Shown here: in pieces, positions 1-64,000 of the stretch
Layout: the number at the start of each line of letters is the position of its first letter
How positions within the stretch are numbered: the stretch's first letter is position 1
Assembly (NCBI GenBank): GCA_030602715.1
Contig: JAUVZD010000002.1
Location: forward strand, 186,001 to 250,000
Source: Candidatus Coatesiibacteriota bacterium
GTDB lineage: Bacteria; RBG-13-66-14; B26-G2; JAUVZD01
Length of the DNA stretch: 64,000 nt
Reading direction: 5' to 3'
The notes under the pieces: model-generated
Told to the model about the DNA's origin: nothing
Database searches by the model: none
Seen by the model: the letters and a program-made list of their open reading frames with translations, nothing else
Translations under genes and position numbers: made by a program

Positions 1-1
1 C

Positions 2-79
2 TATCAAAACCGCATAGTTGACCATTATCTAGATGGGAAGTTCAGACATTTTGAACCGCAGACTGTTCGTCAATTATGA
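2..79 (+). CDS. Possible 3' end of a gene entering from the left edge
   Basis: An open frame runs from the window edge to a TGA at 77-79 and encodes about 25 residues with protein-like composition (basic and aromatic residues, ending TVRQL). It is far too short to recognise and could be chance. The rest of 80-227 shows no gene, only A+T-rich intergenic sequence. Confidence 0.2.
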   Translation, partial: YQNRIVDHYLDGKFRHFEPQTVRQL

Positions 80-227
80 TCGTTTAGATTGATTGCTATA
101 GAACGAGCGAATGTACCTTTTCCTTAGTCTAAATATAAAGATTTTTTGCTAAAATAGCTAAAAAGCCACCCACTCAGCAGTAGATAAGGCGTTGGAGGGG
201 TGAGTAGCAAGGGAACCACTAATCTAC

Positions 228-455
228 TCAGTTCCCGCCCTCAACCGGGCTCCAACCCTCGTAGAAATCATCATAAACAGCCTCCACCTTCCCGGGCACT
301 AACTTTTCCTCCTCAACTATTCGGATCAAGAAATCGCGGAAGACCTCCCCGTTTTCGTTGTAGTTCTCTTGCTTCATCACGCTGTATAGGGCTACAGCGA
401 AGCCATGCATCCCGCCGTCACGCTCCTTCACGCCTGCGGGCGTTGCCGGCGCCAA
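228..455 (-). CDS. Unrecognised short reading frame, possibly the remnant of a larger gene
   Basis: Seventy-five codons from a TTG, or fewer from the internal ATG at the GGMHGFAV segment. The sequence looks coding (VFRDFLIRIVEEEKLV, then VYDDFYEGW) but I do not recognise a family. The frame stays open upstream without a good start, back into the 3' end of the exporter gene, so this may be the C-terminal scrap of a gene whose 5' part was lost. No ribosome-binding site is evident. A chance open frame is the main alternative. Confidence 0.25.
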   Translation of the reverse strand: MAPATPAGVKERDGGMHGFAVALYSVMKQENYNENGEVFRDFLIRIVEEEKLVPGKVEAVYDDFYEGWSPVEGGN

Positions 456-535
456 TCTGCGGATGAATAAACCGGGGATGTATCCTATTTGAACATATTT
501 ATGAAATAAAGCAGGTCTCCCGAAATCCCCATAAA

Positions 536-1321
536 TTAGAGATAAGTTTTAGCCAAAGTAGCCGCACCCAAAATAACGGTTACGACACCAATGATCATCA
601 CCAGCCAACGAGCTGGCACTTTACTCACAAACCATGCGCTGGGTAAAGTTGAGATGAAGGCTCCCGCAGCAATAGGCACCGCCAACCCCCAATATATTCC
701 CCCCTTAATAATTATATACAAGAATAATCCCACGCCACAGGTCAATCCCTCCGCCAGAGAGGTAATCCCAACCGCAGATGTGCCTTCTACTCCTGTTAAA
801 ATCTGCCCACCCGTAACCAGGGGACCGTAGCCCCCTCCACTAATACCTTTGTTAAATGAAGCCAAAAGCCCCAGTCCAACCATCCTTTTCCAGGAGAATT
901 TAAATTTTCGTCCCCAGGTAAATAGTATCACCAATCCTATACCAAGAATCAAAATACCGATATAGGTTTTCAAGGCTATTTTAGATATACTTACCGCAAT
1001 AAATACGGCAATCGTCGAACCTACAATACTACACACCGCTATGACCAGGGCTATGCGCAAATGCCTGCTTTTACGGGCTAAATTCACATTTCCGAATCTA
1101 TGATGGAAAACAGCGGCGGATATCCCGGTAATCAGTTCGGAGAAGAGGATTGCAGGAACCACCTCAAGCGGTTCAAAACCTAATAAGAGCAGAACCGGGG
1201 TAAGGGTGGTCCCATAACCCATACCCAAGGAGGAGTCCATCAACTCCAGCAGAAATGCCAAACCTACCAGCCCGAGCAGAATAGCCATACCAGAGAACGA
1301 AAAGGAGAACATATCCATCAT
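536..1321 (-). CDS. TauE/SafE-family membrane exporter (sulfite/anion permease type)
   Basis: The 261-residue protein consists almost wholly of hydrophobic helices and shows the family's paired half-repeats: an N-terminal segment with GYGTTLTPVLLLLGF and a second half with SGGGYGPLVTGGQ. TauE/SafE proteins (formerly DUF81) move sulfite, sulfoacetate or related small anions across the inner membrane; the substrate here is unknown. I chose the ATG at 1321 because AGAAGG lies five bases upstream; a TTG at 1339 is also possible. An Rrf2-type regulator is encoded 150 bp upstream in the same direction, with a shared candidate operator between them, so regulation by it is likely. Confidence 0.88.
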   Translation of the reverse strand: MMDMFSFSFSGMAILLGLVGLAFLLELMDSSLGMGYGTTLTPVLLLLGFEPLEVVPAILFSELITGISAAVFHHRFGNVNLARKSRHLRIALVIAVCSIVGSTIAVFIAVSISKIALKTYIGILILGIGLVILFTWGRKFKFSWKRMVGLGLLASFNKGISGGGYGPLVTGGQILTGVEGTSAVGITSLAEGLTCGVGLFLYIIIKGGIYWGLAVPIAAGAFISTLPSAWFVSKVPARWLVMIIGVVTVILGAATLAKTYL

Positions 1322-1426
1322 CAAAACCTTCTCTCTCAAAGCAACGATATATGCCTTTACATAGAGCCGCAGATTTTCACTGATTAAAGAACCTTCAGCC
1401 CTGCTTCAAGAAAATCCAATTAAACA

Positions 1427-1442
1427 TAATCATATAGGATAA
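1427..1442. promoter_or_regulatory. Candidate Rrf2 operator upstream of the exporter gene
   Basis: The 16-bp sequence TAATCATATAGGATAA matches, in inverted orientation, 13 of 16 positions of a second site at 1899-1914 upstream of the Rrf2 gene. The same near-palindrome before both the regulator and the adjacent gene is what an autoregulated operator would look like. This is inferred from the repeat alone. Confidence 0.4.
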
Positions 1443-1470
1443 GTAGTATAACTTTGAAAAATAAAAATGC

Positions 1471-1872
1471 TCATATAATGTCCGCCAGGGTCGTCTCTTC
1501 CAACCTTTCCGCCACGAAGTCACGAATATCCTTAAACACCTTCTTCAGTTTTTTCTCCTTCTCTATGGGTGTGGTATCATAGAAATGTTCGCTCACCGAT
1601 TCGGTGGGCGCCAAAGCACCATCAAAGAGACGGATTACCTTTGCCAGAGTTATCTCTTCCGCCGGCTTTGCCAAGCGATAGCCGCCATGTTGCCCCTTGG
1701 AGCTATATAAAAACCCTGCCCGTTTCAGGGTCAATAATATCTGCTCCAGAAACTTGCGGGGAATACTCTGCGCATTCGCGGTCCTCTGCACGGTAATGTA
1801 ATCGCGAGAATGGTTCCGCGCCAGATAGATCAGCGCAAGTAGTGCGTATTCACTGCGAGCGGTAAGTTTCAT
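1471..1872 (-). CDS. Rrf2-family transcriptional regulator without iron-sulfur ligands
   Basis: The 133-residue protein begins MKLTARSEYALLALIYLA, the standard Rrf2/IscR/CymR opening, followed by a winged helix with recognition helix around IPRKFLEQILLTLKRAGF and the wing SSKGQHGGYRLAKP. It contains no cysteine at all, so it cannot hold the [2Fe-2S] cluster of IscR or NsrR; it resembles CymR-like members that sense through a partner or another ligand. It lies directly upstream of the TauE/SafE exporter on the same strand, and a repeated 16-bp near-palindrome precedes both genes, pointing to control of itself and the exporter. Confidence 0.9.
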   Translation of the reverse strand: MKLTARSEYALLALIYLARNHSRDYITVQRTANAQSIPRKFLEQILLTLKRAGFLYSSKGQHGGYRLAKPAEEITLAKVIRLFDGALAPTESVSEHFYDTTPIEKEKKLKKVFKDIRDFVAERLEETTLADII

Positions 1873-1898
1873 TGGATTTAAAAGAGTGTTAACTCAAC

Positions 1899-1914
1899 TA
1901 ATCCTATAGAATTA
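1899..1914. promoter_or_regulatory. Candidate Rrf2 operator upstream of the Rrf2 gene
   Basis: TAATCCTATAGAATTA is a palindrome with one mismatched pair, 27 bp upstream of the Rrf2 start codon, and recurs in near-identical form at 1427-1442. It probably binds the Rrf2 dimer; this has not been shown. Confidence 0.4.
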
Positions 1915-1943
1915 CTAACATATTAAAAAGCCACTGTCAAGCA

Positions 1944-1978
1944 AAAACTTCACCAGGGTGCAGGTCCGGTGAAGTTTT
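1944..1978 (-). terminator. Rho-independent terminator after the phosphoesterase gene
   Basis: AAACTTCACC pairs with GGTGAAGTTT across a 13-base loop, and read on the minus strand the stem is followed by a T run. It lies about 130 bp past the stop of the phosphoesterase gene and upstream of the Rrf2 gene. Confidence 0.6.
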
Positions 1979-2108
1979 CAGGAAATTCCTCTGCCCGCTC
2001 CAACTAGAATTTAAGCTCCTTTTCGCCCTTCATATGCTTTTTATCATCTCCAAGCGGTGCCATTGGATGGGGTTTTCGTTTGTGTCAACCCAAAACCAGC
2101 CACACCAC

Positions 2109-3848
2109 CTATTCCCCAAAGACCGTCCTACCGAAGTAGTTGACATCGTAGGAGATGGGATACTGCCAGTCTGCGGTGGATTCCAGAGCCATCTCTTTGC
2201 GCCGGAAGTTAATCCGCCACTCGTCGCCGGGCTTGGGGGTTTCGGCCTTCAAAGCTGAGAAGGGTATGGCTATCTCTATAGCCCACCAGTTGTCGCCCCG
2301 GTCTGTCGCCACCAGGCAGTCAACGTTCCATTCCACCTCCCCATCCAGGTATCCCTGCTCGTTGATAAATATCCTCTGGTCAAATATCACCCCATCGGGG
2401 TTGAAGTATATCTGATAGATGTCGCCCTCCAAGCCGCCGGGCGAAAGGAAGAAACCCATGCAGTCGTCCATCCAGACCGCACCGTCTCTCTCAGTGGCGT
2501 TTACCACAAAGTCGCTCTCCTGCTCGCAGTCCGCCCGGATGTAGAGGTTCTCGTGGTCATAGACGAAGCGGAATACTGTATCCTCAATGGTCATCTTTTC
2601 ACCCTCCGGCGAGCAGAAGTAATCCACAATCGCACTTTCCGCCCATTCGCCGTCTCCTAGATTACCATCAATCTGTGGAGCGCTGCCGGAGGGAATCTTG
2701 AGGGTGCGAGTGATGTGGGCGAAGAATTCATAGTCGTATAGTTTACCCTCGCCCCAGGGATACCGGATATGGACCGTGGGAAGGGGATACATCTCGCCCT
2801 CATACTTTACGGTAAAGGAAGGTACCTCCATTCCACCTCCGGGGATCTCTACCTCCATACTTATCGGTTCAACCTCCCAGTCGGTGCCCTCGGTATCCCA
2901 ACGGATTTCGGTCACAAACGGTTCTTCGTAGATATTGGTGATGGAGACGGTCAGAAATCCCCCCTCCTCTCTAACCATTTTGTCCTCAAAACACTCACCC
3001 ATGACGATATATTCCTCCTCCACCTTGTCAAAGAATTTCAAATCCGAGACCGAAACGCAGTCGTGGGTCAGCCGTTCGTCGCCTTCCAGCGGGACGACGG
3101 TAATCTCAAAATTATCGCCCGAAACATCAACCACACAATATTGGAAAAAGTGACCTTTATACATCAGCTCGTCCGACATTCTACCGCCCGACGAACCGAC
3201 CATGGTGTAAGCGATGCCGTCGTAAAATGCTGAACCGTAGGTGTGAAAGTGACCGTTGAAAATACCGTCCACTCCGCCCGCTTTGAAAATCTCGTGAAGA
3301 CGGTCAGCCTCCCCCCCGGCGAGGGTATCATACCAGAGCGGTTTGTGGAAGAACACCAAGGTCAGGCGGTCGTCGGAATGTGCGCTCAGGTCAGCCTCCA
3401 GCCACCGGTAATATTCGTCGGGCAGGGAATCGCTTGCCTCCCAACGGCTGGTGTCCAGCATGGTGAAATGGACGCCCTGGTAATCAAAGCTGTAGTTGGG
3501 TTCGGTGCCCACCCGCTCCCGCCAGATCTCCTCAGACTGGTCGTCCCAGATGTCGTGGTTGCCGGCGAGGAGATACAGGTCGGTAGGGATTCTCTCCACT
3601 ATACCGAAGTATTCGTCCCACTCCTCCTGGACCACATCGGCGTCGTCGGTATAACCCTCAATCTGGTCCCCCACGGTGATGTAGAGGTCGGCGCCCTCGG
3701 CGAGGGACCTCTCCACCACCGCGCCGTAAATCCCCTCCACATGCCCGCCGGTGCGGTCCCCCAATACGACGAAGGTAAAGTCCTCGCTAGCTCCGGCGGT
3801 AGCTGCAACTGCTACTAGAACAAGCAAAAGTGCCGTTATCCTTCTCAT
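2109..3848 (-). CDS. Secreted calcineurin-like phosphoesterase with C-terminal CBM9-like domain
   Basis: A signal peptide (residues 1-20) precedes a metallophosphoesterase domain (about 24-240) with the metal-ligand blocks GDRTGG, TVGDQIEG, LLAGNHDIW, FFHKPLW and NGHFHTYG. The first block has Thr where many relatives have His. A middle beta-rich segment leads to a C-terminal domain (about 390-579) beginning PQIDGNLGDGEW, the typical opening of CBM9-like carbohydrate-binding or DOMON-type domains. It probably acts on a phosphoester outside the cytoplasm; the substrate is unknown. The ATG has AGGAGG just upstream. It appears monocistronic, with a terminator at 1944-1978. Confidence 0.88.
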   Translation of the reverse strand: MRRITALLLVLVAVAATAGASEDFTFVVLGDRTGGHVEGIYGAVVERSLAEGADLYITVGDQIEGYTDDADVVQEEWDEYFGIVERIPTDLYLLAGNHDIWDDQSEEIWRERVGTEPNYSFDYQGVHFTMLDTSRWEASDSLPDEYYRWLEADLSAHSDDRLTLVFFHKPLWYDTLAGGEADRLHEIFKAGGVDGIFNGHFHTYGSAFYDGIAYTMVGSSGGRMSDELMYKGHFFQYCVVDVSGDNFEITVVPLEGDERLTHDCVSVSDLKFFDKVEEEYIVMGECFEDKMVREEGGFLTVSITNIYEEPFVTEIRWDTEGTDWEVEPISMEVEIPGGGMEVPSFTVKYEGEMYPLPTVHIRYPWGEGKLYDYEFFAHITRTLKIPSGSAPQIDGNLGDGEWAESAIVDYFCSPEGEKMTIEDTVFRFVYDHENLYIRADCEQESDFVVNATERDGAVWMDDCMGFFLSPGGLEGDIYQIYFNPDGVIFDQRIFINEQGYLDGEVEWNVDCLVATDRGDNWWAIEIAIPFSALKAETPKPGDEWRINFRRKEMALESTADWQYPISYDVNYFGRTVFGE

Positions 3849-4091
3849 CTCTCCTCCTGAAATAAAAACTTTATGACATTTCAGCTAAACTGCCCTCAAA
3901 GTGACATCTATGCCACCCTCGCAGTTTGAGAGGTAAATCTAGCAAAGCGAACCGTCTAAGTCAAGTGATGAGTGGGGGAAGTTTCCCAAACAACTTTCCC
4001 CCGGCAAACCCGTCTGGGCAGACCTGCCCAGGTTTATCTCACCTCAACTTCACCGATCCAGAAACATATTTGAGGCATACCCTTTCAAGGT

Positions 4092-4102
4092 TATGTTACA
4101 CT
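4092..4102 (+). promoter_or_regulatory. Extended -10 promoter element of the DUF1028 gene
   Basis: TATGT immediately precedes TACACT, the extended -10 layout seen at several other promoters in this window. No good -35 box is present, which an extended -10 can compensate. The start codon lies 30 bp downstream. Confidence 0.35.
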
Positions 4103-4131
4103 TTTATGACACCGACGGAAAGGAGATGTTT

Positions 4132-5220
4132 ATGTATAGGAAGCACCTGATTCTTGGATGTGTATTTATAGCCCTCAGCCTGTCTGTGGGCTTACCCCTC
4201 ACCCACTCGTTCCAGGTGGAGCAAGCCCCCACCGCCACCTTCTCCATCGTCGCCTACCACCCCGGGACGGAGGAGTGGGGTGTCGCCGTCGCCTCCCGGG
4301 TCTTAGCGGTGGGATACATCGTCCCCTGGGCTGAGGCGGGTGTGGGCGCCGTCGCCACCCAGGCGCTCGCCGATGTGGACTATGGGGTGGAGGGGCTCAA
4401 GCTACTTGAAGCCGGTTACTCCGCCGAGGAGGTTCTGCAAACCCTCCTGGAAAAAGATGAGGGCAGGGATGAGCGACAGGTGGCTATCGTGGACGGAGAG
4501 GGCAATGTCTTTGCCTTCACCGGAGAATCCACCCTGGAATGGTCGGGGCACATAATGGGCGAGTATTTCTCGGTTCAGGGGAACATCCTGGTCGGGGAAG
4601 AGGTCCTGGAGGAGATGGCGAAAGCCTTTCAGGACTCGCCCGGACCTCTGGGACGGAGGCTCATTGAAGCCCTGAAGGCGGGGGACGACGCCGGTGGGGA
4701 CAGTCGTGGTAAGCAGTCGGCTGCCATACTCGTGGTCAAAGAAGAAGGGGGCTATCAGGGTAAATTTGACCGACTGGTTGACATCAGGGTGGACGACCAT
4801 TCCGAACCGATAAGTGAACTTGAGAGGATATACCTCCTCTGGGAATACAACTTCATGGTTGAGAGGTATCTTGATTCAGGTTTAACGGGGGACCACGAAA
4901 ATGTTCTCATGCTGGTGGAAAGGATCCTGCAGGAGAAGGTGGACGACGCCGAGGTTCACAACGCCCTGGCCTGGGCGCTTGCCACCAGAGAGGTCTTCCC
5001 GGAAGAGGCGCTGGAAATTGCAAAAAGGGCGCACAGCCTGGCTCCCGACGACCCGAACATAATGGACACCCTGGCGGAGGCTTATTACGCCGGCGGAGAC
5101 TACAGAAGTGCCATCGTGTGGGAGGAGAAGGCTCTGGAGATGGACCCGGATAATGAGTTTTTTAAGGAGCAGTTGGAGAAGTTCAGGGGCGGGTTAAAGG
5201 ACGAAGCCCAAGAGGAGTAG
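4132..5220 (+). CDS. DUF1028 family protein with C-terminal TPR repeats
   Basis: The 362-residue product has a hydrophobic leader, then a DUF1028 domain (about 30-225) with the hallmarks ATFSIVAYHPGTEEWGVAVAS, GVGAVATQA and FTGE. DUF1028 proteins have an Ntn-hydrolase-like fold and are often called putative peptidoglycan-binding or processing proteins, but their activity is not established. The C-terminal part (about 260-345) carries tetratricopeptide repeats such as VHNALAWALAT and NIMDTLAEAYYAGGDY. I chose the ATG at 4132 because AAAGGAG stands six bases upstream; earlier ATG codons at 4093 and 4126 lack this spacing. Confidence 0.87.
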   Translation: MYRKHLILGCVFIALSLSVGLPLTHSFQVEQAPTATFSIVAYHPGTEEWGVAVASRVLAVGYIVPWAEAGVGAVATQALADVDYGVEGLKLLEAGYSAEEVLQTLLEKDEGRDERQVAIVDGEGNVFAFTGESTLEWSGHIMGEYFSVQGNILVGEEVLEEMAKAFQDSPGPLGRRLIEALKAGDDAGGDSRGKQSAAILVVKEEGGYQGKFDRLVDIRVDDHSEPISELERIYLLWEYNFMVERYLDSGLTGDHENVLMLVERILQEKVDDAEVHNALAWALATREVFPEEALEIAKRAHSLAPDDPNIMDTLAEAYYAGGDYRSAIVWEEKALEMDPDNEFFKEQLEKFRGGLKDEAQEE

Positions 5221-5456
5221 CCTGGATATTGATTGGAATGAGGGGTAGTGTCGGGTCTTTCTCCCAGTGCTTCCGCTAGTTTTCTCTTGTCCCGAGAAGT
5301 TATATTGAGTATATTTATTTTTTGGGTATAGCCATATCCAGGTCGCTCAAAACCGTTTTTGCAATTTATCACATTTGCACAAAAGCCCTCACCACTTCAC
5401 AAGAGCCCCTTCCGATAAGTGAGCACTTTAAAAAATTACCCCCTCAGGAGGTCAAA

Positions 5457-6416
5457 ATGGCAAAGAAGATTGAAAATCTGAGCTGGAAATGTATGTGGAC
5501 CACCCACATAGGCTGTATCAAAGGCTGCCTTGATTTTCTGGGAATAAAGATCTCCGACGGCTGGCTCTTCGGCGCCAGCGGACATGCCTTCATCATCAAC
5601 TTACATGAGGTTGCCTGCGCCAGCGGACCCACCGCCTGGCACACGGAGATGCTCCTCAAGCTGAGCAAGAATGTGGGTTGCGTCATTGAAGGAATATCGG
5701 TCACTAAACAGGACGCCGACTTTGCCGAGCTACAAAAGCAAGCCTGGGAAAGCACCCAAAAAGCCCTTGACGATGACACACCCTGTTACGGATGGGAGCT
5801 GGAGATTCCCGAGTATTATGTTGTCTGCGGCTACGATGATGCAGGCTATTACTTCTCCGGTCCCAAGTGCGATGAGGGTAAAGGACCCAAGCCCTGGCAG
5901 GAGCTGGGGGATTCCGATATAGGCTTTCTGGAGATGTTCACGGTGAAGCCCGGCAAGTCCGCAGATGACATCAAAACTGTAAAGGAAGCTCTAACATTCG
6001 CCCTGGAGCACTCCAAGGATAAGGACAAATGGACATATCCCAAGTATAAGACCGGCTTGGCGGGCTATGATAATTGGATTAAGGCGCTGGAGGAGGGCAA
6101 AGCCGACGGCTTCGGTATGGCTTATAACTCAGCGGTCTGGAGTGAGTGCCGTCACCATGCGGTTGAGTTCCTGAAGGAGGCGAAGGAGCGCGTCGGGGGG
6201 AAAGCGGGCACAGCCTTTGAGGAGGCGATAGGTCATTACCAACAGGTGGCGGAGAGTTTGAAAAAGGTAGCGGATACATTTCCATTTCTGGGACTGGAGC
6301 CGGAGCATATCGCCGATGAAGCCCGCATAAGCATCGGATTGGAGTGCCTGCGAAAGGCTAGAAGTTCCGAAGAAGCGGGATTGAAGGCATTAGAGGGGAT
6401 ACTGAGCGAGCTTTGA
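5457..6416 (+). CDS. BtrH N-terminal-like (papain-fold) protein of unknown substrate
   Basis: The 319-residue protein opens with a Cys-rich block (CMWTTHIGCIKGCLDFLGI) followed by LFGASGHAFIIN, the layout of the butirosin-biosynthesis BtrH N-terminal domain and related C39-like proteins, in which a Cys and a His form the active site. The C-terminal third is helical (about 230-319) with EFLKEAKERVGG and ECLRKARSSEEAGL. It has no signal peptide. AGGAGG lies five bases before the ATG. It stands alone, 235 bp after the DUF1028 gene. An acyltransferase or peptidase role is possible; the family call is moderate. Confidence 0.6.
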   Translation: MAKKIENLSWKCMWTTHIGCIKGCLDFLGIKISDGWLFGASGHAFIINLHEVACASGPTAWHTEMLLKLSKNVGCVIEGISVTKQDADFAELQKQAWESTQKALDDDTPCYGWELEIPEYYVVCGYDDAGYYFSGPKCDEGKGPKPWQELGDSDIGFLEMFTVKPGKSADDIKTVKEALTFALEHSKDKDKWTYPKYKTGLAGYDNWIKALEEGKADGFGMAYNSAVWSECRHHAVEFLKEAKERVGGKAGTAFEEAIGHYQQVAESLKKVADTFPFLGLEPEHIADEARISIGLECLRKARSSEEAGLKALEGILSEL

Positions 6417-6561
6417 TACACCAGAGGCATCGTTCCCTAACAACGCTTTTTCGGCTCGCTTCAGCCATCCAACCCCCGGCTCAATAGATGTATCCTTCAG
6501 TAAAATGCTTCAACTGTAGCCGGAGGGGAATCCTCTCTTCACAGACCAGGCGAGGTAAAAT

Positions 6562-8130
6562 GTGACTATAATAGATTTGCTTTTGGGCGCAAGCCCCATA
6601 ATCTTAATATTCGTTCTTCTGGTGGTTTTTAAGCGACCCGCAGACATCGCCGGCGTCGTCGGTTGGGTCTTTACACTTCTGGTGGTAGTCTTCTACTTCC
6701 ACACCTCCTGGGAAGTGGTCCTCAAGGCAAGCCTCTCCGGGGTGGTCGGTTCCCTGCCCATCACCCTTATGGTGGTTGCCTCCATCTTCCAGATGACCTA
6801 CATGATGGAGACCGGCGCAGTCAAGCGGATTGTAGCTGCGATGAAGACCATCGCCAGGGACGACAAGGTAGTCCAGATACTGATAATCAACATGGGGTTA
6901 GGCACTCTGCTGGCGGCTCTTGGAGCCACCCCGGTCAGCATTCTCCCCCCCATAATGCTCGCCCTGGGTTATTCCAGCTTCGTAGCTATCGCCCTGCCGG
7001 CCATTGGCTATGACGCCCTGTGCACTTACGCCCTTCTGGGAATTCCGGTGGTCGTCTTCGGCGCCTTCACCGGCTTGACCCCCAACGAGGCAGGCTACTA
7101 CTTCGCCCGTTTCATGCCGGTAGTCAGCACCTTGATCGGCTTCGGAATGCTCTACCTGGTGGGCGGTTTTCGGCTGATGCTCAAAGGCACCATTCCCACA
7201 CTCATCGCCGGTCTGACCATGGGCTTTACCGCCATACTGATGAACCGGCTGGGGATGACCACAATCACCGGTGTCTTCGCCGGGCTGTTCGTAATCGGTA
7301 TTATGCTGTTCTACATGTTAGTGCGCCGAAAAAAGATTTACGACCGGGGCGCCCTGACCAAGGAGGACCTGGGCTGGGAGGGAAAGATGGGGTTATTCAC
7401 CGCTCTGTCGCCGTGGCTCATTCTGGTGGCGTTCGCCGCCCTGACCAACATTCCCCACATACCCATCTTCAACCTGCTCTTCAACAGATGGGCTATGCCG
7501 GTGGAGATTATCCCCGGCAAAGCGGAGAATCTGCGCATACTCTGGCAGGCATATTTCTGGGTAACCGTCTCCACCTTCCTGGCTATGCCCTTCCTGCGAC
7601 CCAAAGGAACGCAGTTTAAGAGCACGGTGGTCAAATGGCTCAGGCGTTCCTGGCGCCCGGCAATCTCGGCGGCGGTCTTCTTCGCCATCGCCTACACCAT
7701 CAATCACTCCGGCAAAGTGGTAATGGACGGCAGGTGGGTGCTTCTCAGCCCAAACAACAACATCGTATACATAGTTGCAACCGTCTCGGCTCAAGCTTTC
7801 GGCGACTTCTACGGGCTGGTGGCGCCGTATCTGGGGCTGCTCGGCGGATTCATCAGCGGAAGCGAGACCTCATCCATCGCCATGCTCACCCAGTTGCACA
7901 TAGACACCGCCGCGGTGGCTGACAAGATTGCCTCCACCGGGCTACTCATCGCCGCAGCCAGCGGAATCGGTGGGGGGCTGGCAAGCGTCATCAGCCCCGC
8001 CAAGCTACAGAATGCGGCAGCGATAATTGACGCCATTGGTGAAGAGGGCAAAGTATTGCGCCGAACGGTCATAATCAGCCTGATAATCACCCTGGCGGTG
8101 GGGATAATGGCTCTGGTGTGGAGCTATTGA
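6562..8130 (+). CDS. L-lactate permease family transporter (LctP-like)
   Basis: The 522-residue protein has about 12 hydrophobic segments and the signature stretches of the lactate permease family: GASPIILIFVLLV near the N terminus, the TPVSILPPIMLALG region, GYDALCTYALLGIP, and the C-terminal FISGSETSSIAM loop. Family members import lactate or glycolate with protons. Translation starts at a GTG preceded by GAGGT; the apparent ATG overlapping it (6560) reads directly into TGA. No lactate-oxidising genes are adjacent, so the true substrate may be another 2-hydroxy acid. Confidence 0.85.
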   Translation: MTIIDLLLGASPIILIFVLLVVFKRPADIAGVVGWVFTLLVVVFYFHTSWEVVLKASLSGVVGSLPITLMVVASIFQMTYMMETGAVKRIVAAMKTIARDDKVVQILIINMGLGTLLAALGATPVSILPPIMLALGYSSFVAIALPAIGYDALCTYALLGIPVVVFGAFTGLTPNEAGYYFARFMPVVSTLIGFGMLYLVGGFRLMLKGTIPTLIAGLTMGFTAILMNRLGMTTITGVFAGLFVIGIMLFYMLVRRKKIYDRGALTKEDLGWEGKMGLFTALSPWLILVAFAALTNIPHIPIFNLLFNRWAMPVEIIPGKAENLRILWQAYFWVTVSTFLAMPFLRPKGTQFKSTVVKWLRRSWRPAISAAVFFAIAYTINHSGKVVMDGRWVLLSPNNNIVYIVATVSAQAFGDFYGLVAPYLGLLGGFISGSETSSIAMLTQLHIDTAAVADKIASTGLLIAAASGIGGGLASVISPAKLQNAAAIIDAIGEEGKVLRRTVIISLIITLAVGIMALVWSY

Positions 8131-8188
8131 CCTTAGTAAGCCAAAAACAGGATAACGAAACCTACGAGTTGAAGAGGAGGTCAGATGT

Positions 8189-8629
8189 ATGAGTTCATCC
8201 GATAAACAAAAAATAGTCGCTATAATGAAGGCTAACTCACTCCACGCATACCTGGCTACTTGCGACGGCGACCAGCCCAGAGTCCGCCCGGTATCCCCCA
8301 TAATTGAAGACGACGCCTCCATCTGGGTGACCACCTTCAGCACCTCCCGGAAGGTAAAACAGATAAGGCAAAACCCCAGGGTCTGCCTTGCCTTTGTGGA
8401 GCAACCCAGTGGAGATAAAGCTGCCTTCGTCATCGGTGAGGCAGAGATAATCCCCGATTTGGAGGAGAAGAGGAGGGTGTGGGAGATGGCGACATTTGAC
8501 CTGTCGCAACACTTTCCCAACGGTGTAGAATCCGAGGAGTTCTGCCTGCTTAAAATCGTCGCCCGGAAGATTGAATGGAGGGAGAGCTGGACGGGGGGAA
8601 TGAATGTATATGAGCCAGCCCAGAAGTGA
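8189..8629 (+). CDS. Pyridoxamine-5'-phosphate-oxidase-like FMN-binding split-barrel protein
   Basis: At 146 residues this is a typical small member of the split-barrel flavin family, with AYLATCDGDQPRVRPVSPII, VTTFSTSRKVKQIRQNPRVCL and a C-terminal LLKIVARKIEWRESW. Such proteins bind FMN or F420, or act as heme-degrading or reductase-like enzymes; the specific role cannot be read from sequence. GAGGAGG precedes the ATG by eight bases; an ATG four bases earlier reads into a stop after six codons. It lies 58 bp after the permease gene and may be cotranscribed. Confidence 0.82.
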   Translation: MSSSDKQKIVAIMKANSLHAYLATCDGDQPRVRPVSPIIEDDASIWVTTFSTSRKVKQIRQNPRVCLAFVEQPSGDKAAFVIGEAEIIPDLEEKRRVWEMATFDLSQHFPNGVESEEFCLLKIVARKIEWRESWTGGMNVYEPAQK

Positions 8630-8703
8630 GCGGGGGATAAGGAGAGCCCAGATGGGGCTTGTTCATTTTGACTAAGATTAAATCAGCGGCTTCCGTTGTC
8701 CTA

Positions 8704-9231
8704 CTATGGAGTGGTTCCCAACGTTGTGATCTGCGTGATTATGAAGCTGACAAAATAGAAACCGAACGGTATCAACCCTAAAAGAAGGCAATACTTTCCG
8801 AACCTCTTGTTCTCCACCTCGGGCTTGATGAGATAGATAATCCCCATAATGATGCCCACAAACGGGAGAAAGAAGGACAGAAAATAAAATCCTATTCTCG
8901 GCTCCGGGGGTTTGGACACCTTAGGAGTGGTTTTGGTAGCTTTCCCCCCACAACTGACACACAGCCGTCTTGACTTATCATAGCAATTGGGACAGACAAT
9001 CCGTCCACAAGAGGGGCATTTATAATAAGGGTCGGATACCTTCTTAACGGACCTCCCGCATACCTGGCAGAAGAGGACCTCGGTATCTGTAATAATCCGC
9101 TTCTCCTCACGCACCACCTCGTCGTCCAGGAACACTTGAGTCCCGCAATAAGCGCAGTAGTTGAGAACATCACCACCTTTAATCTTGATGCTCCCCCCGC
9201 ATTTTGGACAGCTTACCGCTTTTACTTTCAT
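8704..9231 (-). CDS. Zinc-ribbon membrane protein
   Basis: The 175-residue protein carries several CxxC pairs: CPKCGG and YCAYCG near the N terminus, then CQVCGR, CPSCGR, CPNCYDKS and CVSCGG, forming at least two zinc ribbons over residues 1-100. Two C-terminal hydrophobic helices (GFYFLSFFLPFVGIIMGIIY and YCLLLGLIPFGFYFVSFII) follow. I chose the ATG at 9231 because GAGGAG lies 9 bases upstream. Proteins of this plan are usually uncharacterised; the ribbon part probably faces the cytoplasm. It has no obvious partner. Confidence 0.75.
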   Translation of the reverse strand: MKVKAVSCPKCGGSIKIKGGDVLNYCAYCGTQVFLDDEVVREEKRIITDTEVLFCQVCGRSVKKVSDPYYKCPSCGRIVCPNCYDKSRRLCVSCGGKATKTTPKVSKPPEPRIGFYFLSFFLPFVGIIMGIIYLIKPEVENKRFGKYCLLLGLIPFGFYFVSFIITQITTLGTTP

Positions 9232-9381
9232 AGCCCCATCTCCTCGCCAAAAGGTACTGACATATTTTATCCTCTTCTCATACAAGAGGTCAACTTAAAA
9301 GTGAGAGTTGAGGGTTAAAAGAACACTTTGTTTGGAAAAATGCGCTCAGCCCTCAAGTAACCTCCCCAATTACACCAGTTT

Positions 9382-9409
9382 CGGTCACATATGTGTGGAA
9401 TTGTGACCG
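9382..9409. promoter_or_regulatory. Inverted repeat, possible operator, in the 9232-9552 intergenic gap
   Basis: CGGTCACA and TGTGACCG are perfect inverted arms separated by 12 bases, and the left arm runs into the palindrome CACATATGTG. The site lies between divergent genes, 90 bp before a candidate promoter, so it could be an operator. The remainder of the 320-bp gap shows only that promoter. Confidence 0.35.
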
Positions 9410-9497
9410 ACCATCCTCTCTACTATTCGTATATGGGCTCAAACGCCGGATACCGCCATCCGCCATCCACCCCGTGTTATGAGGGCAAATATTGCAC

Positions 9498-9526
9498 TTG
9501 TAAAAGAGGCGTGGAATAATTATAAT
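9498..9526 (+). promoter_or_regulatory. Sigma-70 promoter of the L,D-transpeptidase gene
   Basis: TTGTAA and a consensus TATAAT are separated by exactly 17 bases. The start codon lies about 50 bp downstream. Confidence 0.6.
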
Positions 9527-9576
9527 CTCATATAAGGCTGAATCTTGTTCTTGTGGGCATTATGAAGGACGAACGG

Positions 9577-10386
9577 ATGCGGCAAACAAGCACTTTAACC
9601 CGAATATTCTTACCACAACTTCTCCTCTGCTTCTCCTGGTTTTTCATACTATCCACGCCGGGGGAATCGCCCAGCCTTCAGAAGACCGAAAGCAGAGCCA
9701 GATTGAAGGATGAGGTCAGGGTAAAAGGTGAGCTTTGCCAGGATAAATCGCTATTAAGCGAGGATTTGGTCACCGATATAGCCTACCAGTCGCCCTTTGC
9801 CTGCCTCTCTCCGGAATACCTTCTCTACAAAATTCCTGATGGTAAGTTCATTTTTGTTGATGTTTCCGTGCAGAGGTTGTGGTGCTGTGAGGACGGAAAG
9901 ATAATCGCCTATTTCGTCATCTCCACCGGGAAAGAAAACCGACCGACGCCGACCGGCGACTACCTTATAGACTTCAAGATAAAATACGCCATCTCCAGAT
10001 ACTACTATGAGGAGGGCGAAACCAGGTGGTGGGGCTTGCCCTATTACCTAGACATCGGCGGCTTCGGTTTCCACGCCGTTCCCTCGCTGTATATGAGAGA
10101 AGCGGAGCCGATTGAGACCCTGGGCATACCCGCCTCCCATCGTTGCATCCGTCTGGGCTATGTGAAACTGGCGAGTGTGGGCGGAAAAAGCCCCGCCCGG
10201 TGGCTCTACGATTGGGCGGATGAGGGAATCCCGGTGCGCATCCGTGGAGAATGGAACTTTGAGATGTCGCCCTACCCGAACGAACTCTCATATCGGGAGT
10301 TTTCGGAGGAGAAGGGATTCTACCTTGACCATGGAGACCATGGGAAGAGAGACAAGCTCAACCAGGAGGTTAAGGTTGCGGGATAA
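9577..10386 (+). CDS. L,D-transpeptidase (YkuD domain)
   Basis: The protein has an N-terminal hydrophobic segment (LPQLLLCFSWFFILS) and a YkuD domain over about 90-245. The catalytic block reads HAVPSLY then SHRCIRLG, giving the expected His and the nucleophilic Cys in the ShGChR-like motif. KFIFVDVSVQRLWCCEDGK and GKENRPTPTGDY are the usual N-terminal strands. The enzyme would form 3-3 crosslinks in peptidoglycan or attach proteins to it. I chose the ATG at 9577 because AAGGA lies seven bases upstream; an ATG at 9562 and GTG at 9553 are alternatives. The gene ends 18 bp before a repeat-gene scrap. Confidence 0.88.
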   Translation: MRQTSTLTRIFLPQLLLCFSWFFILSTPGESPSLQKTESRARLKDEVRVKGELCQDKSLLSEDLVTDIAYQSPFACLSPEYLLYKIPDGKFIFVDVSVQRLWCCEDGKIIAYFVISTGKENRPTPTGDYLIDFKIKYAISRYYYEEGETRWWGLPYYLDIGGFGFHAVPSLYMREAEPIETLGIPASHRCIRLGYVKLASVGGKSPARWLYDWADEGIPVRIRGEWNFEMSPYPNELSYREFSEEKGFYLDHGDHGKRDKLNQEVKVAG

Positions 10387-10404
10387 GGGTGATAAAAACC
10401 AAAT

Positions 10405-10464
10405 CTGGAGGAGCTGGGTGAGGGGATGTATCGGCTGGTGCGGTTGGGGGACACTGGAGAGTGA
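10405..10464 (+). pseudogene. 3'-end remnant of the 37-residue-repeat gene (first scrap)
   Basis: Twenty codons read LEELGEGMYRLVRLGDTGE then stop. The intact gene at 11626-12846 ends LEELGDGMNRLVRLGE, so this is the terminal piece of a diverged paralogue with no upstream part. It follows the L,D-transpeptidase gene by 18 bp. Confidence 0.7.
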
Positions 10465-10507
10465 TAGATGGGTTTGAATTTTGTCGGAAAAGTAGGAGCT
10501 ACATATA

Positions 10508-11317
10508 ATGTCGGATGAAATGCGGTTGAGGTTACTCTTTGTAACCTCGGAGGAACCGTTCTACGGGCGCCACTTCTTCGCAGAGTTCCTGCGCCGATAT
10601 GACCCGGATAAGGTATGCCTCCTCGGCGTGGCAATCCAGGAACCGCTGGGGCTTTCCCGGCGGGACGCTTTCAAGCGAGTCTTCCCCTTCTACGGGCTCT
10701 GGAATATGGTCAAACTGATGTGGCTGACAACCTACCTGACCCTTGCGGGACTCTTCTCAAAGGCTTTTCGCGCTGGCAGAGGCGGCGACTATACCCTGCG
10801 ACAGGTATTAACTGGTGAGAATGTTCCGGTAATTAAACTAGGAGACATCAATTCCGAAGAGAGTCTAGTCCGCTTGGAGAAGCTTAAGCCGGATTTAATC
10901 ATCTCCATGAACGCATCGCAGAAGTTCGGCGATGCGGTGCTTGCCCTTCCCCGTCTGGCATGTTTGAACGTGCATTCCGGCGAGCTACCGCGCTATCGGG
11001 GGTTGTTCACTGTTTTCTGGCAACTTTACGAGGGACGGGATTATACCGTGCCGACAGTTCATGTGATGAACGAAAAGCTGGACGATGGACCGATAGTAGC
11101 ATCGGTGCGCTGTCCCATTGACGAATCCGACTCGCTGTATGAAGCAACGATAAAAACCAAAAAATACGCCACCCGGCTTACAATTGAGGTGATAGATAAA
11201 TATATTTGCGGTGATGTTACCCTCCACCCTAACGACTCGGCTCTGGCAAAACGCTTTACCTTCCCGGGAAGGGCTGAGTCAAAAGAGTTCCGCAAAATGG
11301 GCAGACGGCTCGTATAA
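10508..11317 (+). CDS. Formyltransferase-fold protein (methionyl-tRNA/GART formyltransferase family)
   Basis: The 269-residue protein contains the formyltransferase catalytic triad in order: Asn in LIISMNASQKF, His in NVHSGELPRYRGLF, and Asp in EKLDDGPIV. This is the core shared by methionyl-tRNA, sugar-nucleotide and glycinamide formyltransferases that use 10-formyl-tetrahydrofolate. It lacks the C-terminal OB domain of tRNA formyltransferase, so a sugar or amino-compound formylation is more likely. AGGAG lies nine bases before the ATG. It is bracketed by two scraps of the neighbouring repeat gene (10405-10464 and 11447-11521), suggesting it was inserted there or that flanking repeat genes collapsed. 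Confidence 0.82.
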   Translation: MSDEMRLRLLFVTSEEPFYGRHFFAEFLRRYDPDKVCLLGVAIQEPLGLSRRDAFKRVFPFYGLWNMVKLMWLTTYLTLAGLFSKAFRAGRGGDYTLRQVLTGENVPVIKLGDINSEESLVRLEKLKPDLIISMNASQKFGDAVLALPRLACLNVHSGELPRYRGLFTVFWQLYEGRDYTVPTVHVMNEKLDDGPIVASVRCPIDESDSLYEATIKTKKYATRLTIEVIDKYICGDVTLHPNDSALAKRFTFPGRAESKEFRKMGRRLV

Positions 11318-11446
11318 TAAACACGGACGGAATAGCAAATGAAAATCAAGAAAGCCCGAGTATGAAGATAAAGATATATGGCGCAGGGAAGAATGAAGTT
11401 AAAAAAGTTACAAACAGGGGCGCCTTTTTTCACATTCAGCAATGGC

Positions 11447-11521
11447 ATCGGCTTCTACGCCCTGGAGGAGCTGGGGGATGGGATGAACCGTTTGGTGCGG
11501 TTGGGCGCCAAAAGTGAGTAG
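11447..11521 (+). pseudogene. 3'-end remnant of the 37-residue-repeat gene (second scrap)
   Basis: Twenty-four codons read IGFYALEELGDGMNRLVRLG and four more residues before TAG. Over about 54 bp the DNA is almost identical to the 3' end of the intact gene (12783-12840), so the duplication is recent. There is no start codon or upstream repeat. Confidence 0.75.
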
Positions 11522-11543
11522 AAGTTGGTTGTAATAAAATAGT

Positions 11544-11572
11544 TTGACGGCATACTATAAACATTGTATGCT
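11544..11572 (+). promoter_or_regulatory. Promoter of the 37-residue-repeat gene with overlapping inverted repeat
   Basis: TTGACG and TATGCT stand 17 bases apart. GCATAC and GTATGC form an inverted repeat with a 10-base spacer that overlaps the spacer and the -10 box, so a repressor could act here. The rest of the 11318-11625 gap holds only the gene scrap. Confidence 0.5.
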
Positions 11573-11625
11573 TTTATCGGTGGAAAAGAAGGGTTAATTT
11601 GGCAAAGAAAGAAGGAGATTGAAGG

Positions 11626-12846
11626 ATGAAGATCATTGGTTTTTCTCTGGCGATATTATTCCTATTCCTCGTTTCCGTTGGTAATTGCCAGCAGGGAGGC
11701 GGGAAGACCACCTACCAACCGAAGGAGGTGGGGACCTACGGACCTTTTGTGCATGTGGAAAACCTTCTCTGTTCCCCCGACGGCTCCTCTTGGGGATTTG
11801 AGGTTGAGAAGTCAGATGGGAAGTATGCTGTCATCAACAGCCATGAGTGGGGACCATATGGGGATTTTAGTCGGATTGCCATATCCTCCGACGGCTCCTC
11901 CTGGGGATTTAGTGCCCACAAGCCAGACGGGAAGTATGCGGTCATCAACAGCCAGGAGTGGGGACCTTATGGGGATGTTAGTCGTATTGCCATATCCTCC
12001 GACGGCTCCTCGTGGGGCTTTAGTGCCCAGAAGCCCGACGGTTGGTATGCAGTCATCAACAGCCAGGAGTGGGGACCATATAGGGATGTTGAGTGGGTTG
12101 TCATATCCTCCGACGGCTCCTCGTGGGGATTTTGGCCTGAGAAGCCCGACGGGTGTTATGCAGTCATCAACGGCCAGGAATGGGGACCTTATGAGTTGGT
12201 TGGGTTGCTTAACATATCCGCCGACGGCTCATCGTGGGGATTTTGGGCTAAGAAGCCCGATGGGTGGTGTGTGGTTATCAACGGCCAGGAATGGGGACCT
12301 TATGAGGGATCTGGGTTGCTTGACATATCCGCCGACGGCTCATCGTGGGGGTCCACTATCACAAAGTCCGATGGGTGGTATGTGTTTATCAACGGCCAGG
12401 AATGGGGACCTTATGAGGGTATTGGGTGGCTTGACATATCCGCTGACGGCTCCTCGTGGGGATTTAGTGCCCAGAAGCCCGATGGGCGGTATGCAGTCAT
12501 CAACGGCCAGGAGTGGGGACCTTATGAGTTTATCGGGCCCATTGTCATCTCCTCCGACGGTTCCTCGTGGGGATTTAATGCCTGGAAGCCCGATGGGCGG
12601 TATGCAGTCATCAACGGCCAGGAGTGGGGACCTTATAGGGATGTAGAGTGGCTTGTCATATCCTCCGATGGCTCCTCGTGGGGATTTACTTTCACAAAGC
12701 GCGATGGGTATTATGCGGTTATCAACGACCAGCAGTGGGGACCATACGGCGAGATACTTCTCTACTCCTCAGAGGGCGCAGTGGGCTTCTACGCCCTGGA
12801 GGAGCTGGGCGATGGGATGAACCGTTTGGTGCGGTTGGGGGAGTGA
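11626..12846 (+). CDS. Exported protein with nine 37-residue WG-like beta repeats
   Basis: A signal peptide (about residues 1-21; a Cys follows but the lipobox is poor) leads into nine consecutive 37-residue repeats over 44-376, each close to ISSDGSSWGF, two to four variable residues, KPDGxYAVINGQEWGPY. The 30-residue tail ends LEELGDGMNRLVRLGE. The pattern recalls WG/KWG and propeller-like repeats, and nine copies could close a beta propeller. The function is unknown. AAGGAG lies eight bases before the ATG. The repeats are strongly conserved at DNA level, and two truncated 3' ends of paralogues lie upstream, so the locus recombines. Confidence 0.85.
   Translation: MKIIGFSLAILFLFLVSVGNCQQGGGKTTYQPKEVGTYGPFVHVENLLCSPDGSSWGFEVEKSDGKYAVINSHEWGPYGDFSRIAISSDGSSWGFSAHKPDGKYAVINSQEWGPYGDVSRIAISSDGSSWGFSAQKPDGWYAVINSQEWGPYRDVEWVVISSDGSSWGFWPEKPDGCYAVINGQEWGPYELVGLLNISADGSSWGFWAKKPDGWCVVINGQEWGPYEGSGLLDISADGSSWGSTITKSDGWYVFINGQEWGPYEGIGWLDISADGSSWGFSAQKPDGRYAVINGQEWGPYEFIGPIVISSDGSSWGFNAWKPDGRYAVINGQEWGPYRDVEWLVISSDGSSWGFTFTKRDGYYAVINDQQWGPYGEILLYSSEGAVGFYALEELGDGMNRLVRLGE
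11755..12753 (+). repeat. Nine tandem 111-bp coding repeats
   Basis: Units of 111 bp encode the 37-residue repeats. Blocks such as GTCATCAACGGCCAGGA and GACGGCTCCTCGTGGGG recur with few changes, much more alike than protein-level selection would require, which indicates recent duplication or gene conversion. Confidence 0.85.
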
Positions 12847-12876
12847 TATGGACAATATGTGAGGAGTGATTCAACT

Positions 12877-13611
12877 ATGGCAGTGAAAATAGAAGCGATA
12901 TCATCCTTCATTAAGCGATACCAGGATTTTACATCAGGTTTGATTGATGATAGGGTTTCCTCGTTCAAAGAAGGTTTCAAGAACTTATCCAGGGGACTTG
13001 AGCCCTTAGAGGAAGAGCGGCAGAAACATCAGATAGAGAAAGCTCCTGATTTTAACATATTCAAAATCCTTGATGTTGCTGATGACGAGAACAAGCACTC
13101 GGATTTTTTGGCGGGGTTTTTAACAACTAAAGGAAGCCACGGGCAGAAAAAAATCTTCTTAAACAAGTTCATTAACCTTTTGAAGGAAAAAGAAGCTAAC
13201 ATACCCGAAGGTGAATTGTGTGCAACTGTTAAAAGGGAGAAGTGGACGGAGACTGAACCCGGAAGAATTGACATAAACATAGAGTTCGGGGGAAAAACAC
13301 GCTTTGCCATTATTATTGAGAATAAAATTAACAGCCCAGACCAAGAAAAGCAACTTGAACGTTATTATGAAGACGCAAAAATTAGGTATAACGATTTCCT
13401 TCTCGTTTACCTTACTCCATACGGTGAAGACCCTTCGGAGATTTCAGTTAATCAAGAACTCAGGGAAGAGCTTAAAAAGAGAAATGAACTCATACTACTT
13501 TCGTATAAATATGACATCGCCAAATGGCTTGAAACCGCAAAAGAAGAGGTTAAGCCCCCACATCTGCGGCAGACACTGCAGATGTACATTGACACTATTA
13601 GAGAATTATAG
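12877..13611 (+). CDS. PD-(D/E)XK nuclease family protein (PDDEXK_4-like)
   Basis: The 244-residue protein has a helical N-terminal part with FNIFKILDVADDENKHSDFLAGFL, the usual start of this family, and the nuclease core RIDINIEFGGKTRFAIIIENKI, giving Asp and the ExK pair, followed by DQEKQLERYY. Such proteins are found in defence islands and beside prophages. The ATG at 12877 has AGGAG ten bases upstream; a GTG at 12859 is possible. It is A+T-rich compared with the repeat gene 30 bp upstream. The next gene begins 15 bp downstream and is probably its partner. Confidence 0.8.
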   Translation: MAVKIEAISSFIKRYQDFTSGLIDDRVSSFKEGFKNLSRGLEPLEEERQKHQIEKAPDFNIFKILDVADDENKHSDFLAGFLTTKGSHGQKKIFLNKFINLLKEKEANIPEGELCATVKREKWTETEPGRIDINIEFGGKTRFAIIIENKINSPDQEKQLERYYEDAKIRYNDFLLVYLTPYGEDPSEISVNQELREELKKRNELILLSYKYDIAKWLETAKEEVKPPHLRQTLQMYIDTIREL

Positions 13612-13626
13612 AAGAGGTGAAAAGCA

Positions 13627-14220
13627 ATGAAAGAGTACAAAGAAAAAGTCCTGGAATTCCTGTTACAACCGGAGAACTTTGAGGTCGTCTGGGAGTTGTA
13701 TGATTTGATTCCGGACAAGAAAATTCTTTTCCATAGATTTGTTAGTTATATTTTGGTAAAGATAGAGTCAATATTAACAAAGGAATTAAATGGAACAGAT
13801 TGGATTATTGAATCCGATTTACCAGTACTTGAGTATAATCCCGCAATAGTTCTAAAGAAGGATAGTTGGAATGAATTTTTTTATATTGAGTTTGGTTTTG
13901 AAGTAATGGGTCGTTTTTACTATGGTTTAGCAAGGGAAATTGATTCTTATGATTTTCTTAAAGACAACAAGAAAATTGAAAAAATTGCCGACGAACTTTG
14001 GGGTGATGAAGAAAAATCTACTAGGGAGGATTGGTTTTTAATCATTGAGTACTTAACTGATTATTCAGATATCGAGTTGTTAAAGACACTGCATCCTAGA
14101 GGAAAATATGGTTTAATTGAGGAATATGCTAAGAAAATTCTTGGATTTGCAAAAGAAATTGAAGATAAAGTCCCCAAGCTTGTTGAGGCTGCCCGGGCTA
14201 TATCGTCCAAGAAAAAGTAA
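13627..14220 (+). CDS. Unrecognised acidic protein, partner of the PD-(D/E)XK nuclease
   Basis: I do not recognise this 197-residue protein with certainty. It is soluble, rich in Glu/Lys and aromatics, with EFFYIEFGFEVMGRFYYGLARE in the centre and a helical C terminus ending in lysines. Several PDDEXK_4 proteins carry an extra C-terminal domain after the nuclease, so this may be the same domain encoded separately. It starts 15 bp after the nuclease gene, is equally A+T-rich, and is followed by a strong terminator, so the two form a transcriptional unit. Confidence 0.7.
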   Translation: MKEYKEKVLEFLLQPENFEVVWELYDLIPDKKILFHRFVSYILVKIESILTKELNGTDWIIESDLPVLEYNPAIVLKKDSWNEFFYIEFGFEVMGRFYYGLAREIDSYDFLKDNKKIEKIADELWGDEEKSTREDWFLIIEYLTDYSDIELLKTLHPRGKYGLIEEYAKKILGFAKEIEDKVPKLVEAARAISSKKK

Positions 14221-14249
14221 TCTAATACAATTGCTATATCCCTATTAAC

Positions 14250-14279
14250 AAAAAAGCCCCCCTTTTTGGGGGGCTTTTT
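14250..14279. terminator. Strong bidirectional terminator
   Basis: AAAAAAGCCCCCC and GGGGGGCTTTTT form a near-perfect 12-bp stem with a TTTTT loop between the convergent nuclease-partner and saccharopine dehydrogenase genes. T runs flank it on both strands. Confidence 0.92.
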
Positions 14280-14304
14280 CTTCGTAAATGTACGATACCC
14301 CCAC

Positions 14305-15615
14305 CTACACATCCTCCTCCCTCTCCTCACAGACGATTCTCAGTCCCTCCAGTTCCGCCAGCACCGGCTCATAAATCTCCGGCTTCACCGGGATGTGGAC
14401 GCCGGGCTCGGTTATAACCCCCTCCAGTATCAGCCTAGTGGCGATCGCCGCCGGCAGGCTGACCGTGCGAGCCATTGCCGAATCGCCGTCGGGGATGCCG
14501 TAGTCTATCAGGGTGGAGGTGATGTGCTTCTTGCCCTCCGCCACCTCGGCGATGAAGTCGTGCACCAGGATAATCATGTCCCGCTCGCCGGATTTGTAAG
14601 GCATCTTCGCCTTCATAACCTCGGCGAGGACCTCCAGGGCACTGCCCCTCTCTATGGGCACCTGCTCATCGGAGAAGAGCCCCAGCCACTCCAGGCGAGC
14701 TATTATCTCATCGCCCGGCTCAAGCCCCAGTTTGCCTGCGGTGTCCGCCCTGATGTCCCCGTCTCCGGGGATGAAGATGCGGGTGTAGTCGGCGAGTGTC
14801 ATACCCGAAAAGTCCCGCTCCTTCTTGTCCAGAAGCCCCAGGTCGGCTATCGCCTTCAGCGTCTCGCACCAGCCCACATAACGATAGGTGCCACGAAACA
14901 TGGTCCGGGTCTCGGGGATGCTGTAAATATCTATATACGGCACCGAATCGCGGTTGGGGTAGCCCTCAAACTCACCAAGACTTTCCACCTGGAGAATCTC
15001 AAAGTGGTCAAAAAGCTCGGCGCCGTCTATCTCCACGATCTTGCCGTCCTCTTTGTAGCGGGCGTCGTTGGTCCCGGCAAGGATGACGCCTATGGGGCTC
15101 CAGGAGAACTTGTAGCCGAAGGGGTTGTCGTTAGCCTCCGGAGCGGGCAAGCCCCCGCAGTAGGAGCGGAAGGCGAGAATCTTCCCGCCCTTTTGGTGCA
15201 CATCGTCAATGATGCGCATCGCCGACATGTGGTCTATTCCCGGGTCCAAGCCTATCTCGTTGAGCAGGACCACCCCTGCTTTGCGCGCCGGCTCATCAAG
15301 GGCGTTCATCTCGTCGCCGACATAGGAGGTGGAGACGAAGTGTTTCTTATGTTTAATGCACAGCTTCGCCACTTTGACATGATAGGTATAGGGCAGCAGG
15401 CTTATGACCACGTCGGCGGTCTCCACCAAACTCTCCAGACCGGCGTCGTCCTTCACATTCAGCCCCAAAGCTTTTCCTCTTTTATGGTCGCCGACCAACG
15501 ACTCCGCCTTGCTGACCGTGCGGGAGGCTATTGTGACCTTGTAGCCCTTCTCTAGAAGATAGTTCACCAGGGGTCTGGTTACCAGACCCGCTCCCAATAA
15601 AAGAACCTTGTCCAT
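14305..15615 (-). CDS. Saccharopine dehydrogenase (glutamate-forming type)
   Basis: The 436-residue protein starts with a Rossmann fold (VLLLGAGLVTRPLVNYLLEKG, residues 4-24) and has the saccharopine dehydrogenase landmarks SLLPYTYHVKVAKLCI, STSYVGDEM, NEIGLDPGIDHMSAM and FRSYCGGLPAPEANDNPFGYK. It oxidises saccharopine to glutamate and 2-aminoadipate semialdehyde. The gene immediately upstream encodes the lysine-ketoglutarate reductase half, so together they reproduce as two proteins the bifunctional AASS enzyme of eukaryotes, most likely for lysine breakdown. The ATG at 15615 has AGGAGG five bases upstream. Confidence 0.9.
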   Translation of the reverse strand: MDKVLLLGAGLVTRPLVNYLLEKGYKVTIASRTVSKAESLVGDHKRGKALGLNVKDDAGLESLVETADVVISLLPYTYHVKVAKLCIKHKKHFVSTSYVGDEMNALDEPARKAGVVLLNEIGLDPGIDHMSAMRIIDDVHQKGGKILAFRSYCGGLPAPEANDNPFGYKFSWSPIGVILAGTNDARYKEDGKIVEIDGAELFDHFEILQVESLGEFEGYPNRDSVPYIDIYSIPETRTMFRGTYRYVGWCETLKAIADLGLLDKKERDFSGMTLADYTRIFIPGDGDIRADTAGKLGLEPGDEIIARLEWLGLFSDEQVPIERGSALEVLAEVMKAKMPYKSGERDMIILVHDFIAEVAEGKKHITSTLIDYGIPDGDSAMARTVSLPAAIATRLILEGVITEPGVHIPVKPEIYEPVLAELEGLRIVCEEREEDV

Positions 15616-15669
15616 CAAGTCCTCCTGATGTGCTTATCGTTTGTTAAATGAGTGAAGGGATGAGTGGGG

Positions 15670-17001
15670 TTAAGAGACTCCCCGCTCAAACTTCTCTAAA
15701 AACCGGTAGATATACTCATAGTCCGGGGTCAACTTCCCCCGATAGACGATGACCGCTCGCTTCATCTGTGGAGGAAGCTCAAGCGCATCAAATGGCACCG
15801 TGTAGTCGGCATGGGCGATGGCGGGGACGAAGGGCTCCAACTCGGCGCTGAAATGCTCCGAAGCCTCACGAGGAAGCTCACAGGGGAGGTTATCCACCGC
15901 AAGAATTACCGGTCCCTCGCCCTCCACGCCGTCCTGAGTCTTGCCGGTGGCCGGGTGGTACACATAGACGGGATTTCCGGAATCGGTGGTACGTAGCGTC
16001 GCCTCCACAGCGCCCTCTATATCACAGCTCAGGTCGCCGATGACCTTGAGCTTGGGTGTCCCCTGCGCATAGGTGCGCCGCAGATACTCCTTGGTCACCA
16101 GCCGGGGGTAGCGCTCATCCCAGTAGATACAGTTCATCAAAACGGTCAGATAAGGGAGATAGGTCTCAAACTTGGGAAGATACCTCTCCGGGTGGTGATA
16201 GTAATCCTCCAGGTCAAAGTTGCCGTCGGGATCCTTCGGCTGGACCATATGTCGTTCCTCAAAGACCACCTTATATAACATCTCGGGGGAGCAATCGCCA
16301 CCCTCCACCAGACCCGCCAGCTCCTCGGGCGCCACCGTTGTGGTCGGCAGATGTTCCAGAATCTCCTGAGCGCCGCCGGAGACATTCCCGTAACCTGAGA
16401 AACCCACAATCAGGGGCACAATCCCCTCTGGCAGACCCCCATTGCTTATCCTCTCCCCCGCCTCAGCGACCGCAGACTCCGCCTCCGCCAAGTCGTTGTA
16501 TCTCCAGGCTTGCCCAATCCGGCTAAACGGCGACTCCAGCCCCTCCCACTTCAGCCGCTCGCCCAAAGCCCAGAGGGTGTCTATCATCCCCGCCAGCCCG
16601 GCGTGCCGCCCGAAGAAGACCAGACGCTGTCCCCGCTCATCGGTTATGCACTCATAGTCTATCACCGTGCAACCACCGTCCAGCAGGCGGCGCAGCATGG
16701 GCATATTGTGGGGCTGACCTTTGATGGTGTGAGAGAAGAAGATGTAGGTGCGCTCCTCCTGGATGAAGTCCATGGGCAGTTCCTTGACCGCAAAGACTAC
16801 GGGACATGGGGATAAGTCCTCATTGACCTCGGCGCCGGCTTCAACATATTCTTCGTCGCTGTAAAACCGTATCCTGGAGGGCTGTATGCGGACTTCAATG
16901 TCGCCACTCTCCACCAGGTAGCGGACGAGGTCCGGGGTGAGCGGTGTGCGCCGCTCCCATCGGTTCATATCTTCCCGTCTTATACCGATTAAGGAGGCCA
17001 T
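15670..17001 (-). CDS. Lysine-ketoglutarate reductase (LKR) domain protein
   Basis: The 443-residue protein opens IGIRREDMNRWERRTPLTP, the alanine-dehydrogenase/transhydrogenase-type N-terminal domain as found in the LKR half of AASS. EERTYIFFSHTIKGQPHNMP, VIDYECITDERGQRLVFFG and GFSGYGNVSGGAQEIL are close to the eukaryotic enzyme, and NCIYWDERYPRLVT follows. It would condense lysine with 2-oxoglutarate using NAD(P)H to give saccharopine. The dehydrogenase gene begins 55 bp downstream. The LKR domain contains the whole reaction core; no fused SDH domain is present. No clear Shine-Dalgarno site precedes the ATG. Confidence 0.87.
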   Translation of the reverse strand: MASLIGIRREDMNRWERRTPLTPDLVRYLVESGDIEVRIQPSRIRFYSDEEYVEAGAEVNEDLSPCPVVFAVKELPMDFIQEERTYIFFSHTIKGQPHNMPMLRRLLDGGCTVIDYECITDERGQRLVFFGRHAGLAGMIDTLWALGERLKWEGLESPFSRIGQAWRYNDLAEAESAVAEAGERISNGGLPEGIVPLIVGFSGYGNVSGGAQEILEHLPTTTVAPEELAGLVEGGDCSPEMLYKVVFEERHMVQPKDPDGNFDLEDYYHHPERYLPKFETYLPYLTVLMNCIYWDERYPRLVTKEYLRRTYAQGTPKLKVIGDLSCDIEGAVEATLRTTDSGNPVYVYHPATGKTQDGVEGEGPVILAVDNLPCELPREASEHFSAELEPFVPAIAHADYTVPFDALELPPQMKRAVIVYRGKLTPDYEYIYRFLEKFERGVS

Positions 17002-17150
17002 AGTGGAGAGAGCACAACATTATCCTGCCTGTTGCGCCTAAAAAAGTATTATGCCTGGAGGGGAACAGATTTTCAAGGGGAAAGTGAGAAAAAAATCACA
17101 GGATTTAGGAGGAAGGATTCGGTGAAAAGCAAAATCCGGTAATAAATATT

Positions 17151-17960
17151 CTAGAATGGAAGTTGTTGGACAATTTCTTTCTTTGGCCAGAATACGCCTA
17201 GTACAATAAAACTTCCCGGATGCCAATGCATATCTCCAACAAAAAAATATGTATCCTTATCGTTACTGCACAATTCGTTAAAGAACTTATTACGGATATC
17301 TTTTTTTATTGCTTTAATATCATCTCCGTATTTATCTCTTAGGTTTCGGTAAAGTTCGCAAATCTCCCAATCTACTATTGTTTGGATGTGACCTCTACAA
17401 GATTTATCTTCGCAAAAATAATGATATTTAAAGATAAAAGGAATTTTTTCTAAAAGTGATTTTGGGGGTTCAAACAATTCAGTCTGGCTCATTACCTCAA
17501 TTTGTCTATCCGTCCATTCAACAGGGGCATCTTCAATTATTAGGTCAATAACCTTTTTGGGTCTAAATATACCTAGGGATTTGTAGGTTTCTTTTTGTAA
17601 CTGTTGAACCTCACACATTGATTTACTTGCCAATGGTAGCACCCATTCTTTTCTCTTCTTCCAATTGTACTTTGTATCCAGGTATCCAATTTTTTCATAA
17701 GAACCTTCGTCGGGCAGATAGCTTTCAGGTCTTATATCTCTTTTATACTTACAAATGCGGATTCTTACTATCTCATATTTCTTTGGACGTTTATCGTAGC
17801 CTAGGCTCCTAATTCTTACTGGATAAAGCCTTATCCACTCACCATTCCTAGTAATCCCAGCAACACAAGAAGCCTCCCTATAACTAAAGCTTGGATTTGG
17901 ATAAGCTTTTACTGTAAATAATATCTCTTTTGTTATCCACTCATGTTTACCTTTTCTCAC
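17151..17960 (-). CDS. Unrecognised protein coupled to DUF488
   Basis: The 269-residue soluble protein has a recognisable shape but no function I can name: an N-terminal part with YREASCVAGITRNGEWIRLYPVR, suggestive of an OB-like or nucleic-acid-associated domain, a basic middle section, and a C terminus with FVGDMHWHPGSFIVLGVFWP. Cys-x4-Cys (CEDKSCRGH) with a following His may bind metal. It begins at a GTG that overlaps the DUF488 stop by four bases, with GGAGG upstream, so the two are translationally coupled. Both are A+T-rich and probably acquired together. Confidence 0.75.
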   Translation of the reverse strand: MRKGKHEWITKEILFTVKAYPNPSFSYREASCVAGITRNGEWIRLYPVRIRSLGYDKRPKKYEIVRIRICKYKRDIRPESYLPDEGSYEKIGYLDTKYNWKKRKEWVLPLASKSMCEVQQLQKETYKSLGIFRPKKVIDLIIEDAPVEWTDRQIEVMSQTELFEPPKSLLEKIPFIFKYHYFCEDKSCRGHIQTIVDWEICELYRNLRDKYGDDIKAIKKDIRNKFFNELCSNDKDTYFFVGDMHWHPGSFIVLGVFWPKKEIVQQLPF

Positions 17961-18400
17961 AAATGGACGACCTCCACATTTGATTTTGCATTTTTAATTA
18001 TTTCTTCAGCAACTAAAGAACGATGGCATCGCCCAGCGTCCTTCTCAAAACACATCAAACAGCAATTATTTTCAAAAACTAAAAACGACAATTCATCAAT
18101 TACATCTGATGCATTGTCCAATCTATCTTTATATAACTTTGAAAATAAGTTGAAATTTCCCGTTTCATCCAATAAATTTCGAAGATTTGCAGGTGCTCCC
18201 AAACTTACGAAGTGAAAATATGATACTCCAACAGACTCAAGGTTCTCTTTGAGTTGGGATTTTGAGAACCCATTTTTCCTGCTGTTAGAAATGGCTCTCA
18301 CATCAATAAGAACATCAATGCCTTTTGACTTCAGCTTATCCATAAACTCTTCACTACTTAATCCTTCGTAACCTATCGTGTATAAATTCCTTGTAGTCAT
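17957..18400 (-). CDS. DUF488 domain protein
   Basis: The 147-residue protein shows the full DUF488 pattern: LYTIGYEGLSSEEFMDKL at the start, DVLIDVRAISNSRKNGFSK, then CLMCFEKDAGRCHRSLVAEEI with the diagnostic CxxCxxxxxxCHR block. DUF488 proteins are widespread, small, of unknown activity, and often sit next to nuclease or repair genes. The ATG at 18400 has GGAGG seven bases upstream. It is the first gene of a two-gene operon; the partner overlaps its stop codon. Confidence 0.88.
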   Translation of the reverse strand: MTTRNLYTIGYEGLSSEEFMDKLKSKGIDVLIDVRAISNSRKNGFSKSQLKENLESVGVSYFHFVSLGAPANLRNLLDETGNFNLFSKLYKDRLDNASDVIDELSFLVFENNCCLMCFEKDAGRCHRSLVAEEIIKNAKSNVEVVHL

Positions 18401-18432
18401 TTTTTGACCTCCGATAGACTTTTCCACCTCCA

Positions 18433-18460
18433 ATAATATATTTAAATATTTCAAAGTCAA
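18433..18460 (-). promoter_or_regulatory. Promoter of the DUF488 operon
   Basis: On the minus strand TTGACT is followed after 16 bases by TATTAT, 33 bp upstream of the DUF488 start codon. Confidence 0.55.
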
Positions 18461-18659
18461 CAACTATTGTAATTATACTTACCCCGAACACATTTTTCAG
18501 TATTTATAAAATTTAATCAACCCCTCTAAATACCTCCCAATTAAACCTTGGACCCCTTATATTACGTCCGGGGAGGCTTCTCCTCGTCGGGAAAGCCCAG
18601 CGGGTAAGCCAAAAAACCACCGACCAGGCAGACACAAAGAGAGCGGAACACCCCCATCC

Positions 18660-20330
18660 TCACTCCAGCCCCACCACATTACCCCCCTCGTCTATGTCCA
18701 GGCGCATAGCCGCCGGCTCGGCGGGAAGCCCGGGCATGCGGATTATGTCGCCGGTGAACACCACCAGGAAACCTGCGCCGGCGTTTATGATTATCTGCCG
18801 AACGGTAACCAGGAAGTCCTTGGGGCGACCGAGCAGTTTCGGGTCGTCGGAGAGCGACTTCTGGGTCTTGGCGATGCAGACCGGCAATTTGGCGTAGCCC
18901 AGTCGGGAGATCCTCCTCAGGTCCCGCTTTGCCTGACGGGTGTAATCCACCGCCTGCGCGCCGTAAATCTTGTTTGCCACCGCAAATATCTTACCCTCCA
19001 CCGAATCGTTCCAGTCATACATGGGCGCAAAGGGGCGGTTCTCCCCGCTTGCGGTCTCCCGCACCACCTCAGCCAGCTCCACCGCCCCCTCTCCCCCCCT
19101 AGCCCATCCGTCGCAGACGGCGAAGGGGTTACCCCGCTCCTCACACATGCGCCGAACCACCGCTATCTCCTCCTCGGTGTCCGTCGTGAAGCGGTTGAGG
19201 GCCACAACCGGCGATTCCTTGAAATGACCGATGCTCTCCAGATGTTTCCTCAGATTGGGTAGTCCCCGCTCCACCGCCTGCGGGTCGGGCTCGGTCAGCT
19301 GGTCGGGCTCCTTTCCCCCGTGCAGTTTGAGCGCCCTTATCGTCGCTACCAGAACCACCGCATATGGGTCCAGGTTTGCAGAGACGCATTTGATGTCAAA
19401 GAACTTCTCGGCGCCCAGATCAAAGCCGAAGCCGGCCTCGGTGATACACCAATCGGCGAGGGCTAGAGCGGTCTTGGTCGCCACCACCGAGTTGGTCCCC
19501 TGGGCTATGTTGGCGAAGGGGCCGCCGTGGATGAGGGCTGGGGTGCCCTCCATGGTCTGCACCAGATTGGGCTTGAGGGCATCCTTGAGCAGAACGGTCA
19601 TAGCCCCGTCGGTTCTCAGGTCTCTAGCATAGACCGGCTCTCTATCATAGGTGAAGCCGACCAGTATGTTTCCCAGTCGGTGCTTGAGGTCACCCAAATC
19701 CTCCGCCAGGCAGAGGATGGCCATCACCTCGGAGGCGGCGGTGATGTCAAAGAAAGATTCGTGGGGGACGCCGTCGGTGGGTTTGCCCAAGCCGACGACG
19801 ATATCCCGCAATTCCCGGTCGTTTATGTCCACCACCCTGCCCCACCTGACTCGCCGGGGGTCAATCCGGGGGTCAAGTCGGCGGTAGATGTGGTTGTCCA
19901 CCATAGCTGTGAGCAGGTTGTGAGCGCTCCCCACGGCGTGGATGTCGCCGGTGAAGTGGAGATTGATATCCTCCATGGGCACCACCTGGCTGTATCCTCC
20001 GCCGGCGGCTCCGCCCTTCATCCCCAGGGTGGGTCCTAAGCTGGGCTGGCGGAGTGCCAGGCAGGTGCGCTCCCCCAGACGAGCCAGACCCATAGCCAGG
20101 GCGATGGAGGTGGTGGTCTTCCCCTCTCCAGCCGGGGTGGGGGTGATAGCCGAGACCAGGATGAGCCTGCCCTTCAGACGGTCTCTGCGAGAATCAAGCA
20201 CATCCAGATGGACCTTTGCCTTGTAGTTGCCGTAGAGGTCAATATCTCCCTCGCTCAAACCCAGGTCCCCCGCCACCTCAACTATCGGTCTCATCTCGGC
20301 TGAGCGGGCAATCTCTAAATCGGTGGGCAC
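18660..20330 (-). CDS. fhs: Formate-tetrahydrofolate ligase
   Basis: The 556-residue length and motifs are those of bacterial FTHFS: the P-loop ITPTPAGEGKTTTSIAL, RQPSLGPTLGMKGGAAGGGYSQV, MEDINLHFTGDIHAV, and a C-terminal FTGDIIRMPGLP. The enzyme makes 10-formyl-THF from formate, THF and ATP. It could serve biosynthesis or a Wood-Ljungdahl branch; no other pathway gene is adjacent, though glyA lies at the far right of the window. Translation starts at a GTG with GAGGAGG seven bases upstream. A TTGATA/TATACT promoter lies just upstream, so it is probably monocistronic. Confidence 0.97.
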   Translation of the reverse strand: MPTDLEIARSAEMRPIVEVAGDLGLSEGDIDLYGNYKAKVHLDVLDSRRDRLKGRLILVSAITPTPAGEGKTTTSIALAMGLARLGERTCLALRQPSLGPTLGMKGGAAGGGYSQVVPMEDINLHFTGDIHAVGSAHNLLTAMVDNHIYRRLDPRIDPRRVRWGRVVDINDRELRDIVVGLGKPTDGVPHESFFDITAASEVMAILCLAEDLGDLKHRLGNILVGFTYDREPVYARDLRTDGAMTVLLKDALKPNLVQTMEGTPALIHGGPFANIAQGTNSVVATKTALALADWCITEAGFGFDLGAEKFFDIKCVSANLDPYAVVLVATIRALKLHGGKEPDQLTEPDPQAVERGLPNLRKHLESIGHFKESPVVALNRFTTDTEEEIAVVRRMCEERGNPFAVCDGWARGGEGAVELAEVVRETASGENRPFAPMYDWNDSVEGKIFAVANKIYGAQAVDYTRQAKRDLRRISRLGYAKLPVCIAKTQKSLSDDPKLLGRPKDFLVTVRQIIINAGAGFLVVFTGDIIRMPGLPAEPAAMRLDIDEGGNVVGLE

Positions 20331-20365
20331 GACTCGCCTCCTCTAAATTTGGTTGACTATATTTT

Positions 20366-20394
20366 AGTATAAAGAATACAGCGACCCATATCAA
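20366..20394 (-). promoter_or_regulatory. Sigma-70 promoter of fhs
   Basis: On the minus strand TTGATA and TATACT are separated by 17 bases, 36 bp upstream of the GTG start. Confidence 0.65.
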
Positions 20395-20650
20395 GAAGAA
20401 CCCCACCCGAGCTGTTGCTAGGGTGGAGTATTGTTTACCAGACAAAGTAGCCTTATTTACAAAAAGGGCGAATTTTGTAAATAACGAAATTGTTATTTAC
20501 AAATCTGATAATGAGAGCTTTCATCAACCCAAGAAAAAGCCAACCCATATATTAACTTGGATAGGATTTAGTACATCCATCAAAATCTCTGAGGTATATA
20601 TTGAAAATTTCTATATAATTTAAAACCAATCATCACTAACAGGAGCTTAC
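20395..20650. other. A+T-rich intergenic stretch without a recognised gene
   Basis: Together with the fhs promoter this makes a gap of about 320 bp. An open frame of 66 codons on the plus strand has no ribosome-binding site and low-complexity composition, so I do not call it. A weak CCACCC/GGGTGG inverted repeat lies near 20407-20430. Confidence 0.5.
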
Positions 20651-21292
20651 TCAACCTCCCCCCTCCTTCTCCTCCTTAATCTCCTGATACTTTTCATACT
20701 TCTCCAAATCCTCCTGCAGGGCTTTCATCGCATCCTCCACAGATGTTCCCTCAATCTCCTCCGGGCGCTTCTCCCCTTCCAACACCGCCAGTTTATCCCT
20801 TGCCCTCTTCTCCCGCTCCTCATTCGGCAAAATCTTGTCCAGCATATCAAGATATTTTTTTAGATACCCCTTGGCTTTATTTGGGGGGGTATCGCCGCCC
20901 ATCCCCACCATGAAGTAGCAGTAGGCTAAATGCTCGGTTGCCACCTCGGTCTCATCCCACTCGGTCTCCTCAATCTTACCCTCGGTGCCGTATTTCTCCA
21001 CGGCGGAAAAATAATCCTCCCAGGCTAAAGCCGCCTCCTCATAATTTAGCTCCTCCAAACATATCGCCAGATTGAAATAGGCATCTATAAGCGTAGGGTC
21101 ATAGTGAATCGCCAGCCTATACTCGGCTATCGCCTCCTCGTAACTCTTCAGATCGTATAGCTTGTTCGCCAGATAGTAGTCCTCCAAAGCCCTCTCCTCG
21201 GGGCTCTTGCTCTTCATGACCACGATGACGATGATTATTACCAGGGTGATAAATGTTGACCAGAATAGGAACCAGCGTTGAGACCGTTTCAT
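20651..21292 (-). CDS. Membrane-anchored TPR protein
   Basis: The 213-residue protein has one N-terminal transmembrane helix (FLFWSTFITLVIIIVIVVM, about residues 8-26) and then tetratricopeptide repeats, clearest at YYLANKLYDLKSYEEAIAEY and DAYFNLAICLEELNYEEAAL. The C terminus is a charged helix rich in Glu and Lys. It is probably an inner-membrane scaffold. It is divergently transcribed from the terminase gene with a 133-bp gap. Confidence 0.75.
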   Translation of the reverse strand: MKRSQRWFLFWSTFITLVIIIVIVVMKSKSPEERALEDYYLANKLYDLKSYEEAIAEYRLAIHYDPTLIDAYFNLAICLEELNYEEAALAWEDYFSAVEKYGTEGKIEETEWDETEVATEHLAYCYFMVGMGGDTPPNKAKGYLKKYLDMLDKILPNEEREKRARDKLAVLEGEKRPEEIEGTSVEDAMKALQEDLEKYEKYQEIKEEKEGGG

Positions 21293-21387
21293 TCTCCCTA
21301 CCTCCCAGAATGCTTTTTCACATTTTACATTACAACCTCCAAAATGGCAATTCTTTTTTGGTCGGCATACTGCTGTTTATTTGTATG

Positions 21388-21416
21388 TTGATATTATGTT
21401 ATAAATATGTTATAAT
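21388..21416 (+). promoter_or_regulatory. Promoter of the terminase gene, suggesting a leaderless mRNA
   Basis: TTGATA and a perfect TATAAT are 17 bases apart, with TATGT directly before the -10. The -10 ends ten bases before the ATG at 21426, so transcription should start within a few bases of the start codon, and there is no Shine-Dalgarno site. Confidence 0.7.
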
Positions 21417-21425
21417 AAATGTCTT

Positions 21426-22961
21426 ATGTCCGATTCCCACACCACCGACGAGATTCTGGAGTGGGCTTCCAGCAATATCATCCTCAGAAACTCTCCCTTC
21501 TCGCTTGAGCGCTACCCCTTTCTGGAACAGATCTACCAGGACATATCCCCCATCCAGGTATTCCGCAAAGCCGCCCAGGTGGGTATCACCACCTATCACA
21601 TCATCAAATCCCTGTGGCTGGCAGACACCCGAACTGTCAAGATAATCTACTTCTTCCCCACCGACTCCGATGTGCGAGACTTTTCTAAAGATAGGGTGGC
21701 GCCGATAATTTCCGCCTCGCCCCTGCTCAGGGAGCGGGTTAGAGGCACGGATAATGTGGGCTTGAAGAAGCTGGGGGACTCCTCGCTCTATTTTCGGGGA
21801 CTTCTGGGGAAGGTGCGGGTCCGCTCCGTGGACGCCGACTACATCATCTTTGACGAGCTGGATATGGCTGACCGGTCTCAGAAGGAGTATGCCCGCGACC
21901 GCATACTCCACTCCTCGCTCGCCTGGGAGAGCGAACTCTCCATCCCCAGCTTGCCCGGGGTGGGTATAGACGCCTCCTTCAAGGCAAGCGACCAGCATTT
22001 CTGGCTGGTCAAATGTCCCTCGTGTTCCACCGAAGAGCCCCTGGAGGAGCACTTCCCCGACTGCATCAGGGAGGTGGCTGGAGAGGTGTCAATCGTCTGC
22101 CCCAAATGCCACACGCCTCTGGATGTGAGATGCGGAAGATGGGTCGCCAAACACCCACAGCAGGGTGAGGTGCGCGGCTATCAGCTCTCCCAGCTGATCG
22201 CCGGAATCATCTCACCCGGACGGCTTCTTTCAGAATTCAAGGGCGCAAAGAACGAGACCGTAAAAAGGCGTTTCTACAACTCCATGCTCGGCTTGCCCTA
22301 TGCCGGGGGGATGGTTCCGCTTGACGGGATACACTTGCAGGCATGTCTGGGCTCGGAGCCGATGAGGTTGGAGGTTGGACCCAGTTACATGGGCGTTGAT
22401 GTCGGTGATACTCTCCACATCTCAGTGGGCAAGATGACCACCGAGGGGAGAGTGCGTATCTTCTGGCTGGAGGCTACCGAGAGCTGGGAACGATTGGACG
22501 AACTGATAGAGGCATGCGGGGTGCTGTGCACGGTGATAGATGCCATGCCCTACAAGCACTCCGCCAAGGAGTTAGCCCTTTCCCACCCCGGGCGGGTCTA
22601 TATCGCCTACTATCAAGGTGAGCATCTCGCCAAGGGCAGAGAGGGTAAGGGCGAGAAAGCGGTGCCCAAAGTGAACATAGACCGCACCGAGAGCCTGGAT
22701 GAGCTGGTCGCACGCCTGAGCAGGGGGGAGATATCGCTTCCCCAGGGGGGAGGAGCGGTTGAGGAGGCGCTGAGGCATCTGGGCAGACTGCGCAAGGAGC
22801 GCAGGGAGGGGGCTGGGGGGCGAACCGTCCTGGGTTATGCCCACGGTCTGGAGGACCACTACGCAATGGCTCTAAACTACATGCTGGTGGCGACGGCAAT
22901 AGCCCCCATAAGGGCGGAGAGAGAGGGGATATCGCTCAAGGGACTTAGGACCTTCAAGTGA
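21426..22961 (+). CDS. Orphan phage terminase large subunit (GpA-like)
   Basis: The 511-residue protein has a lambda-gpA-type ATPase: deviant Walker A FRKAAQVGITTYHI, with the lysine early as in gpA, and Walker B YIIFDELDMA. A zinc-binding insert (CPSC...CPKCH, about 198-225) and an RNase H-like nuclease half with GVDVGDTLHISVG and CTVIDAMPYKHSA follow. It is full length, yet no small terminase, portal or capsid genes adjoin; flanking genes are a TPR protein and a BsuPI-like protein. It may be a prophage or gene-transfer-agent relic. No Shine-Dalgarno site precedes the ATG. Confidence 0.87.
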   Translation: MSDSHTTDEILEWASSNIILRNSPFSLERYPFLEQIYQDISPIQVFRKAAQVGITTYHIIKSLWLADTRTVKIIYFFPTDSDVRDFSKDRVAPIISASPLLRERVRGTDNVGLKKLGDSSLYFRGLLGKVRVRSVDADYIIFDELDMADRSQKEYARDRILHSSLAWESELSIPSLPGVGIDASFKASDQHFWLVKCPSCSTEEPLEEHFPDCIREVAGEVSIVCPKCHTPLDVRCGRWVAKHPQQGEVRGYQLSQLIAGIISPGRLLSEFKGAKNETVKRRFYNSMLGLPYAGGMVPLDGIHLQACLGSEPMRLEVGPSYMGVDVGDTLHISVGKMTTEGRVRIFWLEATESWERLDELIEACGVLCTVIDAMPYKHSAKELALSHPGRVYIAYYQGEHLAKGREGKGEKAVPKVNIDRTESLDELVARLSRGEISLPQGGGAVEEALRHLGRLRKERREGAGGRTVLGYAHGLEDHYAMALNYMLVATAIAPIRAEREGISLKGLRTFK

Positions 22962-23118
22962 AGGCATTAACAGATGGTCTAACTGTCAGATAATACCCAA
23001 GAAACCCTTATGATTTGACTTGACACCTCCACCCAAGCATATCTATAATTATGGAAAATAATAATAGCTCGCTCTCATACACAAAACGGTAGCAATCAAC
23101 CCCTCAGAGGTAGTTGAC

Positions 23119-23619
23119 ATGCGTCAGATCGCCATCACCTCCATCCTTATCCTCCTTCCAGCATTGGGCTTAGCCTTCACCGTTCCTGAGGACACCATCC
23201 CCTCGGTGCGAGACGATGAAGGGGTCTGCGCCAGCATCATAGACGACGAGATATTCCTGCAGGTCTCGGTGGACAAGGAGAGCTACCTGCCGGGAGAGGA
23301 GGTGCAGATAGATTTTCTGATAACCAACCTCTCCGACTCCATGATAAAGCTGTTCTTCCCCACCTCCCAGAAATACCACATCTCCATCTACTGCGACGGC
23401 GAGGAGCTGTGGAACTCCCGTGACGGCACCTTCACCCTGCCGTTGTTCTCGCTCTATAATATTGCTTCCGGCGAATCGCTGGCTTACCACGAAGTCTGGG
23501 CTCAGTTGAAGAAGAACGATAAGCCGGCGAAACCGGGCACCTACCAGGTGCTGGCGGTCTTCTCCTCCACGCCGGTGCTCTCCCCCCCTCCGGTCAGCTT
23601 CAGGATTGTTGAGCGTTAG
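23119..23619 (+). CDS. Exported BsuPI-like (intracellular proteinase inhibitor) domain protein
   Basis: A signal peptide (about 1-19, cleaved near GLAF) precedes an Ig-like beta domain with SVDKESYLPGEEVQIDFLITNLSD, SQKYHISIYCDGEELW and a C-terminal KPGTYQVLAVFSSTP, the pattern of BsuPI-domain proteins. Exported members are common in environmental bacteria and probably bind or stabilise proteins; the inhibitor role is known only for the Bacillus protein. AGAGGT lies upstream of the ATG. A terminator follows at 23681. Confidence 0.8.
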   Translation: MRQIAITSILILLPALGLAFTVPEDTIPSVRDDEGVCASIIDDEIFLQVSVDKESYLPGEEVQIDFLITNLSDSMIKLFFPTSQKYHISIYCDGEELWNSRDGTFTLPLFSLYNIASGESLAYHEVWAQLKKNDKPAKPGTYQVLAVFSSTPVLSPPPVSFRIVER

Positions 23620-23680
23620 CAGGTGAAGGGGGCTTCAACCGAAACCCTCTTATCCTCGCTTACAATAAACTGAAAAATAT

Positions 23681-23709
23681 AAAAAAGCCTCCAAATCTGG
23701 GGCTTTTTT
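23681..23709 (+). terminator. Rho-independent terminator after the BsuPI-like gene
   Basis: AAAAAAGCC pairs with GGCTTTTTT, with additional CC/GG pairing inside, and ends in a T run. Confidence 0.85.
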
Positions 23710-23833
23710 GCTAACAGCCCTCCGCCTCTCCCCATCCCGCCTCCATCCAATTCAGCCTTTACACCGTCCCTCTCTTTTGATACCATCAATTAAATCTTTG
23801 CCTAAACTGCGGTATTAAAGGATTTAGAAAGCG

Positions 23834-24832
23834 ATGGCTCCCCCAAGACCCCTGAAAATTGTAGCATTTCTGGGCAAGGACCCCATCTACTCCAACACGG
23901 TTCAGCAGGTCGTCTCCCAAGAGCCGGACCTGGCGGGTGTCCGGTTGGTCGCCTCCACCAGCAAGAAACACCTGCTGGAGATAATTCCCGACGCTGAGGT
24001 CTTCCTGACTTTCCATATCCCCGATGGAGCGATAGATGCCGCTGTTAAACTGCGTTGGTTGGCTTTCGGTCAGGTGGGTGTGGAGCGGGGACTTACCCCC
24101 CAGGTGAAAAAAACAGTCAAGGAGAGAGGCATCATAGTAACCAACGCCGGGGAGGTAACCACGCCGATGGTCGCCGAGCACGCTTTAGCCCTGATGCTTG
24201 CCCTTATTCGCCGACTGAAGACCTGTCTGGAATATCAGCGACGCAAGGTATGGGGCTTCGGCGATCTGCGCGACCGGGTGGATATCCTCGCCGGCAAGAC
24301 GGTGGCAATTTTGGGTCTGGGCAGAATCGGGTATCAGGTGGCACATCTCTGCAGAACCTTTGGAATGAGGGTGGTCGCCCTTGACCGCGAGCCCAGAGAC
24401 AGCGATGTCGTTGACAAAATCTACCGCCCAAATCAGCTCCACCAACTGCTCGGAAAGGCGGATTTCGTGGTTCTCTGCCTTCCGCTGACCGATGCCACCC
24501 GTAATATTATGAGCCGGGAAGCCTTCTCCGCTATGAAGGAAGGGAGCTATCTGGTCAATGTAGCCCGGGGGGGTTTGGTGGACGAGGGAGCACTTCTGGA
24601 GGCGCTGGATTCTGGCTGGCTGGCTGGCGCGGCGCTGGATGTGGTAGCTGAGGAGCCCCTGCCGGCGGAAAGCCCCCTCTGGGAGCAGGAGGGGGTTATA
24701 ATCACCCATCATCTTGCCGGTCTGGGTCCGAAATACTTTTATCGGCTGGGGGAACTGATGGTTGAGAATATTCGCAGGTATCTGGCGGGTGAGGAGCTGG
24801 TGAACATTGTGGATGTTAAGAGGGGTTATTAG
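23834..24832 (+). CDS. D-isomer-specific 2-hydroxyacid dehydrogenase
   Basis: The 332-residue protein has the NAD-binding motif VAILGLGRIGYQVAHL and the catalytic set Arg (NVARGGLVDEGALLEAL), Glu (VVAEEPLPAESPLW) and His (VIITHHLAGLG). It belongs to the phosphoglycerate dehydrogenase/D-lactate dehydrogenase superfamily. It has no C-terminal ACT domain, so it is not a standard SerA; glyoxylate or hydroxypyruvate reductase activity is likelier. It stands alone. Confidence 0.92.
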   Translation: MAPPRPLKIVAFLGKDPIYSNTVQQVVSQEPDLAGVRLVASTSKKHLLEIIPDAEVFLTFHIPDGAIDAAVKLRWLAFGQVGVERGLTPQVKKTVKERGIIVTNAGEVTTPMVAEHALALMLALIRRLKTCLEYQRRKVWGFGDLRDRVDILAGKTVAILGLGRIGYQVAHLCRTFGMRVVALDREPRDSDVVDKIYRPNQLHQLLGKADFVVLCLPLTDATRNIMSREAFSAMKEGSYLVNVARGGLVDEGALLEALDSGWLAGAALDVVAEEPLPAESPLWEQEGVIITHHLAGLGPKYFYRLGELMVENIRRYLAGEELVNIVDVKRGY

Positions 24833-25016
24833 GAATTAATTCGTTCACCAGAGTTCTTACCTTGACAACCGTATCCTTCCTCCTTCTGGTCGCTTTAACC
24901 CATACGACTGAACTAAATGAGGGAAACATTCGCCGTGATAGCACCCACGGGTGCGAGGGATTGCGGAAGGACCACTGAAGCATTGAAAATTGAAGTCGTA
25001 TAAGGAAAAATCTGCC

Positions 25017-25334
25017 ATGAGTAGCTCAACATTTTCACAGCAGATAATTGAGGTCATCAAGAGGATACCGAAAGGCAAGGTGGCCACCTACGGACAGATT
25101 GCAACCATAGCCGGTAATCACCGCGCTGCCCGTCAAGTGGTGCGGGTGCTCCATTCCTGGTCTAAAAAAGAGGGTCTTCCCTGGCACCGGGTGATCAACG
25201 GCAAGGGGGAGATATCCCTGAAGCCGGGGCGGGGCTTTGAGCTACAGAAAAGCTTGTTGGAAGCCGAAGGGGTTACCCCAAACCAAGAGGGTACAGTTGA
25301 CTTGAGAATTTACCTGTGGCAACCGACTGAGTAA
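25017..25334 (+). CDS. Alkyltransferase-like protein (ATL, MGMT-related DNA-binding)
   Basis: The 105-residue protein corresponds to the C-terminal DNA-binding domain of O6-methylguanine methyltransferase: IIEVIKRIPKGKVATYGQIATIAG and RQVVRVLHSW. The active-site PCHRV reads PWHRVING, with Trp instead of the alkyl-accepting Cys, which defines ATL proteins. Those bind O6-alkylguanine and hand it to nucleotide excision repair. I chose the ATG at 25017 because AAGGA precedes it; a TTG at 24990 is possible. Confidence 0.92.
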   Translation: MSSSTFSQQIIEVIKRIPKGKVATYGQIATIAGNHRAARQVVRVLHSWSKKEGLPWHRVINGKGEISLKPGRGFELQKSLLEAEGVTPNQEGTVDLRIYLWQPTE

Positions 25335-25540
25335 ACGGCGGGCGGAAACCACACCAGGGCGAGAAGCGAAAGAAACGGATGGAGAAGTTTATGGGGGGGA
25401 GTCGGTGGGTTAGGTTCAGGAAGAGAGTATGTATCTCTGGCGGCGATATCTGTCGCCGGTCTTCGCATAGTTAAATCTCAAAATATGAAACCCCCTAGAA
25501 AGCACATTCAACCTTTGTTATACTCCATCCGGTGTCAATC

Positions 25541-26362
25541 ATGCCCCCCATGCCAACATACCCCAACCCCTCCGGCAGGGGCTCCATAATCACCCTGCTC
25601 ACCGACTTCGGGTTAAGCGACGGTTATGTGGGCGCGGTCAAAGGGGTGATACTCTCCCTGGCGCCCGAAGCCACCATCGTGGATATAGCCCACCTGGTTC
25701 CCCCGCAGGACATACTCGCCGGCGCCCTGGCACTGGAGTGCGCTTGCTCCACATTTCCTGAGACCACCATCCACATGGCGGTGGTGGACCCGGGCGTGGG
25801 CGGAAGACGCTCTGCGCTTGCCTGCCGAACGGAGAAGTTCTACTTCATCGCCCCGGACAACGGCATCCTCACCCTGGCTCTCACCCACCATCATCTAAAA
25901 GAAACGGTGCACATTACCGACATCTCCCCACCCCTGGGGCGCATCTCCTCCACCTTCCACGCCAGGGACGTCTTCGCCCCCGCAGCCGCCCACCTGGCAC
26001 GGGGGGGAGCGCTAAAAGACCTCGGCGAGAGCGTTACCGAGGTCATCATGCTGGAGGTGCCGCAACCGCAGGAGGGAGCAAAAACCCTCACCGGTCAGGT
26101 CATCCACACCGACCCCTTCGGCAACCTGATTACCAATATCACCGAGGAAGACCTGGCGGGAAGGGAGCCGAACGAACTGCTGGTGCAGGTCGGCGAACAC
26201 ACCATCAAAGGTCTCTCCAGATCATATTTTCAGGGAGGGAGTGACAAGCCCATAGCCCTGATGGGCAGTGGCGGTCGTCTGGAGGTGTCAATCAGCGGTA
26301 GGAGCGCCGCCGAACTGCTGGGCTTGAGCAGAGGCGATGGGGTGGTGGTGCGTTGGAGATGA
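25541..26362 (+). CDS. SAM hydroxide adenosyltransferase (SAM hydrolase family, DUF62)
   Basis: The 273-residue protein has ITLLTDFGLSDGYVGAVKGV, VVDPGVGG, FIAPDNGILT, SSTFHARDVFAPAAAHLA and TDPFGNLITNI, the full pattern of SAM hydroxide adenosyltransferases, relatives of fluorinase and chlorinase that hydrolyse S-adenosylmethionine to adenosine and methionine. The physiological purpose is unknown. The stop overlaps the HAD gene start by four bases. A GTG at 25532 is an alternative start. Confidence 0.92.
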   Translation: MPPMPTYPNPSGRGSIITLLTDFGLSDGYVGAVKGVILSLAPEATIVDIAHLVPPQDILAGALALECACSTFPETTIHMAVVDPGVGGRRSALACRTEKFYFIAPDNGILTLALTHHHLKETVHITDISPPLGRISSTFHARDVFAPAAAHLARGGALKDLGESVTEVIMLEVPQPQEGAKTLTGQVIHTDPFGNLITNITEEDLAGREPNELLVQVGEHTIKGLSRSYFQGGSDKPIALMGSGGRLEVSISGRSAAELLGLSRGDGVVVRWR

Positions 26363-27012
26363 GAAAGTTTCCGACCAGCCCGCAGGCGGTCATCCTGGAT
26401 GTATGCGGGACGCTGACCGAGGTAACCTCCATATGGCGCTTCCTATACGAGCGGATGGGAATCTGGGAGGATGAGGGCGCGCCCCTCTTTTCGGCTTTCA
26501 GAGCGGGAGAGATGGACTATGTCACCTACTCATCGTCCTTCGCTTCCGCCTTTGCCGGTCTGCCGGAGGAGGAGTTCTGCCGGATGATAGACCAGGTCCC
26601 CCTACGGCAGGGGATAGCCGGCATGGGGGAGATGCTCAAGCCGCTGGGAACCAAGTTCTTCATCATCTCCACCGGAGTCTCCCACATGGCGGAGCGAATC
26701 GGTCGGATAATAAAGATTGATAGAATAATCGCCAATCGCCTGCTCTGCGAAGACGGCGTCCTGACCGGGGAGGTGGAGGTGGTGGTCAATTACGGCAGAA
26801 AGCATGAAGCGCTGGCGAAGCTATTGGAAAGCGAGGGACTTGCGCCAGATAAGTGCATCGCCCTGGGGGATACGGAAAGCGACATCCCCATCTTCGGTCA
26901 GGTGGGCTACTCCTTCGCCGTCCACCCCAAGAGCGAGGTTGTGGCGCACAGTGCCGATTTCGTTTATTATGGGGACAACCTGGGAGAGATGATCTTTCAG
27001 GCGATGGCTTAG
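26359..27012 (+). CDS. HAD-superfamily phosphatase-like protein (phosphoserine phosphatase type)
   Basis: The 217-residue protein has HAD motifs I (VILDVCGTLTEV), II (FFIISTGVS), III (NYGRKHEAL) and IV (ALGDTESDIPIF) with the helical cap of phosphoserine phosphatases. Motif I normally reads DxDGT; here the second Asp, the general acid/base, is Cys (D14-V-C16-G-T). The nucleophile remains. This may change the reaction or rate. The ATG overlaps the preceding TGA (ATGA), so it is translationally coupled to the SAM hydrolase gene. Confidence 0.85.
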   Translation: MRKFPTSPQAVILDVCGTLTEVTSIWRFLYERMGIWEDEGAPLFSAFRAGEMDYVTYSSSFASAFAGLPEEEFCRMIDQVPLRQGIAGMGEMLKPLGTKFFIISTGVSHMAERIGRIIKIDRIIANRLLCEDGVLTGEVEVVVNYGRKHEALAKLLESEGLAPDKCIALGDTESDIPIFGQVGYSFAVHPKSEVVAHSADFVYYGDNLGEMIFQAMA

Positions 27013-27187
27013 GCTTAAGTAATCTTCCCCACCTCGCTCCTTCCGCATCTCCTTCATTTTCTGTCAGGCACCCCATATCCTTCCCACGATAACAGCAGGC
27101 AACCCCCAACCTGAAAGTATAAGATACCCCACCGGGCTCGTGCATATCCGCCGGGGTATGGCTCGTTATCACTGGCGAAAAAATCAC

Positions 27188-27216
27188 TTGACTTTTTGGC
27201 ATATTTTTGCTATTAT
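27188..27216 (+). promoter_or_regulatory. Sigma-70 promoter of the phage-tail-like gene
   Basis: TTGACT and TATTAT stand 17 bases apart with TGC before the -10. The gene's ATG is 41 bp downstream. Confidence 0.7.
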
Positions 27217-27256
27217 ATACTAATGCAAATTGCTATTGTGGAAATAAGGAGAAAAA

Positions 27257-27730
27257 ATGTATCAACATAACTATTTCATCCAATTAAAGTCGGCCATAAA
27301 AGAGTTCATACAGAACCACCTCCCCTCGGTTACCGTCTATCTTGAGGACTTAGCCGCCATACCCGCCTTTCCCCCGCAGGGGGTGGTCTGTCTGCAGTCG
27401 GCATACGACACCACCACCCTGGGCGAGGAAGGGGAAGGAAGACTGGAGGTAGCCCTGAACATCTGGGTCTATCTTCCTCAAATAGATGGGGCGGAAGGCG
27501 ATTCGGCGATTACCGACCTGGGGTTGAGGGTGGGGGATGCCCTGCTATGGGGCGTGGTAAACGATTCCGCCCTGGCGACGATGATAAAGCGCATAAATTA
27601 CCTCCGCTCCACCTACGGCAGAAACGAAGAAGCGGGCTCGTCCCATCGCGAGTATCTGCACTACTGCCTTCTGGAGTTAGAGGTGGAGATGAACCGCAAC
27701 AGGCTCAGCCGGGCGCTGAACGCACCCTAA
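27257..27730 (+). CDS. Phage-tail/neck-like protein (tentative), orphan
   Basis: The 157-residue protein starts HNYFIQLKSAIKEFIQNHL, contains a central beta segment (LEVALNIWVYLPQ, about residues 70-83) and ends REYLHYCLLELEVEMNRN. This length and layout, helix, strands, then a closing strand ending in ELEVEM, resembles tail-completion or minor tail proteins of siphoviruses. The match is by pattern only. It has its own promoter and AAGGAG eight bases before the ATG. Together with the orphan terminase 4 kb upstream it hints at dispersed phage-derived genes. Confidence 0.5.
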   Translation: MYQHNYFIQLKSAIKEFIQNHLPSVTVYLEDLAAIPAFPPQGVVCLQSAYDTTTLGEEGEGRLEVALNIWVYLPQIDGAEGDSAITDLGLRVGDALLWGVVNDSALATMIKRINYLRSTYGRNEEAGSSHREYLHYCLLELEVEMNRNRLSRALNAP

Positions 27731-27786
27731 AATCCACCCTTCGGTTTTCGCAGGGCGAAAACATGGGCGAATTTCTCAAAAAACAC

Positions 27787-27815
27787 TTGACAAGGGGTAT
27801 CAAATATGTTAAGTT
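27787..27815 (+). promoter_or_regulatory. Promoter of the small Glu/Ala/Pro lipoprotein gene
   Basis: TTGACA is followed after 17 bases by TAAGTT, with AAATATGT preceding the -10. The architecture is nearly identical to the rpmB promoter at 56005. Confidence 0.6.
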
Positions 27816-27853
27816 TGCGTGTTAGGAACACCTTGCGAAAGGGGGTGTAACAA

Positions 27854-28063
27854 ATGAGAAAGTTCATCTCCATCCTTTTAATCCTCACCGTTGCCAGTAT
27901 GGGTCTTCTCTTCTTAAGCTGTAAGAAGGAGGAGGCTGTGGAGGAGGAAGCTCCTGTGGAGGAGGAAGCACCCGCGGAGGAGGAAGCTCCGCCTGAGGAG
28001 GAGGCTCCGCCTGAGGAGGAGGCTCCAGCTGAGGAGACTCCGGCTGAGGAGGGCGGCGAGTAA
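27854..28063 (+). CDS. Small lipoprotein with Glu/Ala/Pro repeats
   Basis: The 69-residue protein has a signal peptide with lipobox-like LFLSC (Cys about 24), followed by KKEEAVEE and then tandem EEEAP units to the end. The mature part is highly acidic and likely extended, perhaps spanning or coating the envelope surface. The DNA repeats the GAGGAGGAAGCTCC motif with variants, so copy number may vary. It has its own promoter and terminator, which suggests high expression. GGGGGTG precedes the ATG. Confidence 0.75.
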   Translation: MRKFISILLILTVASMGLLFLSCKKEEAVEEEAPVEEEAPAEEEAPPEEEAPPEEEAPAEETPAEEGGE

Positions 28064-28155
28064 TCCATCGCCCAACGCTCTAGTCGAAGTCTTTGAGAAT
28101 GCTACTTTACAAGAAGTGTACAAAAGGAATCATCATTCAAAAGAAGTAGCAAATA

Positions 28156-28190
28156 GGGGAAGGATTTATGTCCTTCCCCTCCGTTTTTTT
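28156..28190 (+). terminator. Rho-independent terminator after the small lipoprotein gene
   Basis: GGGGAAGGA and TCCTTCCCC form a perfect nine-pair stem with a six-base loop, followed after four bases by seven Ts. Confidence 0.92.
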
Positions 28191-28222
28191 ATATCATTAT
28201 AAACCCTCCTGCCAAGCACCCT

Positions 28223-29257
28223 CTATCTCTCCTTCTCCAATCGCAACTGCTCGTGTTCCACATAGCTTTTGGAAAAGTGGTGGGAGCCGTCCCCGCAGGA
28301 GATAAAGAATAGATAGTCAACATCTGCGGGCGCAACAGATGCGATAAGTGATTTCAACCCCGGGGAGCAGATAGGTCCCGGGGGAAGCTTATTATACTTA
28401 TAAGTATTATACGGATGGTCCACCTTCAAGTCCTGAATGGTGATGCGCTCATCGGTCTTATCCACCGCATAGAGAACCGTGGCGCAGGACTCCAGCCGCA
28501 TCCCCCTATCCAGCCGGTTATGGAAGACCGCCGAGACCAGGGCCCGCTCCTCGTCCAACAGCGCCTCTTTCTCTATTATTGAAGCCAGGGTCACTATCTG
28601 GTGCATGCTCATCCCCGAATCCTCCGCCGCATCCGACAGCTCCTCCCGCCACAGCTCAAGGAAGCGTCCCACCATCATTGCCACTATCTCCTCGGCGGTG
28701 GTCTCCTCACTCACCAAATAGGTGTCCGGGAAAAGATAGCCCTCCAGGCTCTCATTTGCCTCAGCGGGCAGTCCCGCAGGTAGCTTCACATCTTTGAGCG
28801 CCCGCTCAAACTCCAAAGTGGTGCAGATTCCCTCCCGTTCCAGAATCTCCCCTATACCCATAAGCCGAGTTCCCTCCGGGATGGTGAAGCGCTTGGTGTG
28901 CACCTGACCCGTGGATATGACGCCGATTATCTGTTGAGTGCTCATTGAGGGAGAGAGCGCATAACTTCCCGCTTGCAAATTATCATCCAGCCTCTTCAAC
29001 TTAGCCCAAAGGCGGAAAGCCCAAGCGCTTCTTATCAGTCCCTCCTCCTCCAGTAGTTCGGCGATTTCGCCGGCGTCGGCTCCCTCGGGGATGCGCACCA
29101 GCTTCGGGGATACCTCCTCCTCGCTCAGCGGGGAAAGTACTCCTTGAAGATAATCGTAGATGAAATAGCCGGCAAGGACTGTAGCAAGCACCAAAACGAA
29201 GAGGATGATGCTAAACCTGACTCGCCGTTTCCTCTTGCTCGTTCCCTTTTTCGCCAT
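28223..29257 (-). CDS. mltG: Endolytic peptidoglycan transglycosylase MltG
   Basis: The 344-residue protein has a basic cytoplasmic tail, one transmembrane helix (IILFVLVLATVLAGYFIYDY), a LysM-like region (RIPEGADAGEIAELL) and the YceG catalytic domain with ASIIEKEALLDEERALVSAVFHNRL, whose Glu is catalytic, and KLPPGPICSPGLKSLIA. MltG cuts nascent glycan strands and acts as a terminator of chain growth. It is the last gene of a four-gene envelope operon; AGGGGTG upstream of the ATG overlaps the stop of the propeller gene. Confidence 0.95.
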   Translation of the reverse strand: MAKKGTSKRKRRVRFSIILFVLVLATVLAGYFIYDYLQGVLSPLSEEEVSPKLVRIPEGADAGEIAELLEEEGLIRSAWAFRLWAKLKRLDDNLQAGSYALSPSMSTQQIIGVISTGQVHTKRFTIPEGTRLMGIGEILEREGICTTLEFERALKDVKLPAGLPAEANESLEGYLFPDTYLVSEETTAEEIVAMMVGRFLELWREELSDAAEDSGMSMHQIVTLASIIEKEALLDEERALVSAVFHNRLDRGMRLESCATVLYAVDKTDERITIQDLKVDHPYNTYKYNKLPPGPICSPGLKSLIASVAPADVDYLFFISCGDGSHHFSKSYVEHEQLRLEKER

Positions 29258-29268
29258 AGTCAGCACCC

Positions 29269-31287
29269 CTACCAGTTGCGGTGTTCTGCGGTTGAGCCGT
29301 AGCCGGCCTCAACTGGAGGAGGACTCCAGCCCACAACCTCCCCGCCCGCACTGACCCGACAGAGTCCTCCGCTCCCGGCAAACCAGAAACTGTCACCAAA
29401 ATACTCAATATCCCGGATGTAGCCGTCGCCTAAACCCCGGCGGGCATAAAGATAGCACACCACCTCTCCCTTATCAAAATTATAGACATTTATTCCCACC
29501 GAACGGACGGAGAGCACCGCCCAGGGTGAAAGAGCATAGATGGCCCAAATATCGGTGTAGGAGAGACCGTCCCCCCAGGTGATGTTGCCCACCACACCCT
29601 CTCCCGGTTTATAGATATCCAATCCACCCTCCCAGGTGCCCACAAAGAGCGACTTGCTGGTGGGCTCCAGACTGAAGATGAAATCCGAGGCTAACCCGTC
29701 CTCCTCCCGGCTCAGGCGGTCAACAATGCGCCAATTGCGGGGGTCAACCACAGCCACCCCCCCGCCGAAGGTGCCGGCATAGACCAGTCCGCCCAACTGA
29801 GCCAGGGCGAAGACCCGATTGTTGCCCAAGCCGTCGGGGATAGTTAGACGGCGGGTCTCCTCCCCATCCATTATAAAAAGCCCTCCCTCGGTGGCGGCAA
29901 AAAGCGTTCCATCAACCACAAGCAGGTCGTTTATCTGTGGTTCCGGCTCCATCAGGGGGATGGGCTTAGGCGTTGCCAGTGGCTGAGCGGTGGAGCAGGC
30001 GAATAAGCCCCGCTTGGTGCCACAATAGAGGATGTCGTCGTCAAGAGCCAGAGAGAATATGCGCGTCCCGGATGGAAAGACATCCACTCTCAGAGGACCG
30101 TCTTGCGGGGAGAAAACCACCAGACCGTCGCCGGTGCCAATCCATAACCGTTCCTCCCCTCCCACCAGGGAGAACACCGCCGGATGGGGAAGGAGGTCAA
30201 AGGGGTTCTCTATGGGGACGGCGATATCCTCGGCAGGGTAGTAGATGTAGGCTCCGTCCTCACCGCCCACCCAGAGCTTGTCGCCGTCAGCCTCTAAGGA
30301 GGTGATGGTCCCCGTCGGTAAACCCTCATTTGAGCCCAGGAGGGCATATTCATCGCCCTTCTCCAACAGGTAAAGGCCCTTATCGGTAGCGGCATAGAGC
30401 TCATCGCCCACATAGGCTAGAGCGCGGACTTTCCCGGCATCCGCAGAAAATTCCTCCGCGCCGGATACAACCCCCGTGGTTGTGTTTAACCTATACAAAC
30501 CCTCGCTCGTCGCCAGCAGGAGGGTATCCTCGCCTCCCCTCTCGGGGATTATATCCAACACCTGAGCAAGACACAAATCTTCGGGAAGGTCGTACTTGCG
30601 CCAGGCTTCCTCACCCACACGACGGCAGAAAATGCTTCCCACCCCGCCGAACCAGACCCCATCCTGCCAAACTAAAGCGCTGTAAAGGTCGTTGAGCAAT
30701 AATCCCTGGGGGCGGAGAAGGAAGCTCCACAGTTCCCTCGGCTCCCTCTGCTGCACCGATTGCCAGCCAACCTCATCTACTTTAGGTGATGGAGGCGGAG
30801 GCGAATAGATGCGCAATCCCTCATAACAGCAGAAGTAGGTTCGTTCCCCGGCGGAGGTTATGGCGGTTACATCGGTCTGACGGTAGCGAGCGGGAGACAC
30901 CTCAAAACGCAGACGCATGGAGACCGTATCCAATCTGGCGATGCCGTTGAAGGTCCCCACCCACAGGCGCCCGCTTGCGGAATCATAATGGAGGGTGCAA
31001 GCCAGGTTGTGTCCCAGACCGCTTGCTGAATCCAGCTTGCCCAGCACCTCCCCACTCTCGCGACTCGTCCAGAAGATCCCCCCACCATAGGTGGCGAAGA
31101 AGACCCTATCCTCCACTATCTCAATATCGGAGATATACCCCTGGTTGGTGATGGCGGTGATGGAGATATTATCCCAGAAAGAGTCCTCTACTTCCGATAA
31201 CGCTTGTTCCGGGACTGTGAGCACCGAAAGTAATATGATGAGGAGAGCGGTGTGGGTGGTCCTCGCAAACCCATGCTTAAAGGTCAT
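29269..31287 (-). CDS. Exported two-component-regulator-type beta-propeller protein
   Basis: The 672-residue protein has a signal peptide (about 1-31) followed by many short propeller repeats of the form GLYRLNTTTG or LWVGGEDGAYIY, as in the sensor part of hybrid two-component regulators. No kinase domain follows; the protein ends with a last blade (YFGDSFWFAGSGGLCRV). It could form two seven-bladed propellers and bind glycans or proteins in the periplasm. Its start overlaps the M23 peptidase gene by 11 bp and MltG follows 11 bp after its stop, so a role in peptidoglycan handling is inferred from context. Confidence 0.85.
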   Translation of the reverse strand: MTFKHGFARTTHTALLIILLSVLTVPEQALSEVEDSFWDNISITAITNQGYISDIEIVEDRVFFATYGGGIFWTSRESGEVLGKLDSASGLGHNLACTLHYDSASGRLWVGTFNGIARLDTVSMRLRFEVSPARYRQTDVTAITSAGERTYFCCYEGLRIYSPPPPSPKVDEVGWQSVQQREPRELWSFLLRPQGLLLNDLYSALVWQDGVWFGGVGSIFCRRVGEEAWRKYDLPEDLCLAQVLDIIPERGGEDTLLLATSEGLYRLNTTTGVVSGAEEFSADAGKVRALAYVGDELYAATDKGLYLLEKGDEYALLGSNEGLPTGTITSLEADGDKLWVGGEDGAYIYYPAEDIAVPIENPFDLLPHPAVFSLVGGEERLWIGTGDGLVVFSPQDGPLRVDVFPSGTRIFSLALDDDILYCGTKRGLFACSTAQPLATPKPIPLMEPEPQINDLLVVDGTLFAATEGGLFIMDGEETRRLTIPDGLGNNRVFALAQLGGLVYAGTFGGGVAVVDPRNWRIVDRLSREEDGLASDFIFSLEPTSKSLFVGTWEGGLDIYKPGEGVVGNITWGDGLSYTDIWAIYALSPWAVLSVRSVGINVYNFDKGEVVCYLYARRGLGDGYIRDIEYFGDSFWFAGSGGLCRVSAGGEVVGWSPPPVEAGYGSTAEHRNW

Positions 31288-31963
31288 CGCCCTCCCTCAC
31301 ACAGATATAGGCGATGGGGTCGGTGGAGCGCAGTTGGGCGATGCCCGGCTTGAAATTGACATAGTCCAGATACCACGGCGGTCGGTCCTGCACCTCCACG
31401 CCCAGCTCCACCTCAAAGTGAAGATGGGGCGGAGTGCCGGCGGCGTTGCCGGTCGCTCCCACCTCGGCTATCTTCTGCCCCGCTTCCACAATCTGCCCCG
31501 CATAGACCTCCCTTTTTGACATATGCAGATAGTAGGTATAGACGCCGTTGCCGTGGTCTATGGCGATCTTGTGTCCGGGACCACCTTTAGGGGTGAAGAC
31601 GGAGAGGATGACCACCCCATCGGCGGCGGCGAATACACCAGTGCCCTGGGGAGCGAAGATGTCCACGCCGTAATGATTGGGGCGCAGAAGGCAGCGGAAG
31701 TCGCTCTGACCGTACTGTTCGGCGTATTCCAGGGAATGGAAATTACAATCGGCGACCGGAAAGATGAGGTCAATGTCCCGATAGAGCTCATCCAGGGTAA
31801 GGGAGTCAGCATTGGGCAGGGGGGGCAGATGGAGTTTTCCGTCGGCGCCGATATAAACGAGCTCTACCACATCATCAGCCGACCGAGCGGGGATGGGAAC
31901 TGTGAGCAAAAGCGATAATATTATAATGGTCGTTTTCAAGAGTCGCCTAAAGGTCGGTGGCAA
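31277..31963 (-). CDS. Exported M23-family metallopeptidase
   Basis: After a signal peptide the 228-residue protein has the LytM/M23 zinc site: NHYGVDIFAPQGT (His and Asp), and THLHFEV-like PPHLHFEVELG. The central YTYYLHMS also fits. Family members cleave peptidoglycan cross-bridges. The best start is a TTG that overlaps the upstream lipoprotein gene by 17 bp. The C-terminal tail overlaps the start of the propeller gene. Confidence 0.9.
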   Translation of the reverse strand: MPPTFRRLLKTTIIILSLLLTVPIPARSADDVVELVYIGADGKLHLPPLPNADSLTLDELYRDIDLIFPVADCNFHSLEYAEQYGQSDFRCLLRPNHYGVDIFAPQGTGVFAAADGVVILSVFTPKGGPGHKIAIDHGNGVYTYYLHMSKREVYAGQIVEAGQKIAEVGATGNAAGTPPHLHFEVELGVEVQDRPPWYLDYVNFKPGIAQLRSTDPIAYICVREGDDL

Positions 31964-32342
31964 TCTTCCAGCCCTCCGCTTCTTTTATCATATGCACCAC
32001 CCGCTCCTCCTTACCCACCTTATATTTGACCTTGGCGGTCAATTGCACCTCGCTGATGGTCACTGTTGAGTGGGCAAACGCCTTCTGGGACTCCCGCAGG
32101 CTCAGGATGAACAGCTCCTTCATCTCCTTAGAGGTGAGCTGGGTATTTGGTCCCGTGGCTACCAATGCATCTTGCGAGTAACATTTTATCGCCCGCTCGT
32201 AGTCCCCCTCCTTCATAGCCTGAGTGAACTCCATTATGGTGCTCTCCGGAGTAGCGTATGGACCCTCATCAGGAGATGTTCCACAGGATGCGACCGTCGC
32301 TAAGATTAGAATCGCCAAAGGAAGGATAATCTTTCTCATCAT
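31947..32342 (-). CDS. DUF4878-like lipoprotein
   Basis: The 131-residue protein has a signal peptide with lipobox VASC (Cys at about 18) followed by an NTF2-like domain: TPESTIMEFTQAMKEGDYERAIKCY, then VTISEVQLTAKVKYKVG and WKIATDL at the end. This matches small DUF4878/NTF2-like lipoproteins whose role is unknown. The ATG at 32342 has GGAGG seven bases upstream. It is the first gene of the operon with M23 peptidase, propeller and mltG. Confidence 0.82.
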   Translation of the reverse strand: MMRKIILPLAILILATVASCGTSPDEGPYATPESTIMEFTQAMKEGDYERAIKCYSQDALVATGPNTQLTSKEMKELFILSLRESQKAFAHSTVTISEVQLTAKVKYKVGKEERVVHMIKEAEGWKIATDL

Positions 32343-32364
32343 TTTTTCCTCCAGGTAAACGATA

Positions 32365-32381
32365 GGGCATCCAGGATGCCC
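32365..32381. promoter_or_regulatory. Perfect inverted repeat in the leader of the envelope operon
   Basis: GGGCATCC and GGATGCCC flank a single base, between the promoter and the lipoprotein start. It could be an operator or leader hairpin. Confidence 0.45.
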
Positions 32382-32397
32382 CAGCGAATTTTTCCGT

Positions 32398-32426
32398 ATT
32401 GTAATTGAAAAAGGGCGGGTTGTCAA
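32398..32426 (-). promoter_or_regulatory. Sigma-70 promoter of the lipoprotein-M23-propeller-mltG operon
   Basis: On the minus strand TTGACA and TACAAT are separated by 17 bases, 56 bp before the lipoprotein start codon. Confidence 0.75.
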
Positions 32427-32475
32427 GAGGGGGAGGTTACATAGTCCTTCAAAATTTGTTGGTAAATAAACTAAG

Positions 32476-32640
32476 TTATTTGTCTAAATATGCCTCACAC
32501 AGCAGTTCTGATATCTCCTCTAAAACCCATTTTCTTCCACATTCACAATTTCCAGTATAAGTATCCTGATACTGACCTCCATAAATTTCAAGTTTCACTT
32601 CTTTCCCGCAGATGCATTTGATAAATAAATAATTCCCCAT
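32476..32640 (-). CDS. 54-residue zinc-ribbon protein
   Basis: The protein reads MGNYLFIKCICGKEVKLEIY at the start and continues to NCECGRKWVLEE in the middle. Two CxC pairs (CIC and CEC) about 22 residues apart form a compact zinc ribbon, followed by a short amphipathic helix. GAGGTGA lies eight bases before the ATG. It follows the HTH-nuclease gene by 125 bp on the same strand and shares its A+T-rich composition, so it is likely the third gene of that unit. A translation- or nucleic-acid-binding role is possible. Confidence 0.6.
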   Translation of the reverse strand: MGNYLFIKCICGKEVKLEIYGGQYQDTYTGNCECGRKWVLEEISELLCEAYLDK

Positions 32641-32764
32641 CTGAGATCTCACCTCACAAACTAATAGAATTTTACATTGTTTTTTCTCAAAGGCTAAATT
32701 ATAACATAACTACACCTTTGACTAATAAATTTTATTAAATATTTATGTAACAAATAAATTTATG

Positions 32765-33469
32765 TTACTCTCTCATTATTAGATATTTTATATACTCATA
32801 GTTATATATATCTGACAATTTATCAAAGTCTAGAAATTTTACTCTTTCTCTTATATTTCTAAAAATATTTTGATCTATTTTCACTTTAAATAATTTTTCG
32901 CTTGAACTATCAGCAACAATGAAAAACTTACCGAAAAAATCTTGTAGTTCATTGTACTTAATTAAAGACCTTTCAAATCTACCTGTCGTTTCAATTTCAT
33001 AAAATCTCTCTGGCATTTTTCTTTCATTAAACCATATTACATCAATATATTTTGCTTGGTTCAATAAATTTCCATAACAAAAGTTATATATACTATCTAA
33101 TGTCGCAATTTCACTTAATTTCTTATCTAAAAATAATTTGTTCTTATCCTGATTTGGTACAAAAGTTTGAAATTTACACACATTACCTAATTCAATAAGT
33201 AATCCTTGATAATATGTGTGCTTTGATGTTTCTTCTTTTAATAAAATATTATCTGGTAATTCATTTTTGAATGTATTCAATGCCCATAGACCAGGTTTTA
33301 TTTTAAAGAAATATCTTTTATCTTGGACAATTCTTCTAATACTTTCGTAAGGAGTTTTTGACTTTGATTCCAATTCTTTATTTTTAAGAACGTTTTCATA
33401 TAAATATCCTAAAGTTGCATATCCTCCATGCTCTTCCATTACTTTGATTACTACTTCATGTTGAAACAT
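32765..33469 (-). CDS. HTH (HARE-like) and restriction-endonuclease-like protein
   Basis: The 234-residue protein has an N-terminal winged-helix of the HARE/HB1 type (VVIKVMEEHGGYATLGYLYENVL, then ESIRRIVQDKRYFFKIKPGLWAL, residues 5-65), found fused to restriction enzymes. The C-terminal half resembles a PD-(D/E)XK fold with IDVIWFN, then FYEIETTGRFERSLIKYNEL, like the E-x-E-H-S-T pattern of a known restriction-like family, though the exact catalytic Lys is not obvious. GGAGAA precedes the ATG. A 38-residue zinc-finger gene ends 32 bp upstream. Strongly A+T-rich. Confidence 0.7.
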   Translation of the reverse strand: MFQHEVVIKVMEEHGGYATLGYLYENVLKNKELESKSKTPYESIRRIVQDKRYFFKIKPGLWALNTFKNELPDNILLKEETSKHTYYQGLLIELGNVCKFQTFVPNQDKNKLFLDKKLSEIATLDSIYNFCYGNLLNQAKYIDVIWFNERKMPERFYEIETTGRFERSLIKYNELQDFFGKFFIVADSSSEKLFKVKIDQNIFRNIRERVKFLDFDKLSDIYNYEYIKYLIMRE

Positions 33470-33501
33470 AAAAATTCTCCTTAAGTTGAGTTAAATTTAC
33501 A

Positions 33502-33618
33502 CTAATCAAAAAACATTTTAGAAAAAAATGTCCTAATATCAAGTAAATAACCATGTCCTCCCTTTATGTGTTCTCCGAGGTTTCCTTTTATGTTGCTCTT
33601 GCAAATTGGACATTGCAT
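33502..33618 (-). CDS. 38-residue C2H2-like zinc-finger protein
   Basis: The product begins MQCPICKSNIKGNLGEHIKG, giving CxxC, then His-x4-His (HIKGGH), the spacing of a single C2H2 finger, and ends in a hydrophobic, aromatic tail. GAGGGG lies six bases before the ATG, and a consensus promoter sits 21 bp upstream. It is the first gene of the unit; the HTH-nuclease gene follows 32 bp after its stop. A standalone finger of this size is unusual in bacteria. Confidence 0.65.
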   Translation of the reverse strand: MQCPICKSNIKGNLGEHIKGGHGYLLDIRTFFSKMFFD

Positions 33619-33638
33619 TACTAGCCCCTCTTTTTACC

Positions 33639-33667
33639 ATTATACACGAATACTAATCTATTGTCAA
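33639..33667 (-). promoter_or_regulatory. Consensus sigma-70 promoter of the zinc-finger/HTH-nuclease unit
   Basis: On the minus strand TTGACA and TATAAT are both perfect consensus boxes, separated by 17 bases. This is the strongest promoter seen in the window. Confidence 0.85.
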
Positions 33668-33671
33668 ATTC

Positions 33672-34730
33672 CTACCCCCCATCACCTCCCTTTCCCAAAA
33701 CGCTCCCTATCACCTGCAGAGCCCGCTCCACATCATCGTCATCTATATCCTTATGACATACCATACGGATAGTATCCTCGCCTAGATTTAGAAACCACAC
33801 TTTTTCCTTGTGCGCCTCCTCCACCAACTGGGGAGCGTTCAGGTGAGCTCCCTCACCCAACCGAAAATAGACCATATTGGTATCCACCTCATCGGGGTTA
33901 AGCTCTATTCCGGTGATGTCGGTAAGTTCCTCCGCCAAATGCTTGGCTCGCTTATGGTCTTCAGCCAATCTGTCTATATTCTCCCGCAGAGCGACCAGAC
34001 CACAGGCGGCGATTATCCCCGCCTGGCGCATTGTCCCCCCCAAAAGTTGACGAACCTTCCTCGCCTGCTCAATAAAATCCTCGCTTCCACAGAGAACTGA
34101 TCCCACCGGACAGCAGAGCCCCTTGGAGAGACAGAACATTACCGAATCAACCGGCTCGGCAAGCCTTTTGGCGGAAATCCCGCTTGCCACCTGGGCGTTG
34201 AAGATGCGGGCTCCGTCCAGGTGGACGGGAACCGACGCCCGGTGGGCTATCTGCGAAAGCTCAACGATATTCTCCCGGGGGATCACCCGCCCGCCGCTAA
34301 GATTATGGGTGTTCTCCAACCAGAGCAGGCCGGTTCCCGGTGTGTGACTGTCGCCGACACGCAAACGCTCGGCAACATCATCGCAAGCCATCAACCCCCG
34401 CTCTCCGGCAATGGGTCGCATCTGCAAACCGGCGTAAGCCAGCCCTGCCAGCTCAAAGTTCAGGGTGTGGCAGTCCTCATCAAGGATGACCTCCTTGCCC
34501 GGGGGGCAGTGCACCCTTCCGGCAACCTGATTAGCCATAGTCCCGGAAGGGCAGTATAACCCAGACTCCTTACCCATCATCTGCGCAGAAAGCACCTCCA
34601 GCTGCAGGACCGTGGGGTCGTCACGGAAGCTGTCGTCGCCGAGCGGTGCACTCGCCATAGCCTCATACATAGCCGGAGTGGGCCAGGTTACGGTATCGGA
34701 GCGAAAGTCGGAAATGCCATTATGCGCCAT
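33672..34730 (-). CDS. ltaE: Low-specificity L-threonine aldolase
   Basis: The 352-residue protein begins with [19 protein letters not shown], has [10 protein letters not shown] with the PLP-ring Asp, and the PLP lysine in [14 protein letters not shown], with [11 protein letters not shown] between. It cleaves threonine or allo-threonine to glycine and acetaldehyde. The ATG at 34730 has AGGAG five bases upstream, and this site lies within the last codons of the preceding phosphatase-family gene, so the two are translationally coupled. Confidence 0.93.
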
Positions 34731-34732
34731 GG

Positions 34733-36607
34733 TTACTCCTTCATACCAGATTGTATTTCGCCAGCTTCTCCTCCCCACAAGTCCCTTCCCTCCCACCAGT
34801 CGGGTATATCCTGCCCCAAAAAAGATGCAATTGTGGGGGGAAGATCCAGCAAGGTGAGGTTAGCCCCTTTGATAGGAAGATTGGAGATAAGCAGGCTCGG
34901 TAGAGCCTGCGGGTGGAGGGAGAGATGTTCCCCGCTCCAACCGCCCTGGTTCTCGGAAAAGACCTCTCGGGGAATACGGTCAGCCTCCTCGTAGCCGGAG
35001 GCGAAACCGGGCGCAAAATCCACCATCAGATGGGGAGTTTTCTCAAAGAACTCCCCGCTGAAGATTACCCGCCCGTAAGTGATGTCCTTGACCACCAGGT
35101 TTTTCCCGCACTTCAGGCGCACCAGCGCCTCTCTGGCCTCCGCCAAATTCTCCTCACTCCTTCTCCCCTGCTGGTAACCTTTATAACTACGATTGAGATA
35201 AATGCTTCCTCCCCCCAAAGAATAGACCCTGGTCCTGTCCCAGTCAACCTTATCCCAGAAATCGTGAAGCCCTATCTGCGGAATGCGCACCCCTTCCTTG
35301 AGATGTAGCAAACCCCTCTCCAGAAAATAACGATTGAGGCTTACCAGGTATGATACCCGGCGCTGACCGCTGTCCCCGGCGACGATGAGCATATCATCCT
35401 CACCGATCCTCTCCAGGATGCGACCGACTAAACTGTCCAGCAGGCGGTAGAAGACGAGCAACAGCTTACCCTGGGAGCTGGATTCTTTCGGGGAGCGCTT
35501 GCGTAAATCCCCCCATACCACATGCTGGAGGGCGTCAATAATTCCGATGTTGAGGGCAAGCAGTCTGCTACCCGCCAGCCGTGGGTGGAGAAGGTTGTTC
35601 TCCAAGGCGCGCAAGAACGCCTCGGAGGAGAGGCGCATGTTCTGCTCCAGGATTTGGCTCACTCCCATCATATCCACCATCCCCGATGAGTGGGCGGCGG
35701 CGATGAGCCGGGGGTCAATAAACGGAAGGTCACCGAGGATGCGAATAAGCCGGGCGGCGTAGAAGCGGGGCTGGGATAGGCGATAGGGGAAGTCCATGGG
35801 ATGGGGCAGGACGCCGGGTATGAAGATGCGCAGGTGGGGGGTTATGGAGGAGAGGAGAAAGCGGAGCAGGGCGCGTCTGGGGCGACGCAGCCAACCGACG
35901 AAGGAGACCTGAAGGGGCTCGCTCAACTTGCCCAACCGAGCCTCTACACTACGCCTGCGGGAATGAACCACCGCCCGCTCCTTATCGGGCTCAATCACTA
36001 TGCGCAGTGGAGCGGAGGTAAAGTTCGGTCCCTGCAGGCGCAGGGAAACCGTATTTTCGGCTACCTGCACTCCGATAATCTGCCCCCCGTCAAGCTCGTC
36101 TTTCCCGCCGATCTCGCTGGTCAGCAGGAGGGGAGATGCCAAACCCTCAAAACTTGAGGGGAGACAGCCTGCGAGCAGATGTCCTTTTATGTGCGGTGCG
36201 GGAAAGGTGTGGGGAAAGCCCATCATCACCGGACGGATGTCCTTCTTGAAGGCGGAGAAGAAGTAACCTCTCTCCAGGAGGGGGAATATGCCCGCCCTGC
36301 CCAAGCGACGAGGTATGACCACCAACTCCGGCAACCGAGCCCGTTTGTGGTCTCCATCCATTCGGGGAAGGGCTAGATGCCCGTGTTCGGCGGGGTTTAC
36401 CCCGGTGAGGAAGGAAGCCCAGGAGGCGGAGTGCTGGTTTGGGCGGAGGGGTATGAGTCGGCACAGGGTTCCGCCTGTCGCCAGCTTGGACATATGGGGC
36501 AGGAAGCCTTTATCAAGCCAGTATTCGGTCAAAGAGGCGTCCAGACCGTCAACGCCCAGGAAGATGACCCGTCCTTTGGAACCATTAGTCATAGGAAGAT
36601 GGACCAA
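34733..36607 (-). CDS. Alkaline-phosphatase-superfamily protein (type I phosphodiesterase-like) with altered site
   Basis: The 624-residue protein carries superfamily blocks in order: [10 protein letters not shown] (metal Asp), [14 protein letters not shown] (nucleophile region, Ser in place of Thr), DALQHVVW (Asp/His), IVAGDSGQR, and GEHLSLHPQ. The fourth block is normally SDHG; its metal-binding His is Ser here, so metal binding may be weakened. Long insertions follow. It probably acts on a phospho-diester or sugar-phosphate. The start is a TTG with GGGGGAA upstream; ATG at 36592 is possible. It overlaps threonine aldolase by coupling. Confidence 0.75.
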
Positions 36608-36668
36608 AAAAAAATTCCCCCAATATTAAGGCTTGGGGGAGGATAAATCAACCGAAAAAGTAGGCAGA

Positions 36669-37841
36669 TTACTTGGGTTGGAAGGTGAACGGATAGCTTA
36701 TGGTAACATCGCCGGCTAAGGTGGGAGAGAAGTGGGCGCCGCGGATTGCGCTGACGATGGCGCTTTCCAACCTGGAGTTGTTGACATTGGAGGAGATGAC
36801 GTAGGCGTTGGTAACCGAGCCCCCTCCGCTTATGGTGAAACCGACTACCACCTTGCCGGAGATTCCCGGGGTCTTGCCCAGCTCTTTGTTGTAGGTGGAG
36901 GTGATGGAGCCCATCACCCCATAGACCCCGCTGGAGATTTTGTCCGCTGTGCGTGCGGTGTCATTCTTACCGGCGCCGTCTATGGAGAGCGGTCCGGTAA
37001 TGTTTACCGTGCCCAGGGAGGTCTCTATATCCGGCTCTATCGGTTCAACTTTCGTCTCACCCGTCTCACCGATCTCCTCCTTCAGCTTATCCCGCTCCTC
37101 CTTCAACTCCTTCAGCTCGTCGGAGATACCGGAGATGGCAGAGAGGTCCTGGTCCTCAACGGCTTTAGCCAGCTTCTCCTCCAGGGCGACGATTTTGGCA
37201 TCCAGCATATCCAGCTGGTCCAGCTTGATCCGGTATTCTTCCATCTTATAGAGATAATTGATGAAAAGAGAAATTCCCACAGCCAGAGTTACCAGCACCA
37301 CAACCCCGGCGATGATTATGGGTATGCGCCGGGAGCGCTTGACCCGGGTGGTCATCTGGGAGAGTTCCTCCTCCTCCTTCTCCAACCGCTGGCGTTCATC
37401 TTCCAGATGCTTACGTTCATCCACCAGGCGTTTATACTCCTCGGAGCGCTTGGCGACCTCATCAGCCAGCTCCTCCTTCATTCTGGCTTCCTCTTCCTCC
37501 AGCTTCTTGCGCGCTTCCTCCAGCTCCTGGCGCTCCTGCTCAATCCGCTCCCTCTCCTCAACCCGTCCATCGGGGGTGAGCACCATCGCCGGTTTCCCCT
37601 CACGAACCACATCCAACCAGCCAGAGAATGCTTCTTTCCTCTGTTCGTCCTCCTTAGCATCAAAGAGAGCCTTGAGGTGCACCAGGTTCTTAGCCATCAC
37701 CCAGTGGGTTTTGTCCTCCATGCGGATGAAGTCTTCCGGGGTAAACTCTCGCTTGTCAATAAGCTCCTTGACCTGTCCCACGGTCAAGGGACCCCTCTCT
37801 TCGCCCTCTATTCGCAGGAATAAATTTCCCTCTTCAGCCAT
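36669..37841 (-). CDS. GYF_2/DUF4339, coiled-coil, and AgmX/TonB-like C-terminal protein
   Basis: The 390-residue protein has an N-terminal GYF_2-like domain (about 1-65, with ERGPLTVGQVKELIDKREF), a long coiled coil (about 90-165), a transmembrane helix (IPIIIAGVVVLVTLAVGISLF, about 172-192), a second coiled coil, and a C-terminal TonB/AgmX-like domain starting GKVVVGFTISGGGSVTNAYV and ending FSPTLAGDVTISYPF. This resembles proteins of the AgmX/PglI family. It probably transmits energy or force across the periplasm. No ExbB/ExbD homologue is adjacent. AGGAG precedes the ATG. Confidence 0.82.
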   Translation of the reverse strand: MAEEGNLFLRIEGEERGPLTVGQVKELIDKREFTPEDFIRMEDKTHWVMAKNLVHLKALFDAKEDEQRKEAFSGWLDVVREGKPAMVLTPDGRVEERERIEQERQELEEARKKLEEEEARMKEELADEVAKRSEEYKRLVDERKHLEDERQRLEKEEEELSQMTTRVKRSRRIPIIIAGVVVLVTLAVGISLFINYLYKMEEYRIKLDQLDMLDAKIVALEEKLAKAVEDQDLSAISGISDELKELKEERDKLKEEIGETGETKVEPIEPDIETSLGTVNITGPLSIDGAGKNDTARTADKISSGVYGVMGSITSTYNKELGKTPGISGKVVVGFTISGGGSVTNAYVISSNVNNSRLESAIVSAIRGAHFSPTLAGDVTISYPFTFQPK

Positions 37842-37933
37842 GACAGCGCTCCTATAAAAGAATGAGCTAGACTTACTCAGATATTATAAATTAGCATATC
37901 ACAGCAATACTACCATCACCCACCCTCAGCCCC

Positions 37934-40900
37934 CTACTCCCCGAACTCCACCTCATCGCTCTGACCGGTGTCGGTATCGGCGGGGGTTATGCGGAAGAGG
38001 ATGCGCTCCCCTCCCACTGTGGTGGGTATGTCGTCTCCCCTCAACCAGGAGACGGTGTGAGTGCCGGAGCTGAAGCCGGAGGTGCTACCCTCAATTGTCG
38101 CCGGATTCCAGGAGAGACCGGCGTCCTCGGAGAACTCGCAGAGCAATTCGCAGGGGTCGCCTTCCGCATCGGTGAGGGTGAACTCTATCAGGGCGATGCC
38201 GGTGTCGGTGTCGTGGCTGTGCCCGGTGATGGAGACCGACGGCGGGGAGTTGTTGTCCACCACGAATGAACCGCTCACCACCGCACTCCCCTCCTTGGTG
38301 TCGGCAGGGATTACCCGCAGGCGCACATCGCTGTGCTCCGTATCCCCCAAGTCGTGGTAAGCATCCCACACAAAGGCGCCCACATAATCTTCGGGGTAGA
38401 TGTTCTCCCCTCCCTCCACTATCGTCGCCCTCTTCCAGGTCCCGCCGCCATCAATTGAGTAGACAACCACCAGGTCAACCACATCCCCTTCGGGGTCGTA
38501 GATGGTGTAATCTATCTCCACCTGCTCCTTCTGTTCCGTCCAGGGGTTGATCAGGGTTATCTGCGGAACTCTGTTCAGGTCCATATCGCCGACCGCTACC
38601 TCGGTGCTAAGCCCCATCTTCATATCCGAGGGGGTGATGCGGAAGCGCACACCATGAAGAACCTGTCCCCCTACATCCGTAACCGCCGCCCAGATGACCA
38701 CCCCACTGTAATCCTGGGGTTGCAGGTCGGTGGAGAGACCCAGGATAGTGGCAAGCTCCCAGCTTCCACCGTCATCCAATGAATACTCGCAGATGAAGGA
38801 GAGTGTGTCCCCCTCGTCGTCGGATAGTTCATAGGGGATCTCCACATCACCGCTATCAGCCACCCGGGGAGAACCCAAGATGACCTGGGGTAAGGCGTTG
38901 TTATCCAGGTTGAAGCTGGCGCTTATCGCCGGCTCACCCCTGTCTGCATCCGCAGGGGTAAGGCTGAAGACCGCAGTAGTCAGTCCCATCCCCGGCAGGT
39001 CGCTTGAGGAATGCCAAGTCAGCTGTCCACGGTAATTCGCCGGGGAGACGTCGGTGGTAATTCCGGAGAGGGTAGCTTCACTCCAGGTCAAGCCACCGTC
39101 CAGGGAATATTCGCCGAAAAGCTTCACCAGGTCGCCCTCGGGGTCGGAGATGGTGTAGTTTATGGGCACATCTCCACTGGCACCCTCCAGGGGGATATCC
39201 ACCGTCACCTGGGGTGAGGCGTTGTTGTCCAGAACGATGCCCGTAATTTCACCCACTTCACCTACATTCTCATCGGAGGGGATGATGCGCAGAGCCACTC
39301 TCTCGCTATAAGTATTTGCCATATCCCTCTCCGAGAGCCAGGTCAGGGTGCCGGCATACATCATACTGTAGATATCCTTGGTGTCGCCCTCATAGGTAGC
39401 GGGATGCCAACTGGCGCCGTCGTCCGGGGAATACTCCAGCGTTATGTTCACCAGGTCGTTCTCAATATCCTCAATGGTGTAATAGACCAAAACATCCCCG
39501 AAGATCTCGTAGTCAATGGGCTCCAGGGTAACTCTTGGGGGAGTGTTGTTGTCCACTCGGAAATCGTCGGTCTCGTCCATCTCCCCCAAATCTTCATCGG
39601 CGGAGATGATGCGGAAGCGCACCGCAGAGGAGTCCAGACCGGGCATGTCATAAAGCGAATCCCAACTGATACTGCCGGAATACCCAGCCGGGCTTATACT
39701 ACTGATGACCCCCTCCAGCTTGGCGGGGTCCCAGGTCTGGCCGCCGTCCAGGGAGAACTCACCGCTTATCTTCAAGGTGTCCCCTTCGTTATCGGAGAGG
39801 GTATAATTGATTGCGACCATACCGGCGGTAACTTCCGTGGGGGTGGCTACCGCGACCGAGGGCGGTGCGTTGTTGTCCACGAACATACCGGCGGTAACCC
39901 CCATAGAGCCCTCATCCTCGTCGCTGGGGACGACCTTGAAAAGGATGCCCTTCTGGTCCACCCCGGCCAGGTCGGCGGCGGTATTCCAGGTCAGAGTGCC
40001 GAAGTAGTCGTCCGGTCCTAATCTCTCGCTCAGTTGGGATACGGTAGCCTCCTGCCAGCTTGCTCCTCCGTCAAGGCTGTAGAAGGTTTGCAGACTGACC
40101 ACATCGCCTTCATCGTCGGCGATAACATAGTCAACCAGAACATCCCCCTCAATCTCCTCAGGAATGTCGGATACGGTGATGTCGGGGGGGATGTTGTTGT
40201 CCAGATGGAAGGGATTGCTTACTCCCGACTCGCCGGGGTCGTTGTCGCCGGGGACCACCCGCACCAGCACATCCTCCTGGTCCAGACCAGGTAAATCCAG
40301 GCTGGAGTTCCACACCACGCTACCGCTGTAGTCGGTCGGCTCCAGATTGACGGTGCTGCCAGCGACGGTAGCAATATTCCAGCTCTGCCCACCGTCCGTA
40401 GAATACTCCACCTCTAAGGAGAGGACATCGGAGTTGGGGTCGGTCAGGGTAAACCGCAACGGCACATCCCCGCTCTCCTCCTCAGTTATCGCCTGCAACT
40501 GTGCAGAGGGCGGGGTATTATTATCCAGGTGGAAGGGACCCACGGTGCCCTCAAAGCCGGGGTCTATATCAAAGGGGGTGACCTTGAACATAATATCCGA
40601 CCGGTCCACATCAGGAAGGTCCTTATCGGAGACCCACCGCACCACGCCGGAGTAAGTGGTGGGGTCTATGGTGGTCTCGGCGGCTACCGTGGCTTGATAC
40701 CAGGTAAAGCCACCGTCGGGGGAATATTCGCACAAAATCTCGTTGGCGTCCTTCTCCTCGTCGGTGATGGTATAGACCACATCAACTATGCCAACCTGCT
40801 CCAACTCAAGCTCGGCAAGCTCCACCGAAGGACGCTCGTTGTTGTCCAGGTGGAAATTCTGGGTCTCTCCGAAGATACCCTCATCATTATCCCAGGGGAT

Positions 40901-43177
40901 GGCCCGGAAGCGGATGTCTGTCTGGTCCACCATAGGAATGTCGTCCTTGCTATGCCAGTAGAGGGAGCCGATGTAGCCGGCGCTGTCTACCTCGTCAGTT
41001 ATCCCGCTAACTGTGGCTGGCCACCAGGTCTCTCCTCCATCCTCGGACCACTCGCAGACCAGACTGACGGTGTCGTTCTCTTCGTCGTGGATGGTATAGT
41101 CAATGAGAATATCGGAATACTGTTCGCCCTCCGGAGTGCTGACCAGAATATCCGGCACCAGGTTGTTGTCTATGTGGATGGGACTGGAGAGAGAAGGCTC
41201 TCCAGAATCCAAATCTGAAGGGGTGACGCGGAAGATTATCTGGTCGTAGTCCACACCCTTGGCATCAACCAACGAACTCCAGATGACCGAGCTCTTGTAC
41301 TCGGAAGGGGAGATAGCCATGTAGTCACCGATGATGGTGGCAAGGTTGAAATTCTCCCCCCCGTCTAAAGAGAACTCACAGTATATACTACAGACATCCC
41401 CCTCCACATCGCTTATGGCGAAGGGGATGGTTACATCACCGGTGGTCTTCTCCTCAATGACTTCCAGAATAGCCACTGTGGGCGGCTCGTTGTTATCCAG
41501 TGCGAAGCTGGTAGTGGTTCCCGGTTTTCCCTCGTCGTTGTCATGGGGAACGATCATGAACTGGGTGGTATTGCTGAACAGATTGGGGACATCCTGCATA
41601 GAATACCAGACGAGAGAGCCGATATATTCGCTCTCGTCTATGTCCGCCAGAGCGCCGGACACGGTCGCCTCACTCCAGTTTACACCGCCGTCAATAGAAT
41701 ACTTACATAACAGGTTGATCTCATCCTGCTCCATATCGGAGATGGTGTAGAAGACCTCCACATCCTCGCTCTGCTCGCTGGTGAAGTCGGAGAGCAGAAC
41801 CGAGGGCGGGGCGTTGTTGTCCACATAGATTTCCGGGGAGACTGCCGGTTCGCCGTCATCGGAATCTGAGGGAGTGATGCGGAAGAGCACCTCCGTTGAA
41901 TCCACCCCCAAAAGGTCCACCAGCGAATCCCACAGAATATTACCATCATAATCGGCAGGTTTGATATCGGTCAACAAACCGCTCACCGTGGCGTTTCGCC
42001 AGATAGCCCCGCCGTCGTCTGAGTATTCGCAGACCAGGGAAACCCCGTCCCCCTCTGGGTCGGATATGCTGAAGATTATCGGGAACTCACCATACTGCTC
42101 CTCCTCCAACATATGGATAGTCATCTGCGGGGTCTGGTTGTTGTCCAGGTGGAAGTTACCTGAGGTGTCCAGCTTTCCCTCGTCGTTATCCTTGGGTATT
42201 ATTCTGAACTGGAAGGTGCGGCTGTCCGTTCCAGGGGCGTCCAGCTCGCTCTTCCAGACGATACTGCCCTCATATTGAGACAGGGAGATACCATCTACCT
42301 GCCCCTCCACCGTAGCCTGCTGGAAGTTCTCCCCGCCGTCGGCGGAGAAGAGGCAGGCTATGGATAAGGCATCCTCCTCCCTGTCCCTCAGCTCATACTC
42401 AACGGTAACATCCCCGCCGACCTCCTCGTATATATCGGAGACCAGGATACCGGGCATCTTGTTGTTGTCCAGATGAAAGATGTTGGACCGGGTGGGGATG
42501 CCCGGGTCCAGGTCCATCGCTGTTACCTCAATTATCACCGTCTCACTGTCCAGGTAGGGTTCGTCGCCGTCGGACTCCCAGGAGAAGGAGCCGGTATCAT
42601 ACCTGCTGGGGCGGATCGCCTCCAACTGACCGGTGGTGGACGCATCCTTCCAGGTCTCTCCCCCATCAATTGAATAGCGCACCTTGAGGTCAATTATATC
42701 GTGCTCCGCATCGTGGATGCTGTATTTGAAGACCACATCACCGCTCACCTCTCCCTCCACCTCGGTGAACTCAATCGTGGGAGTTACATTATTATCCACA
42801 TGGAAAACAGCGGTCTCACCGCCGGTCCCCACCCCGTTGGCGTCGCTGGGAATTACCCTGAACTTGACCGACTTCAGCTCCCTGAAATCACGCCGCTCGT
42901 CAGCAAGAATATCGGGGTCGGTAGTCCCCCGCCTCTCCTCCGGACCCTTCATATCGTAGTTGGAATCCCAGATGATAGAGCCCCTGTATCCGCTGGGACC
43001 GATTCCGGTGGTCTTGCTGATCACCTTGGCTTCATACCAGCTCTTGCCGTAATCCAGGGAATACATGGGGCGCATGTCCAGGATATCCCCCTGGCGGTCA
43101 GAGAGGATATATTCTATAACTACTTCGCCGGAAACCTCCTCGGTGATGTCGGTGAGGGTGATTGAGGGAAGCTCGGC
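37934..43177 (-). repeat. Sixteen tandem Ig-like coding repeats of about 320-330 bp
   Basis: Recurring conserved segments (DNN-P-V, then SD-EGD, YSLDGG-W, AT--G, W-S--D-PG-D, FRI-PSD-D-GE) mark each unit. The units are diverged at DNA level, unlike the 111-bp repeats at 11755, so the array is old. Confidence 0.8.
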
Positions 43178-44584
43178 GACACCGCCGGAATAGCCGTAGA
43201 TGGAACAACGCCAGGGCCCCTGTTTGAACTGCGGCCAGGGCATGTCGGTTCGGATGGCCATGGAGTTGGTCAACTCAAAGCAGTAGAGGATGTTGTCCGA
43301 GGAGGGAATCAGAAGCTCCAGGTTACTGTCGCCGTCAATATTGCCCAAGGCGGGGGCGCTGGTGATACGGTAGATGTCAATTCCCCCCACAAGGAACGGG
43401 AAGCCCTCGGAGGTGAGCTGGTTGCCATAGCCGTCAACTGCATAAATATAATTGTTGTTACTTCCTATCAGGGCATCAACGACGCCGTCCGAATTGATGT
43501 CAGCCAGAACCACCGAGGAGTTCAGAAGCCTTCCGCCCAGATAAACACCCGGCACCTCAATGGTATCACCGCTGTAGCTCTCTTCCTCGTGGGTCCAGCC
43601 GGCGACAGGCAAGCCGTTGCCGTCAAAGGCGTAGATGTAGCCGTCTCCGGAGCCGAAGACCACCTCCAAGACATTGTCGTTGTCAATATCTCCCAGAGCC
43701 GGGGAGGAGAAGTTGAGCTTGTAGGTGGTGGTGACCGGCCAGCCGCGCACTGCAACCCCGTTACTTTCAAAGGCATACATGGAGAAGTCATCGGAACCGC
43801 AGACCAGCTCATAGGCACCGTCTCCGTCTATGTCGCCCATCGCCGGGGAGGAGCGGACGAAGTAGCCGGTGCGCTTCTTCCACATAATCTCCGGCTCACC
43901 CATACGATACTTGAGCAGATAGATATAGCCGTCATCGCAACCCACGGCTATCTCCATCACATCATCCTGGTCCATATCCCCCAGGCAGGGGGAGGATTCT
44001 ATTGCCGCACCGGAGGAACTCAGCTGGAACGGAAAGCCGGATAGTAAGAAACCGCTTGCGTTCCAGGCGTAGAGGTAACCGTCGGTGGTGCCCACCAGGA
44101 CGTCGTTTTGCAGATCACCGTCAATATCCCCGATGCACGGCGTGCAGTGTATCGCCGCAGAGCACTCCTGCGGCCAGCCGGGGAGGTTGGAGCCGTTGCC
44201 GTTGACCACATAGACATAACCGTCCTCGGAGCCGAAGACCACCTCAAAGGCTGAATCGGCATCCAGGTTGCCCGCAGCCGGCGAGGCATAGACCGCTCCC
44301 GCAGCAGGATAGGGCCAACCGGGAACAAACATCCCCGAGGAGCTATAGGCATAGACCATACCGTCCCGCCCGCCGATGACCACCTCGTCAATCCCATCGC
44401 CGTTTATGTCCGCGATTACCGCGCAGGAGAGATTCTCCGTTCCTTGGCCGATAAACTGCTGCCACTGGTCAATGAACCCGCCGTAGCTATAAGCGCACAA
44501 AGAAAGCAGGGCTACGGCGGTAAAGAACACCGTCAAGCCCCACCTTATGCGGAAATGAGAGGAGTGCGGATAACTCATATTCAT
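37934..44584 (-). CDS. Giant exported protein: FG-GAP-like propeller plus sixteen Ig-like repeats
   Basis: The 2216-residue protein has a signal peptide (about 12-40), then eight FG-GAP/VCBS-like blades over roughly residues 40-460, for example ADINGDGIDEVVIGGRDG and SPALGDIDNDNVLEVVFGSG, whose DxDxDG loops should bind calcium. Sixteen repeats of about 108 residues follow, each closing with a DNNxxP linker and containing YSxDGGxxW and FRxxPSDxDxG. It ends without a visible sorting signal or anchor. It is likely a surface fibre or matrix protein. I chose the ATG at 44584; a TTG at 44611 is possible. Confidence 0.85.
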   Translation of the reverse strand: MNMSYPHSSHFRIRWGLTVFFTAVALLSLCAYSYGGFIDQWQQFIGQGTENLSCAVIADINGDGIDEVVIGGRDGMVYAYSSSGMFVPGWPYPAAGAVYASPAAGNLDADSAFEVVFGSEDGYVYVVNGNGSNLPGWPQECSAAIHCTPCIGDIDGDLQNDVLVGTTDGYLYAWNASGFLLSGFPFQLSSSGAAIESSPCLGDMDQDDVMEIAVGCDDGYIYLLKYRMGEPEIMWKKRTGYFVRSSPAMGDIDGDGAYELVCGSDDFSMYAFESNGVAVRGWPVTTTYKLNFSSPALGDIDNDNVLEVVFGSGDGYIYAFDGNGLPVAGWTHEEESYSGDTIEVPGVYLGGRLLNSSVVLADINSDGVVDALIGSNNNYIYAVDGYGNQLTSEGFPFLVGGIDIYRITSAPALGNIDGDSNLELLIPSSDNILYCFELTNSMAIRTDMPWPQFKQGPWRCSIYGYSGGVAELPSITLTDITEEVSGEVVIEYILSDRQGDILDMRPMYSLDYGKSWYEAKVISKTTGIGPSGYRGSIIWDSNYDMKGPEERRGTTDPDILADERRDFRELKSVKFRVIPSDANGVGTGGETAVFHVDNNVTPTIEFTEVEGEVSGDVVFKYSIHDAEHDIIDLKVRYSIDGGETWKDASTTGQLEAIRPSRYDTGSFSWESDGDEPYLDSETVIIEVTAMDLDPGIPTRSNIFHLDNNKMPGILVSDIYEEVGGDVTVEYELRDREEDALSIACLFSADGGENFQQATVEGQVDGISLSQYEGSIVWKSELDAPGTDSRTFQFRIIPKDNDEGKLDTSGNFHLDNNQTPQMTIHMLEEEQYGEFPIIFSISDPEGDGVSLVCEYSDDGGAIWRNATVSGLLTDIKPADYDGNILWDSLVDLLGVDSTEVLFRITPSDSDDGEPAVSPEIYVDNNAPPSVLLSDFTSEQSEDVEVFYTISDMEQDEINLLCKYSIDGGVNWSEATVSGALADIDESEYIGSLVWYSMQDVPNLFSNTTQFMIVPHDNDEGKPGTTTSFALDNNEPPTVAILEVIEEKTTGDVTIPFAISDVEGDVCSIYCEFSLDGGENFNLATIIGDYMAISPSEYKSSVIWSSLVDAKGVDYDQIIFRVTPSDLDSGEPSLSSPIHIDNNLVPDILVSTPEGEQYSDILIDYTIHDEENDTVSLVCEWSEDGGETWWPATVSGITDEVDSAGYIGSLYWHSKDDIPMVDQTDIRFRAIPWDNDEGIFGETQNFHLDNNERPSVELAELELEQVGIVDVVYTITDEEKDANEILCEYSPDGGFTWYQATVAAETTIDPTTYSGVVRWVSDKDLPDVDRSDIMFKVTPFDIDPGFEGTVGPFHLDNNTPPSAQLQAITEEESGDVPLRFTLTDPNSDVLSLEVEYSTDGGQSWNIATVAGSTVNLEPTDYSGSVVWNSSLDLPGLDQEDVLVRVVPGDNDPGESGVSNPFHLDNNIPPDITVSDIPEEIEGDVLVDYVIADDEGDVVSLQTFYSLDGGASWQEATVSQLSERLGPDDYFGTLTWNTAADLAGVDQKGILFKVVPSDEDEGSMGVTAGMFVDNNAPPSVAVATPTEVTAGMVAINYTLSDNEGDTLKISGEFSLDGGQTWDPAKLEGVISSISPAGYSGSISWDSLYDMPGLDSSAVRFRIISADEDLGEMDETDDFRVDNNTPPRVTLEPIDYEIFGDVLVYYTIEDIENDLVNITLEYSPDDGASWHPATYEGDTKDIYSMMYAGTLTWLSERDMANTYSERVALRIIPSDENVGEVGEITGIVLDNNASPQVTVDIPLEGASGDVPINYTISDPEGDLVKLFGEYSLDGGLTWSEATLSGITTDVSPANYRGQLTWHSSSDLPGMGLTTAVFSLTPADADRGEPAISASFNLDNNALPQVILGSPRVADSGDVEIPYELSDDEGDTLSFICEYSLDDGGSWELATILGLSTDLQPQDYSGVVIWAAVTDVGGQVLHGVRFRITPSDMKMGLSTEVAVGDMDLNRVPQITLINPWTEQKEQVEIDYTIYDPEGDVVDLVVVYSIDGGGTWKRATIVEGGENIYPEDYVGAFVWDAYHDLGDTEHSDVRLRVIPADTKEGSAVVSGSFVVDNNSPPSVSITGHSHDTDTGIALIEFTLTDAEGDPCELLCEFSEDAGLSWNPATIEGSTSGFSSGTHTVSWLRGDDIPTTVGGERILFRITPADTDTGQSDEVEFGE

Positions 44585-44688
44585 CCAAGCCGCCTTTCCC
44601 CGATAAGACAAATCACCACTAACTATCCCTTTGGGGAGATGATTGAGGATAGAAGCTTCTCAGGTAAAGCTCAAAACACTTCCCGTTA

Positions 44689-44717
44689 ATAATACCATTA
44701 AGAGTTTTAATAGTCAA
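44689..44717 (-). promoter_or_regulatory. Promoter of the giant repeat-protein gene
   Basis: TTGACT and TATTAT are 17 bases apart on the minus strand, with TGG before the -10. Confidence 0.6.
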
Positions 44718-44812
44718 GGTTTGTTAAAGCAAAGGGTTGCCTTGAGAGAAACAGCACTTTACCGCTTCTTCGGGTCTCCCCGGACAACCCCCAACATGAA
44801 ACTTGGGGTTAT

Positions 44813-45364
44813 CTAGTCCCTGAGCACCCTGTCCTTTACAAACGGGTCAAAGACGACGAAGTCGGCGTGATGGACGATGATAGCCTCCGGCGTGCGGGGG
44901 AAGAGGTCTCCCTCGCCGGCGTGGACGGCAATGATGTGCTGAACCTCCTCGGGAAGACCGGCCTGCATAGCCAGCCCCACACCGCTGAAGGGGTGTCGCA
45001 CCAGCTTTCCCCTGCGGGTCTTTGCCCATCCCCCCTCGGCGCTCCTGCCCACCTCTATCAGCTTGGCGACATCGCAGAGCAGGGCACCGGCTTTCAATAT
45101 ATCCATATTTACAGGTATAGCATCGGTCATATACTCGTTCATCGCCTCGGCGGTGCGCACGCAGATGTGATAGACACAGCGCAGTTTGTCGGCGAAGCTG
45201 ACCTCAGTCTCCACCAGGGCGGTGAAAGCCATCTCGGTCATATCCCGGGGGCGCTTGCCCCCCTCCTCGCAGGCCAGAAGAAAGCACTTGATGGTTCCCT
45301 CCCGCAGTTCGGGGTCGGAAATCTGGTTCAGTTCAGGGATTATCTTCAGCAGTTCCTCGCGCAT
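44813..45364 (-). CDS. HD-domain protein with the key His replaced
   Basis: The 183-residue protein has an HD-type layout: YHICVRTAEAM, then AGALLCDVAKLIE, HPFSGVGLAM, IIAVHAGEGD and a C-terminal IIVHHADFVVFDPF. The doublet that names the family reads C-D instead of H-D, so one metal ligand is lost, while the other histidines are kept. HD proteins act on nucleotides or RNA. Whether this member is active is open. GGAGGG precedes the ATG. It has its own promoter. Confidence 0.8.
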   Translation of the reverse strand: MREELLKIIPELNQISDPELREGTIKCFLLACEEGGKRPRDMTEMAFTALVETEVSFADKLRCVYHICVRTAEAMNEYMTDAIPVNMDILKAGALLCDVAKLIEVGRSAEGGWAKTRRGKLVRHPFSGVGLAMQAGLPEEVQHIIAVHAGEGDLFPRTPEAIIVHHADFVVFDPFVKDRVLRD

Positions 45365-45400
45365 AGCCCTCCAAATGCGGGAAAAAACTTGACTTGTTCA

Positions 45401-45429
45401 ATTATGCGAAGATAAAAGAGTTAAGTCAA
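45401..45429 (-). promoter_or_regulatory. Promoter of the HD-domain gene
   Basis: TTGACT and CATAAT stand 17 bases apart on the minus strand, 36 bp upstream of the ATG. Confidence 0.6.
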
Positions 45430-45484
45430 GGGGGAAATCGGAGGTGGATTTGCAGGTAGAGATAAGTATATATAGGGGGGAAAA

Positions 45485-45520
45485 AGGAGCCCCAGCTTGA
45501 ATTATAAAGCTGGGGAGCTC
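45485..45520 (-). terminator. Terminator after the symporter gene
   Basis: CCCCAGCTT pairs with AAGCTGGGG across an eight-base loop, with flanking GAGC/GCTC pairing; on the minus strand a T run follows. Confidence 0.88.
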
Positions 45521-45546
45521 AAAAAATAGATGGTTATCCCTTTATC

Positions 45547-46917
45547 CTACTTCTCCTTCACCTCATCCTTTGCCCCCCCAGCCTCCCTCTCCTCCCTCCG
45601 TCCCACCCACTTTCCTACCAGTATGCTGGTCACCACATCTCCGTTGACATTGAGGGTGGTGCGAGCCATATCCAGCGCTCTATCCACACCGAAGAGGACC
45701 ACCACAGCCCCCGCCGGCAGCCCGTAGCGGATGAGCACGCCAGCCAGAAGAATCAGACCCGATGCCGGCACAGCCGCCGCCCCGATGCTTACCATGGTCA
45801 GATTGCCCATGAGTCCAATCTTCTGAGGCAGGTCCAGATGAACTCCAAACAGGTCGGTCAGGAATATCGCCGCCGAACCCTGATAAAGTGCGGTGCCAGC
45901 CATATCTATTGTGGCGCCGATGGGCACCACGAAGCGGGCGATGCTCTCCGGCACCTTGAAGCGCTCCATGCAAGCCCTCATCGTCAGAGGGAGGGTGGCA
46001 GCGCTGGAGGAGGTGCTGAAGGCGAGGAGCAGGGCGTCCTTCACCGAGCGTAGGTAGTAGCCCACCTTCACCCCGGCTAAGATGCGCAGGACCAGCATAT
46101 GCATAATGAAGGTAAGCACCAGCCCACCGATTACTACAAGCGAAAATATTGCCAGTATCTTGAGCAGGTCCATGCCCATGGTCACCATACTGTCAAAGGT
46201 GAGGGCGAAGACGGCGAAGGGGACAATCTTCATGGCGAAGCTGACGATGGTGAGCGATGTGTTCATCATAGAATCGCTCAAGTCCAGAAGCGGCTGGGAC
46301 CTCTCCCTCCTCTGCACCAGCAGGGCGAAGCCGATGATTATCGCCAGGGTGATGATCTGCATCATATTGGCCGAGGCAAGGGTGCTGAAGAGGTTTGTGG
46401 GAAGAATACTGCTGATAAATCCACCGCTCCCTTCAGCATCGCCGGTTTTGACCAGGCCGGCAAAATCCTGGTCAGCCTTCACCTTTTGCACCAGCGTCTC
46501 CCTCTGCTCCGGGGAGAGGAAGGAGGTGGGCTGGACCAACTCCATTATGAAGATGCCTAAAGCGATAGCCATCAGGGTTAGCGCCAGATAGCAGAGGAGG
46601 GTGTAGATGCCCACGGTGCGCAACTTCTGGGGGTCTTTCAGAGCGGCGACACCGCTTATGATGGAGGAGAAGACCAGGGGTACCAGAATAAGTTGGATGA
46701 TGGAGAGGAAGATAGTGCCTATAGGCTCAAGGAAGCCTATGAGCCGTTCGGTTACTTTGGGGGAGACCAGGTTGGTCTCGGGACCGAAGAGCAAGCCGAG
46801 TGTGATGCCCAGGATAATGGCCAGGATTACCTGCAGGTGGAGCTTCTGGCGCACCAGCTTGATCTGCGCCTGGACCACCTTCTCCACCTGGTCCACTATG
46901 TGAGGTCGTTTGGGCAT
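45547..46917 (-). CDS. Dicarboxylate/amino acid:cation symporter (DAACS family)
   Basis: The 456-residue protein has about eight transmembrane segments and the family landmarks: the serine-rich hairpin FSTSSSAATLPLTM, PIGATIDMAGTALYQG in the TM7 region, and GAAAVPASGLILLAGVL in the second hairpin. The canonical NMDGT cation-site motif reads DMAGT here, so ion coupling may differ. Substrate is glutamate, aspartate or a C4-dicarboxylate. The first 19 codons and 100 bp of upstream DNA are duplicated at 49055-49210. Confidence 0.95.
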   Translation of the reverse strand: MPKRPHIVDQVEKVVQAQIKLVRQKLHLQVILAIILGITLGLLFGPETNLVSPKVTERLIGFLEPIGTIFLSIIQLILVPLVFSSIISGVAALKDPQKLRTVGIYTLLCYLALTLMAIALGIFIMELVQPTSFLSPEQRETLVQKVKADQDFAGLVKTGDAEGSGGFISSILPTNLFSTLASANMMQIITLAIIIGFALLVQRRERSQPLLDLSDSMMNTSLTIVSFAMKIVPFAVFALTFDSMVTMGMDLLKILAIFSLVVIGGLVLTFIMHMLVLRILAGVKVGYYLRSVKDALLLAFSTSSSAATLPLTMRACMERFKVPESIARFVVPIGATIDMAGTALYQGSAAIFLTDLFGVHLDLPQKIGLMGNLTMVSIGAAAVPASGLILLAGVLIRYGLPAGAVVVLFGVDRALDMARTTLNVNGDVVTSILVGKWVGRREEREAGGAKDEVKEK

Positions 46918-47017
46918 GGATTGGGGGGGATGTTATGGGGTGTGTTTTGCAATTCGGGTAATGATAACATAGTTGGAGGGAGAAGGCAAAACTATAGCGG
47001 AGGTTATAAGCCTCCGC
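46862..47017 (-). repeat. Symporter 5' end and upstream DNA: first copy of a 156-bp duplication
   Basis: This block contains the first 19 codons of the symporter, its leader, its promoter and a GCGGAGG/CCTCCGC hairpin. A second copy of equal length at 49055-49210 differs at about seven positions, two of them compensatory in the hairpin loop region. Confidence 0.93.
46961..46989 (-). promoter_or_regulatory. Extended -10 promoter of the symporter gene
   Basis: TTGCCT and TATCAT are 17 bases apart on the minus strand, with TATGT directly before the -10. Confidence 0.6.
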
Positions 47018-47106
47018 AAAAAAAGTATTGTTTTTGGTAATTATTATAAATTAGACGTTTTTTGCGTATTTATTTTAGTTCTTGTTATATTGCCTTGTAT
47101 TTCTTG

Positions 47107-48801
47107 TTATTTTCCTAATAGACTTTTTATATATTCTTTATAACAGTCTGATATTTTTCCTGACCTTTCTTTAATGAATTTTTCGTAATTCTTTTTATTC
47201 CATAGTTCTTCATTAACATCTATTATTTGGCTTTTTAATTGTATATTACTAATCATACCAAAATATTTTTCAGGGACATCATTTCCAAACCTTTTGTGAC
47301 TATCTCTACTAATTAATACAATATTTCCTATTAAATCTTTTTCAGAAGATATTTTCGATTTTGGAAATACATGATGATTATTTATTTCCTTGCGTTCTTT
47401 TATCAAACTGCACATTTCAATTGGTTCACCTTCATTCCAATCTAAAGCATTTTTTCTGATTAAAGACCAATATAAAATAAAGTATGGAATATATTGTAAA
47501 AATGTACCTTCTACAGTGTTTTCATCTATAATATCTTTTATATCTTCGTCTTTCATAAATCCAAATTTCCCCATATATCTTATAAAATCATCTATTTTAG
47601 GGATTTTGTTGATTCTATCATTATCTACACCAATAATTTCAACTAAACATTTTTCAAGCGGTGTTTCAAAGCTTCCAGTATAAATCCCTTTTAAAGTAGC
47701 TACATGGAAATGATATAACATAATTCTTCTTTCTTCATCACTTAAATTGTTAGAACCAACCCTTCCAATGTAAAAGACAATTGGCACCAGAACATTTTGC
47801 GATGGCATAGTTTTTCTAATTATATTATTTGGTAATCCTTCGTTTTTAATTATCTCTATTGTTTTTAAAAATGATTTTGAGAATTCTTCTGTTTTTTCTT
47901 CAATTGTTTTGCTATCAATATCTCCCAGATTCTTTTTTATTGACTCCAAGTTTTGACTCAATCTTTGTGTTCCTAAAAGATGTGCTGAAAAAGCTCTTAA
48001 AAATATTGATGTCTCAATATCAAAACCCATATCTAAACAATCTCTTTCAAGTTCAGTAAAAGTATTACTAATTCTTTTATCCAAGTCTTTTGTTTGAAAC
48101 GCAATCCAAGAAAAAAAGATATCAGTTGCCTTTAATTTAGTTCCTGCTGTGTTAACCTTTTCAAATATTTCTAGAACTCTTAGATAATCATATTTTTCCC
48201 CTGTCATAACTAATATTGGAAATTCATAATTTAACATATTATGAACCTTTTGCAATCTAGCCATTATCTTATCTCTATTCTCCTCATAATCTTCTCTATC
48301 TTTCAATTTTTCTTCAAATTCCTTTTTTATCTTCTCAAGTTTTTCATCATCAGATCTTAATACCTTTGAAACCTCTATCCATTTAATGTCCATTCTTCTC
48401 TTAGCGAATGAAAACTTTTCATCAAATACATCAAACATTATTGGGGATAAAATATCATTTCTAATATTACTTATTTCATGTTCACCGATCTTATCTCTAG
48501 CTTTACTATCACTTAAATTACCGTTAGAAAAATATGCTAACCAAATTGATTTTACTCTTTGTTGTCCATCAATAATTAAAAGATTCTCACCACCAGCCAT
48601 TTTTGATTCTTCCCTTAGTGGTATAGATTTTGGTGGAATCCAAAAAAGCAAACTACCTGTAGGGTCATCATTGTATATTGAATTAATAAATTTCTCAATT
48701 TGGTTTTGTTTCCATACAAATCTCCTTTGAACTTCTGGAATCAATAGATTCTCACCATCAAAATGATCTACTAATTCTTTAAAAGTATAATTTCTAGTAC
48801 C
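47107..48801 (-). CDS. DUF262/HNH nuclease (GmrSD-like defence protein)
   Basis: The 564-residue protein starts with a DUF262 (GmrS-like ParB/Srx fold) domain: IPEVQRRFVWKQNQIEKFINSI and the DGQQR motif in LLIIDGQQRVKSIWLA, which serves NTP binding and hydrolysis. The C terminus has an HNH-type nuclease block, NNHHVFPKSK then GNIVLISRDSHKRFGN. This DUF262-then-HNH order is that of fused GmrSD-type type IV restriction systems. The ATG at 48801 has GGAGG five bases upstream. Markedly A+T-rich; flanked by duplicated host fragments. Confidence 0.85.
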   Translation of the reverse strand, partial: GTRNYTFKELVDHFDGENLLIPEVQRRFVWKQNQIEKFINSIYNDDPTGSLLFWIPPKSIPLREESKMAGGENLLIIDGQQRVKSIWLAYFSNGNLSDSKARDKIGEHEISNIRNDILSPIMFDVFDEKFSFAKRRMDIKWIEVSKVLRSDDEKLEKIKKEFEEKLKDREDYEENRDKIMARLQKVHNMLNYEFPILVMTGEKYDYLRVLEIFEKVNTAGTKLKATDIFFSWIAFQTKDLDKRISNTFTELERDCLDMGFDIETSIFLRAFSAHLLGTQRLSQNLESIKKNLGDIDSKTIEEKTEEFSKSFLKTIEIIKNEGLPNNIIRKTMPSQNVLVPIVFYIGRVGSNNLSDEERRIMLYHFHVATLKGIYTGSFETPLEKCLVEIIGVDNDRINKIPKIDDFIRYMGKFGFMKDEDIKDIIDENTVEGTFLQYIPYFILYWSLIRKNALDWNEGEPIEMCSLIKERKEINNHHVFPKSKISSEKDLIGNIVLISRDSHKRFGNDVPEKYFGMISNIQLKSQIIDVNEELWNKKNYEKFIKERSGKISDCYKEYIKSLLGK

Positions 48802-48845
48802 CATATGAACCTCCACGTAAAAATCGTTCAATGCTATTAGTATTA

Positions 48846-48874
48846 AGAATAACATAATAAAAATGAGATGTCAA
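48846..48874 (-). promoter_or_regulatory. Extended -10 promoter of the DUF262 gene
   Basis: Perfect TTGACA, 17 bases, then TATTCT, with TTATGT before the -10, on the minus strand. The ATG is 45 bp downstream. Confidence 0.75.
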
Positions 48875-48923
48875 GCAAAATACTAGAATTTAGAGTCTTC
48901 TTTTCCACAGTCTTTTTCCATAC

Positions 48924-48958
48924 AAAAAACCCCCGCCATTCACTTGGGCGAGGGTTTT
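48924..48958 (-). terminator. Terminator after the chimeric mini-ORF
   Basis: AAAACCCCCGCC pairs with GGGCGAGGGTTTT across a short loop, 27 bp past the mini-ORF stop; Ts follow on the minus strand. Confidence 0.8.
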
Positions 48959-48984
48959 GATTATTTTCGGTCTATCGTAGGGGC

Positions 48985-49110
48985 TCAGCCGGCGTATATC
49001 TCCTTCTTCTCCTCGTCGGAGAGAGCCTCGGTAACACTGCCGTAGATGCGCTTAATCTGCGCCTGGATGACCCTCTCCACCTGGTCCATTATGTGAGGTC
49101 GTTTGGGCAT
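48985..49110 (-). CDS. 41-residue chimeric ORF: symporter N terminus fused to radical SAM C terminus
   Basis: Starting from the duplicated symporter ATG, the frame encodes MPKRPHIMDQVERVIQAQIK, matching the symporter's first 20 residues except three, and continues in frame as RIYGSVTEALSDEEKKEIYAG, the last 21 residues of the radical SAM protein encoded at 51772. The crossover is at the shared QIK codons (DNA CTTGATCTG on the plus strand). The promoter, leader and a terminator are present. Whether it is translated is unknown; it is either a new small gene or a recombination scar. Confidence 0.75.
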   Translation of the reverse strand: MPKRPHIMDQVERVIQAQIKRIYGSVTEALSDEEKKEIYAG

Positions 49111-49210
49111 GGATTGGGGGGGATGTTATGGGGTATGTTTTGCAATTCGGGTAATGATAACATAGTTGGAGGGAGAAGGCAAAACTATAGCGGAGGTTTT
49201 AAACCTCCGC
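49055..49210 (-). repeat. Second copy of the symporter 5' duplication
   Basis: Equal in length to 46862-47017 and about 95 percent identical by eye. It joins, at 48985-49060, a 76-bp copy of the radical SAM 3' end (original at 51772-51847; about four differences). Confidence 0.93.
49154..49182 (-). promoter_or_regulatory. Duplicated promoter upstream of the chimeric ORF
   Basis: Identical to the symporter promoter: TTGCCT, 17 bases ending TATGT, TATCAT on the minus strand. Confidence 0.6.
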
Positions 49211-49275
49211 TTCATAAACACATCTATTCCCTATCGTCTTGCTTTCCTGCGCAGGGCGAAGATGGAGAGGGAGGT

Positions 49276-50961
49276 TTACTGTCTAAAAGTAAATTTGTTT
49301 ACAAAGAACGAAACCAAACTACCAAGCATTATAAAACCTAAAAGAACCTCAATTAAAACGTAAACTTTTGCAGGTATGTTTTCAGCTACAAAATCAGCCA
49401 TACCTAGAGAAGTGAAGACAAGACCTGATAAGTAGAAATTATCAAACCAACCTCCAGACGGCGAACTTGTTTTCAAATAAACTTTTGGATGCAAGCAACA
49501 CAACCAATCGTCAATCGGTGAAGGAACCCACTCTTGAATTTCAAATCCCATATAAATAACACCAAAAAACACAATTACAAAAATACAACAGAAAAGCCAA
49601 AGACTTATCCTTTCGCCCCATAAAGATGTAATGCCCCACAATTTATAAAGGAAAGGACTTCTCCTTTGTAATGCAAAAAGATTTTGTTGAAATCTGATAT
49701 CTGATACTAATTGTGGTGAAACAATCAATGTCTCATTGGTAAAAGTAGTTTCTCTAAAAATAATAGCACCACGCATTAATTTTGGTCTATAAAATGAAGA
49801 GCAAAACCTTCTAAATTTTCTAAATACAAAGACAGGGAATATGATTGGTGTAATAAGAACAAGTATTAACCACAAGAACAATTTCCCCAGTATATACCAA
49901 ACATTTGGTAATATTTTATAACTGAAGCTCAATAGGCTAGATGGGAAGCTTTCCTTTGAAACACCAATATGGGCTTTTGAAAGATCAGCACCGAAAAATT
50001 CTGCTTTATTAAGATTCGCATCTACTAAAATTGTATCTGGATGTGATAGATCTGAATTATGAAAACTAACACAGGAAAGATTTGCTCTGTTAAAATATAC
50101 ACCTCCTAAAAACTCTGATCTATTTAAGTCACCTCCAGATATAAACTTTGCACCAAAGAAATCAGCTATCTTTTTGAAACTTGATTTTGAAAAGTCTACT
50201 TCTTTTCTAAATTCTGCCCCCCTGAAGTTAGACATGCTATAAAAATTTGCCTCGCTGAAATCTACAGACCCATCAAATGTTACATTTGAAAATATACATG
50301 AATCAAAACATTCAATAAAACTGAAAACAGCTTTCCCTGAAAAAAAAGCACTACTAAAACTCAACATACCCTTGAAGGTTGAACAATCTATAATAAAGTC
50401 TCCGTTAAAATTTGCTTTATGAAAATTGGTTTTTTTAGAAAATTCCGTAGCCGAAAAAAAGACTCCACCTTTAAAATTAACACCGTTAAAATGAGTATTA
50501 CTATAAAATATGTTTCTAGAAAAATTAGCATCGCCTTCAAATAAAGTCTTGTCAAATATAGCATCCTCGTGAAATTCTGATTCCTTAAAATTAATATTTC
50601 CATGGAATGTTGCATTTGAAAAATCAACTTTAGATAAAAACTCGGCTTCGCAAAAATTTACGTCACCATCAAATTCTACATAACATAAATTAACTTTAAT
50701 TCCTTTAGGAAATTGGAAACCTTCAAAAAAATCTCTTGTCTTTGGAAATACGAAACCCTCAAAATTCCATGTATCTACACCCGAATTTTTTAAATCTTCA
50801 ACTATTTTTGTAAAAGCATCCCAAAACTCATTCTTAAATTTTGCTGATGAAGGTGCATGAAAAATGCAGTATCTTTCACCTTTTCGAGTTATCTTCCCAT
50901 ATTTCTCATAAATACATTTTTCTCCTAATTTTCCCCAACTCTTATACTCATAATCACACAT
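49276..50961 (-). CDS. Pentapeptide-repeat protein with C-terminal ion-channel-like membrane domain
   Basis: The 561-residue protein has a short Cys-containing N terminus, then about residues 85-330 of pentapeptide-like repeats (VDFSNATFHGNINFKESEF and the like) forming a right-handed beta helix. The C terminus has three hydrophobic segments with YLSGLVFTSLGMADFV and then KVYVLIEVLLGFIMLG: the pore-loop and inner-helix pattern of two-TM potassium channels, with TxxGYGD degenerated to TSLGMAD. GGGAG lies before the ATG. A+T-rich and probably acquired. Confidence 0.82.
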   Translation of the reverse strand: MCDYEYKSWGKLGEKCIYEKYGKITRKGERYCIFHAPSSAKFKNEFWDAFTKIVEDLKNSGVDTWNFEGFVFPKTRDFFEGFQFPKGIKVNLCYVEFDGDVNFCEAEFLSKVDFSNATFHGNINFKESEFHEDAIFDKTLFEGDANFSRNIFYSNTHFNGVNFKGGVFFSATEFSKKTNFHKANFNGDFIIDCSTFKGMLSFSSAFFSGKAVFSFIECFDSCIFSNVTFDGSVDFSEANFYSMSNFRGAEFRKEVDFSKSSFKKIADFFGAKFISGGDLNRSEFLGGVYFNRANLSCVSFHNSDLSHPDTILVDANLNKAEFFGADLSKAHIGVSKESFPSSLLSFSYKILPNVWYILGKLFLWLILVLITPIIFPVFVFRKFRRFCSSFYRPKLMRGAIIFRETTFTNETLIVSPQLVSDIRFQQNLFALQRRSPFLYKLWGITSLWGERISLWLFCCIFVIVFFGVIYMGFEIQEWVPSPIDDWLCCLHPKVYLKTSSPSGGWFDNFYLSGLVFTSLGMADFVAENIPAKVYVLIEVLLGFIMLGSLVSFFVNKFTFRQ

Positions 50962-51066
50962 ATCATTCTCCCTTCTAATTCACACTAAATTTTATTATAA
51001 AAACAATTATTTAAATTACAAGCAATAAATTTCCCATACAACACCACTAGCGACGATGGGTATCGT

Positions 51067-51125
51067 CGCCTTCAAATATAAATAACCCCCCCCCCCCCCA
51101 AAGGCGGGGGGGGCTTTATCATCCA
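51067..51125 (-). terminator. C/G-tract terminator and repeat module, copy A, after hicA
   Basis: CGCCTTCAAATATAAATAA is followed by 14 C, AAAGG, and C then eight G; the arms form a long hairpin. On the minus strand it terminates hicA. It matches copy B at 51690-51760. A perfect hairpin GCGACGAT/ATCGTCGC lies just to its left (51051-51070). Confidence 0.75.
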
Positions 51126-51145
51126 ATTAAAAGTATAAATCAACA

Positions 51146-51355
51146 TTATTTAGAATAGAAATGTTTATATAGCAAGTCAACGGATATATATTTTGAAGCT
51201 TGTTTGATAATGGCTTTCAATGTCCCTTCGCCCAATTCTTTATGGTTGGGAATAATTAAGGTCTCCTTCAATCCTTCAGTCGTCCTTCGTAATTTCAGAT
51301 GGCTTCCTATTTGTCTTAAAACCTTAAATCCAAATCCCTCAAATATAGAAACCAC
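51146..51355 (-). CDS. hicA: HicA-family mRNA interferase toxin
   Basis: The 69-residue protein has FGFKVLRQIGSHLKLRR, containing the catalytic His in the GSH motif, and TLIIPNHKELGEGTLKAIIKQA, both diagnostic. The best start is the GTG at 51355, but homologous residues of the N-terminal strand (LSAKEV) are encoded before it without any in-frame start after the hicB stop, so the 5' end is uncertain. It lies 24 bp after hicB. Toxin cuts mRNA when free of antitoxin. Confidence 0.88.
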   Translation of the reverse strand: MVSIFEGFGFKVLRQIGSHLKLRRTTEGLKETLIIPNHKELGEGTLKAIIKQASKYISVDLLYKHFYSK

Positions 51356-51379
51356 CTCTTTGGCGGATAATGTTTCAGC

Positions 51380-51607
51380 TTAGGTGACCTGCACCGGCTC
51401 TACTTCATAAGTTATGACTATAACCGGGTCCTCCACAAAGCCCAACTCCTGCGCATCCCCGTCCTCAAGCGCCAGCGCGATAGCTTCTTTCACATTCTCT
51501 ACCGTCTCATCCAGGGTCTTACCCTGAGTGATCACAGATAAATCCGAGCACTCAGCGACATAGTATTTCTCTCCGCGAAAGATATTTACGAATACGGTTC
51601 TTCTCAT
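51380..51607 (-). CDS. hicB: HicB-family antitoxin
   Basis: The 75-residue protein begins VFVNIFRGEKYYVAECSDLS and has TQGKTLDETVENVKEAIALALE, the conserved HicB core that neutralises HicA. It has no visible C-terminal HTH or ribbon-helix-helix region, so autoregulation may depend on the complex. The ATG at 51607 has GGAGG five bases upstream. Gene order hicB-hicA reverses the commoner order. Confidence 0.88.
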   Translation of the reverse strand: MRRTVFVNIFRGEKYYVAECSDLSVITQGKTLDETVENVKEAIALALEDGDAQELGFVEDPVIVITYEVEPVQVT

Positions 51608-51623
51608 CTCAACCTCCATATCC

Positions 51624-51652
51624 ATTGTATCATAAAATCCATCATTTGTAAT
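51624..51652 (-). promoter_or_regulatory. Extended -10 promoter of hicBA
   Basis: TACAAT preceded by TATGA on the minus strand, with a weak ATTACA -35 17 bases upstream. Confidence 0.5.
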
Positions 51653-51673
51653 AGAAATTCTGAACCTACGCTA

Positions 51674-51760
51674 CCCCGCCAAAGGCGGGGGCGCCTTCAA
51701 ATATAAACAAACCCCCCCCCGCCAAAGGCGGGGGGGGGTTTTATAGTCCAATCTAAAATT
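51674..51760 (-). terminator. C/G-tract terminator and repeat module, copy B, after the radical SAM gene
   Basis: CCCCGCC/GGCGGGG hairpin (51674-51690) is followed by CGCCTTCAAATATAAACAA, then a C tract, GCCAAAGGC and a G tract, closing a long stem. The order hairpin, conserved linker, C/G stem is the same as copy A; the two bracket hicBA. Confidence 0.75.
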
Positions 51761-51771
51761 ATCAGCACCGA

Positions 51772-53244
51772 CTAGCCGGCGTATATCTCCTTCTTCTCCT
51801 CGTCGGAGAGTGCCTCGGTAACACTGCCGTAGATGCGCTTGATCTGCTCCTCTCGGTGCGGGTCGTGTCCGTATTCCCTCTCCATGTTCTTCTCCATAAC
51901 ATCCGGGTCGTCGTTGTGCTCGGCAAGCCACTGGGCAAAGCGCTCGGAGAGGTCCTCCAGGAAGGGAGCAAACTCGGTTACGATGGAATCGGCGCCCTCG
52001 TGGGTCCAATAGACCTCGTCGCCGGCTTCCTCCAGCACCTCACGCAACTGCTCGTTGGCGTCTATGAGCATACAGGGCTGTCTGCGGTCCAGCTTGTAGG
52101 GCTGGCGCTTGCGGATGGCTTTGAACAGTGGGGAGCCAAGCGCTTCTTTGAGGGTGGTATCCTTGATGTTGTGAGTGGCAAAGTGGCAGAAGACACAGGG
52201 CTCAATGTCCCCCTTGGAGTTGATGTGGAAGTAGTGCTTTCCGCCGGCAATACAGCCGTCAACATAGTCGCCGTCGTTCCAGAAGTCGGCGATGAAGACC
52301 CCTTTGGTGCCGCGCAGTTGGCGGATGCGCTTTCTCAGCCAGCCCCTCTGCTCCGGAGTGAGCATCAGGTCGGTGGTGGCGCCTTTGCCCAGAGGCATGT
52401 AGTGGAAATACCAGCCGTAGAAGACGCCCCGCTCCTGCAGGTCGTCCATGAACTCGTCGGAGGCAACTATATCCAGGTTGTAGTGGTGGGCGGTGCAGGA
52501 GAAGGCGAACAGTCCGCCCAGCTCCTTGAGATATGCCATAGCGTCGGTTAGCTTCTTATAGGTGCCCTTACCTCTCCGCTCGTCGGTCTCCTGCTCAAAG
52601 CCCTCAACGGAGATGGCCGGGATGACATTGCCCAGCTCCACCAGCTTCTTAGCCATAGCCCGGTCTATCAGGGTGGCGTTGGTGTAGAACTGGAAGGTCA
52701 TATCCGGGTGCTCCTCGCACATGCGGATGAAGTGCGGCCAGTAGAGGGGCTCACCGCCGGAGATGATGACCAGATACATCCCCAGGTCCTTCGCCTGGGC
52801 GAGGATATCCTTCACCTGCTCGTAGTCCAGACCCTTAGCCCGATAGGAGCTGGCGTAACAGCCGAAGCAGGAGAGGTTGCAAGCCATGGTGGGGGAGATG
52901 ACCAGGTGAGAGGGGGGATAGAATCCCAGCTCCTCCTTCACCTTATAGCGGGTCTGGTAACCCAGCAGAGCTTCATTGGCGATGAGATTGCGCATGATGG
53001 TGCGGCGCACATGGGGGTCCAGCTCCCGCATGAACTTGCGAGACATGTGCATCTGGGGGTGATTTATCTCCAGACGATGGTGGAAGCCCTCAACCGCACT
53101 GGACCACAGCGGGTTATTGGTAATCCTTGCGGCAATCTCAACTATCTTTATCAGGTCCTCATCAGTGCCGGATTCGGCCAGGGCACACATCTGGTCAATA
53201 GCCTGGTCAACAGCCATCTCCTTTATCTTGTCCTTGATGCCCAT
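51772..53244 (-). CDS. Radical SAM protein with SPASM-like C-terminal cysteines
   Basis: The 490-residue protein has the radical SAM motif CNLSCFGCYASSYRAKG (CxxxCxxC), the glycine-rich GGEPLYWPHF, and further Cys in CIAGGKHYFHINSKGDIEPCVFCHF, typical of a SPASM/twitch extension binding auxiliary clusters. Members modify peptides or make small-molecule cofactors; no precursor peptide gene is adjacent. GGAGG lies before the ATG. Its last 22 codons plus stop are duplicated at 48985. Confidence 0.87.
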   Translation of the reverse strand: MGIKDKIKEMAVDQAIDQMCALAESGTDEDLIKIVEIAARITNNPLWSSAVEGFHHRLEINHPQMHMSRKFMRELDPHVRRTIMRNLIANEALLGYQTRYKVKEELGFYPPSHLVISPTMACNLSCFGCYASSYRAKGLDYEQVKDILAQAKDLGMYLVIISGGEPLYWPHFIRMCEEHPDMTFQFYTNATLIDRAMAKKLVELGNVIPAISVEGFEQETDERRGKGTYKKLTDAMAYLKELGGLFAFSCTAHHYNLDIVASDEFMDDLQERGVFYGWYFHYMPLGKGATTDLMLTPEQRGWLRKRIRQLRGTKGVFIADFWNDGDYVDGCIAGGKHYFHINSKGDIEPCVFCHFATHNIKDTTLKEALGSPLFKAIRKRQPYKLDRRQPCMLIDANEQLREVLEEAGDEVYWTHEGADSIVTEFAPFLEDLSERFAQWLAEHNDDPDVMEKNMEREYGHDPHREEQIKRIYGSVTEALSDEEKKEIYAG

Positions 53245-53531
53245 AAAGCCTCCTTACAAAAATCTATCCGAAATTTTTCAAACACACAAAAAAACAACTT
53301 GATGCAATTCAACATGGCGCGGAAATTAAACAGTCCGCACAATCCACTTGAATAACATCTTTATGCCCAAATTAGTTTCGGATAATACTAAAGAATCGGG
53401 CGAAAGTCAAGTGAAAACTTTCCCCGGCGTGGGGAACAGAGACCATAAAGCGCACCTGGAACGTAGCCGAAGCAGAATAGGCGAACTGTTACATATGGGA
53501 CGATGTAAACATCGTTCCAGAGAAAAAAATG

Positions 53532-53560
53532 TTGACAGATGTATGGAGACAAGCTATATT
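53532..53560 (+). promoter_or_regulatory. Sigma-70 promoter of the small secreted-protein gene
   Basis: Perfect TTGACA and TATATT 17 bases apart; the start codon is 50 bp downstream. The rest of the 53245-53609 gap shows no gene. Confidence 0.8.
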
Positions 53561-53609
53561 CGCCAGGCGTATAAGCAGAAAACACAACTAATTAAGGAGG
53601 TTTTTAAAA

Positions 53610-53963
53610 ATGAGGTTAACAACTACCTTAGTCCTCACCCTGGCGCTGTTGGTTATGTTCATAACCGCTGTAGCGGTGTATGCAAAGGAGAGGACCGAAA
53701 CCGTAACTATCACCCTGACTGAAGACCAAGCGAAGTCCGTTGCCAACGCCAGGGGGAGCAATGTCAACATACAGTTGACGGAAGGACAGATTAAGATTTT
53801 CACCAGCTCCGTTCCGGAGTTCAATTTAAAGACCCTAACCCTGAACTCCACGCACTTGCGTTCCAGCAACACAGTCGTCCTTGAACTTTCGGTGCCCGAT
53901 GACTTAACCGATCCCAATGCCCGGATCGGTATGGATCCCCAACCCAGTCCTAAAGAAATGTAA
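53610..53963 (+). CDS. Small exported protein of unknown function
   Basis: The 117-residue protein has a signal peptide or N-terminal helix (LVLTLALLVMFITAVAVYA, about 7-25) and a mature beta-rich part beginning ERTETVTITLTEDQAKSVA. The C terminus is proline-rich. I do not recognise a family. TAAGGAGG lies eight bases before the ATG, the promoter is near-consensus and a hairpin follows, so it is probably well expressed as a single gene. Confidence 0.8.
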   Translation: MRLTTTLVLTLALLVMFITAVAVYAKERTETVTITLTEDQAKSVANARGSNVNIQLTEGQIKIFTSSVPEFNLKTLTLNSTHLRSSNTVVLELSVPDDLTDPNARIGMDPQPSPKEM

Positions 53964-53977
53964 ACCAACGAGATGTC

Positions 53978-54000
53978 GGGGCGGTGAATATCACCGCCCC
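53978..54000 (+). terminator. Hairpin after the small exported protein gene
   Basis: GGGGCGGTG and CACCGCCCC form a nine-pair stem; the following T run is weak. Confidence 0.6.
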
Positions 54001-54035
54001 CATGTTTTCCCCTCCGCTTAATGGTGTGAGGAGAT

Positions 54036-55163
54036 TCACGCCCTTTTGCCTAACAGAACCATTTCCTCTAAACCATCCACTCTCCTCCCCTTCAAAAGCC
54101 CCCTGTATATCCCCTCCAGCCTGTCCACCGCCTTCTTGATGTCGTGTTCGGATTCCACCACCCCTCGCCCAAAGCGTGAGAGCCTCCGCCGGGTGCTTTC
54201 GCTTGTCAGGGCAAGGACGGCGCCGGCGGAGGTCAAGCCGGCATCAAAGAGTCGCTGGGAAGAGCAGTCCCCAAAATTGGTCGCCTGAGCGAGGGCTATG
54301 TTGCCCACATCCACCAAGCCCAGAGAAGCCCTCTCCCCCAGGGCGATGAGCGGACGTCCGCATGCCATGGACTCCAGCGCCGCCCTGCCGGCGGCGACCA
54401 TCAGGTCGCAGGAGGCGATAAAGGAGGGAACATCATCCACCACACCCACCAGGCGAACCGCCCTCTTCCCCAGAGCCCGGTTGCACCGCTCCGCCTCTTC
54501 CACCACCCGGGGGTTCTCCTTGCCGGCGATGTGGAGCTCCACCGCCGAAATCTCCTCATTGACCAGCGGAAATACCTCCCTGATGAACCAGCAAGTTGAC
54601 TCGCCTTTGGGACCGCTCTGCCTGCCCAGTATCCCCATCCGTTTACCTCTGGTGCCTTTTCCCTTACTCAGCGGTTTAGGTGAATATAAAGACAGGTCCA
54701 GGCCGTTTCTCAATACCTCCAGCCGATGTTGGCGGACCGGAAAATGTCTTTGCAGGTGGAAAGCCACCTCCTCACAGATAACCAGAGTCCTATCCCCCAG
54801 GGCGGGAAGCAGTTTCTTGGATAAACCCCCAGGCAAAAGTTGATGCACCGAGACCACCAGGGGAATGGCCGCCGTCCGGGAGGTGAAGGTAGCCACCCAG
54901 GATGAGGCTCGGGAGTGGGCGTGCAGCAGATGGGGGCGAAAGGAGCGGACGATAGCGTTTAAGCTGAGGATGTTCTGGATACGTTTTGGATAATTTCGCC
55001 GATGTAAGGGAAGGGGGATATGTGGGCATTCCCAGGGGGTGTTGATAGTGCCGGAGACCACCAGAGCTTGGTGACCCCGGGCCAGCAGTTCCCGGGTTAA
55101 GTCACGAGCCATAATTTCGGCTCCGGTCAGCTCCCACTGGGAGAGAAGTTGTATGACACGCAT
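54036..55163 (-). CDS. Glycosyltransferase family 4 (GT-B)
   Basis: The 375-residue protein has the GT4 layout: LLSQWELTGAEIMARDLTREL and LLHAHSRASSWVA in the N-terminal domain and KGKGTRGKRMGILG, then SCDLMVAAGRAALESMACGRPLIA in the C-terminal donor site. In this last block the usual EGFG start reads RAALE. It probably adds a sugar in lipopolysaccharide or polysaccharide assembly. It begins 4 bp after the GT2 stop, so the two are one operon. Confidence 0.88.
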   Translation of the reverse strand: MRVIQLLSQWELTGAEIMARDLTRELLARGHQALVVSGTINTPWECPHIPLPLHRRNYPKRIQNILSLNAIVRSFRPHLLHAHSRASSWVATFTSRTAAIPLVVSVHQLLPGGLSKKLLPALGDRTLVICEEVAFHLQRHFPVRQHRLEVLRNGLDLSLYSPKPLSKGKGTRGKRMGILGRQSGPKGESTCWFIREVFPLVNEEISAVELHIAGKENPRVVEEAERCNRALGKRAVRLVGVVDDVPSFIASCDLMVAAGRAALESMACGRPLIALGERASLGLVDVGNIALAQATNFGDCSSQRLFDAGLTSAGAVLALTSESTRRRLSRFGRGVVESEHDIKKAVDRLEGIYRGLLKGRRVDGLEEMVLLGKRA

Positions 55164-55167
55164 AAGC

Positions 55168-55950
55168 TTAAGAACGGTCGCTTGAGGTCAGGCGCAGATA
55201 CTCAGCATAGGCGGATATCCCCACAGCTGTGTCCAGGACTGCGGCAAGAAATCCGGCATAGCCCCCAAGAAAGCCGAGTTTAAGAAGATATCTGCGCAGG
55301 AAGCGAACCGTCGGCTTTATGCACAGATAATAAAGGCGGGCGGGGAGGCTCCTGCCCAGCCTCCGTTTCGCCATGCTATCCGCCATCAGGGGGATATAGG
55401 TGGACTGCTTGCGGAAGTATTCACCGATGGTAGAATAAGTATAGTGAAGTAGGGGCGAGTGCAGCCGCCCAACTGACCCCTCCACCCGGAAGCTCTCGTG
55501 AACCGGCAGTCCATCCAGAGAGGCTTTTTCTCGGCGCATCAGGCGGAGTTGCCGGTCGGGATAGTGACCACCGAAGCGGAGGAATTTACCGAAATAATAG
55601 TTCCTTCGGGGGATGAGGTAGCCGTCGTGTTGGGGTTTGCCGGCTAAAAGCTTCACTATCTCCTCTCCAAGCTCCGGGGTGACCCGTTCATCGGCATCCA
55701 GCGAAAACACCCACTCTCCCCCAGCCCTGGTGAGGGCAAGCGATTTCAAACGGGAGAAGTCCGAAAGTCGGCTTCCGTCAACCACCCTAGCCCCCATCCT
55801 GCGAGCGATGATGGGGGTATCATCCTGGGAGCCGTTGTCCACCACCACCGTCTCGTCGGCGAAGGAGGCGCTCTCCAAGCACTCGGCGATATTGCCCGCC
55901 TCATTTCTGGCGATTACGATTAAGCTCAGTCCTGCCTTTTGCGGTGAAAT
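55168..55950 (-). CDS. Glycosyltransferase family 2, with an unusual start codon
   Basis: The conserved N terminus of GT2 enzymes, [20 protein letters not shown], is encoded upstream of any ATG, GTG or in-frame early TTG. The frame opens after a TGA; GGTGGAGG stands six bases before an ATT at 55950, and a CTG at 55929 has AAGG five bases upstream. A start at the TTG at 55878 would remove the first nucleotide-binding strand. Downstream are [27 protein letters not shown] (DxD) and [11 protein letters not shown]. It acts on an envelope glycan with the following GT4. Confidence 0.82.
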
Positions 55951-56004
55951 TATAAGCCTCCACCTGTTGAGGATTCAGCCTGTAGGAAAAAGGTCAAAAA
56001 ACCC

Positions 56005-56033
56005 TTGCAAAAGGGGGGAAAATATGTTAGCTT
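56005..56033 (+). promoter_or_regulatory. Promoter of rpmB
   Basis: TTGCAA, 17 bases, TAGCTT, with AAATATGT before the -10. The same layout precedes the small lipoprotein gene at 27787. Confidence 0.6.
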
Positions 56034-56058
56034 ATCCATCAATTTTGCCAGTTGACAA

Positions 56059-56074
56059 GGGGCTAGTTTGCCCC
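56059..56074 (+). promoter_or_regulatory. Leader hairpin of rpmB
   Basis: GGGGC pairs with GCCCC across TAGTTT, ending just before GGGAGGAG, the ribosome-binding site. It may control translation; no family is recognised. Confidence 0.45.
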
Positions 56075-56089
56075 GGGAGGAGTTTGAAG

Positions 56090-56299
56090 ATGTCCCGGCG
56101 TTGTGAAGTTTGCGGGAAAGGACCTATGAGCGGTCACAATGTCAGCCATGCCACCAACCGCACCAAACGCAGGTTTTATCCCAACCTGCAAAAGGTGAGG
56201 GTACTTATTGACAAACGACCGGTCACCCTCAAGATATGCGCTCGGTGTTTGAAGTCCCTCAAATATCCCCGCCTGACCGGATACCGCAAGCAAATATAG
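56090..56299 (+). CDS. rpmB: 50S ribosomal protein L28 (zinc-binding form)
   Basis: The 69-residue protein begins [20 protein letters not shown] and has [17 protein letters not shown] and a C-terminal [13 protein letters not shown]. Two CxxC pairs mark the zinc-binding (C+) form of L28. The ATG has GGAGGAG about nine bases upstream. It is monocistronic with its own promoter and terminator, as often seen for L28 outside the usual rpmB-rpmG pair; no rpmG is adjacent. Confidence 0.97.
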
Positions 56300-56328
56300 C
56301 AGACCGAACTTTTGCTGTCAATCCATTT

Positions 56329-56357
56329 CCCCCTCCAGCACAGGAGGGGGATTTTTT
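56329..56357 (+). terminator. Terminator after rpmB
   Basis: CCCCCTCC and GGAGGGGG form a perfect eight-pair stem with loop AGCACA, followed by ATTTTTT. Confidence 0.93.
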
Positions 56358-56454
56358 AATACTCCGGGCGCATTTCTGAAACATTTAAGGCTCTATATCG
56401 TCTGATATTTTGAAGATAGGAAATTTTGGGTTATAAACTGAAAGGGGTAAGACG

Positions 56455-56553
56455 ATGAACTACGAGATTGCAAGGATGTTATTTGTGGTGACAACCACAA
56501 TTTTAAGCCAGATGGCTCTACTGCTCACTCTCAGCCGCTCTTTTGCTTTTTAG
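56455..56553 (+). CDS. Possible 32-residue membrane peptide
   Basis: The frame encodes MNYEIARMLFVVTTTILSQ and a further MALLLTLSRSFAF, a single hydrophobic helix. AAAGGGG lies seven bases before the ATG and a terminator follows 65 bp after the stop. It is of small-membrane-protein type, but conservation is unknown. Confidence 0.4.
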   Translation: MNYEIARMLFVVTTTILSQMALLLTLSRSFAF

Positions 56554-56617
56554 CTTCGCACCCAATCCACCCTAAACGGGAAAAGATAGAACAACCATCT
56601 ACTCAACCTCCTAAAAG

Positions 56618-56645
56618 ACGCCGGCGAAAGCCGGCGTAAATTTTT
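56618..56645 (+). terminator. Hairpin terminator with GAAA tetraloop
   Basis: ACGCCGGC and GCCGGCGT pair perfectly around GAAA, followed by AAATTTTT. It may serve the 32-residue ORF and the convergent mrp gene. Confidence 0.8.
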
Positions 56646-56684
56646 ATATCTTGAACGGTAGCTGAAACAGTTATTGTCCGTCTA

Positions 56685-57548
56685 TTACCTCTCCACAAGT
56701 CCCATAATTTTTTCGGCGATCCGGTTAATCTGAACCGCCGAAGGCGCATGCGGATGCTCCACCACCACCGCAAGACCCGCCTCGCTGTCCCCCTCCATTA
56801 ACTCGTCAAAGGGTATGGACCCGAGGAAGGGAACACCATAGGATTTAGCCGCTTGCTCGCCGCCGCCGGCTCCGAAGAGTTTGATCTCTCTACCGCAATC
56901 CGGGCATCTGAACGGACCCATATTCTCCACCACGCCGATGAGCAGCGTCTTCATGCTCTTGGCAAAAGATATGGTCTTTACCGCACTTGCCACAGCTGCG
57001 GACTGGGGCGTAGTTATCATCACGATTCCGTCCAGGTTTTTTATCCGCTGGGCAAGGGACAGTATCTCATCCCCAGTCCCCGGAGGGGTATCTATTACCA
57101 GGTAATCCAACTCACCCCAATTCACATCGCCCAGGAGGCTGTCTATCATCTGCATCTTTAAAGGTCCCCGCCAGATGACCGCCGAGTCAGCCTCACCCAA
57201 GAGGAAAGCCATAGACATCACCCGGATGCCGTCCTCGGTTACCTGTGGATTGATTGACTCCGCCTCGCCTGAAAGTTGTGGCTCTTTAATCCCGAAGAAC
57301 TTGTCCGCCGACGGCCCGTGAATGTCACCGTCCAGGAAACCGACCTTCCTTTTATGTGCAGCGAGAACCTTGGCCAGGTTCACAGCGAAGGACGATTTAC
57401 CGACGCCGCCCTTACCGCTGGCGATGATTATCTTATGCTTGATGGCACCCATCCGCTCGTTGATGCGATTCGCTAACATTACCCGACGGCGAGTGGCTTC
57501 AATCTGCTCTTTCTCCTCCTCTGTCAACTCTCTGTCTTTATCTACCAT
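56685..57548 (-). CDS. mrp: Mrp/NBP35-family iron-sulfur cluster carrier ATPase
   Basis: The 287-residue protein has the deviant Walker A KIIIASGKGGVGKSSFAVNL, FLDGDIHGPS, VIDTPPGTGDE and MITTPQSAAVAS, typical of ApbC/Mrp P-loop ATPases that carry Fe-S clusters. The cluster-binding CPDCGRE supplies CxxC. It has no N-terminal DUF59 domain, so it is the short form. AAGGAG precedes the ATG. Confidence 0.95.
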   Translation of the reverse strand: MVDKDRELTEEEKEQIEATRRRVMLANRINERMGAIKHKIIIASGKGGVGKSSFAVNLAKVLAAHKRKVGFLDGDIHGPSADKFFGIKEPQLSGEAESINPQVTEDGIRVMSMAFLLGEADSAVIWRGPLKMQMIDSLLGDVNWGELDYLVIDTPPGTGDEILSLAQRIKNLDGIVMITTPQSAAVASAVKTISFAKSMKTLLIGVVENMGPFRCPDCGREIKLFGAGGGEQAAKSYGVPFLGSIPFDELMEGDSEAGLAVVVEHPHAPSAVQINRIAEKIMGLVER

Positions 57549-57676
57549 GCCACATCTCCTTTTTTTCTATTACCCACCGGGGATTGACGGTCAATCTCCA
57601 ATCAATAGATAACTACTTTGCCACTTTTCTTATACTACTGATTTGATCACCGAATCAATTTAGGAGGGCAATTTAT
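57549..57676. other. Left part of a 390-bp intergenic region
   Basis: A TATACT box at 57631 lacks a -35. No gene is seen on either strand; features to its right are listed separately. Confidence 0.4.
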
Positions 57677-57733
57677 ATGCCAAAGCGTTCCGACCATTAT
57701 ACTCCCCAATTGATGACCTATCAACCCAAATAG
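57677..57733 (+). CDS. Possible 18-residue ORF
   Basis: An ATG with AGGAGGG ten bases upstream opens 18 codons reading MPKRSDHYTPQLMTYQPK. A hairpin follows about 70 bp later. It may be a leader or chance. Confidence 0.25.
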   Translation: MPKRSDHYTPQLMTYQPK

Positions 57734-57800
57734 TCCGTCATTCCCCCTTTCGGGTATCCCCTCAAATAAACCTTTAATACAACGCATCCACCAAACCCCC

Positions 57801-57829
57801 AAAGGCGCCGGAAACCTGCGCCCTTTTTA
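57801..57829 (+). terminator. Candidate terminator upstream of the 32-residue-repeat gene
   Basis: AAAGGCGC pairs imperfectly with GCGCCCTTT and is followed by TTTTT. Confidence 0.45.
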
Positions 57830-57832
57830 TGC

Positions 57833-57860
57833 TTGACAGTTGGCACACTTTTCTTATAGT
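57833..57860 (+). promoter_or_regulatory. Sigma-70 promoter of the 32-residue-repeat gene
   Basis: Perfect TTGACA and TATAGT 16 bases apart, 81 bp before the start codon. Confidence 0.7.
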
Positions 57861-57941
57861 AATAGAAATCTAACTAGCCTTGATTTTCCTCTTTCTTATC
57901 TTTGACGTTATCCAATCTGTTCATCACAAAGGAGTGAGTTG

Positions 57942-60197
57942 ATGAGAGCGATAATCAGTTCCTCAATCGCGGTTTTATTCCTAGCCTTCTGTCTGAACGC
58001 TTCGGCTATGGAAACCTACTACTACGACGATGACTGGAATGAGCTGACCGCCGAGGAAGCCCAGGGGCAGGCTCACATGCGCGAGGTATATGACGACGAC
58101 TGGAACCAGGTAGAGACCGCCTACTACGACGCCGATGGAAATCTGCGCCTAAGCCCCGATGGCTACGCCAGGGCGGTCTATGAATACGAGGGTTACAACA
58201 TGACCTCGGAATCATTTCTCGGCGTGGACGGTGACCTGGTGGACACCTACTACGGCTACGCCCGAGCCGAGTATGGTTGCGATGAAGCGGGCAATCAGAT
58301 TACCGAGGACTACTACGATTCCAGCGGTCAGCTTGCCCTGAATTACGACGGTTATGCCCACTCAGAGATGAAATATGACGAATACGGATACAACACCGAG
58401 ACTGCTTACTTTGACGCCCAGGGCAATCCGGTTATCAGCGCCTTCGGTTACGCAAAAGTGGTCTACGAGTACGATCAGTGGGGCAGTCTAATGGTGGACA
58501 TTTTCTATGGCATTGCTGACGAGCCTATAACGGGTCCCGACGGCTACCACAAAGGGGAGGGCATATTTGAGGACGACCTGGAAGTGGAGGTCAACTTCTA
58601 CGATACCGAAGGCAACCTGGTGGTCTGCGACTGGGGCTATGCCAGATACACCGCCGAATACGACTCTTTCGGCAACGTCACCGAGCGAGCCTACTGGGGC
58701 GCAGATGCAGAGCCTATCCTTACCATCGACGGCTACCACAAGGAGAGCTATAAATACGACCCTTCAGGAAATCTCCTGCAGGAATCCTATCACGGGCTCG
58801 GCGGTGAGCTGGTGGACGGGGGATGGGGCTTCGCTATGCTCAAGAACAAATACAACTCCGCCGGATACACGATAGAGGAGTCCTATTACGACGCAGAGGG
58901 CGACCTCACCGCCGACTATGCCGGCTACGCCCGCATCATCTGGGACTACGACCAGAACGACAACCTGCTGGAGGAAGCCTACTACGGCGAAGACGGCAAG
59001 TTGATAGACGGCTACTACGGCTACGCCCGCAATGTTCGGGAGTATAACGACGATGGATTCCTGCTCAAGGACTGTTACTACAACGCCGAAGGCAAGTTGA
59101 CCGAAGGCTACTACGGCTACGCCAAACAGGAGAACAAATACGACAAGATGGGCAACCAGACCGAGGAGGCTTACTACGACGCCGACGGTAAGCTGGTAGT
59201 AGGCTACGACGAATACGCACTAGCCAAGTGGAAATACGACAAAAACGGCTATCTGACGGAGGAGGCTTACTACGGCGCCGACAAGAAGTTGGTAATGTAC
59301 TACTATGGCTACGCCAAGGCAAAATACAAGTATGACGACGATGGCTATCTGCTGGAGGAAGCCTACTACGACACCAACGACAAGCTGATGGTGGGACCTT
59401 ACGGTTATGCTATGTACAAGTCCGAATGCGACGACTGGGGAAATCCGACAAAAATCAGCTACTACGGCACCAACAAAAAACTGATGATTAGCGAAGAAGA
59501 GGGCTACGCCCAAGTGATATATACCTACACCGACGACGGGATGCCCCTGTCGGCGGAGTTCCTGGATGAGCAGGGCAATCCCTCCTTAAACACCTGGGGT
59601 TTTGCCAGCGCCCGCCTGGAATATGATTCCTACGGCAATGTGGTCCTGGAGGAGTATTTCGGCCTGGACGGTGAGCTGGTCCTCAGCAGCGACGGCTACG
59701 CCCAGTGTTACTACGAGTATAATCCCCTGGGTTATCCCATCTCAATGGCTTACTACGGAACCGACGGTGAGCCGGTGCTCGCCGGTTGGCCAAAATGCCA
59801 CAAAACCGCCCGGGACTACGACTCCGAGGGAAACATGAGAGAGGAAGCTTACTACGACTCCGAGGGAAACCCCTTCGCTCCCGAAGAGATCGGCTATGCC
59901 CGCGCTACCTACAAATACGACCTCTTCGGTTATCAGGTTGAAGAGGCTTACTTTGATGTTTTGGGCAACCCCACCCTCTCCGTTGACGGCTATGCCAAAG
60001 TTACCTACGATTACGACACCAACGGCTATTTAATTGAGGAGGCATACTTCGGTTTGGACGGCGAACCGGTGGAAAGTAATTGGGGCTACGCCCGGGCTAC
60101 CTACTCCTACGACGAAGAGGGCTACTATCTGGACGAACACTACTATGACTCCGAGGGCAACGAGGTCACCCCCGATTGGGGTTACGGCGGCTGGTGA
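57942..60197 (+). CDS. Exported protein with twenty-one 32-residue YD-type repeats
   Basis: The 751-residue protein has a signal peptide (about 1-22, ending NASA) and then twenty-one near-regular 32-residue units, consensus about YGYAKxxYKYDxxGNLxEEAYYDxxG plus KLVxG. Tyr, Asp and Gly dominate. The pattern recalls RHS/YD and other beta-wire repeats but has its own period. It carries no enzymatic domain or anchor and ends just after the last unit in GYGGW. It is likely a surface or secreted fibre. GGAG lies seven bases before the ATG. Confidence 0.85.
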   Translation: MRAIISSSIAVLFLAFCLNASAMETYYYDDDWNELTAEEAQGQAHMREVYDDDWNQVETAYYDADGNLRLSPDGYARAVYEYEGYNMTSESFLGVDGDLVDTYYGYARAEYGCDEAGNQITEDYYDSSGQLALNYDGYAHSEMKYDEYGYNTETAYFDAQGNPVISAFGYAKVVYEYDQWGSLMVDIFYGIADEPITGPDGYHKGEGIFEDDLEVEVNFYDTEGNLVVCDWGYARYTAEYDSFGNVTERAYWGADAEPILTIDGYHKESYKYDPSGNLLQESYHGLGGELVDGGWGFAMLKNKYNSAGYTIEESYYDAEGDLTADYAGYARIIWDYDQNDNLLEEAYYGEDGKLIDGYYGYARNVREYNDDGFLLKDCYYNAEGKLTEGYYGYAKQENKYDKMGNQTEEAYYDADGKLVVGYDEYALAKWKYDKNGYLTEEAYYGADKKLVMYYYGYAKAKYKYDDDGYLLEEAYYDTNDKLMVGPYGYAMYKSECDDWGNPTKISYYGTNKKLMISEEEGYAQVIYTYTDDGMPLSAEFLDEQGNPSLNTWGFASARLEYDSYGNVVLEEYFGLDGELVLSSDGYAQCYYEYNPLGYPISMAYYGTDGEPVLAGWPKCHKTARDYDSEGNMREEAYYDSEGNPFAPEEIGYARATYKYDLFGYQVEEAYFDVLGNPTLSVDGYAKVTYDYDTNGYLIEEAYFGLDGEPVESNWGYARATYSYDEEGYYLDEHYYDSEGNEVTPDWGYGGW
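58163..60182 (+). repeat. Twenty-one tandem 96-bp coding repeats
   Basis: Units of 96 bp encode the 32-residue repeats; blocks such as GGCTACGCC and GAGGAAGCCTACTAC recur. Two units differ in length by one or two codons. DNA similarity varies between units, highest in the middle (about 58900-59400). Confidence 0.85.
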
Positions 60198-60219
60198 GGC
60201 AGTAAATAGTAAAGAAAAA

Positions 60220-60247
60220 AAACCCTGCGGGTTTCCGCAGGGGTTTT
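60220..60247. terminator. Terminator after the 32-residue-repeat gene
   Basis: AAACCCTGCGG and CCGCAGGGGTTTT form a long stem with loop GTTT. Confidence 0.93.
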
Positions 60248-60276
60248 CATTTTGTCAAGGATTCAGCTCTTAATGT

Positions 60277-60747
60277 TCAATCCTCCTCACCGGATATTAC
60301 CAATATCTCCACTCCCGCTTGACCGAGCAGGTCTTTTGCCAGGCGGTCGGGGTAGTCCTCCGCCAGATATATGCGGGAGATGCGGGCGTTTATCAGCATC
60401 TTGGCGCAGACCACGCAGGGATGGTGGGTGGAGTAAAGCTCCGCCCCCTCAACGGAGACGCCGTGAATAGCTGACTGGATGATGGCATTCTGCTCGGCGT
60501 GCAAACCCCGGCATAGCTCGTGTTTGCTTCCCTGGGCGACCCCCAAAACCTCCCTCAGACAACCAACCTCGGCGCAGTGCGGAAGCCCGGAGGGGACGCC
60601 GTTGTAGCCGGTTGCCAGGATGCGCTTGTTTTTGACCAGCACCGCCCCCACCTGTCGCCGCAGGCAGGTTGAGCGGCGAGAGACCAACCGGGCGATGTCC
60701 AGAAAATAGCGCTGCCAGGTGGGGCGCTTCTGTGGCTTTGAGGACAT
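60277..60747 (-). CDS. dCMP deaminase family protein
   Basis: The 156-residue protein has the deaminase zinc site: GLHAEQNAI (HAE) and [12 protein letters not shown] (PCxxC), with [12 protein letters not shown] before them. This is the ComEB/dCMP deaminase pattern; the product dUMP would feed thymidylate synthesis. I chose the ATG at 60747 because it starts the conserved helix ([17 protein letters not shown]); an upstream extension to 60873 has unconserved sequence. Confidence 0.93.
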
Positions 60748-60874
60748 GGGGTGAGTGTAAGATAGGGTGAAGGGGTTGTCAAGGGAGGGAGGCATAAAGA
60801 GAACCGTGTGAATATAAATTGACTGCTTTTGAGGGCTCAGGTCTACACATTCTTTCATTGAAAAAAAATTCATT

Positions 60875-60902
60875 TTGAATTTTTAAGTATTTGTGCTATA
60901 AT
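60875..60902 (+). promoter_or_regulatory. Promoter of the inositol-phosphate operon
   Basis: TTGAAT and consensus TATAAT are 16 bases apart with TGC before the -10. The leader contains a CTGCC/GGCAG hairpin near 60922-60936. Confidence 0.7.
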
Positions 60903-60963
60903 ATAGAGCTTTACAGTTTGGGCTGCCTTCGGCAGTGCCGGATTATCCTTTCAGGAGGGGAGA

Positions 60964-61800
60964 TTGCACGGACAGGACACGATTCTTGCCCATCTTAAGG
61001 CTATTTTCGGCGAGGTGGTAAGCGCGGTTACCAGCGGGCATGGGGAACGGTGGAACGAGTCTAGGCTCAACGCCAAAGGGGATCAGGTCAAATGGTTCGA
61101 CCTAGTAGCCGATCAGACGGTCTGTTCCTACCTGCAGGACCGCTTCCCCTGCCCGGTTAGGCTGTTGTCCGAGGAGGGCGAGCCTCGGCAATTCGGTGCT
61201 GGAAAGCCGGAGTTCACCATGGTGCTGGACCCAGTGGACGGCTCCGACAATTTCAGCCGTGGAATCGCTCCCTCAGGTATGGCAGTGGCTCTGGTTCCAG
61301 CGAACCTTCCCATTACCACCGATACGGTTCAGCTCGCCCTGGTGGGCGACCTTTTCAGTGGCAATATCTGGCTTGCCGAGCGGGGGCGTGGGGCATTTAA
61401 TCATGGCAATACCATCCGCACCCGGCAGGTTACCCGACTTGAGAAGGCTATGATCAGTTGCGAACTGAATCACTTTAAAATGGATGAGACCCTCAGCCGA
61501 TTGCTTTCGCGTGCCGGCGGCGTTCGCGCCTTGGGTTGCGCCACGCGGACACTGGTCATGGTCGCATATGGCGCTCTCGACGCCCACCTGGATTTGCGCG
61601 GGCGCCTCACGCCGGAGAATCTCCTTGCACCATCCCTGATCCTCACCGAGGCAGGAGGCATAATAACCGACCCTGAGGGCAAACCACTTCCCAAAATCAA
61701 GGACCTCAAGGAACGCTATTCTATATTGGCAGCCGCCACGCTAGAACTGCACACAACCTTGGTGCAACAGTTGAACTCACCAGATACACATGAACGATAA
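60964..61800 (+). CDS. Inositol-monophosphatase-family protein
   Basis: The 278-residue protein has the IMPase/FBPase metal sites: LLSEEGEP, VLDPVDGSDNFSRG and LAPSLILTEAGGII; the usual WD near the C-terminal site reads PENLLAPS. Its TTG start has AGGAGGGG upstream. It overlaps the IPCT/DIPPS-like gene by 11 bp. In di-myo-inositol phosphate synthesis a phosphatase must remove the last phosphate from the phosphorylated product, and this gene is placed to do so. Alternatives are inositol-1-phosphatase, or fructose-1,6-bisphosphatase. Confidence 0.85.
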   Translation: MHGQDTILAHLKAIFGEVVSAVTSGHGERWNESRLNAKGDQVKWFDLVADQTVCSYLQDRFPCPVRLLSEEGEPRQFGAGKPEFTMVLDPVDGSDNFSRGIAPSGMAVALVPANLPITTDTVQLALVGDLFSGNIWLAERGRGAFNHGNTIRTRQVTRLEKAMISCELNHFKMDETLSRLLSRAGGVRALGCATRTLVMVAYGALDAHLDLRGRLTPENLLAPSLILTEAGGIITDPEGKPLPKIKDLKERYSILAAATLELHTTLVQQLNSPDTHER

Positions 61801-63169
61801 CGCCAAGTCTCATTCCAAGCCCGACGATGCATTGCCGGCGGTAATTCTTGCCGCAGGCGAGGGCAACCGTCTACAGAAAGGGAACCACGGAATCCCCAAG
61901 CCGCTCACAACGCTTCTGGGGTTGACCCTTCTGGAGCGGGCTGTCCTCTCCTGTCACCAGGTCGGTGTTCAGGAGTTCTATGTGGTGACCGGCTGCTATG
62001 AGAAGGAGTTCATACCCCAAATCAAGAAGCTGGAGCGACGGTTGGGCATCTCAATTCAGGTGGTGCATAATCCCAATTGGAGGGAAGGAAACGGCACCTC
62101 CGCGTTGGCCGTCTCCCCCTATCTCACCGGTCCGTTCCTGCTGGTGATGTGTGACGATCTCTTCGATCCCGATATCCTTCGCTGTCTCATGGACGCCAAG
62201 GATAGAGCAAACGTCTGCCTTCTGGCGGTGGACCGGCGCACTGACAGAATCTTCGACCTAAAAGAAGCCACCAAGGTTAGGCTCAATGGCCAAGCCATCA
62301 CCGCTATCGGTAAAGGGCTCACTCCTTTCGACGCCGTGGATACAGGCCTCTTCCTCTGCCAGCCATTTATGTTCCAAGCCCTGGAGAAGGCAAGATTTGA
62401 CGGAGATGGGTCCCTCTCCGCTGGGGTTGGGAGGTTGGTCGGGGATAACAAGATCCGAGCGGTGGAGATAGGCAACCGAATCTGGCTTGATGTGGACACA
62501 CCCGAAAGTCTCTCCCTGGCAAAAAGTTACCTTTTAGCCGAACTCTCCAAACCGAGCGACGACGGCTACGTCTCCCGATACATAAACCGTCCGCTCTCCC
62601 GCAGGGTCTCCATGCTCCTGGCCCACACGCCCCTCACCCCCAACGCCATCACCTTCCTGAGCTTTCTTTTATGCCTCTCAGGCGCCTTCCTGTTCAGCCT
62701 GGGGGAGTATATATGGACCCTGCTGGCCGGGCTACTAACCCAGTTGTCCTCAGTCGTGGACGGCTGCGACGGCGAGATCGCCCGACTTAAGTTTCGGAGC
62801 AGCCGTTTTGGGGCTTGGCTGGATACCGTCCTGGACCGCTACGCGGATGTGGCTGTGGCGGTGGGGATCTCCTATGGGTACTGGCTGACCCACCCACATC
62901 CTCTCGTCTGGTTGGCCGGCGTCATGGCTTTGACCGGTTTCCTTCTATCCAGCTACACCAAGAAAGAATACGCCCTCCGCTATCAGCACAAGCACCCCGG
63001 CGGTGTGCTGAATTTGTTAGGCAAGAGGGATGTGCGACTATTCGCCTTGTTCGTGGGGGCGCTTCTCAATCGCCCCTTCGAGGCTCTGGTCCTGGTCGGC
63101 TTTTTCTCTCACATTGTCGTCGCTTGGAGCTTCCTATCCATATTCCCCCAGAGATGGCACAAGACATAA
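61790..63169 (+). CDS. Bifunctional inositol-1-phosphate cytidylyltransferase/DIPP synthase-like
   Basis: The 459-residue protein has an N-terminal nucleotidyltransferase (about 12-235) with PAVILAAGEGNRLQKG, PKPLTTLLG and MCDDLFDPDI, and a C-terminal membrane CDP-alcohol phosphotransferase (about 255-459) with the exact motif DG-x2-AR-x8-G-x3-D-x3-D (DGEIAR...GAWLDTVLD) and TPNAITFLSF. This fusion and the linker DGYVSRYINRPLSRRVS match IPCT/DIPPS, which makes CDP-inositol from CTP and inositol-1-P and joins it to a second inositol-1-P. The ATG overlaps the preceding stop. Confidence 0.87.
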   Translation: MNDNAKSHSKPDDALPAVILAAGEGNRLQKGNHGIPKPLTTLLGLTLLERAVLSCHQVGVQEFYVVTGCYEKEFIPQIKKLERRLGISIQVVHNPNWREGNGTSALAVSPYLTGPFLLVMCDDLFDPDILRCLMDAKDRANVCLLAVDRRTDRIFDLKEATKVRLNGQAITAIGKGLTPFDAVDTGLFLCQPFMFQALEKARFDGDGSLSAGVGRLVGDNKIRAVEIGNRIWLDVDTPESLSLAKSYLLAELSKPSDDGYVSRYINRPLSRRVSMLLAHTPLTPNAITFLSFLLCLSGAFLFSLGEYIWTLLAGLLTQLSSVVDGCDGEIARLKFRSSRFGAWLDTVLDRYADVAVAVGISYGYWLTHPHPLVWLAGVMALTGFLLSSYTKKEYALRYQHKHPGGVLNLLGKRDVRLFALFVGALLNRPFEALVLVGFFSHIVVAWSFLSIFPQRWHKT

Positions 63170-63221
63170 GGGAGAAAAGGAAAAATAGAAAGGCACCTAG
63201 CTCCAATAGATAGACCTGTCC

Positions 63222-63776
63222 ATGCCCAACCGAGAAAAAAGCGGAAAACCCCTCACACGACCAATCATCTTCGCCGTCTGCCTCCTGCTGATGCTGTTCA
63301 TCGGGACTATGCGCACCCTTGGCTTCTCCTTCATCGCCAACTGGGGCAACATCGCCGTCTATGTCTCATTCATCGCCCTGGCGGTCACCTCCATCATCAC
63401 CGCACGGGCTATAGGGACCAATCTGGTGCGCCGCCTGGCGCTCATTGCGGTCATCCTCCTGCTTTCGGTGGGGGTCCTCCACGCCCTCTTCCACACCGCC
63501 CGCCACCTGCTCGTCGCCGAGGAGGAGATAACCAGGGCGGACTCCCCCAAAGGCGACCTCTATGCGATAGGCTTGCGCATAGACGCCGGAGCCACCGCCG
63601 CCCATGCCCTGCGGGTGGAAGCACGAAAGGAGTGGGGGGGATTTCTGCGCTGGAGCAAAATACTGCTCATCCGTGACAGGACCGACGACTGCCGGCTAGC
63701 CTGGTATGAGGACGGGCTTTTGGTGGTGGAATATTACGGCGCCGAGGACGGGGTGGCGCTGCTCAAGGTCAAGTAG
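63222..63776 (+). CDS. Small membrane protein of unknown function
   Basis: The 184-residue protein has three hydrophobic helices (IIFAVCLLLMLFIGTM, IAVYVSFIALAVTSII, LALIAVILLLSVGVLHALF) followed by a soluble C-terminal part of about 85 residues with LRIDAGATAAHALRVEARKE. I do not recognise it. It lies 52 bp after the IPCT/DIPPS gene and may be cotranscribed. Confidence 0.75.
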   Translation: MPNREKSGKPLTRPIIFAVCLLLMLFIGTMRTLGFSFIANWGNIAVYVSFIALAVTSIITARAIGTNLVRRLALIAVILLLSVGVLHALFHTARHLLVAEEEITRADSPKGDLYAIGLRIDAGATAAHALRVEARKEWGGFLRWSKILLIRDRTDDCRLAWYEDGLLVVEYYGAEDGVALLKVK

Positions 63777-63848
63777 AGAAGATAGATTAAGATGTGATTA
63801 TGGGGGGAATCTGAAATCTCCGCCACAAAATAATTCCCTGAAAAAATA

Positions 63849-63876
63849 AAAACCCCGGGACTCCCCCCGGGGTTTT
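63849..63876. terminator. Bidirectional terminator before glyA
   Basis: AAAACCCCGGG and CCCGGGGTTTT pair perfectly around a short loop between the convergent membrane-protein and glyA genes. Confidence 0.92.
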
Positions 63877-63899
63877 ATCTTTCAAGAGTAGCCTATCTC

Positions 63900-64000
63900 C
63901 TATTTCACCGCCAACTGCTCCAACAGTCCCTCATATAGCGGGAACTTGCGGCAGAGCTTCTCCACATCCCCCCGCACCCTCTCCTGAAGCGTACTGTTCT
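63900..64000 (-). CDS. glyA: Serine hydroxymethyltransferase, 3' end only
   Basis: The last 33 codons run off the right edge. They read VRGDVEKLCRKFPLYEGLLE before the terminal residues, which is the typical SHMT C terminus (V-x-x-L-C-x-x-F-P-L-Y). The stop TAG is at 63900-63902. SHMT links serine and glycine to one-carbon folate, which agrees with fhs and threonine aldolase in the window. Confidence 0.82.
   Translation of the reverse strand, partial: NSTLQERVRGDVEKLCRKFPLYEGLLEQLAVK

What the first reader, a model, noticed from the sequence alone, without database searches (positions are those of the whole stretch)
48985..49210. Chimeric 41-codon gene made from two neighbouring genes
The duplicated 5' end of the symporter gene (promoter, leader, 20 codons) is joined in frame, at a shared nine-base QIK-coding sequence, to the duplicated last 22 codons of the radical SAM gene, with a terminator downstream. 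The parent ends lie 2.1 kb and 2.7 kb away on either side. Drift has been modest (about seven and four differences), and the frame is intact.
Basis: seen in the sequence. Interest (0 to 1): 0.68.

Follow-up and report, generated by a model that had tools for sequence, protein, structure and literature searches.

The report
Gene-end fusion scar beside acquired genes
The 41-codon "chimeric gene" is real in the assembly, but it is most likely a scar left when foreign defence-type genes were stacked between two host genes by sloppy recombination, and the same kind of scar recurs elsewhere in this genome.

Summary
At 48985-49110 (-) the first 20 codons, leader, promoter and upstream hairpin of an SDF symporter gene (S) are fused to the last codons of a radical SAM/SPASM gene (A). 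The parents share 11 nt (GCAGATCAAGC) at the joint. The reading as a new chimeric gene is not supported.

The geometry is A - X - S'·A' - Y - S. This is the reverse-order joint of a duplication of the A|S boundary. X is HicBA plus a pentapeptide-repeat gene; Y is a DUF262 (GmrSD_N) gene at about 27% GC in a 52% GC contig. At the enoyl-CoA hydratase|biotin carboxylase boundary (C4:70.4-72.8 kb) the same S'·A' scar occurs twice, between three AT-rich genes including an Mrr endonuclease; the one read in full there is out of frame. Other AT-rich segments are also bounded by 57-173-nt direct repeats of host gene ends.

Pooled flank-copy differences are strongly synonymous (15 nonsynonymous of 54, about 43 expected). 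At the hydratase locus this means the copies diverged as functional genes before joining, so they came from a relative. Best explanation: additive integration of allelic cargo by illegitimate recombination. Caveats: no reads, no close relative, and one DUF262 locus lacks such repeats.

The parts
51772..53244 (-). Gene A: radical SAM/SPASM protein, 490 aa, resident copy (source of the 3' part)
   Evidence: ORF; Pfam PF04055 6.8e-23 and PF13186
51774..51851 (-). Resident 3' end of A, parent of the second half of the chimera
   Evidence: Direct repeat, 96% to 48987-49064
49211..51771 (-). Segment X: HicB-position ORF (51380-51625), HicA toxin (51146-51355), pentapeptide-repeat protein (49276-50961); mostly 28-37% GC
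   Evidence: Pfam PF07927 2.6e-14, PF13576 2.9e-28; GC profile
49050..49210 (-). S': copy of symporter hairpin, promoter, leader and first 20 codons
   Evidence: 95% to 46857-47017; promoter-like TTGCCT-17-TATCAT in both copies
48987..49064 (-). A': copy of the last codons of the radical SAM gene
   Evidence: 96% to 51774-51851
48985..49110 (-). Chimeric 41-codon ORF S'-A'; parents share 11 nt GCAGATCAAGC at the joint
48917..48965 (-). Terminator-like hairpin downstream of the chimera
   Evidence: -19 kcal/mol, z -3.0, followed by a run of T
47018..48984 (-). Segment Y: DUF262 / GmrSD_N protein, 582 aa, defence-type gene; 24-31% GC inside the gene
   Evidence: Pfam PF03235 8.6e-30; PADLOC HEC-05 9.3e-40; GC
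46857..47017 (-). Resident hairpin, promoter, leader and 5' end of the symporter gene, parent of S'
45547..46917 (-). Gene S: sodium:dicarboxylate symporter (SDF), 456 aa, resident copy
   Evidence: Pfam PF00375 1.4e-98, domain starts at residue 26, so S' carries no domain
51067..51757 (-). HicBA bounded by direct copies of a terminator-like element (51067-51132, 51692-51757, 82%)

Best explanation
The fusion is a recombination scar, not a gene made for a purpose. The boundary between genes A and S has been a landing place for short foreign DNA. One lineage had A-X-S, another A-Y-S. A fragment from one, carrying only about 70-160 nt of A and S at its ends, entered the other. Its two ends, or one end and the chromosome, were joined at an 11-nt match, making S'-A'. 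The other side joined by ordinary homologous recombination. Cargo was therefore added rather than replaced, leaving A - X - S'-A' - Y - S. The 41-codon ORF is in frame by chance and still has the symporter promoter, so it may be transcribed. Shown: the geometry, the microhomology, the AT-rich cargo, the recurrence elsewhere, and the synonymous bias of flank copies at the hydratase locus. Inferred: that the flank copies at this locus came from a relative, and the exact route (single crossover of an end-joined circle, or homology-facilitated illegitimate recombination).
For: Geometry: the left part of the middle copy matches the right partner and its right part the left partner, the signature of a duplication joint. 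Recurrence: C4:72301-72484 and 71519-71609 are two more such joints between the 3' end of an enoyl-CoA hydratase gene and the 5' end of the next gene, each with about 8 nt overlap and each separating AT-rich genes including an Mrr endonuclease. In 833 kb of this genome 14 isolated close direct-repeat pairs were found, and 9 enclose intervals as AT-rich as the lowest 10% (binomial about 1e-6; some pairs share a locus). Another DUF262 gene (C1:11471-13153) sits between 57-nt copies of the 3' end of the neighbouring UPF0014 gene. Origin: flank copies differ from residents mostly at synonymous sites (15 nonsynonymous of 54, 42.7 expected; hydratase locus 10 of 40), although the hydratase copy A' is out of frame in its fusion; A' and A'' share no amino-acid change against A. 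Ku was not found and ComEC is present, compatible with DNA uptake. Precedent: recircularised fragments integrating by single crossover left 109-950 bp duplications of the flank, and homology-facilitated illegitimate recombination shows 3-10 bp matches (PMC3240628); an additive insertion with a very small tandem duplication arose by transformation (PMC3784515).
Against: At this locus alone the counts are too small to show a donor origin (2 synonymous and 3 nonsynonymous in S'; 2 and 0 in A'). The pooled test is dominated by the hydratase locus, where A/A' and A/A'' share the resident branch. No relative carrying A-X-S or A-Y-S was found. A third DUF262 gene (C18:21.9 kb) has no flanking repeats, so the route is not universal. 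X keeps about 60 nt of GC-rich sequence before the hairpin that Y lacks, so more than one step occurred.
Confidence: 0.64

Rival explanations
1. In-place tandem duplication: the A|S boundary of this strain was duplicated at the 11-nt match when the spacer was short, and the HicBA/pentapeptide and DUF262 genes were inserted later into the two spacers.
For: Same final geometry; the few differences at this locus fit drift after duplication.
Against: Homology between the two spacers stops exactly at the stop codon of A and at the base of the S hairpin, with no clear remnant of a common spacer (13 and 80 of 300 shuffles align as well). The same coincidence of duplication and cargo recurs at other loci, and the hydratase copies carry synonymous divergence that in-place drift would not give.
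Confidence: 0.18
2. Assembly artefact: two co-existing strains (A-X-S and A-Y-S) were wrongly joined end to end at a short overlap.
For: The genome is in 18 contigs and one (C3) ends in what reads as an rRNA operon, as mixed or short-read assemblies do; reads were not available.
Against: No N runs in the 833 kb read. Flank lengths (57-173 nt) and identities (83-98%) vary, unlike a fixed overlap length. Three cargo genes are chained at the hydratase locus, whose copies differ by up to about 17%. The S'' piece at C4:71587-71609 has no start codon (TTT in place of ATG), so it is not a working gene start of a co-existing strain.
Confidence: 0.12
3. A functional new small gene: duplication put a symporter promoter in front of a fused ORF that is now translated and retained.
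For: Promoter-like site, hairpins and frame are intact; the A' part has only synonymous changes.
Against: No family match; 3 of 7 differing codons change the residue; an open frame is expected in 74% of random cases; the ATG is preceded by CCCCCCAATCC, without an AGGAGG-type ribosome site; the sister scar is out of frame.
Confidence: 0.06

Closest known systems
Single-crossover integration of a recircularised fragment, E. coli conjugation (Amarir-Bouhram et al. 2011, PMC3240628)
   Same: Degraded ends rejoin and the product carries a short duplication (109-950 bp) of the flanking host gene next to foreign DNA
   Different: There a laboratory plasmid; here natural single-gene cargo, with both neighbours' ends fused in reverse order and the process apparently repeated
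Homology-facilitated illegitimate recombination (S. pneumoniae, A. baylyi, P. stutzeri)
   Same: One homologous side, one illegitimate joint with 3-10 bp match (PMC3240628); here 11 nt and about 8 nt
   Different: The usual product has a deletion of resident DNA; here host sequence is duplicated
Orphan immunity gene arrays of Vibrio T6SS clusters (Kirchberger et al. 2017, PMC5361080)
   Same: Arrays are explained by successive insertions anchored on a shared flank, without a known integrase
   Different: There a known effector locus with cognate immunity genes; here ordinary metabolic gene boundaries with defence-type cargo
Transformation-made merodiploids of S. pneumoniae (Johnston et al. 2013, PMC3784515)
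   Same: Tandem duplication with a novel joint; one clone had an additive insertion with a very small tandem duplication
   Different: Mostly 100-900 kb duplications through IS repeats

Membership tests
Tandem-duplication joint | Middle copy joins the right end of the unit to its left end, partners on opposite sides in the same orientation | tested here: met
Tandem-duplication joint | The whole unit between the ends is present twice | tested here: not met
   X and Y are unrelated; spacers share no clear homology beyond the ends
Homology-facilitated illegitimate recombination | Short match (3-10 bp or so) at one joint | tested here: met
   11 nt here; about 8 nt at C4:72417-72424 and 71587-71594
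Homology-facilitated illegitimate recombination | Deletion of resident DNA coupled to insertion | tested here: not met
   Host ends are duplicated
Homology-facilitated illegitimate recombination | Incoming DNA from another lineage with homology on one side | tested here: inconclusive
   Synonymous bias of flank copies, mainly at the hydratase locus; no donor genome found
Single crossover of recircularised fragment | Foreign segment bounded by a short duplication of host flank | tested here: met
Integron cassette array | IntI integrase | tested here: not met
   No TIGR02249 match over its cut-off (best 59.6 of 265 bits)
Integron cassette array | attC sites at each cassette | not tested
   Boundaries are host gene ends that differ from locus to locus
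Transposon or integrative element with target duplication | Transposase or integrase in the insert, fixed-length target duplication | tested here: not met
   No such domain among the X and Y ORFs searched; repeat length 57-173 nt
Functional de novo chimeric gene | Translated and retained product | not testable with these tools
   Only sequence: frame open, no family match

The most novel reading that the evidence does not exclude
The reverse-order gene-end scars are themselves docking sites. Each carries enough homology to both neighbours (about 70-160 nt) to capture the next allele's cargo, so ordinary gene boundaries in this lineage grow integrase-free cassette arrays of defence-type genes.
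Probability: 0.2. Interest if true: 0.66.

Novelty: new variant of a known kind. Interest (0 to 1): 0.42.

Why it matters
Many defence genes move without any recognisable mobile element, and how they enter chromosomes is poorly known. A readable scar (reverse-order fusion of neighbouring gene ends, or short direct repeats of a gene end around an AT-rich gene) would let one count and orient such acquisitions from sequence alone. It also warns that such fused ORFs should not be annotated as new genes.

Tried and rejected
Relatives: the nearest genome is only in the same order, its A homologue is 64% identical, and in the same-order and same-class genomes A and S homologues do not lie together; 13 GTDB loci were all distant. 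Viral contigs and plasmids: no relative of A, DUF262 or the pentapeptide protein in viral contigs, no junction match. Rfam and tRNA scans of the window: nothing, so no tRNA or tmRNA attachment site. Site-specific integration at the 3' end of A: rejected, no integrase domain in the insert. Integron: rejected. Joining by Ku: no Ku found. Prospective test on the third DUF262 gene (C18): no repeats, prediction failed there. Single-contig relatives as artefact control: they turned out to be scaffolds with N runs; in 400 kb of each, 1 and 6 repeat pairs were found and none of the fusion type.

Full report
What is there. All genes concerned lie on the minus strand. Reading in that direction: gene A (radical SAM/SPASM, 53244-51772), then a HicB-position ORF, HicA and a pentapeptide-repeat protein (segment X), then the chimera (49110-48985), then a DUF262/GmrSD_N protein (segment Y, 48855-47107), then gene S (SDF symporter, 46917-45547). 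The chimera is a 161-nt copy of the S hairpin, promoter, leader and 20 codons, joined to a 78-nt copy of the A 3' end. Both copies are unique in the 2.31-Mb assembly. At the joint the parents share GCAGATCAAGC.

What kind of structure it is. In plus coordinates the left part of the middle copy (A') has its partner on the right and the right part (S') its partner on the left. That is the joint of a duplicated A|S boundary. But the stretches between are not duplicated: X and Y are unrelated, at 28-37% and 24-31% GC in their genes, against 52% for the contig. Homology stops at the stop codon of A on one side and at the base of the S hairpin on the other; further alignment of the spacers is not clearly better than shuffled sequence gives.

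It is not alone. I read 833 kb of the same genome, the window included. At C4:70.4-72.8 kb the boundary of an enoyl-CoA hydratase gene and a gene starting [18 protein letters not shown] (biotin carboxylase by my reading of its start; not searched) shows the same fusion twice. Reading on the minus strand: hydratase - 59-aa AT-rich ORF - S'-A' - 244-aa AT-rich ORF - S''-A'' - Mrr endonuclease - carboxylase. The overlaps at the joints are about 8 nt. There S'-A' is out of frame ([36 protein letters not shown]), so an in-frame product is not what these structures have in common. At C1:11375-13313 a second DUF262 gene (30% GC) lies between 57-nt copies of the 3' end of a UPF0014 gene; at C3:436829-438427 two AT-rich ORFs lie between copies of about 170 nt of a stretch that I read as the 23S-5S rRNA boundary; at C4:103639-105259 copies of another gene end bound a 42% GC segment. 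Of 14 isolated close repeat pairs, 9 enclose intervals among the 10% most AT-rich (binomial about 1e-6, with the caveat that some pairs belong to one locus).

Where the copies came from. If a copy were made in place and then drifted, most differences would change residues. Pooled over loci, 15 of 54 do, against 42.7 expected; at the hydratase locus 10 of 40. A' and A'' of the hydratase share many synonymous differences from the resident gene but no amino-acid change. They were therefore most likely parts of working genes in another lineage when they diverged. The pooled P value overstates the case because A/A' and A/A'' share a branch and part of the divergence lies on the resident side, but the absence of shared residue changes is not affected by that. 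At the window locus itself only seven codon differences exist (3 nonsynonymous), which decides nothing.

How it most likely arose. Two alleles of the boundary, A-X-S and A-Y-S, met in one cell. A short fragment with stubs of A and S at its ends was joined at a chance 11-nt match, either end to end into a circle that then recombined by a single crossover, or directly to the chromosome. Cargo was added rather than exchanged. In E. coli conjugation, most recombinants that were sought as homology-facilitated illegitimate recombination turned out to be single-crossover products of a shortened, recircularised molecule with 109-950 bp flank duplications (PMC3240628); repeats here are 57-173 nt. In pneumococcus an additive insertion with a very small tandem duplication was recovered after transformation (PMC3784515). 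In Vibrio, arrays of orphan immunity genes are explained by successive insertions of this type (PMC5361080). The genome has ComEC and no detectable Ku, which fits uptake and microhomology joining but proves neither.

Is the ORF a gene? It keeps a promoter-like site and hairpins on both sides. It has no family match and no AGGAGG-type ribosome site before its ATG. An open frame is expected often: one joint in three is in frame, and 74% of simulated copies with seven substitutions remain open. I regard it as incidental.

Artefact? The stretches read hold no N runs. Repeat lengths and identities vary, divergences reach about 17%, three cargo genes are chained at one locus, and S'' lacks a start codon, none of which a simple mis-join of two strains predicts. 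Reads are needed to close the question. A prediction that the third DUF262 gene (C18) would be bounded by such repeats failed, so other routes of entry exist too.

Noticed in passing
51067-51132 and 51692-51757: HicBA is itself bounded by direct copies (82%) of a G/C-tract terminator-like element; similar GCCAAAGGC hairpins occur on several contigs.
   Followed up: partly
49211-49275: A GC-rich stretch directly after the pentapeptide stop reads TSLSIFALRRKARR* on the minus strand, in the same frame; it may be the last codons of a lost host gene that once preceded S.
   Followed up: partly
L062:4391-6843 (C4:70391-72843): Three AT-rich genes, including an Mrr endonuclease (PADLOC PDC-S02, 1.7e-94), separated by two reverse-order fusions of the hydratase 3' end and the carboxylase 5' end.
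   Followed up: yes
L072:16829-18427 (C3:436829-438427): Two AT-rich ORFs without family match lie between partial copies of what reads as the 23S-5S rRNA boundary, next to a contig end.
   Followed up: partly
11662-12849: Nine tandem copies of a 111-nt repeat, bounded by 56-nt near-identical copies at 11450 and 12784.
   Followed up: no
37934-44611: 2225-aa protein built of repeated domains; by eye FG-GAP-like repeats at its start (not searched).
   Followed up: no
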